IMG/VR virus record: IMGVR_UViG_3300027747_000049
Location: 1-24,900 of that record
DNA: 24,900 bases
Strand: one strand, 5' to 3'
Origin: a virus
Position numbers and translations under genes: made by a program. Position 1 is the first letter of the stretch; each line of letters opens with the position of its first letter. Shown one piece after another: positions 1 through 24,900 of the stretch. A model generated the notes under the pieces. The model worked only from the letters and a program-made list of their open reading frames with translations, ran no database searches and had not been told where the DNA came from.

Positions 1-23
1 AACCTAGAACGTAAGGTTAGTCA

Positions 24-671
24 ATGCACTACTTTCCATTTCACATAGGTGACTACAAGAGTCACACCCACCATCTCAGCATCATTGAGGATTTGGCCTA
101 TCGCCGTTTGCTCGACCACTACTATTTGCATGAAGTCCCAATCAAGCAAAGAGACATTGCAAGGCAAATTGGCATGAGGGATTACGAGCAAGAAGTGTTA
201 AGCGTTTTGAACGAATTTTTTGTCAGCACCAACGAGGGGTTCATTAATCCGAAGGCTGACAAGATAATTTCCAACTACCAGGCTATGGTTGAGGCTGGAA
301 AACGTGGGGCGGCTAAGAGGTGGCTAACCCCACCGGATACCCACCCCATTACCCACCCTATTACCCTCCCCAATGCCATACCAATAGCAACCATAAACCA
401 TAAACCAAAACCAATAAATACGGCAACGGAGGTTGCCAAGCCGGACGGAGTTTCAAAAGAGGTTTGGCAGGAATTTGTTACTCACCGCAAAGCAAAGAAG
501 GCTAGGGTTACTCCCCTTGTGATCGACGGGATTTCTGCTCAAGCTGCGAAGGCTGGATGGACGTTGGAAAACGCCTTGAAGGAAATTATTGTTCGCAACT
601 GGCAGTCCTTCAACGCCGACTGGGTCAAAGATAGCAAAACAACGTATACACCAATGAAAGGAATTTTATGA
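24..671 (+). CDS. DUF1376 / YdaU-like replication-region protein
   Basis: 215 aa. Residues 1-85 match the DUF1376 (YdaU) pattern: an aromatic start with FPFHIGDY, then a helical stretch with EDLAYRRLLDHYY. This is followed by the GKRGAAKRW basic segment (92-100) that typically ends the domain. Residues 102-136 are a Pro/Thr/Ile low-complexity linker, and 137-215 form a separate helical C-terminal domain with KEVWQEFVTHRKAKK. The family sits in phage replication modules, often just before a helicase, and is generally thought to act in initiation or helicase loading. That role is inferred here from the helicase two genes downstream. A purine-rich AAGG lies about 8 bases before the ATG. The gene overlaps the next one by an ATGA junction, suggesting translational coupling. 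Confidence 0.85.
   Translation: MHYFPFHIGDYKSHTHHLSIIEDLAYRRLLDHYYLHEVPIKQRDIARQIGMRDYEQEVLSVLNEFFVSTNEGFINPKADKIISNYQAMVEAGKRGAAKRWLTPPDTHPITHPITLPNAIPIATINHKPKPINTATEVAKPDGVSKEVWQEFVTHRKAKKARVTPLVIDGISAQAAKAGWTLENALKEIIVRNWQSFNADWVKDSKTTYTPMKGIL
340..375 (+). repeat. Short 12-bp tandem repeat inside the DUF1376 gene
   Basis: About two and a half imperfect 12-base units of the form CCCACCCYATTA encode HPIT HPIT LP in the linker between the two domains of the DUF1376 protein. The unit length keeps the frame, so copy number could vary without breaking the gene. Confidence 0.6.
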
Positions 672-1000
672 AAGGCCACGAGGGAATTATCAAGTTACGG
701 CTTAAAGGCAAAAGACCAGAGCTAATCTTGCTGGACGACTTTTTACATCCAAGCCCAATGATTGACTGGGAAGGATACGATTCAATTCCAACCGTTTGCG
801 TCCATGGATGTGCGATAGAAGGGCTTGATTTGCGATTTTTGATTGGATGTAGGGTAAGTGTCACCAGCCATGATTTAAATCGTGCAAAACGCCTGTTTAA
901 CGCTTGCAAAGCGGCAAAGGCTCAATGGGTTGGTGCAAGCCATACCGAAATGCATGGTGAACGAGTAACAACAGGATGGATGGAGTTTTATTTTGGCTAA
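668..1000 (+). CDS. Hypothetical protein, early operon
   Basis: 110 aa. I do not recognise a family. The ATG overlaps the stop of the DUF1376 gene (ATGA), and an AAAGGA Shine-Dalgarno lies about 5 bases upstream. The protein is mixed alpha/beta with no membrane segment, two Cys-containing stretches (VCVHGC near 43-48 and C60) and a C-terminal part rich in aromatic residues (WMEFYFG). Its stop codon overlaps the start of the helicase gene. The tight placement between DUF1376 and helicase suggests a DNA-replication accessory role, but the sequence itself does not show this. Confidence 0.7.
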   Translation: MKGHEGIIKLRLKGKRPELILLDDFLHPSPMIDWEGYDSIPTVCVHGCAIEGLDLRFLIGCRVSVTSHDLNRAKRLFNACKAAKAQWVGASHTEMHGERVTTGWMEFYFG

Positions 1001-1952
1001 CTTCATTCCTGACAACATTGACTTTTCGCAGTACCTTGCGGAAACCGACAGCAAGCAGAACGTTAAGTCTGCCAATCTATACATCCCGTCCATCAAAGAA
1101 CGGATGCGGAACATCTCTAAAGAACGAAAGTTGTGGATGCCTTGGGAGAAGACACGGGAGTCTTTCTATTATCGACCAGGAGAGATGACTGTTTATGCTG
1201 GCATGAACGGACACGGCAAGTCCCAAGTGACAGCACAGATTGCTATGTCTTTGATGCAACAGGGCGAGAAGGTCTGTATGGCATCGTTTGAGATGAAGCC
1301 AATCGAAACCATTCGACTGATGAGCCGGATGTACATTGGCACGAATCCGTTTACAGAAGAGTACCAAAACGAAGAAGGATTTGCGGTATTGGACGCCCTG
1401 TTTGACAAGTTTGGTGAGTGGTCAAATGACAAACTTTGGATTTACGACCAGATGGGTACGACCAACGTAGAAACAGTCGTTGGAATGACCAGATATTGTG
1501 GCAAAGAACTTGGCATAAAACACGTTTTTATTGACTCATTAATGAAGGTCGTTGGCTCGGAAGATGACATGAATGGGCAGAAGCAATTTGTTGGCGAATT
1601 GTTCAGCATAGCCAAGGATTTGCAACTGCACATACACTTGATACACCACATCCGAAAACCCCAAAACGAAGCGGCATTACCCGACAAGTACGACCTGAAA
1701 GGCTCGGGTTCCATCTCGGATCAGGTGGACAACATCTTTACTGTTTGGCGTAACAAGGGCAAAGAAGACGATATGCGAAACGCTGGGAAGTTTGGTGGCA
1801 AGTCCGGTGAACACGATGGCATTCTGAAGTGCTGCAAGCAACGGCATTACGAAGGTTCAGGTGATGGTGAACCAGCAATCGGTCTGTGGCTGCACAAAGA
1901 TAGCGCACAGTTCTTAGGTAGCGCAACCGATTCACCGGCAGTCTATGAGTGA
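993..1952 (+). CDS. DnaB/T7-gp4-type replicative helicase ATPase (RecA-fold)
   Basis: 319 aa RecA-fold helicase core lacking a DnaB N-terminal or primase domain. Motifs run in order. Walker A is GMNGHGKS at 70-77, with a Glu in SFEM at 97-101 at the position of the DnaB catalytic Glu. Walker B is HVFIDSL at 177-183, HIHLIHHIRK at 213-222 matches DnaB motif H3, and DLKGSGSISDQVDNI at 234-248 matches DnaB motif H4. It probably unwinds the replication fork as a hexameric ring. The start is TTG at 993, overlapping the preceding stop and following GGATGGATGGAG, a good Shine-Dalgarno. The first in-frame ATG lies about 110 bases downstream and would remove conserved N-terminal sequence. Its 3' end overlaps the next ORF by 8 bases. 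Primase must come from another gene or the host. Confidence 0.88.
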   Translation: MANFIPDNIDFSQYLAETDSKQNVKSANLYIPSIKERMRNISKERKLWMPWEKTRESFYYRPGEMTVYAGMNGHGKSQVTAQIAMSLMQQGEKVCMASFEMKPIETIRLMSRMYIGTNPFTEEYQNEEGFAVLDALFDKFGEWSNDKLWIYDQMGTTNVETVVGMTRYCGKELGIKHVFIDSLMKVVGSEDDMNGQKQFVGELFSIAKDLQLHIHLIHHIRKPQNEAALPDKYDLKGSGSISDQVDNIFTVWRNKGKEDDMRNAGKFGGKSGEHDGILKCCKQRHYEGSGDGEPAIGLWLHKDSAQFLGSATDSPAVYE

Positions 1953-2154
1953 CCAAGCCCAATTAGAGAAGGCAGAAGCACGAATCCTAGTGCCGTCCTA
2001 CTATCGAACAGTAGAACTCATTGGGAAACCTGCTGCTGCCCTTTGGCTGACCAAACAGATCAGACGCATTGAGAAAATGTACGGGCCAGGCTTTGAAGCC
2101 CGATGCCGTGCATACATGAGAGAAGTAGATGATGAAAACCAAGGAATAACATGA
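1945..2154 (+). CDS. Hypothetical small helical protein
   Basis: 69 aa, family not recognised. The protein is mostly helical and charged, with an ALWLTKQIRRIEKMYG segment and a central YYRTVELIGKPAA stretch. The ATG lies inside the last codons of the helicase gene, with only a weak Shine-Dalgarno there, so translation is probably coupled. The end overlaps the start of the RusA gene by 4 bases (ATGA). The position between helicase and resolvase fits a small replication accessory protein; this is inference from context only. Confidence 0.72.
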   Translation: MSDQAQLEKAEARILVPSYYRTVELIGKPAAALWLTKQIRRIEKMYGPGFEARCRAYMREVDDENQGIT

Positions 2155-2579
2155 CATTGCAAATTGAATTTATAGTCTCAGGCGACCCAAAAGGCAAAGG
2201 AAGGCCAAGGTTTTCCCGTGTTGGTAAGTTCACCAAGACTTACACCGATGTCAAGACCAAGATGTACGAAGACAAGATTGCTAGTGCAGCAAGGCTGGCA
2301 ATGTACCCGCATGAGCCATTAACAACGCCTATAGCGGTCTTTATGCACATTAATGTGCCAATTCCTACCTCTTACTCAAAAAAGCGCAAGGAAGCGTGTT
2401 TGCTGGGCGTAGAAATGCCTTGCAAAAAGCCCGACATAGACAATGTTGCCAAGGGCATTTTAGACGCAATGAATGGCATTGTGTACAAGGACGATGTGCA
2501 GGTGATACGCCTGACGCTACACAAGCAATACAGCACAGAACCTAGCGTCTATATCATGGTTCGTGAGTTCCTGCTATAG
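2151..2579 (+). CDS. rusA: RusA-type Holliday junction resolvase
   Basis: 142 aa, close to the usual length of about 120-140. The N-terminal half has GDPKGKGRPRFS (11-22), typical of the family. The active-site region is KPDIDNVAKG at 93-102, giving Asp95, Asp97 and Lys101 with the spacing of Asp70, Asp72 and Lys76 in E. coli RusA. It is followed by KDD at 113-115 for the third acidic residue. The enzyme cuts four-way junctions symmetrically as a homodimer and would resolve recombination and replication intermediates before packaging. AAGGA precedes the ATG by 6 bases. The partner genes downstream (annealing protein and SSB-like protein) support a recombination module. Confidence 0.92.
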   Translation: MTLQIEFIVSGDPKGKGRPRFSRVGKFTKTYTDVKTKMYEDKIASAARLAMYPHEPLTTPIAVFMHINVPIPTSYSKKRKEACLLGVEMPCKKPDIDNVAKGILDAMNGIVYKDDVQVIRLTLHKQYSTEPSVYIMVREFLL

Positions 2580-2603
2580 GGAAAACCCCTAGTAAAAAAA
2601 GTG

Positions 2604-2631
2604 TTGTATCACACCTAAGTTGGGTTAGCAT
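2604..2631 (+). promoter_or_regulatory. Weak candidate sigma-70 promoter with operator-like dyad
   Basis: The 80-base gap after rusA contains TTGTAT (2604-2609) and TAGCAT (2626-2631) separated by 16 bases. An imperfect dyad GTGT...ACAC (2601-2614) overlaps the -35 element. Both hexamers are poor matches to consensus. The site lies upstream of the Cys-rich protein and annealing protein and would allow their separate expression. Low confidence. Confidence 0.25.
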
Positions 2632-2659
2632 AGAGACTTCTTAACCACAGGAGATAGCA

Positions 2660-2848
2660 ATGAAAAGTTTTGTAGAGACGTTTATGGATGAGAACGCAGA
2701 CATGGAATACTGTGTTCATTGTCTTGAACCACGGCAAGGTTACTTTTGCTGCGGTCGTCAGAATCCTTACCTTGAGTTCAAGGATTTCAGCGAAAAAACT
2801 CAATTGGAAATTATGAAAAAGGAACTTGCATATGCATACGACTGCTAA
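2660..2848 (+). CDS. Hypothetical Cys-rich mini-protein, possible metal site
   Basis: 62 aa with CVHC at 18-21, CC at 30-31 and a final Cys62. The Cx2C-x8-CC arrangement suggests a small zinc-binding knuckle, though a fourth ligand is not certain. The C-terminal half is a charged helix. A good Shine-Dalgarno (AGGAGA) lies about 7 bases before the ATG. The gene overlaps the start of the annealing-protein gene by 17 bases, so the two are likely co-translated. No known family was recognised. Confidence 0.7.
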   Translation: MKSFVETFMDENADMEYCVHCLEPRQGYFCCGRQNPYLEFKDFSEKTQLEIMKKELAYAYDC

Positions 2849-3425
2849 CATTTTTAGCCTGTTGACACTTAACGTCAACGACCACACCGAGAAGAAAGCC
2901 AACCTGACGTACTTGTCGTGGGCATGGGCATGGGCAGAAGCACTCAAGGCCGATCCTAATGCTCACTACCAAGTGCAGATGTGGGGCAAGCAAGGTGAAG
3001 AGAAGTGCTACATGGACATTAACGGCACTTGCATGGTCTGGGTGACAGTCACCATGTTTGGCAAGCCAATGACCTGCCAGCTTCCCGTTATGGATCACCG
3101 CAACAAAGCTATCCCCAATCCTGATGCTTTCCAGGTCAACACAGCCATCATGCGCTGCATGACCAAAGCATTGTCTTTGCATGGACTCGGCCTGTACATC
3201 TATGCTGGCGAAGACTTGCCGGAGATGGACACAACACTTATTGACAACATTGCTTTGGCTATTCGCACAGCGTTTGATGCCAGTGATGAAGCAGGAATGT
3301 ACGGTGAATGGGAATCCATTACCGACAACGATGTTCGGACTGCGGTGTGGCAAGCACTAAAGCCTGACAGCAAAGTACGCTCTGCAATCAAAGCGTATAA
3401 AACTAAACTTGATGAAAGCAACTAA
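2832..3425 (+). CDS. Sak-type (DUF1071) single-strand annealing protein
   Basis: 197 aa. The N-terminal YLSWAWAWAEALKADPNAHYQV (from residue 27) is the hallmark of the DUF1071/SSAP_Sak family, phage recombinases of the RAD52-like group. Later sections fit too: TVTMFGKPMTCQLPVMDHRNKAI, then VNTAIMRCMTKALSLHGLGLYIYAGEDLP. The protein would anneal complementary single strands during phage recombination. I chose the ATG at 2832, which has AAGGAA 7 bases upstream, over a TTG two codons earlier. The C-terminal 45 residues are helical and more variable. The stop overlaps the start of the SSB-like gene (TAATG), so the two are translated together. Confidence 0.88.
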   Translation: MHTTANIFSLLTLNVNDHTEKKANLTYLSWAWAWAEALKADPNAHYQVQMWGKQGEEKCYMDINGTCMVWVTVTMFGKPMTCQLPVMDHRNKAIPNPDAFQVNTAIMRCMTKALSLHGLGLYIYAGEDLPEMDTTLIDNIALAIRTAFDASDEAGMYGEWESITDNDVRTAVWQALKPDSKVRSAIKAYKTKLDESN

Positions 3426-3718
3426 TGTTTATCTCCATTGAACACCACGAAGGCAAGTACCCTTCATTCAACATCAACCTCCATAGCGAAGAGAGTGCGG
3501 AAGCATTCCTGTCTATCAAGGGCTGCTCTATCAAGAGTGGTGCTAAGGGTGATTTTCTTAGCTACCCTGCCCGTAAGAAAGATGATGGAACCTGGTGGAA
3601 GCACGTTTGGGGCAGCGATAAGTTCAACGCTACCATTCTGAAGAAGGCACAACAGGCACAGCCAGCAGCAAAGCCCAAGGCCAAGCCTGAGTTTGAAGAC
3701 GATCCATTGCCGTTCTGA
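3425..3718 (+). CDS. SSB-like ssDNA-binding protein with acidic C-terminal tip
   Basis: 97 aa. The first 75 residues are beta-rich with a central GDFLSYPARKKDDGTWWKHVWGSDKF, fitting a small nucleic-acid-binding fold. An Ala/Pro/Lys linker (76-90) then leads to EDDPLPF at the very end. This mimics the DDDIPF tip through which bacterial SSB recruits partner proteins. The annealing-protein stop and this ATG overlap (TAATG), a typical arrangement for a recombinase and its cognate SSB. I infer ssDNA coating during replication and recombination. The fold is not a canonical full-length SSB (about 170 aa), so the assignment rests on tail and context. Confidence 0.7.
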   Translation: MFISIEHHEGKYPSFNINLHSEESAEAFLSIKGCSIKSGAKGDFLSYPARKKDDGTWWKHVWGSDKFNATILKKAQQAQPAAKPKAKPEFEDDPLPF

Positions 3719-3723
3719 TTTTC

Positions 3724-3806
3724 GGGGGGGAAAGCGGATGCTGGTACAGGGGACTGCGGAACGGCGGTCAACCAGACGCAGCGAGTACCCCCACCCATTT
3801 ATTTTT
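3724..3806 (+). ncRNA. Nested stem-loop element, possible structured RNA or attenuator
   Basis: The 99-base gap between the SSB-like and MazG-like genes holds three nested complementary pairs. They are a G-run (3724-3730) with CCCACCC (3790-3796), GGTAC (3743-3747) with GTACC (3785-3789), and CTGCG (3754-3758) with CGCAG (3777-3781). A T-rich stretch (3798-3806) follows. The segment is much richer in GC than its neighbours. It could be an attenuator/terminator, a processed leader, or an unclassified small RNA. No coding frame of note crosses it on the plus strand. Confidence 0.45.
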
Positions 3807-3817
3807 ATAGGACTTAT

Positions 3818-4126
3818 ATGACTACCTATGCAGACATTGAATTGAAAATTGTGCAATGGGCTGAAGCTCGCCGAATCATTCCAAACTCAAATCCAGCAAC
3901 TCAATTGCTTAAAGCAATCAGCGAGATGGGCGAACTTGCAGACGCAACCATCAAAGGTGATGAAGATGAAATCATTGATGCTGTTGGTGATGTGATGGTT
4001 TGCTTGGTCGTTTATTGCGCTCTGAAAGACATGAATCTTGTGTCTTGCATGGAAGTGGCTTACGACCAAATCAAGAACCGCAAAGGTATCTTGTTGGCTA
4101 ATGGCGTGTTTGTCAAAGAGAAATGA
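3818..4126 (+). CDS. MazG-like nucleotide pyrophosphohydrolase
   Basis: 102 aa, all-alpha. The MazG metal-binding pattern is visible: SEMGELAD gives Glu36 and Glu39, and EIIDAVGDV gives Glu51, Asp54 and Asp58 (ExxE...ExxD). The QLLKAISEMGEL context is typical of phage MazG-like proteins. The family hydrolyses nucleoside triphosphates to monophosphates. In phages it is discussed as pool sanitation or as altering host nucleotide signalling. TAGGA precedes the ATG by 5 bases. The stop overlaps the start of a 50-aa membrane ORF (ATGA). Confidence 0.85.
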   Translation: MTTYADIELKIVQWAEARRIIPNSNPATQLLKAISEMGELADATIKGDEDEIIDAVGDVMVCLVVYCALKDMNLVSCMEVAYDQIKNRKGILLANGVFVKEK

Positions 4127-4275
4127 AAGCCGCTTATGACCTGGCTATCCGAGGTCTAGCAGCATTGGGGATGTTCGCAGTCCTGATGTTCTGCCTTGGA
4201 TACGCTTACGCATCTATTCCGTTGGTGCTGTCTAAGACTTGCACCCCATCATTTATTGACAGGATTTTGAAATGA
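4123..4275 (+). CDS. Small membrane protein, 50 aa
   Basis: 50-aa ORF starting inside the MazG-like stop (ATGA) and ending in another ATGA overlap with the next ORF, which argues for a real translated gene despite its size. A short basic, amphipathic N-terminus is followed by one hydrophobic segment, about residues 12-37, with GLAALGMFAVLMFCLGYAYA. A polar C-terminus contains one Cys. It is predicted to be a single-span inner-membrane peptide. Function unknown. Confidence 0.6.
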   Translation: MKAAYDLAIRGLAALGMFAVLMFCLGYAYASIPLVLSKTCTPSFIDRILK

Positions 4276-4379
4276 CAACTTGGCCTTTCCCGCCGTTTCC
4301 ACGGCCTATTCCGGCTAATGCCCCACCCGTTAAATTTAACCCTGATAATTTTGAAGATGCACCCTATGCGAGTCAATAA
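4272..4379 (+). CDS. Proline-rich micro-ORF, 35 aa
   Basis: 35-aa ORF beginning within the stop region of the 50-aa membrane ORF (ATGA). The N-terminal half is very Pro-rich (MTTWPFPPFPRPIPANAPP), probably unstructured. The C-terminal half is acidic. Translational coupling on its 5' side is the only support. It may be a short peptide gene or a translational relay to the following gene. Confidence 0.4.
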   Translation: MTTWPFPPFPRPIPANAPPVKFNPDNFEDAPYASQ

Positions 4380-4404
4380 AGAAACAACATTGGGAGCATT
4401 CCCT

Positions 4405-4590
4405 ATGACTTATGGCGACAAAGTGCCAAAGCATCACATTGCCGGTGATTACGTTAAACGTGAACGTGACCCTAACGAAGCATTGCCACCAACCATGAAC
4501 ATTTGGGAACGTCCTGTGTATAAACCGCAAGAAGGCTATGTGCGACTAGGTGCTAATGACCACCAGCGTATCAAAAGCCGAGGATTGTGA
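4405..4590 (+). CDS. Hypothetical protein
   Basis: 61 aa from the ATG at 4405, chosen because GGGAG lies 8 bases upstream. The frame stays open back to ATGs at 4366, 4357 and 4318, but none of these has a comparable Shine-Dalgarno. The protein is hydrophilic and basic, with an ERPVYKPQEGYVRLG segment that looks like a conserved core. No family recognised. The stop overlaps the start of the next gene (TGATG). Confidence 0.6.
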   Translation: MTYGDKVPKHHIAGDYVKRERDPNEALPPTMNIWERPVYKPQEGYVRLGANDHQRIKSRGL

Positions 4591-4844
4591 TGACCAAAGA
4601 AATAACACAACCAGCGCAGGAGCCTGTGGCGTGGGGTGTATTTGAGGGTAACTTGCACGACATTTTCTTTACGCAATCAGAAGCGCAGGAGATGGCGGAA
4701 CTGAAAGGTAGCCATGCAAAAGTGCAACCCCTCTATGCCGCCCCACCGAAAACCCAAACCGCTTGCTGTGCTGAATGTGGCAAGAAGGAATCTGATGGCT
4801 GGTTTTTGTACTGCGTAAACTGTATGGAGAAAGCCAATGTATAG
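4590..4844 (+). CDS. Ea22-like phage protein with C-terminal zinc ribbon
   Basis: 84 aa. The N-terminal part has EPVAWGVFEGN and then VQPLYAAPP, a pair of motifs recurring in small accessory proteins of phage early regions (Ea22-like and related). The C-terminus carries CCAECGKKES...YCVNC, that is Cx2C-x12-Cx2C, a plausible zinc ribbon. The ATG at 4590 overlaps the previous stop. The GTG one codon earlier is less likely because AGGA sits at the right distance for the ATG. Function unknown. The metal site suggests nucleic-acid or protein binding. Confidence 0.7.
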   Translation: MTKEITQPAQEPVAWGVFEGNLHDIFFTQSEAQEMAELKGSHAKVQPLYAAPPKTQTACCAECGKKESDGWFLYCVNCMEKANV

Positions 4845-5085
4845 CTATAACAAACAAGTGCGAGAAGTGTTAAGAGCGCATCCAGACGGCTTAACTTGCG
4901 CCCAAATCAATGAGATCATAAAAGCACCAGAGGGAAGGATTTTGGCAGTCCTTAAATCAATGCCAGACGCTTATATTGACCGTTGGCAATATCGTGGCAC
5001 AAAGAAATATATTAGTTCTGTTTGGTGCGTTGTAGAAGTTCCAGAAAATTGTCCAAAACCCAATCAACATGAAAAAACTACCTAA
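4837..5085 (+). CDS. Small winged-helix-like DNA-binding protein
   Basis: 82 aa. Residues 1-60 have the helix pattern of a winged helix: YNKQVREVLRAHPDGLTCAQINEII resembles helix 1-turn-helix 2, GRILAVLKSMPDAY the recognition helix, and RWQYRGTKKYISSVWCVV the wing strands. It may be a transcriptional regulator of the early operon or a replication helper; this is inference. The ATG lies in the last codons of the zinc-ribbon gene, and its own end overlaps the next gene by 17 bases. Confidence 0.62.
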   Translation: MYSYNKQVREVLRAHPDGLTCAQINEIIKAPEGRILAVLKSMPDAYIDRWQYRGTKKYISSVWCVVEVPENCPKPNQHEKTT

Positions 5086-5269
5086 CTTTGCTGCATGGAG
5101 CAATAAGAACCTAGCAGACTTTGCTATGGAAGCGCATATTCGTATGATTGAACAAGAGGAAGCAATAGAACACCTTAAAAATGATCTAAAGTTTGCCATG
5201 TCAGAGTTACGCAAAGGTACTATTTTGGAACACAAAGATGGTTACAAAGTAGTCGTAAAAAGTATGTAA
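5069..5269 (+). CDS. Hypothetical helical protein
   Basis: 66 aa, mostly one long helix: residues 10-48 show heptad-like spacing with EAHIRMIEQEEAIEHLKNDL and likely form a coiled coil. A basic C-terminal strand pair follows (HKDGYKVVVKS). It overlaps the winged-helix gene by 17 bases, implying coupled expression. No family recognised. Confidence 0.65.
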   Translation: MKKLPNFAAWSNKNLADFAMEAHIRMIEQEEAIEHLKNDLKFAMSELRKGTILEHKDGYKVVVKSM

Positions 5270-5314
5270 GATGGCATTACAGCGCGTTGCTGTGGTTAAA
5301 CTTTGGAGAACATT

Positions 5315-5647
5315 ATGCTATTTACTGTTTCTGTTGATTTGGCTGAAGCCGGTTATTTTGAGTTTTCTACCGAATCTATTTTCCATCTTGCAGAAGTTGC
5401 GCAGATGCTTGGCAACATAGATATTGTTGATGAAGATGAAGAATTTGAAGAAGAAGAAATATTTGAAATCCCAGAAGATATTGATTATTACTTTGCTGAA
5501 GACGAAGAGTACGTCTACGACGAAGACGCTGAGTGCTTCTGCTGGTACGATGCCGAGCATGATGCTTGGTACTGGCTGGACGAAGAAGTCGGCGAGTGGT
5601 TGCTCGTAGAAGAAGAGCAAGTTGAAGAAGAGGCTGAAGAAGCCTAA
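5315..5647 (+). CDS. Extremely acidic protein with decapeptide repeats, DNA-mimic candidate
   Basis: 110 aa from the ATG at 5315, which has GGAG 6 bases upstream; a TTG four codons earlier lacks this. By direct count 42 of 110 residues are Asp or Glu (30 Glu, 12 Asp), and there is no Lys or Arg. Residues 1-35 look like a small folded start. Residues 36-65 are an acidic stretch. Residues 68-97 form three tandem ten-residue units starting Tyr/Leu-Asp and ending in aromatic or Leu residues (68-77, 78-87, 88-97), probably beta-hairpins. The tail is nearly all Glu. Such composition resembles DNA-mimic anti-defence proteins such as T7 Ocr, but homology is not shown. It is the last early gene before the terminator. 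Confidence 0.75.
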   Translation: MLFTVSVDLAEAGYFEFSTESIFHLAEVAQMLGNIDIVDEDEEFEEEEIFEIPEDIDYYFAEDEEYVYDEDAECFCWYDAEHDAWYWLDEEVGEWLLVEEEQVEEEAEEA

Positions 5648-5653
5648 TTTGGG

Positions 5654-5750
5654 TATAATCCTACCCAACACGGGGATGTTCTTAGCAACATCCTTCTTCT
5701 GCCCTTACGGGGACAAAAGGCCAGCTATGTTCACATATGCTGGCTTTTTT
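5654..5750 (+). ncRNA. Putative small RNA: TATAAT box, three hairpins, terminator
   Basis: A perfect TATAAT (5654-5659) is followed by stem GGATGTT/AACATCC (5674-5680 with 5687-5693, six-base loop), a small CCC/GGG hairpin (5702-5704 with 5709-5711) and the terminator hairpin. A transcript of about 85 bases would result. No good -35 element is found 16-18 bases upstream, so it may instead be the structured 3' end of the early mRNA. Confidence 0.35.
5720..5750 (+). terminator. Intrinsic terminator between convergent operons
   Basis: GCCAGC-TATG pairs with CATA-(T)-GCTGGC around a TTCA loop (5720-5744), followed by six T (5745-5750). On the minus strand the same stem is followed by CTTTTG, so it can also end the late operon just after the metallophosphoesterase stop. 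Confidence 0.88.
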
Positions 5751-5755
5751 GTTCT

Positions 5756-6706
5756 TTAAAGACCACTTACATCAATCACTTCACCACGGAACTCAATCTG
5801 TCCATCGTCCCATTTGTGGACAAGTTCAGGCCAAAGCAGCTTGCCATCCTTGATTGTCAGTACGGCAAAGCCGGAGCGATGGTTCAATGGATTGCCTTCA
5901 CCGTACTCAAACTGAGGGCCATAAGGCTCTGCAAGAGTTCCTGTATCCACGCCAAAGCGGTTGCCGTTGTAGTCTGCGAAGGGTGTGACTTTTAGACTGT
6001 GCAAATGACCCGTTACGATGCTTTTACCAGCGCCAACGGTGTTGTTGTGGGCTGCATGGATGCCGCCTTTGTAGCGGTGCTTGACAATAATGTCATTTGT
6101 TACCCAAGTAAGCATACAAAATGACCAATCCATCAAGTGGTCTGACAGCTTAAATCCCGGAGTCTGGAAATATTGTGGGGCATTGGCAGCAAGACGCATC
6201 TCAAACCGCGCATCATGGTTGCCCATTGTGTAGATCAGCTTTGCGTTGTGCCGAGCCTTTTTGGTTGCTTCAGACACCTCCCCCAACATCTCTTTACAGG
6301 TATTGAGTTCTTCAATCAGGCTGGGTGTACGACTCCATCCCAAAGGTGGATGGCGAGATACAGATGCACCATCAAAAGCGTCGCCATTGCAAATAACTGC
6401 TTTCGGTTGTAGCTTTTCAATCGCCCACAGTAAGCCTTGAAAAGCAGTAGTCCGTATCCCAGGCCAGAAATGAGCGTCAGAAAAAACAATAACTGTTCCA
6501 TTTTCAATTCCAAGTTCTGATTTTGGCGGAGGTGGTGCCCAAGTTTTAACTTCTTTGTGAGTTTCCAAGTTCATGTTGTACTTCTCTGCTAATGTGTCTC
6601 TGCGCCGATAGACGTTACGAAGGTTTGTTCCCATTGCTTTAGCCATCTTTGAAGGTGACTTATGGGTTGTCCAAAGTTCAATAAATTCAGCATCAGTCGT
6701 ATTCAT
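5756..6706 (-). CDS. Calcineurin-like metallophosphoesterase with N-terminal HTH
   Basis: 316 aa. Residues 1-45 look like a helix-turn-helix (KSPSKMAKAMGTNLRNVYRRRDTL). A linker rich in Pro (57-61) follows. Residues 70-260 are a calcineurin-like phosphoesterase with its metal ligands: SDAH at 76-79, NGDAFDG at 107-113, GNHDAR at 162-167, His217/His220 in GGIHAAH, and GHLH at 233-236. The fold hydrolyses phosphomonoesters, phosphodiesters or nucleic acids using two metals; the substrate here is unknown. It is the last late gene, 45 bases after the endolysin stop, with GGGG before the ATG. The HTH fusion suggests it acts on or near DNA, perhaps as a nuclease. The C-terminal 50 residues are beta-rich. 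Confidence 0.9.
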   Translation of the reverse strand: MNTTDAEFIELWTTHKSPSKMAKAMGTNLRNVYRRRDTLAEKYNMNLETHKEVKTWAPPPPKSELGIENGTVIVFSDAHFWPGIRTTAFQGLLWAIEKLQPKAVICNGDAFDGASVSRHPPLGWSRTPSLIEELNTCKEMLGEVSEATKKARHNAKLIYTMGNHDARFEMRLAANAPQYFQTPGFKLSDHLMDWSFCMLTWVTNDIIVKHRYKGGIHAAHNNTVGAGKSIVTGHLHSLKVTPFADYNGNRFGVDTGTLAEPYGPQFEYGEGNPLNHRSGFAVLTIKDGKLLWPELVHKWDDGQIEFRGEVIDVSGL

Positions 6707-6751
6707 TGCATTACCCCGTTGTTGAAACTTTTTGAACGTACCACAAAACTG

Positions 6752-7264
6752 TTACGTCAACATGGAAGATGATATTGTTTGTACAGAAGACACACGATTT
6801 GACCAACCCTTACCAAAAATAGGGAAGGTGGGAAGGCTTTCTAAGAACTGAAGTCTCTTGTCGTTGTATTGAGCAATGATTCTTGCAAGTGGCGTTTCTT
6901 GCAATGCAACGATTGTTTTGTATCCGATAACACCATCAGCTTCAACGCCTACAACTTCTTGCAGCCATTTTGCTGCACGACCTGGCCCACTATTGATGGC
7001 GGCATCAAAGACAGCGTAATCAAGGCCAGAAGGCAGTTGGTCGCCAGAAATTTTGTCCCAATACTTGCGCTTGTACAAAGGTGCAACGTCTTTGGGTGTC
7101 AATGCCCTCATATCGGCTTCTGATACGGGATGACCTACAAATTCTTCCCAAACTGCTTTGGTGCAACCTAAGTTGGTCATGCCTCCTGGGTCTTTAGGAT
7201 TGTTAACAAAACCACCCTCTGATTGAAGAATATGGGCTAATGCGGCTTCAAAGTTTTGCTTCAT
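6752..7264 (-). CDS. Endolysin, GH108-type muramidase with peptidoglycan-binding domain
   Basis: 170 aa, the normal size for the family. ILQSEGGFVNNPKDPGGMTNLG (12-33) contains the EGG motif, with Glu16 as predicted catalytic acid, and the N..D.GG.TN.G signature of glycosyl hydrolase family 108. FDAAINSGPGRAAKWLQ (86-102) and VEADGVIGYKT (107-117) belong to the linked C-terminal peptidoglycan-binding region. It cleaves the glycan backbone of the Gram-negative cell wall. No signal peptide is visible, so export should depend on the holin. The gene overlaps the holin stop by ATGA, giving a holin-endolysin cassette. Confidence 0.93.
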   Translation of the reverse strand: MKQNFEAALAHILQSEGGFVNNPKDPGGMTNLGCTKAVWEEFVGHPVSEADMRALTPKDVAPLYKRKYWDKISGDQLPSGLDYAVFDAAINSGPGRAAKWLQEVVGVEADGVIGYKTIVALQETPLARIIAQYNDKRLQFLESLPTFPIFGKGWSNRVSSVQTISSSMLT

Positions 7265-7755
7265 TGTGTTGGGCTAGATTGGTGGAGAAGAGCGTCTTTG
7301 TTCTGGCTAGATGCGCTAGAACCAAAGTAGAAAGCAATGATGCCTGTCCATGCTGTTCCAAGGGAACCAAGCATAAGCATTAAAGCATCAGAAGTGGCAA
7401 AGGTTTTGGTCATCAACCCAATCAGGATTCCAAAGAACCCTAAGGTAACCAGTAAAGCCAGCACAGGAGGAACAATAGACCGAGTTGTTGACTGCATATC
7501 ACGGGCTGATTTGCGGTCATCCACGGCTAGTTTGGCAAAGTCTAGACCCAACTCTTGAGCGCGAGCCTTGATGGCAATCTCTGCTTGTTGAATAGACGCA
7601 ATTTGTTCGCTAGTCAACTTGCCAGATTCAATGGTCTTCTGTGCATCATCGGCAGAAATACCGAGAGCGTTAGCAGCAATACCATACGCCATCGTTCCAA
7701 AAGGCCCTGCAATCGCAGTAGCCAAGGTGGGTGCAATTGCTTTTAACCAGTCCAT
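7261..7755 (-). CDS. Holin, GTA-type three-transmembrane
   Basis: 164 aa. The pattern fits the GTA_holin_3TM family: a first hydrophobic segment at about 8-32, a charged cytoplasmic helix with KLAVDDRKSARD (75-86), then two membrane segments at about 93-115 and 123-145 ending FYFGSS. It forms the membrane lesion that lets the endolysin reach the wall at lysis time. It is coupled to the endolysin by ATGA and starts one base before the preceding stop. Family assignment is from the DDRKSARD and FYFGSS hallmarks and from gene order. Confidence 0.87.
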   Translation of the reverse strand: MDWLKAIAPTLATAIAGPFGTMAYGIAANALGISADDAQKTIESGKLTSEQIASIQQAEIAIKARAQELGLDFAKLAVDDRKSARDMQSTTRSIVPPVLALLVTLGFFGILIGLMTKTFATSDALMLMLGSLGTAWTGIIAFYFGSSASSQNKDALLHQSSPTQ

Positions 7756-7756
7756 A

Positions 7757-8236
7757 TCATTTCCTCATAAAATCAACGTATTCTGTAGTGCCCCACGCTA
7801 CAAGTGCAACCAAAGCAATGGCGGCTACGATATAAAACAACATAGACAAAGCCTCTTGTATTTCTTTGCGCTTTTTAGCCTTAGCTTTTTCCATAGCTAT
7901 TTCCTCTGATTTACGCTTTTGGACAATGTTATTGCGCTCCATAACGATGGCTTGCCATACGTCAGCCTGTCCAGACCAGATTAAGTGTTGCTTAAGTTCG
8001 TTTTCAGCATCTTGGAGTTGTTTGGCATGAAGGACTGATTCAAAAGCCTGTGCGGTGTCAGACTTTGCAAAGCCTTTTTTTGGTGTTGCTGCTGCTTTGG
8101 CAACAACGTCTTTAGCCTCAAAGAACTTCATTAGATCGCCACTCATGGCCTGAATGTCCTTGCCCATCTTAATGGCGGCTTGTACCCCTTTGATAGCGGC
8201 TTGAGCAGTAGCAAAGGCGGTAATTGGGTCAATCAT
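7757..8236 (-). CDS. Phage protein with C-terminal membrane segment
   Basis: 159 aa. The N-terminal AFATAQAAIKGVQAAIKMGKDI is Ala-rich and amphipathic. The middle is a long charged helix with a strongly basic stretch (KRKSEEIAMEKAKAKKRKEI, about 107-126). One membrane span, LSMLFYIVAAIALVALVAW, lies at about 130-148. Proteins of this shape are common beside phage holins and internal virion proteins. It may be a second lysis factor, a spanin-like inner membrane component, or a virion protein. No lipoprotein partner for a spanin was found in this stretch. Confidence 0.7.
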   Translation of the reverse strand: MIDPITAFATAQAAIKGVQAAIKMGKDIQAMSGDLMKFFEAKDVVAKAAATPKKGFAKSDTAQAFESVLHAKQLQDAENELKQHLIWSGQADVWQAIVMERNNIVQKRKSEEIAMEKAKAKKRKEIQEALSMLFYIVAAIALVALVAWGTTEYVDFMRK

Positions 8237-8238
8237 GG

Positions 8239-8454
8239 CTACAAATTCAGAAATTTCTTGACAAATTCAGCGGCAACACCAGGGCCAAGTAATACTACCG
8301 CTAGCAGCACATAGATCAAATACTCAATTTTGGTCATACGTTTTGAACTTTCATCAAAACGCGCTTGGATGCCTTCATAACGCTGGGCACAGACTGCTTC
8401 ATGAACGCTTAACCGTTTGTCGGTTTCTGTCGCCAATTCGTGTATTTGTTCCAT
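8239..8454 (-). CDS. Small XhlA-like membrane protein
   Basis: 71 aa. A soluble helix at 1-42 (RLSVHEAVCAQRYEGIQARFDESSKRMTKIEYLIY region) is followed by one membrane segment at about 44-65. The layout, with HEA...RYE...IE then a C-terminal span, resembles the XhlA family of phage lysis proteins, which assist a holin. The assignment is by overall layout only. It lies just after the large internal protein and two genes before the holin, so a lysis-accessory role is reasonable. Confidence 0.62.
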   Translation of the reverse strand: MEQIHELATETDKRLSVHEAVCAQRYEGIQARFDESSKRMTKIEYLIYVLLAVVLLGPGVAAEFVKKFLNL

Positions 8455-8458
8455 GATA

Positions 8459-10204
8459 TTACTTTGCTAAGGCATTTTGATTATTGGGCGAAAGTGCATT
8501 TGGTCGGTAGTCTTTAGGTATTGCCCGAGCAGCTTGGTATTCTGGAGTAGCCATAATTTTAGCCCCAGCTTTCCCTGCCAAGAACCCAACACCACCACCC
8601 AATATTGAGCCAGCAATTGGTGATCCTACGATGGTTCCAAGACCATAGCCAAGTGTTCCAGCTACACCGCCACGAGTAAGTTTTGCTTCTAAGCTATTCT
8701 GTGCGCCTATTTTTGCAATCTCGGGATAGTTGGCTGCAATTTTGCCAATGTCACCAGCAATGCCAGTCATAGGCTTACCCTCACTGGCCATTTTTGCAAA
8801 AACCTTTGGATCTATCTTGTTGGTCGCAAAATCAGTAGCTCGGTCAATATCATAAATTTGGGCCATTTTTGTGCGAGCAGCTTGCAAATCAGCCAAAACT
8901 TGTGGATCTTTTACATTGGCATCAATCATTTTTTCATAGGCATTGGCAATACCCATCCGAGCATCAGCGTCTGCAATCTCAGAAGCCTTTGGCACATTTA
9001 GGCCTTTGTCACGGGCTTTGTAAACGCTGTTTGCCTCTGCACGAAGTTGGCGAATGTCATTAAGTACATCTACACCACTGCGACCTTGTTTAATTTCTTC
9101 CATCATATTGTCTATCAAACTATTGGTTGCCTCAACCTTACCTTTGGAAACAGCAGATGGGGTTTTTTTCAAAGAGCTCAATGTGTCAAGAGTAGCTTGA
9201 TCTGGCAGCAACTCAGGAATTGCACGAACAACATCGTAGGGCTTGCTTGCGTTATTCAAAGCAGTCTGAATAGCCGTTGCATCAAGTCGAGTGTTTGCTG
9301 GCAAATCCAAGCCTTTTTCAACAACAAGTTGCGTCCACTTGGGCTCATTTGCTTTTGATAGTCCAGCATTAATATTTGGATCGCCAGCAATAATTGCCCG
9401 TGCTTGATTGCCCTTAGTTGGATTTGATTGAACAGGATTGAGAACAATGCCATGTTCATTAGCTAATTGTGCTGCTTCAATTTTGGGTGCATTTTGATAG
9501 CTTTGGGCAACATTAGCTTCTTGGATTTTTGCAGCACGAGCAGCAATTGGCGCTTCAATTGCTTGACCAAGTGGAGTAGCACGAGCAGTAGCTAATGCAT
9601 TTTGAGCAATTGGTTTAGCTGCAACCAGTGCATTTTTAACAACAGGTGTAGTACCTTTGACAATAGCGGGCGCAGCAAGTAAAGATATACTTAGCATATT
9701 GCGTACATCCTCAACTGGAAGTCCAGTTTTACTAGACAGCCAATCAGCACCTTTGCCAACATTTTGCCCAATAAAATCTATGAGTTGCCGAGAGGCTTCT
9801 TGCTTGTAAGCAGGCTGTTCAGTTACGCCAAACGCTTTACCAAAAGGCTTATCAATTGCAGATGTAACAGCGCCACCAATTTGTTCAGCTTGCTTTGGTG
9901 TTGTAAACGGACGTGCTACAGCTTGAACACCTTGCCCAATCATTGGTAATACACCACCGATAGTTGTATCTGCTAAAGATGCTAAACCAGTACCAATATT
10001 TGCGAATGTGCCTTGGCGTGGGCCAGGAATGCCATTAGTAGGTGTAGCAACACCAAACTTTACTCGAATAGCATTTTGCGTTTCGGCATTGGCATTGGTA
10101 AAGTTTGAATCATTTGCTGAAAATTTGTCAAAAATTGCTTGTTTTGTAGCAACATTTGCATTGACATAGTTTGGATCATTCAGAATGCTTGATAAGTCAG
10201 CCAT
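8459..10204 (-). CDS. Internal virion / DNA ejection protein (P22 gp16 position)
   Basis: 581 aa. It starts MADLSSILNDPNYVNANVATKQAIFDKFSAND, a repeat-like helical motif (LNDPNYVNAN... / SNFTNANAETQNAIRVKF) also found at the start of other phage injected proteins. The rest is Ala/Lys-rich and helical, with Gly-rich, weakly hydrophobic segments (GGVLPMIGQGVQAVARP; GTLGYGLGTIVGSPIAGSILGGGVGFLAGKAG near 520-550) that could insert into membrane. In P22 the third ejection protein, gp16, sits at the same place after gp7 and gp20. Sequence homology to gp16 is not claimed; the role is inferred from order, size and composition. Confidence 0.72.
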   Translation of the reverse strand: MADLSSILNDPNYVNANVATKQAIFDKFSANDSNFTNANAETQNAIRVKFGVATPTNGIPGPRQGTFANIGTGLASLADTTIGGVLPMIGQGVQAVARPFTTPKQAEQIGGAVTSAIDKPFGKAFGVTEQPAYKQEASRQLIDFIGQNVGKGADWLSSKTGLPVEDVRNMLSISLLAAPAIVKGTTPVVKNALVAAKPIAQNALATARATPLGQAIEAPIAARAAKIQEANVAQSYQNAPKIEAAQLANEHGIVLNPVQSNPTKGNQARAIIAGDPNINAGLSKANEPKWTQLVVEKGLDLPANTRLDATAIQTALNNASKPYDVVRAIPELLPDQATLDTLSSLKKTPSAVSKGKVEATNSLIDNMMEEIKQGRSGVDVLNDIRQLRAEANSVYKARDKGLNVPKASEIADADARMGIANAYEKMIDANVKDPQVLADLQAARTKMAQIYDIDRATDFATNKIDPKVFAKMASEGKPMTGIAGDIGKIAANYPEIAKIGAQNSLEAKLTRGGVAGTLGYGLGTIVGSPIAGSILGGGVGFLAGKAGAKIMATPEYQAARAIPKDYRPNALSPNNQNALAK

Positions 10205-10213
10205 TTTGATCCC

Positions 10214-11872
10214 TTACTTTAGCAATGGGTTGGATGTATCAACACCATTAGAAATGGATGTTTTATTAGTAGGTGCAACAGTTGTAACACTTCCCAAAGC
10301 CGCACGAGTTGTTGGCGTAAGGAATCTATCCCTAAAATCTTTTTTTCCGGTGGATGCTGTGTATTGCTGTTCAATACCATTTAATTGACCACCCATTAGA
10401 TTTTTATATTTTGAAATAACACTTGCCAACTGGGCGGGGCTATTAGCAGAACTAATTGCATCATCCACAGCTTTACGATCACCCAACGCACCACCACTGC
10501 CAAGAACAGCTTTGGTGACCTCATCAGCAACAATTCGCTTGACTGCATTAAAGTCAGTCGGTGCCGGGTTTCCGGTCTGCAATGCAATAAAGTTACCTGC
10601 TTGATTAAACAAACGAGTATCGTTATTTTGCAAAGCATCAGCCACTTGTTGCAAGGTTCCCAAGTGATCAACGGCCACATTGAGTGACCTAGTGGTGTCA
10701 CCCTTTTTGCCGCTAGTAAATGCTTTCTCAGCAGTTCCCATTGTGGCGTATTGCTTGGCATCGTAATTAGGATAGGCTTGATTTACCAAATCCATCAATT
10801 GACGTCCAGCAGGTGTAGTCAATGAACGTGCTGCTGGCGATGGTTGACGTCCTTCACCAATTGCTCGAATTTGACTAGCCAAAGACACGGGCAAATGCGT
10901 TAGCAAATCTTCTCCGGTCAATCCAGCTTTTATGGCAGCTTGAATATTTTGAACAACTGGGGCGCCACTTGGCTGTTTTTCAGTTGAACTAGGTGCACCA
11001 CCAACAGCAGCCCCAGGTATTGGGAATGCATTTTGAACGCCACTAATATTGTATGGGTCAGCTTGGATTGCACGAATGCCAAGACCAGCCCTTTCAATAC
11101 CAAGTCGGCCTTGATTAACTTCAAGATTTCCTTGGGCAATTTTGTTTGATGCAACCTCACCAGGAGTCATTGATGTCGGAGTGTTGCTCAATACTGAACC
11201 AGAACCACCCAAACCTGGGAATGCTGTAACTCGTGAAGCATTACCTAAATTTTCAGTAACATAATGCGGTTTGTTTAATTCTGCAAATTTTTCAACACCT
11301 AATTTTGATTGGTTTAGCAAATCAGTAAAAGCCTGTGGGCCTTGTGCAATTGCTGCATCAATGTTAGAGCGAGCAGAATCTTCAGTTACACCACGAGCAG
11401 CAAGCATTGGCCCCAAAATAGGATCTGCATGATTGGCTTGATGCCATGCCAAATATTTTTGTGGTGCATTGGGGTCAGCAGGATTAATTGTGTCCAAAAG
11501 TGAACGTGATTGTTTAAGTTTTGAATCAACTAATTCTTGTTCTTTAAGATTTACTTCAGTTTGTGCTTTTCTATTTTCAAATTGATTTTTTAAAACGACA
11601 GGAATTTTACTTCCTGCATTAGCACTAGCCAAAGCAGCCGTTACTTTTTTGTAATCAATTTCACCAGTATTTGGATCAATTGCATTTGCATAAGCAGCAT
11701 TAAAAACATTTGCTTCGATGTCTTGCCTTTGGGCTTGTGCAAGTTGATATTGTGCCAATGCATTTTGATTTGCACCAGTATTCAACTGTTGCATTTTTGC
11801 ATATTGGGCAAAAGGATCAATAGGTGCGGGGGCTTGGTAGCCTTGTGCAATCAATGCATTTAAGTCTGCCAT
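10214..11872 (-). CDS. Internal virion / DNA ejection protein (P22 gp20 position)
   Basis: 552 aa, rich in Ala, Gln and Asn, with no membrane segment. The N-terminal 80 residues are Gln-rich helix (FAQYAKMQQLNTGANQNALAQYQLAQAQRQ), as in injected proteins of P22-like phages. The centre has several Gly/Pro loops. The C-terminal region includes ATMGTAEKAFTSGKKGDTTRSLNVAVDHLGTLQQVADAL, a helical domain. It lies between the gp7-like and gp16-like genes. I infer that it is a capsid-internal protein released with the DNA. Confidence rests on position and composition. Confidence 0.72.
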   Translation of the reverse strand: MADLNALIAQGYQAPAPIDPFAQYAKMQQLNTGANQNALAQYQLAQAQRQDIEANVFNAAYANAIDPNTGEIDYKKVTAALASANAGSKIPVVLKNQFENRKAQTEVNLKEQELVDSKLKQSRSLLDTINPADPNAPQKYLAWHQANHADPILGPMLAARGVTEDSARSNIDAAIAQGPQAFTDLLNQSKLGVEKFAELNKPHYVTENLGNASRVTAFPGLGGSGSVLSNTPTSMTPGEVASNKIAQGNLEVNQGRLGIERAGLGIRAIQADPYNISGVQNAFPIPGAAVGGAPSSTEKQPSGAPVVQNIQAAIKAGLTGEDLLTHLPVSLASQIRAIGEGRQPSPAARSLTTPAGRQLMDLVNQAYPNYDAKQYATMGTAEKAFTSGKKGDTTRSLNVAVDHLGTLQQVADALQNNDTRLFNQAGNFIALQTGNPAPTDFNAVKRIVADEVTKAVLGSGGALGDRKAVDDAISSANSPAQLASVISKYKNLMGGQLNGIEQQYTASTGKKDFRDRFLTPTTRAALGSVTTVAPTNKTSISNGVDTSNPLLK

Positions 11873-11883
11873 GATATTTCCTT

Positions 11884-12618
11884 TTATCGGTTCATAGCTG
11901 AAACGGGTGGCCCCATTTGATTATTTTGAGCCAACCAATTGTTGAAATTTTGTTGATTCAAATATGTGCTTGCTGCAGTTCCAAGACCATTAGCCAATGT
12001 GTTTGCAGCACCCAATTGACCAGCGGCATTTGCTTGACCCGCAGCCATGTAAGCATTGCCAGCATTGGTTGCATAATTTGCATTTGCACCAGCTTGATTA
12101 CTAGCAGCGGCTTGACCAGAAGACATTAAGTTGCCCAATGGTTGCAACTGGTTTGCTCGATTGGTTTGGTAACGATTAAAAGCGTTGTTGTATTCTTGAG
12201 AAGCTGAATTTTGAGCATAATCTTGTAATCCAGTCATGGTTTGACCAGAAATTAAACCGCCACGACCAGCAGCTTGATGCCCTAATTGTTTTAATCCTTC
12301 GCTAAGGCGAAATTGATAGCCAGGGTCTGCTTGGTAATCAGCCATACTAAAATCTCTGCCATATTTACCATAGCCAGCAGCATTAGCATTTCCACCAAGA
12401 CCAAGTAATTCCAACAATCGGTTTTGACCTGTCAAGCCTGCTTGACGATAAGGTTCTTGTAATGCAAGTTGTTTATCTAGGGATGTTGCTTGTAAATTAG
12501 CAGAACGATTTGCGGCGTCAGCTTGTGTTTGTGCTGCTGATTTAGCACCAGAAGATGCAATTACACCACCCAAAAGTGCGCCACCTGCGCCAATCATTGC
12601 TGCTGTGATAAAACTCAT
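11884..12618 (-). CDS. DNA transfer / internal virion protein (P22 gp7-like)
   Basis: 244 aa. A Gly/Ala-rich hydrophobic start (MSFITAAMIGAGGALLGGVIASSGAKSAAQTQADAA) is followed by an Ala/Gln/Asn-rich helical body. The central DPGYQFRLSEGLKQLGHQAAGRGGLISGQTMTGLQDYAQ is characteristic of phage DNA-injection proteins. In P22 gp7 is the smallest ejection protein, 229 aa, at the same place after the needle. The gene overlaps the cupin-like gene by ATGA. It probably forms part of the conduit for DNA across the envelope. Confidence 0.82.
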   Translation of the reverse strand: MSFITAAMIGAGGALLGGVIASSGAKSAAQTQADAANRSANLQATSLDKQLALQEPYRQAGLTGQNRLLELLGLGGNANAAGYGKYGRDFSMADYQADPGYQFRLSEGLKQLGHQAAGRGGLISGQTMTGLQDYAQNSASQEYNNAFNRYQTNRANQLQPLGNLMSSGQAAASNQAGANANYATNAGNAYMAAGQANAAGQLGAANTLANGLGTAASTYLNQQNFNNWLAQNNQMGPPVSAMNR

Positions 12619-13052
12619 ATTGACACCTCAATGGCTTGATTTTTGATTTTATTGCCAATGCTAAACATTGACAATGGATCATCTTCAACTAATTCCGATT
12701 CTACTTCTTCAACTGTGCTTGACTCTACTCGATGAAAAGTCATACACAAAGCATCTGTTTCTGCATAAACCGCACGTTTTGTACCAGGTTTGCTGCACAA
12801 AACTTGAGGCCCCGTAATCAATTTAACACCTTCATCAGTAGTAACTGCAACAGTGCCAAAAACAACCATGTAAAAATGTTCTTTTTTATGAACTTTTCCG
12901 ACAATCAAACATCCGGCTGGACGCCATACTTGGCGACAATACATTCCGCCATGAAACAAATGTTCAGTAGGTGCTTCATATTGATCATGTTTTGACAACT
13001 CAACTTGCAACGCCTCAACTTTGGCACGCATATCAATCTGTATTTCATTCAT
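12615..13052 (-). CDS. Cupin-like protein in the tail gene cluster
   Basis: 145 aa from the ATG at 13052, with AGG close upstream, just after the stop of the previous gene. An upstream in-frame ATG would overlap that gene by 62 bases and is less likely. Residues 40-115 read as a single cupin barrel: EHLFHGGMYCRQVWRPAG, then VGKVHKKEHFYMVVFGTVAV (near cupin motif 1), then GPQVLCSKPGTKRAVYAETDALCMTFHRVE. The second motif lacks a clear His ligand, so catalysis is doubtful. The acidic C-terminal tail is helical. Its place between the needle candidate and gp7-like gene corresponds to P22 gp14, so it may be a virion assembly factor or a minor tail protein. Confidence 0.65.
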   Translation of the reverse strand: MNEIQIDMRAKVEALQVELSKHDQYEAPTEHLFHGGMYCRQVWRPAGCLIVGKVHKKEHFYMVVFGTVAVTTDEGVKLITGPQVLCSKPGTKRAVYAETDALCMTFHRVESSTVEEVESELVEDDPLSMFSIGNKIKNQAIEVSI

Positions 13053-13053
13053 T

Positions 13054-13779
13054 TTAACCTGCCTGCATGATAATCCAATTGGTACCATCTGATACCAATG
13101 TTGCCCATTTACCAATAGTGGCAGCTAAGATTGCTGTACCAGCCGCAGCACCACCTATTGGCACAACATTACTTGAAGCTGATACCAAAGTTTGTGCTTG
13201 ATAATTTTGAAACATTATTTCACGGCCAGTCCATAATGATGCATCTGGCAAAGTGACAATACAACTAGAACCTGACTTGTTATTTATGATCCAATTATTA
13301 GTGTCGGAAACTGTAAAGTCGGTTGTATTAGTTACTGGTGCACCACGACCAAATGCACCATTAAAAATATTTGTTCCAGTAAATGTTTGATTTGCTGGCA
13401 ATGTAGCAACTGTATTGTCAATTGCCACAGTAACATTACCTGTTGCATTGGACACTGTAATTCCAGTGCCTGCTACATTTGACAAAACACCTGTATTGGC
13501 TAAAGAAATAACGCCAACACCATTCGTAACAGAAATTCCAGCACCAGCAAACAAAGTTCTAAGTGTATACCCAGACCCATTTCCCGTAAGCAATTGACCA
13601 TTGCTTGGCAAAGTTCCTAACCCTGTTCCACCATTAACTACCGATATAATTCCATTTCCGTTACCAGTAATTGAATAAATATTGTTAAACCATACAAACC
13701 ATTCACGAGATATTGTATTGGTTTGAATGTCCACCAACGGTACTCGTGGTGCTGGAATTTGAGAAATATTTGCAGCCAT
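13054..13779 (-). CDS. Fibre-like tail protein, candidate needle or plug
   Basis: 241 aa. The start PAPRVPLVDIQTNTISREWFVWFNNIY is a common N-terminal anchor of phage tail fibres. A Gly/Asn/Val-rich beta body follows, with VVNGGTGLGTLPSNGQLLTGNGSGY (a fibre repeat) and GISVTNGVGVISLANTGV / GITVSNATGNVTVAID strand repeats. The C-terminal beta domain has WATLVSDGTNWIIMQAG. It overlaps gp10 exactly at the stop. P22 gp26, the tail needle, is 233 aa and occupies this position, but there is no long coiled coil here. A needle with a different shaft or a short fibre are both possible. Confidence 0.65.
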   Translation of the reverse strand: MAANISQIPAPRVPLVDIQTNTISREWFVWFNNIYSITGNGNGIISVVNGGTGLGTLPSNGQLLTGNGSGYTLRTLFAGAGISVTNGVGVISLANTGVLSNVAGTGITVSNATGNVTVAIDNTVATLPANQTFTGTNIFNGAFGRGAPVTNTTDFTVSDTNNWIINNKSGSSCIVTLPDASLWTGREIMFQNYQAQTLVSASSNVVPIGGAAAGTAILAATIGKWATLVSDGTNWIIMQAG

Positions 13780-15245
13780 TATGAATTGGTTGGTGAAATA
13801 ATTAATTCAGCACCCATGATGGCAATTTTTACTGGATCAGTACCAGACACTTCATAAACACGGTCACGAATTTTCATTGTCATGCCAAGACGGCGCCATA
13901 TTGTTCGGTAACCATATTGACCAATTGCACCCATTTCTTTCCAATGTTCATTTGACCAAGTATGACCACCATCATCTGACCAACGTAACATAACTTGTGG
14001 TGCAGATCCTTGACCATTATTTAACCCAACACCAGTCTCGCAATCAAGCTGAAGGCTGTGTTGCGCGGTACGTTTAAGATTGTTTTGACCTGTGGGTAAT
14101 GCACGCCATGAACGCAACCACTTTTGTTCACTACCGTTATCGGCATAAACATCTAAATCTAACGTGTAGATATTACCGTTCTCAAAGTCGCCAACAACTG
14201 TGTTGCCACCAAAATTGCATTGGCAATTGCTGCGGTGACGAGAAAATGCACCATCATTAAATGCAGCACGTTCATGCCATGCTTGTGTTGATACGTCATA
14301 AACCCAAGTGGCGTTAGCGCTTGGAAACGTCAGAACATAAAAGGAATGACCTTCTTGCTGGTATGTATAAGCCAAAGCATCGGCAATGTTGCCATATTGG
14401 GCAATTGCATACTCAATAGCATGGGTAGACACACGGGCAGCAGCATAACCGTTGGCTTTGTAAACAATACCTTGTCCACGAGCGTCTGTACCAAGCCAGA
14501 ATAGGGTGTTATCGAGCTTGGCAACTGAGAATGCAGCTACACATCCAATTTCGTTAAAAGCACCTTGAATGGGCGTTAATGGGAAGTTGGCAAGACCAGC
14601 GTTGTACCAGACTTCAGTTGAATCAGTTCCAAAAACCCAAAGCTGTCGATGGTCGGTGTTGATTGCCACTACACCATCTGGTGAACCATCAGCACTAGAA
14701 AAAAACAACGAATTAAATACTAGTGGATAAATGTATTCACCCGATGCTGGATTTACTGTATCAACAGACCAAAGTCTCTGACTATTGGGTTCATTAAAAA
14801 TAAACTGAGTATCCAAATAACCAACTGTTACAGCGCCTGGAAAATTAACATCAGTAATTTGGTTGAACTCATTAGTTGGTTCGTAATATGTGTAACTAGG
14901 GCCGTTGCAGGCAAAGAAGATGACCGCGCCGTTGTCAGCAATAGAAACGGGGCCACTTCCCGACACATCACCAATTTTGACTGGAGTATCAGTCAATCCA
15001 GTAAGTTTGTAAACTTCTGTACCTGATACAACATAAAAGTCTGTGCCATTTGTTTGATGTGCCCAAAGTCCACGGATAGGGCCAGTACCTACAGTTTGTA
15101 AAAAGTTCAAACCTGGTGCACGATTTAAAAATCCAGCTTCTTTTCCACCTTCTGGAACAATTTCTGGGAACAAATTAATCATGCGGTTGTCCGCAGCGTT
15201 GATACTGCGAGCAACATAACTTGAGCCAAGAATTGGCGTTTTCAT
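13779..15245 (-). CDS. P22 gp10-like packaged DNA stabilisation / tail accessory protein
   Basis: 488 aa against 472 for P22 gp10. It starts KTPILGSSYVARSINAADNRMINLFPEI, the family's typical opening. A run of beta-propeller-like blades follows, with FNSLFFSSADGSPDGVVAINTDHRQLWVFGTDSTEVWYNAG (about 178-218) and LFWLGTDARGQGIVYKANGYAA. A C-terminal RWSDDGGHTWSNEHWKEMGAIGQYGYRTIWRRLG region occurs in many gp10 homologues. It caps the portal-gp4 complex and keeps the DNA in after packaging. Overlap with the gp4 stop (TAATG) supports coupled synthesis. Confidence 0.92.
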   Translation of the reverse strand: MKTPILGSSYVARSINAADNRMINLFPEIVPEGGKEAGFLNRAPGLNFLQTVGTGPIRGLWAHQTNGTDFYVVSGTEVYKLTGLTDTPVKIGDVSGSGPVSIADNGAVIFFACNGPSYTYYEPTNEFNQITDVNFPGAVTVGYLDTQFIFNEPNSQRLWSVDTVNPASGEYIYPLVFNSLFFSSADGSPDGVVAINTDHRQLWVFGTDSTEVWYNAGLANFPLTPIQGAFNEIGCVAAFSVAKLDNTLFWLGTDARGQGIVYKANGYAAARVSTHAIEYAIAQYGNIADALAYTYQQEGHSFYVLTFPSANATWVYDVSTQAWHERAAFNDGAFSRHRSNCQCNFGGNTVVGDFENGNIYTLDLDVYADNGSEQKWLRSWRALPTGQNNLKRTAQHSLQLDCETGVGLNNGQGSAPQVMLRWSDDGGHTWSNEHWKEMGAIGQYGYRTIWRRLGMTMKIRDRVYEVSGTDPVKIAIMGAELIISPTNS

Positions 15246-15970
15246 TAGAAATTGCCTGCGTAAACGTTAAAGCGTTGACGATTGGCTACCATTGCGTAAG
15301 GCATTGCCATTACATCGTCAGGGTTGTTAATGCGCTTTAAATTGCGCTTACTAGTCATAGCAATACGAGTCACTTGAGGGCTTGGTTCCACGCCAAACTC
15401 AGGCGCAATCTCCATTGCCAAGTTATAAGTAAACGCCCTGAGATAACCGGGTGGAAAATACAAAACAGTTGACAAGTCTGCTGGTTGATCCAATTCCTGT
15501 ACGCTAATAAAGTGCCATTCCAAGTCTTGAGTAGGACGAGGGTAAATAGTCATCTGGATATTAGGAAACTCCATGTTAATCCACATGACTTGTGGATAAG
15601 TGGAGGTCACAGTCTTTACAGCAATTCCATCATACTGTTGTTGATTAATAAATTTGATGCCATATGAAACACCATTTGGCGCTTTAAAGTAAGTTGCATC
15701 ATCTAGCAACACAGGACGCACGCCATCAAAACCACCTATGCTGGCACCACTTGGGCCAAGGTGGCGTTGAATTTCACCAGCAGGCCAAGTAAAGGTTTGA
15801 TCAATGGTATTGAAAATTGAGAGGCGTTCAGTATTCCACGAGTCAATCATTTGATTGAGCGCCATTAACGAATCTTGAGAAGTAGCCGCAGATGGTACTT
15901 CGTCTTCAGCAAGCACACCAAGCAGTCTAAGTGCACGATTAATTTGATCGCCAGCGGTATATGTGGTCAT
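15245..15970 (-). CDS. P22 gp4-like tail accessory factor / head-to-tail adaptor
   Basis: 241 aa. The N-terminal TAGDQINRALRLLGVLAEDEVPSAATSQDSLMALNQMIDSWNTERLSIF is the signature of the P22 gp4 group. The middle is beta-rich (PQVMWINMEFPNIQMTIYPRPTQDLEWHFI) and PPGYLRAFTYNLAMEIAPEFG a conserved helix. P22 gp4 (166 aa) binds the portal and also has muramidase activity. This version is longer, with no clear active-site motif visible, so only the adaptor role is inferred. The start lies 3 bases after the previous stop. Confidence 0.88.
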   Translation of the reverse strand: MTTYTAGDQINRALRLLGVLAEDEVPSAATSQDSLMALNQMIDSWNTERLSIFNTIDQTFTWPAGEIQRHLGPSGASIGGFDGVRPVLLDDATYFKAPNGVSYGIKFINQQQYDGIAVKTVTSTYPQVMWINMEFPNIQMTIYPRPTQDLEWHFISVQELDQPADLSTVLYFPPGYLRAFTYNLAMEIAPEFGVEPSPQVTRIAMTSKRNLKRINNPDDVMAMPYAMVANRQRFNVYAGNF

Positions 15971-15972
15971 GA

Positions 15973-16161
15973 TTAAGCCTGTTCAGTTTCACCTTTTCGG
16001 GTGTATTTTCGCTTTACCACAAGTGTGTTAACCGCTTCTTCGGGTTCCGAAGGCGTATTAGGATTGTAGCGCACCCAGCCATTTTCTTCATCGGCATCAG
16101 CTTCTAAATCAAGAGTTGCTACTTTAGCGCCGTGAATGGGATGTTTTAGGTAAATGACCAT
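15973..16161 (-). CDS. Hypothetical 62-aa late protein
   Basis: 62 aa. A beta-rich start with IYLKHPIHGAKVATLDLEADADEENGWVRYNP is followed by a Pro/Glu linker and a basic tail (VVKRKYTRKGE). No family recognised; its place between decoration and gp4 genes suggests a minor head or neck protein. The ATG follows directly after a terminator-like hairpin and its T-tract, with no Shine-Dalgarno in the usual window. Confidence 0.7.
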   Translation of the reverse strand: MVIYLKHPIHGAKVATLDLEADADEENGWVRYNPNTPSEPEEAVNTLVVKRKYTRKGETEQA

Positions 16162-16167
16162 ATTTAA

Positions 16168-16192
16168 AAATGGGGGTGATTAGCCCCCATTT
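16168..16192 (-). terminator. Terminator-like hairpin after second decoration gene
   Basis: A perfect 9-bp stem (AAATGGGGG at 16168-16176 with CCCCCATTT at 16184-16192) has a 7-base loop and, on the minus strand, is followed by TTTTTAAAT. It lies between the 137-aa gene and the 62-aa gene. It closely resembles the hairpin at 16636-16662. Confidence 0.78.
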
Positions 16193-16207
16193 GGTTTGCT
16201 CATCGTA

Positions 16208-16621
16208 TTAGGATGCGCCGTGGATAATGCAGAAGTTAATGATTACAGCTTCAGAGTATGAAGTTGCACTTAAATTTCGCAATGAGATTGAGGCAGAACC
16301 AGCAGTCATATTAGAAATGTAAGTGGTGTAAGCACCAGCACTGCTACCAGTTGTGACACTAGAAACACACACAATGATTGTGTCATTGGTGGAAAGCAGA
16401 TTGTTGTTCAACGTAAATGTTGCTACTGCACCACCAGCCAATGCTGCATTATTCATTGTAATACGACCAGCAGACTTGTTCAGCGTTACTGCTGTAGACT
16501 TGTCCGTCAATTGAGTTACAGTACCTTGAGCTGCTGTACTGTAGCCAATTTCTTGGCTTGCATAGCAAGTTGTAAATTCTGGGTCAATGTAGGCGACACC
16601 AGTTGCTTGAGTATTGGACAT
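16208..16621 (-). CDS. Decoration-like structural protein
   Basis: 137 aa. After a short N-terminal arm, the segment GTVTQLTDKSTAVTLNKSAGRITMNNAALAGGAVATFTLNN (about 33-73) is a beta-strand pattern common in small phage head proteins. More strands follow (DTIIVCVSSV, ISLRNLSATSYSEAVIINFCII). It probably binds the coat lattice. AAGGA lies about 7 bases before the ATG, directly after the T-tract of the upstream hairpin. It is flanked on both sides by near-identical stem-loops. Confidence 0.72.
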   Translation of the reverse strand: MSNTQATGVAYIDPEFTTCYASQEIGYSTAAQGTVTQLTDKSTAVTLNKSAGRITMNNAALAGGAVATFTLNNNLLSTNDTIIVCVSSVTTGSSAGAYTTYISNMTAGSASISLRNLSATSYSEAVIINFCIIHGAS

Positions 16622-16635
16622 AATTATTCCTTTAA

Positions 16636-16662
16636 AAATGGGGGTTGTTTAGACCCCCATTT
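16636..16662 (-). terminator. Terminator-like hairpin after first decoration gene
   Basis: A perfect 10-bp stem (AAATGGGGGT at 16636-16645 with ACCCCCATTT at 16653-16662) has a 7-base loop and is followed on the minus strand by TTTTTAAA. It lies between the 135-aa and 137-aa genes. Confidence 0.8.
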
Positions 16663-16666
16663 AACT

Positions 16667-17074
16667 TTAGGCCACTTTGTACACAGTGTACGCAGCATCA
16701 CCAGTCTTGCGGAACCGGAACAATGCACTAGCAGTCACAGCAACAGCTACGAAAGCGTTACCGCCATCAGTGATACCAGTAGCAGTTGCCAAAGTCACCG
16801 TACCAGACGAGGTGCCGATGTTGACAATGTTCAGGTCAAACGTGCTACCAACTTTTGCGCTGGTCACAACTGCATCAATAGCAGCAGCGGTAGGCAAAGT
16901 GTAAGTAGCAGCAGAAGTGCCGGGATTGGCAACCAGCATTTCGCCAGTAACTTGAGCAGCCGTCAAAGTTGCCGTTGCAGTGGCAGTTTGAGGTGCGTTC
17001 ATGTAACCAAGAGTGAGTTCGTTCAGATTGCCGTCACCGAGTTGGTAACCGCCTGCGCCATTTGGGAGAGCCAT
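16667..17074 (-). CDS. Decoration-like structural protein downstream of coat
   Basis: 135 aa. The start MALPNGAGGYQLGDGNLNE is one I associate with late proteins beside coat genes in related phages. The body is Ala/Thr/Val-rich beta strands (TATLTAAQVTGEMLVANPGTSAATYTLPTAAAID) ending with ASALFRFRKTGDAAYTVYKVA. It probably stabilises or decorates the capsid. AAGGA precedes the ATG. It lies in the same region as, but shares no obvious sequence identity with, the following 137-aa protein. Confidence 0.75.
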   Translation of the reverse strand: MALPNGAGGYQLGDGNLNELTLGYMNAPQTATATATLTAAQVTGEMLVANPGTSAATYTLPTAAAIDAVVTSAKVGSTFDLNIVNIGTSSGTVTLATATGITDGGNAFVAVAVTASALFRFRKTGDAAYTVYKVA

Positions 17075-17090
17075 GATAGATTCCTTTCAG

Positions 17091-17121
17091 ATTAAAAAAC
17101 AAAGAACGGGGCCGAAGCCCC
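17091..17121 (-). terminator. Terminator after the coat gene
   Basis: On the minus strand GGGGC-TTCG-GCCCC (17121 down to 17108), with a stable UUCG tetraloop, is followed by GTTCTTTGTTTTTT. It lies between the coat stop and the first decoration gene. Confidence 0.82.
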
Positions 17122-17127
17122 ATTCAA

Positions 17128-18336
17128 TTAGCCCCAGAGACGAACGCCCATTTGAGGACGGATCGTGCTGTAGCCGTACAAAACGTCAATACGGCAAGGC
17201 ATACGGTCATTGTTGATGTCGTACTGACGTACAACACGCAAGCTGATACCGTTGTGAACTGCGCGAGCAGCCATGTCAACACCTTGGGGCAGCAGCAGGT
17301 CAGCAGTTGCAAAGGTGATGGCATCCTTGTGATAGACCAAGTTTTGTGCGTACTGGGTAGAAGCTGCACCGTAGAACACTACAGCTTTGCTAGAACCAGG
17401 GAAGCTATCCACAGTTGCCAAAGCATTGGCAGAGGTGTAGATGGGTGCCACAGTGATGTTACCAGCGCCAGACGAGTCCAGAGTTGTTGCAGCGGTAGCA
17501 ACAAATTGGAACAAGGAGCCGGTAGATTCACGAGTTTGTGGGTTTACAGCGTAGCAGTCAGCCACGGTGAAAACGTCACCAATCTTAACCACGCCAGCGT
17601 TACCAGCACCAGTGATGGCGATGGTAGTTGCGCCTTGAGCAGTCACAGCGGCAGAAGTCGTACCGCCAGTAGCAGAACGAGAACCGGTGGTAAATTGCTT
17701 GATTGACTGAGACATATTGATCTCGTCAAAGCCCAACACGCCAGTGCCCATCATGCCGTTTTTAAACTGCTTGCTGATGGTGTCGGTGGGATTGAACAGA
17801 CCTTTCATGCCTTCAACCAAACCAGCGTTTGCAGCAGGGTTGACGGTAGCGTAACGTGGGGTCATTACGGCAGCGTTCTCGTTCAGCTTCTGCTGGGCTT
17901 GCAACAGCACCAAAGAAGTGGCGGGAGTCGTACCAGGAGTGCCAACAGAATTGCCGATGTTCAGATAAGCATTAGCAACGTCAGCATCAATGCTGGAGGC
18001 CAACTGGCTGATACGAGGCTTCAACACACGCTCTGCAAAGTCATCCAATTGCATGGTCAATTCAGCAGATGTGAAGTTGACGCCAATATGCTTTTGGCTG
18101 GCAACGGTCAAAGTGGTGTACTGTTCGTTGTCGTCCTGAACTTGCAGGGCGGCACCGTCAGTAACCAAAGCGCGGTCAGGCAGGCGGATACGCAGGGTAG
18201 AACCAATTTTGGCACCTTCAACAGCAAAGCTGTCGTCGTACTGACGGTTTACGTTACGGGTAAGAACAAGATTGTTTTCCAAGATTTCCAGCGATTTGCG
18301 GGTAATCATGTCAATCGTTAGGATGCTATTCGACAT
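17128..18336 (-). CDS. Major capsid protein, P22 coat (gp5) type
   Basis: 402 aa against 430 for P22 coat. It starts SILTIDMITRKSLEILENNLVLTRNVNRQYDDSFA, the N-terminal pattern of the P22 coat family. It continues with KIGSTLRIRLPDRALVTDGAALQVQDDNEQYTTLTVASQKHIGVNFTSAELTMQLDDFAERVLKPRI, the HK97-fold start with long helix and extended loop. The C-terminal RVVRQYDINNDRMPCRIDVLYGYSTIRPQMGVRLWG is also typical. It builds the icosahedral shell. It follows the scaffold gene by 22 bases with an AAAGGA Shine-Dalgarno and is followed by a terminator. Confidence 0.93.
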   Translation of the reverse strand: MSNSILTIDMITRKSLEILENNLVLTRNVNRQYDDSFAVEGAKIGSTLRIRLPDRALVTDGAALQVQDDNEQYTTLTVASQKHIGVNFTSAELTMQLDDFAERVLKPRISQLASSIDADVANAYLNIGNSVGTPGTTPATSLVLLQAQQKLNENAAVMTPRYATVNPAANAGLVEGMKGLFNPTDTISKQFKNGMMGTGVLGFDEINMSQSIKQFTTGSRSATGGTTSAAVTAQGATTIAITGAGNAGVVKIGDVFTVADCYAVNPQTRESTGSLFQFVATAATTLDSSGAGNITVAPIYTSANALATVDSFPGSSKAVVFYGAASTQYAQNLVYHKDAITFATADLLLPQGVDMAARAVHNGISLRVVRQYDINNDRMPCRIDVLYGYSTIRPQMGVRLWG

Positions 18337-18358
18337 ATTAAAAGTCCTTTAAAAAGAT

Positions 18359-19135
18359 TTAGCGGTTCTGCATTTTCCACTTCTTTTGCTGGCGTCTGCG
18401 TTCAGCTTCAATCCACTGCGAATCTGTCATGGTCTTGGTAGACCGTGGATCCGTAGTGTCATAAGCAGGCGCTCCAGAGGAACGCGCAGTCACCGGCGAA
18501 ATTGGCGCTGGTGCAGAAGTTGTTTTCTTAACTGGGGGCGCTGAAACCAATTTGGCTTCAATTTTCCCAATTTCCTTCGCCTGACCGAGTGGCGACATAC
18601 GCGAGATACGTTCCGCTTCTTTAGGGTTAGAGCCGAGATAGTACGCTAACTCAGGCCCAATCTCCGAAGACTGGATCGTTTCAGCCATCACGCTCGTAAC
18701 TGGAAGTTTAGGGTTATAAGCGACTTGTTCAAAGTCGTCATATTTACCTCGGGCTTCTTCCTCAAGATCGTGATAACTCTCAAGAACTTGCGACTGCTGT
18801 TTGGCAGCTTCACGCTTGGCAATCAGTTCTTCGGCTTTCTGAAGTGCTAATGCTTCCGCATAGGCTTCAGTAGACTCAAACTGGTCAGCGGTGGCTACTG
18901 GTGCAGCTCTCAGCGTCTGTTGTTCAGACTGGCGCTGGGCTTGTTCTCGTTCCCACTTACGTTGTTCTCTTGCAAGGCGTTTGCCGATTGCAGCGTCAAG
19001 TTCCTCTTGCGAGAATGTCTTGGCAGGCTGTGTTTCAGCTACTTCCGGCGTACTATCAGCAACTTGAGGTGTGGCCGTCACATCCGTAGTTGGCGCGGAG
19101 TCTACTTCCGCTAGGGCTTGGACTTCTTCAGTCAT
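18359..19135 (-). CDS. Capsid scaffolding protein
   Basis: 258 aa, highly charged and helical, directly before the coat gene as in P22 (gp8, 303 aa). The N-terminal 35 residues are acidic and disordered. FSQEELDAAIGKRLAREQRKWEREQAQRQ (from about 41) is the usual phage-scaffold coiled coil. A second helical part follows (AEALALQKAEELIAKREAAKQQSQVLESYHDLEEEARGKYDDFE). The basic C-terminal helix (DSQWIEAERRRQQKKWKMQN) matches the coat-binding helix-turn-helix of scaffolds. It directs procapsid assembly and is not retained in the virion. The ATG has AAGGA 9 bases upstream, inside a predicted hairpin. Confidence 0.9.
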   Translation of the reverse strand: MTEEVQALAEVDSAPTTDVTATPQVADSTPEVAETQPAKTFSQEELDAAIGKRLAREQRKWEREQAQRQSEQQTLRAAPVATADQFESTEAYAEALALQKAEELIAKREAAKQQSQVLESYHDLEEEARGKYDDFEQVAYNPKLPVTSVMAETIQSSEIGPELAYYLGSNPKEAERISRMSPLGQAKEIGKIEAKLVSAPPVKKTTSAPAPISPVTARSSGAPAYDTTDPRSTKTMTDSQWIEAERRRQQKKWKMQNR

Positions 19136-19141
19136 TTAATT

Positions 19142-19193
19142 GAATCCTTAGATTCCCTGGTGAACGCACCAGTACGTTTTTTGGCATTATGCC
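19142..19193 (-). promoter_or_regulatory. Structured leader of the scaffold gene, Shine-Dalgarno in a hairpin
   Basis: The 58-base gap before the scaffold start holds three stem-loops: GGCAT/ATGCC (19183-19193), CTGGTG/CACCAG with a four-base loop (19157-19172), and GAATC/GATTC with a four-base loop (19142-19155). The last contains the Shine-Dalgarno AAGGA (19145-19149) partly in its stem. P22 scaffold is known to limit its own synthesis, so translational control is plausible here. A CATAAT in the first hairpin is a weak -10 candidate without a good -35. Confidence 0.45.
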
Positions 19194-19463
19194 TTAAATT
19201 TTTGGATACTTGTTTTTAACAGCTTGGCAGGCATTAATGTACGCATCAATCTGCGCTTGGTCACCTTTTACTACGCCATCAAGATAGTCGGTCATGGGCG
19301 GGTATTCCGCAGCGCGTTTTTGTGCATATGTTAGTTCGGCAGGTTGTGGGTGTAGTGCTTCGGCTTCAGTATCTGTGATAGCAACGGAGCCGTCGGGAAG
19401 TAGATACTCGTGCTCAGAAGAGTCAAGAAAGTGAACAGAGTTGTCAGGTGCTTTGTAATACAT
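19194..19463 (-). CDS. XkdW-like tail-associated protein
   Basis: 89 aa. The N-terminal half is a short beta domain (MYYKAPDNSVHFLDSSEHEYLLPDGSVAITDTEA). The C-terminal half, AAEYPPMTDYLDGVVKGDQAQIDAYINACQAVKNKYPKI, matches the XkdW/fibre-associated pattern YPP...DYLD...YI..C..VK..YP. Such proteins usually lie just after a tail fibre gene, as here, and may help fibre assembly or attach to it. A good Shine-Dalgarno (AAAGGA) lies about 6 bases before the ATG. Confidence 0.75.
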   Translation of the reverse strand: MYYKAPDNSVHFLDSSEHEYLLPDGSVAITDTEAEALHPQPAELTYAQKRAAEYPPMTDYLDGVVKGDQAQIDAYINACQAVKNKYPKI

Positions 19464-19472
19464 GATTTTCCT

Positions 19473-20747
19473 TTAGCGGAGTTCTGCCCAAAATCCAGCC
19501 ACCATAGAGCCGCCAGTTACATAGGATGCACCGGGAGGTACAATTGCAGAAATAGTAATATTACTTACGTTTGATTGAGTTACTACCGTACCATTTACAG
19601 AAATTGTTCCGTTGGTAGTAGAGCCAGAATAAATCTGCACCATAATTGGTTTGCCGGTTGTATTGTAGTAAGTAGTGCCAAAAACCCTAGTAGAACCAAT
19701 TGTAAATGTCTGCCAAGTCTGCCCATATCCAAGCGAACTCATGGAAGTCAATGCCTGACCACCTTCACCTTGAATGGTTGATGGTGCGGTTGCCCAAGTA
19801 CCTGCTGTAGTTTGAGTAGATTCAATGTATCCAAGAACTCGATATGCAACACTAGTACGGGCGGTAGTGGAGTAAACAACAGATGCGGAAGTTGAACCAG
19901 AGGAAATGGCTGTGGTGCTAATTAGGCCAGTTTCCGTAAGATTTACGCCGCCAGCAATGTTAGATACAGCAAGTTCAATTGTTCCTGCATTGTTAAGAGC
20001 CAAAACTACTAAACGTGATTGTGTAGCATTAACCGTACCAAGAGTTGCAGTAGATGGAACAACCAAATTGGCTGGAGTACCAGACACTGTAGTGACTGCA
20101 CCACTTCCAAGGGTTGTAGACCGGAAATTTAATGCTAATGCAGATGCAGAAATAGTTAACGCATTAGATGCAACAGATGCGGAAATTGGCTGAATTTGAG
20201 AACCACCAGCAGTAGCAACAAAAGCTGTAGTTGCAACTTTTGTAGTGTTATCACCAGCAGTCTGTGTAGTTGCCGTAGCAGATGCCAAAGCAGGACTTGC
20301 CAAACTAGTAATGTCGGTGTTTGCACCTTTAAGCGCAAACGTCAAATCAGATGCTTGCAAAGCTCTAATTGCAGCTTGCACTGTAGTTGCAGAACCAGTA
20401 GCTGGTAAATAACCAATTAATGAAGATCCACTACTTGCAGCAAAAATGGAAAAATCATTAACGCCTGAAACATTGTCGTAAGTCCAAAGCGTTGTACCAG
20501 TTGATGTTTTCAGCGTAAATTTATACACCACACCTGAAGTCAACCACACTTCATTTGTAGTACGGCCAGCAGAATCCAACACTATTGGGTTGGCGTTTGC
20601 AGTTCCACCTGTTGAGCTGGTGTAAGTTGCTTGTGGAGTAGTTGTACCAGCAGCATAGGTGTACAACAGACCGCCAGACAATATGACACCATTATTGTCA
20701 AAAAATTGCCAGCCAGCACCGGCAAGCGGGGAAAGATTGACGGCCAT
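19473..20747 (-). CDS. Tail fibre/spike with head-binding N-terminus
   Basis: 424 aa. Residues 1-95, beginning NLSPLAGAGWQFFDNNGVILSGGLLYTYAAGTTTPQATY and continuing VWLTSGVVYKFTLKTSTGTTLWTYDNVSG, match the head-binding domain shared by P22-like tailspikes and many fibres. The middle is Ala/Thr/Ser-rich and has a trimeric-fibre look (TQTAGDNTTKVATTAFVATAGG, about 161-182). The C-terminal region is beta-rich, ending in a GGSMVAGFWAELR strand. It likely attaches to the tail hub and recognises the host surface. No enzyme motif is visible. AAGGA precedes the start. Confidence 0.85.
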   Translation of the reverse strand: MAVNLSPLAGAGWQFFDNNGVILSGGLLYTYAAGTTTPQATYTSSTGGTANANPIVLDSAGRTTNEVWLTSGVVYKFTLKTSTGTTLWTYDNVSGVNDFSIFAASSGSSLIGYLPATGSATTVQAAIRALQASDLTFALKGANTDITSLASPALASATATTQTAGDNTTKVATTAFVATAGGSQIQPISASVASNALTISASALALNFRSTTLGSGAVTTVSGTPANLVVPSTATLGTVNATQSRLVVLALNNAGTIELAVSNIAGGVNLTETGLISTTAISSGSTSASVVYSTTARTSVAYRVLGYIESTQTTAGTWATAPSTIQGEGGQALTSMSSLGYGQTWQTFTIGSTRVFGTTYYNTTGKPIMVQIYSGSTTNGTISVNGTVVTQSNVSNITISAIVPPGASYVTGGSMVAGFWAELR

Positions 20748-20756
20748 GTTTTATCC

Positions 20757-21245
20757 TTATGCGCTCAATGCAGCAACTTTAGCTTGGAATGCTTTTACAC
20801 GCTCTTGCAATGCAGCTTCTTGAGCATCTAGTTCAGCACTACGCGCATTTAACAAGGCTTGTTGGTCTGCCAATGATGCAACTTTAATTGCGCTAGATGC
20901 TTCACGTTTAGCTAAGTTGGATTCACGAGAGATCAAATCAGCATTAGTAGCAACTTTATTGGCTTCCAATGCAGCAGCTTGTGCTTTGGAATCATCTGCC
21001 GATGCTTTTGCTGCATTTAGTGTTTCCCTGGCTTGGGCCAACATTGCATCAGCATCACTTTTAGCTTTTGCTAATTCATCGGCAGCTTTAGTTCGGTCAG
21101 CAATAGCATCTTGAGCAGCAGACAAAGCACCTTGACGAATAGCTAATTCATCACGCAATGCAGCCATAGTAGCCAAGTCAACTGGCAGTTGTTTGGTGAA
21201 ATACTCAACGTAGTTCAATGCTGGGGTGTCGTTGGAGACTTGCAT
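20757..21245 (-). CDS. Ala-rich coiled-coil structural protein
   Basis: 162 aa. After about 25 residues with ALNYVEYFTKQLP, the rest is one almost continuous helix with heptad spacing, very rich in Ala, Lys, Asp and Glu (ELAKAKSDADAMLAQARETLNAAKASADDSKAQAAALEAN) and without Pro. It probably forms a trimeric or dimeric rod, for example a fibre shaft linker or tail chaperone. There is no known family that I can name. It lies between small head/tail proteins and the fibre gene, with tight spacing. Confidence 0.7.
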   Translation of the reverse strand: MQVSNDTPALNYVEYFTKQLPVDLATMAALRDELAIRQGALSAAQDAIADRTKAADELAKAKSDADAMLAQARETLNAAKASADDSKAQAAALEANKVATNADLISRESNLAKREASSAIKVASLADQQALLNARSAELDAQEAALQERVKAFQAKVAALSA

Positions 21246-21254
21246 TTTGGCCTC

Positions 21255-21560
21255 TTAGGAATAGTAAGTGATGTTAAGTTTAGCACCTGATGTTGTCTCA
21301 ATAAACTGGATTTGAGACAAATCACCATCGTACTGCAAAGTTACGCCCGATGCCAATGGCATACCAACAGAAGCAGTTGGGGCAACACCATCATCACGCC
21401 AACGTACGTTTTGACCTTCAGGAGTAATAATGGCAATTCGGGGAGTGCCTACCAAACCAGTCAAATCTTTTGGTGGTACGGTCAATTTAGTAGCAGAACT
21501 CAAGCTAGTGATTTGCTGGTAGCCCATTACCGAAGTAATTGCTTTAAGATTGATAGCCAT
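21255..21560 (-). CDS. Small structural protein
   Basis: 101 aa, beta-rich. The start MAINLKAITSVMGYQQITSLSSATKLTVP is followed by PRIAIITPEGQNVRWRDDGVAPTASVGMPLASG, a pattern of small beta-sandwich proteins beside phage fibre genes. The end is LSQIQFIETTSGAKLNITYYS. It probably belongs to the virion. A strong AAGGAG Shine-Dalgarno lies 6 bases before the ATG, just downstream of a hairpin (21575-21591). The start overlaps the stop of the 39-aa ORF (TAATG). Confidence 0.72.
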   Translation of the reverse strand: MAINLKAITSVMGYQQITSLSSATKLTVPPKDLTGLVGTPRIAIITPEGQNVRWRDDGVAPTASVGMPLASGVTLQYDGDLSQIQFIETTSGAKLNITYYS

Positions 21561-21679
21561 TAAAATCTCCTTCTTTCGGTAAATGACCGAAGTTTAATCA
21601 ACAATTGATCTGCATAGATTACAGCAGACTTAAAAAACTCACCACTAAAAAACCCACCATTAAAAAATGAATTAAACAT
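21560..21679 (-). CDS. Coupled 39-aa micro-protein, Phe/Gly-rich
   Basis: 39-aa ORF filling the 118-base gap between two structural genes. It starts in a TAATG overlap with the 89-aa gene and ends in a TAATG overlap with the 101-aa gene. The N-terminus has the FFNGGFFSGEFF pattern, the middle is hydrophobic (SAVIYADQLLI) and the C-terminus basic (KLRSFTERRRF). The exact coupling on both sides and the absence of other use of the gap support a real gene. Its last codons also encode the hairpin and Shine-Dalgarno of the next gene. Function unknown. Confidence 0.6.
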   Translation of the reverse strand: MFNSFFNGGFFSGEFFKSAVIYADQLLIKLRSFTERRRF

Positions 21680-21948
21680 TACGCATCCGTAGCGCCATCA
21701 AATTCTGGCTTTTGTTTGATGATAGAGTATAGCGTAGCACGGTCAGCACCAGCAACGTATTCATCACCAGTAATCTGCACCTTACCGGCACTCAGGGGCT
21801 GTTTGCCAGCTTCACGGGCTTCTTGAGAAGCATAGCCGTAAAACGTGACTTCTGTGCCTTTGCCCTTAAAGTCTTCTTGTACGGCTCCAATGTTCCAGTA
21901 CGTTGAGGGGATGCCGTAGTCGGTGTCAATAGATTTGATAAGTGCCAT
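21679..21948 (-). CDS. Hypothetical small late protein
   Basis: 89 aa with SIDTDYGIPSTYWNIGAVQEDFKGKGTEVTFYGYASQEAREAGKQPL, an alternating strand/loop pattern and a helical C-terminal end (ADRATLYSIIKQKPEF). No family can be named, but its placement and style suit a small structural or tail-fibre accessory protein. The stop overlaps the start of the 39-aa ORF. Confidence 0.7.
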   Translation of the reverse strand: MALIKSIDTDYGIPSTYWNIGAVQEDFKGKGTEVTFYGYASQEAREAGKQPLSAGKVQITGDEYVAGADRATLYSIIKQKPEFDGATDA

Positions 21949-21956
21949 GATTGTCC

Positions 21957-24296
21957 TTAGAACATTAAAAACATATTGCCTGTTGCGGTTGATAAAACAA
22001 CGCCATTAATGTAGCTTACGCTTAGGTAAGAATTGTTTCCAGTAGAACCAAATGTAAGGCCTGTATTGTTACCGCCATCGGTACTGTTGGCAAGCGTCCA
22101 AGAAGTTTTTTTAGTCAGTGTGCGTTGAGCCAAAGCAGTTGAGCCAACAGTTACAAGGTTCCCAGCGGTTCCATTAAGGTTAAAAGTTTCAAAGGTTGTA
22201 TCTCTACCAAAATAAACTGTTACCGGCTGGGCTGTGTTACTTATACTATTTATTTTAGACGAATTAACTCTATTGCTTTCACCACCACCAATAACAACAT
22301 TGTACAAACTTTGAGTACCTACATCTATTAAAGTGTTGCCACTAATAGTAAACGTAGAAGTTCCTGCATTTAATGTTGCACTATCTATGCTAAAAACATT
22401 GCGCAAAATAATATTAGATGACCCCAAGTTAACAGTCTGCGTAGAGGTACCTGCATAAAAACCATATATATTGCAAGAATTTAATGTAAATGTTCCTGTA
22501 GCTGATGGGTACAACTTAATAGTCGGAAGTTGCCCGCTACTAGACCCAATAAGTGAATTTTTTATATATGCAATATCACTATCGTTGCTGGTTCCAGTAA
22601 AAGACGTGGCATCAAAAGAACTGCAATAAACATAATTTATACTATCGCCATCATTAAAACTTACATAACTAGAACCGCTAAGATAAAAATTTGGGTCGTT
22701 TCCACCACTACTTTCTGCATAGGCAACTGGAAATGCACCAGATAAATTTACTCTAAAACTATTTGTAAATGTTGGGTTTAATGCAACGTATGCCCCAGAT
22801 GGTAGATTAATTACTGATGATGATGGTATATTAACTGCATTGTTAATTTGTAAGTATATCGTTGTAATTGAGATTGAGCTTGAAGCATTTGTAATGGCTG
22901 CATCATATAAGTACACAGCTGAAAAAGAACCGCTAATAGTAAAAATATTACTAAATGTCCCGTTTATAGATACCCCGCTTCCGCTTCCGCTTCCTGTAAT
23001 TGAAATTGGAACTGAGGAAAATAAAGATAGCGCACTTGCATTAAGGCTACCACTAGATGAACTATAAGTAAATGATGTAACACCAGTCACATCAGGCGAA
23101 GATGAGCCTGTAGCTAAGTAACCACTAAAACTCATAGCGCCACTAAGATACATTCTTGAAGAAAGGATAATTCCAGTAATAACACCAGTACCGTTTAATG
23201 TAAGAGAGCCGGTTGTGTAAGTTACTGTAATGTAATTACCTGAACAGTTTATAACCCCAACTTGTGTGTACACGGAAGTATTGCTGGGAGATATGTATAA
23301 ACCAAAGTTACTTGCTAAATTATAACCGGCAGTACCTTGCAAAAAAATAGTTGGGTCTCCATTTAAAGCTCCGGTATTATTTGGCGAAACAAAATCGCCG
23401 TAAATATATAAATTTGTGGCGCTATACGTTAAAACAAAAGTTCCAGTAAAACCCGAGGTATTAAAGGAATTAAAATTAATATCTGTAGCTGCTGCAACAC
23501 CGTTTGTAAAAGTTACCGTATCACTGCCATTGGTAATTTTGAGACCCGGCATTGATGCCGTGCTAGTTCGCCATGATGAATCAGTCCAACTAACAGTACG
23601 ATTAGCTGCGGTACCGGATGCCGTCAATGTAAGAGTTGGTTTTGCGGAAGGAAAGGTTAATTGCGCAGTTGTTTTGCTTACACTAATAACCGTACCAGAG
23701 TTTGCGGTCGCAGTTATTCCCCCACCAGCAGACGCGCTTATTGCTGTTGCCGTTGTGCCTGTTGATGTAAATGTTGTGCAAAACCATTGATATGCACCGA
23801 GCGTAAGCGTTCCACCGCTACAAGTAAAAGTTCCGGTTCCATTAAAGTTTCCAGCAAGCGTTGGTTGCGCCCCTGTTACCGTCATGGACACAGGTGCTGG
23901 TATAGTTACATTATTTGTAGTTAATGTCCCTGAGCCAGATATGGTTAACGCACCATTGTGGCTCCAAGTAAATCTTGAGGACGGTAAATTTAACAATGAA
24001 CCAGTTGCTGAACCACCGCTTAAAGTTAAACCAGATGTTCCAGCAAGAGTTATACCATTTGCACCGGTAGTAATTCCAGAAGCGTTAATACTTCCAACCG
24101 TGGTTGTGGCGGAGACAGTGACTGTAATTGCGGAACCTAAAAAGGAGTTGTTGTCAAAAACAGCAACATCACCAGTACCGGGCGGGGTTGTAATGGTTAA
24201 ACCGCCAGAAGTGGTTCTCCAACCCGTTGCAGAACTCCAATTGCCAGAAGCAGGTGTAGTTCCGCTTACAGAGCCAACCCAATATTTGATTGCCAT
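21957..24296 (-). CDS. Large beta-rich surface/fibre protein
   Basis: 779 aa from the ATG at 24296, which overlaps the upstream stop as TAATG; a possible start 11 codons earlier would overlap the fibre gene. The N-terminus has KYWVGSVSGTTPASGNWSSATGWRTTSGG...PPGTGDVAVFDNNSF, a W...NWS...P..GDVAVFD opening. The rest is repetitive Ser/Thr/Gly/Asn-rich beta with almost no charge, e.g. GLTLSGGSATGSLLNLPSSRFTWSHNGALTISGSG. It resembles a parallel beta-helix, with recurring ITISG/ITITG-like rungs. It may be a fibre, adhesin or spike. No catalytic motif was recognised. It follows a tail-fibre C-terminus, which suggests a two-fibre arrangement. Confidence 0.75.
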   Translation of the reverse strand: MAIKYWVGSVSGTTPASGNWSSATGWRTTSGGLTITTPPGTGDVAVFDNNSFLGSAITVTVSATTTVGSINASGITTGANGITLAGTSGLTLSGGSATGSLLNLPSSRFTWSHNGALTISGSGTLTTNNVTIPAPVSMTVTGAQPTLAGNFNGTGTFTCSGGTLTLGAYQWFCTTFTSTGTTATAISASAGGGITATANSGTVISVSKTTAQLTFPSAKPTLTLTASGTAANRTVSWTDSSWRTSTASMPGLKITNGSDTVTFTNGVAAATDINFNSFNTSGFTGTFVLTYSATNLYIYGDFVSPNNTGALNGDPTIFLQGTAGYNLASNFGLYISPSNTSVYTQVGVINCSGNYITVTYTTGSLTLNGTGVITGIILSSRMYLSGAMSFSGYLATGSSSPDVTGVTSFTYSSSSGSLNASALSLFSSVPISITGSGSGSGVSINGTFSNIFTISGSFSAVYLYDAAITNASSSISITTIYLQINNAVNIPSSSVINLPSGAYVALNPTFTNSFRVNLSGAFPVAYAESSGGNDPNFYLSGSSYVSFNDGDSINYVYCSSFDATSFTGTSNDSDIAYIKNSLIGSSSGQLPTIKLYPSATGTFTLNSCNIYGFYAGTSTQTVNLGSSNIILRNVFSIDSATLNAGTSTFTISGNTLIDVGTQSLYNVVIGGGESNRVNSSKINSISNTAQPVTVYFGRDTTFETFNLNGTAGNLVTVGSTALAQRTLTKKTSWTLANSTDGGNNTGLTFGSTGNNSYLSVSYINGVVLSTATGNMFLMF

Positions 24297-24900
24297 TACG
24301 CCTCCTGCGACACAGCTACTGCGTCCCAACGAGAATCAGCAGCGTTGTATATACATCCGATATATACCAGCTTAGACGCAACAGTTGTTGTAGGCAAAGT
24401 AACACCAACAACACGGAATGAGTTTGTAGAGCCTGTTGTCCAAGTCAAAGCACGGGCAGTTCCGTTGTCCTTAAATCTAAACATCATTCGTTGACCATCA
24501 GCAGGGGATGCGTTTGCATCAGCGTTAATTGTCAATGCGTTAGCTAAGGCGGTAATAGCGTATTCATCGTATGACGTACTGTTCCAAGCCAATGGCGAGG
24601 TTACGTTTGCTGCGCTGTTAACTTTGGGTTTGATGCTAGTTGAAACAGTAACACGGCCTGCACCTTTTGGAACCAAAGCTAAATCAACATCTGTATCTGA
24701 ACCTTGAGCAGATATTGTTACTGTTTTAGTTACAGTAGTTCCACCCGTTACCTGTACATAGTTAACAGCGGAGGCTGTGTGAGAAATAACCATTTGCTGC
24801 GTTCCAGCAGCGTTATTGGTTGCAAAGTTATGTGAGCCACTTCCTTTAGAAAGCCAAGAAATACCTATGCTTCCTCCGCTTCCTAAAGCGCGATTGATTG
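24296..24900 (-). CDS. Tail fibre C-terminal part, gene cut by window edge
   Basis: The frame stays open from the stop at 24296 to the window end, so only the C-terminal 200 or so residues are present; an internal Met at 24793 is not the start. The body is Ser/Thr/Gly-rich (VQVTGGTTVTKTVTISAQGSDTDVDLALVPKGAGRVTV). The end domain, ADGQRMMFRFKDNGTARALTWTTGSTNSFRVVGVTLPTTTVASKLVYIGCIYNAADSRWDAVAVSQEA, is a common phage fibre C-terminal module. It probably forms the receptor-contacting or trimerising end. Confidence 0.78.
   Translation of the reverse strand, partial: INRALGSGGSIGISWLSKGSGSHNFATNNAAGTQQMVISHTASAVNYVQVTGGTTVTKTVTISAQGSDTDVDLALVPKGAGRVTVSTSIKPKVNSAANVTSPLAWNSTSYDEYAITALANALTINADANASPADGQRMMFRFKDNGTARALTWTTGSTNSFRVVGVTLPTTTVASKLVYIGCIYNAADSRWDAVAVSQEA

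Follow-up and report, generated by a model that had tools for sequence, protein, structure and literature searches.

Hairpins behind the coat and decoration-type genes of a P22-type head operon as putative 3'-end elements

How are hundreds of coat copies and only a few connector copies obtained from one operon? This question, which concerns the P22-type and the lambda-type phages, is also raised by the stretch of DNA analysed here over its whole length, a 24.9-kb virus record (the window), in which the plus strand carries the early genes and the minus strand the structural genes. Reading along the minus strand, a scaffold-like gene is followed by the coat gene, a 135-aa gene, a 137-aa gene, a 62-aa gene, a gp4-like gene and a gp10-like gene. 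A preliminary description of this DNA had claimed three terminator-like hairpins on the coding strand, one after coat and one after each of two decoration genes, and had proposed either sequential attenuation of transcription or protection of mRNA ends as their action.

Three hairpins among the head genes

The coat (major capsid) gene (17128..18336, minus strand; 402 aa) is of the P22 gp5 type (PF11651, 5e-37; phrog_283, 1.7e-72). The 135-aa gene (16667..17074, minus strand; phrog_673, 2e-6) encodes a probable capsid decoration or spike protein, an assignment supported by an AlphaFold model (pLDDT 83.8) for which Foldseek returned as best match in the PDB the capsid spike of Pseudomonas phage Pa223 (9ny6_C, E 1.5e-5, TM 0.49 by query). 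For the 137-aa gene (16208..16621, minus strand; phrog_18251) the model (pLDDT 75.3) predicts an all-beta protein without significant match to PDB folds, possibly a second decoration protein. The claim that the hairpins follow coat and decoration genes is confirmed for coat, supported by fold for the 135-aa gene and unproven for the 137-aa gene. Further downstream on the minus strand are the 62-aa gene (15973..16161), located between the third hairpin and gp4 at a position that matches orf69 of P22, the gp4-like head-tail adaptor gene (15245..15970; phrog_637, 4.9e-12; PF11650 below cut-off) and the gp10-like head closure gene (13779..15245; phrog_578, 1.1e-122). Where the early and the structural genes converge, at 5648-5755, several tandem inverted repeats are found; one of them, on the plus strand, has a T-tailed stem GCCAGC...GCTGGC and is likely a true end-of-operon terminator.

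All three claimed hairpins are present on the minus strand, and they rank first, second and third in stability among the simple hairpins of this entire strand. Hairpin 1 (GGGGC-UUCG-GCCCC, then TTTGTTTTTT; core 17108-17121, extended stem 17104-17125, minus strand, -14.8 kcal/mol) combines a UUCG loop with a T-tract and begins 2 nt past the coat stop, its core 6 nt past it. Hairpin 2 (16636..16662, minus strand, -14.1 kcal/mol) is GGGGGU-CUAAACA-ACCCCC with an A-U extension, then AUUUUUAAAGGA, or in DNA letters AAATGGGGGT-CTAAACA-ACCCCCATTT, with the first G 8 nt past the stop of the 135-aa gene. Hairpin 3 (16168..16192, minus strand, -12.8 kcal/mol) is GGGGG-CUAAUCA-CCCCC, also with an A-U extension, then AUUUUUAAAUAUG (DNA letters AAATGGGGG-CTAATCA-CCCCCATTT), and its first G lies 19 nt past the stop of the 137-aa gene. 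The stem AAATGGGGG/CCCCCATTT is common to hairpins 2 and 3, whose loops are CUAAACA and CUAAUCA, respectively.

The hairpins are G+C-rich, as those of intrinsic (Rho-independent) terminators are. A generic terminator scan of the window detected 20 sites as compared to 15.4 +/- 4.5 in shuffles, and hairpin 1 was the only one of the three among them. In hairpins 2 and 3 part of the T-run sits within the stem. A standard terminator score, d, is 28.0 for hairpin 1 and borderline for hairpins 2 and 3 (1.8 and 4.0), and a T-tract directly behind the stem is likewise present at hairpin 1 and borderline at the other two. Internal promoters as another source of a gradient were rejected, as a consensus scan gave 25 sites versus 30.2 in shuffles and hence no signal. 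A known Rfam element was likewise rejected, since no curated RNA family matched (no matches at gathering in the window and none at E<=1 in 16100-17200).

Conservation of the hairpins among relatives

Relatives of the coat protein are found in at least 600 contig stretches, of which the best 80 were kept, making 81 loci together with the window. A hairpin lies within 48 nt past the coat stop in 75 of the 81 loci, past the stop of the 135-aa gene in 77 of the 78 in which this gene was recognised, and past the stop of the 137-aa gene in 54 of 54, as compared to 129 of 1215 control windows in coat coding sequence and 103 of 630 in the gp4 region (11-16%). The median dG is about -13 kcal/mol at the junctions versus -7 in the control hairpins. 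Counted as distinct gaps of at least 25 nt, a hairpin is found in 59 of 65 behind coat, 48 of 49 behind the 135-aa gene and 38 of 38 behind the 137-aa gene; before the scaffold gene it is rare (7 of 52 gaps of at least 25 nt), and in shuffles of the better-sampled gaps it arises in 5-15%. Chance or simple composition as origin of the hairpins is rejected by this conservation, measured against the shuffles and the coding-window controls. Between the 62-aa gene, gp4 and gp10, most gaps are a few bases long or replaced by overlaps and therefore too short for a hairpin.

What is conserved is the arrangement, although the letters change, and stem sequences differ widely among the relatives. At each of six stem positions scored, both G-C and C-G pairs are found (24, 37 and 19 distinct hairpins), in a set that had been selected as perfectly paired, so that information comes from the variety of pairs and none from the paired percentage. 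Such compensatory change indicates that the structure is under selection. Position is kept as well: the first G-C pair lies within 10 nt past the stop in 59 of 59, 46 of 48 and 36 of 38 distinct junctions (141 of 145 in total), the distances in the window being 2, 8 and 19 nt. Stable, placed between genes of an operon and conserved in structure, the hairpins have the structural properties of decay-blocking intercistronic hairpins.

The post-coat hairpin is truly absent in 4 of the 80 relatives (L003, L004, L011 and L050), in which the spacer between the coat stop and the next start is about 28 nt long versus about 55 nt elsewhere; being some 27 nt shorter, these spacers represent natural deletions. 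Two other relatives (L030 and L080) have imperfect post-coat stems. A wider set comprised 16 named phage records, taken from the 75 that gave a match. In 12 of these 16 the script found a post-coat hairpin, including Pseudomonas PAE2, Xanthomonas PBR31, Rhodoferax P26218, Shewanella X14, Thalassomonas BA3 and Vibrio VvAW1, and in L101, L105, L106 and L113 it found none; on inspection by eye, L101 and L106 do have stems. Among looser relatives in bacterial assemblies a hairpin was present at 5 of 12 coat ends examined, from 18 loci. The post-coat hairpin is thus not universal, which counts against the explanation favoured below.

A single post-coat stem-loop is already annotated in P22 and HK97. 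The P22 record has a stem-loop at 6102-6119 behind coat, described as 'putative; similar in location to stem-loops in phage HK97 and phage lambda', with a UGCG loop of the UNCG type. In HK97 putative terminators are annotated behind the head gene gp5 and around the major tail gene. In lambda (L117) a T-tailed hairpin lies between the decoration gene D and E (602-615) and a UUCG hairpin without T-tract behind the capsid gene E (1664-1681), neither of them annotated as a feature in the record as displayed. CUUCGG hairpins, with the UUCG loop of hairpin 1, also occur between genes in the mRNAs of the unrelated phage T4. Hairpin 1, standing behind coat and before the gp4 region, belongs to the P22-type post-capsid stem-loops. 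Unlike P22, HK97 and lambda, the window has three hairpins in succession, one per gene from coat through the second added gene, two of these hairpins with CUAANCA loops. Where relatives have a single gene inserted, two hairpins are present, and P22, with none inserted, has one. The tandem, gene-by-gene arrangement with a recurrent loop is a variant of the known post-coat hairpin.

Termination, protection and other explanations

Why is a hairpin kept behind each of these genes? With moderate confidence we favour that the three hairpins are conserved intercistronic 3'-end elements of abundant head genes with a dual role, in which protection of the transcript is conserved and termination depends on the lineage. 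The hairpin sits just past the stop and before the start of the next gene, where in most relatives a terminating ribosome could reach it. Leaky termination or endonuclease cutting downstream would yield ends, and 3'-to-5' exonucleases approaching from these ends would halt at the hairpin. Messages whose last gene is coat, and in turn those whose last gene is the first or the second decoration-type gene, would pile up above the 62-aa/gp4/gp10 segment, and differential decay of this kind could set up the copy-number gradient. Stem protection would be the conserved part and termination a second, lineage-dependent activity, on paper strongest at hairpin 1 of the window. The hairpins would in this way probably give the most-needed proteins durable messenger ends of their own.

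The strongest competitor, possible but rather doubtful, is a series of leaky intrinsic terminators, at each of which a fraction of the polymerases halts so that the transcript steps down from coat to gp10, as in the phiX174 model. Both readings fit the pattern as such, and the T-tracts are most informative about them. Besides the d values of the window (28.0, 1.8 and 4.0), d is above zero in 14 of 59, 24 of 48 and 23 of 38 distinct junctions behind coat, the 135-aa and the 137-aa gene, respectively, and at least three T (nT>=3) are counted in 11 of 59, 20 of 48 and 24 of 38. When compared to shuffled tails, the relatives show an excess of T adjoining hairpins 2 and 3 (z 13.5 in 68 tails and z 6.4 in 45 tails, both inflated by the purine-rich ribosome site in the tail), which argues for termination at these sites and against a pure protection model, as this needs no T. 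In the 62 post-coat tails of 20 nt there is no excess of T adjoining the hairpin (z 0.49), precisely where attenuation would matter most. Of the 72 loci scored on the coat tree, 14 have a post-coat T-tract with nT>=3, and this trait changes 10 times, in a scoring that counted L026, L034 and L035 as hairpin-less because the ribosome-site cut fell inside the stem. That the hairpin is kept in most relatives while the T-tract changes 10 times supports protection as the conserved part. Moreover, stability and T-tract of the post-coat hairpin trade off (Spearman 0.71, not corrected for phylogeny), which also speaks against leaky terminators.

Translation adds a further argument. In the study by Li et al., termination at a terminator 5 bp behind a stop codon dropped from about 90% to below 10% through translation (PMC4824070). 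Most hairpins of the relatives lie within 10 nt of the stop, that is in the range where translation represses termination. Two further observations count against giving protection the first place. Hairpin 1 with its d of 28 scores as a good terminator, and the terminator score of the post-coat hairpins does not differ from that of 23 E. coli unit-end hairpins (p 0.75), albeit this control, with 32 operon ends, 23 hairpins and 11 with d above zero, is too mixed a set to discriminate. Taken together, attenuation by termination alone is weakened by the unconserved post-coat T-tract and by the closeness of the stems to the stop, and retains the evidence of hairpin 1, the T enrichment behind hairpins 2 and 3 and the E. 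coli comparison.

Studies on other systems provide precedents for both activities. The hairpins TJ, TF, TG and TH of phiX174, located behind consecutive capsid genes like those of the window, act as leaky terminators (PMC3335065, PMC9135205); the resulting mRNAs decrease stepwise, and the TJ structure is also described there as stabilising the mRNA (PMC3335065). phiX174 differs in being an unrelated ssDNA phage in which this behaviour was measured, whereas for the window we infer it, and the post-coat T-tract is not conserved here. For phage L, partial termination inside a late operon with a single promoter has been proposed, and the role of intra-operon hairpins is stated there as not known (PMC8022706). 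A closer likeness to protection is offered by puf, malEFG and menBCE, in which a stable hairpin stands behind the more abundant gene of a polycistron and the T-tract is dispensable. In the puf operon stoichiometry is linked to a hairpin (PMC6238624), in menBCE consecutive hairpins go with stepwise abundance, and of 34 E. coli operon segments stabilised at the 5' gene, 26 end at a stable hairpin without U-tract, such hairpins being protective of the upstream segment according to Dar and Sorek (PMC5927463). In the same study 17 of 26 decay-blocking structures of E. coli are located within the next gene (PMC5927463), in contrast to the position between genes of a phage operon seen here, where they would be protective by analogy. 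The variable post-coat T-tract, the proximity to the stop, the published protective hairpins and phiX174 together favour the dual role with protection as its conserved part. Comparison of the family also sharpens the question of the coat-to-connector ratio: a post-coat structure that is kept while its T-tract is not predicts protected ends more than halted polymerases.

It could also be imagined that the hairpins serve translation, by preventing ribosomes from sliding into the next ribosome site or structure from forming over it, so that the genes are translated independently. The nearly fixed spacing from the stop and the location of the next ribosome site immediately 3' of the hairpin in most junctions inspected would suit such an element. 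It is nevertheless improbable, given that the four relatives lacking the post-coat hairpin retain a normal ribosome site and that L412 has a hairpin of the same kind with the next annotated gene some 180 nt away. Genes for ssDNA-binding proteins are usually not late genes, and hairpins of the same class are found behind such genes as well. This makes it quite unlikely that the hairpins are filters that stop polymerases not originating from the late promoter while late transcription is resistant, as proposed for phage L (PMC8022706); nor was an antiterminator recognised among the scanned genes of the incomplete window. Equally unlikely are exchange joints, that is short conserved hairpins as homology for the swapping of decoration-gene cassettes: the gene content between hairpins is variable, the 137-aa gene is flanked by the near-identical hairpins 2 and 3, and L242 carries an identical 19-mer, GGGGGTCTAAACAACCCCC, at one junction and again at the next, a hint that hairpins are duplicated or exchanged, but stem sequences differ widely among relatives and a DNA homology joint needs no compensatory change.

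A recurrent CUAAHCA hairpin in other phages

The 17-mer of hairpin 3 also recurs behind abundant-protein genes of unrelated phages, which is new here. At least 120 viral contigs contain the exact 17-mer, and at least 120 more contain it with A, C or G as the fifth letter of the loop (CTAAACA 70, CTAACCA 48 and CTAAGCA 2 among the matches listed), so that GGGGG-CUAAHCA-CCCCC is found in at least 240 viral contigs in total. G is nearly missing at the fifth loop position (2 of 120 among the matches listed, in a scan leaving T out). A permuted loop gave no matches and another permuted loop with three variants gave 12. The CUAAHCA-type loop on two other stems gave 9 and 15 matches; as the stem was part of the search pattern, its conservation is to be judged by these two swapped-stem scans only. 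A host-terminator origin was rejected, the hairpin being found in none of 200 bacterial genomes from a single order, that of a Rhodoferax MAG. The loop sequence CUAAHCA is not named in the literature searched, by which absence from print is not claimed.

Which genes precede this hairpin? At 196 of 238 listed loci an upstream ORF of at least 80 aa ends within 40 nt, mostly 5-9 nt away, and these ORFs fall into 39 protein clusters, one of which is the lineage of the window (96 loci). Of the other 38 clusters, 37 were scanned with PHROGs (L371 left out). Nine clusters are major head or head-structural proteins (29 loci), including L198, whose hairpin, at a distance of 32 nt from the stop, may be a chance occurrence; three, with 14 loci, comprise ssDNA-binding proteins of different families, one is a tail tube protein (7 loci), two are tail-fibre-like (7 loci) and one is a homing endonuclease (3 loci), and 21 clusters are of unknown category or unmatched. 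At least three T (nT>=3) follow in 82 of the 196 listed loci with an upstream ORF, and the T-tract is therefore optional at CUAAHCA hairpins, too. Tentatively, 5'-GGGGGCUAAHCACCCCC (H = A, C or U) may be a phage-specific RNA element, located mostly 5-9 nt past the stops of abundant-protein genes (capsid, decoration, ssDNA-binding, tail tube) in unrelated tailed phages. In this reading the letters of the loop and the orientation of the stem would be preserved further than pairing requires, which suggests recognition, be it by an RNA-binding protein, an exonuclease or polymerase, or spread as a regulatory cassette. If the hairpin is recognised by something, it would constitute a 3'-end signal shared among phages and usable as an expression part. 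In addition to the contigs, the 17-mer is found behind the annotated major capsid gene of a named isolate (MW202462), and Phocaeicola phage BD26P1 has a weaker match (86.7% over 30 nt, E 2) behind a gene for an ssDNA-binding protein.
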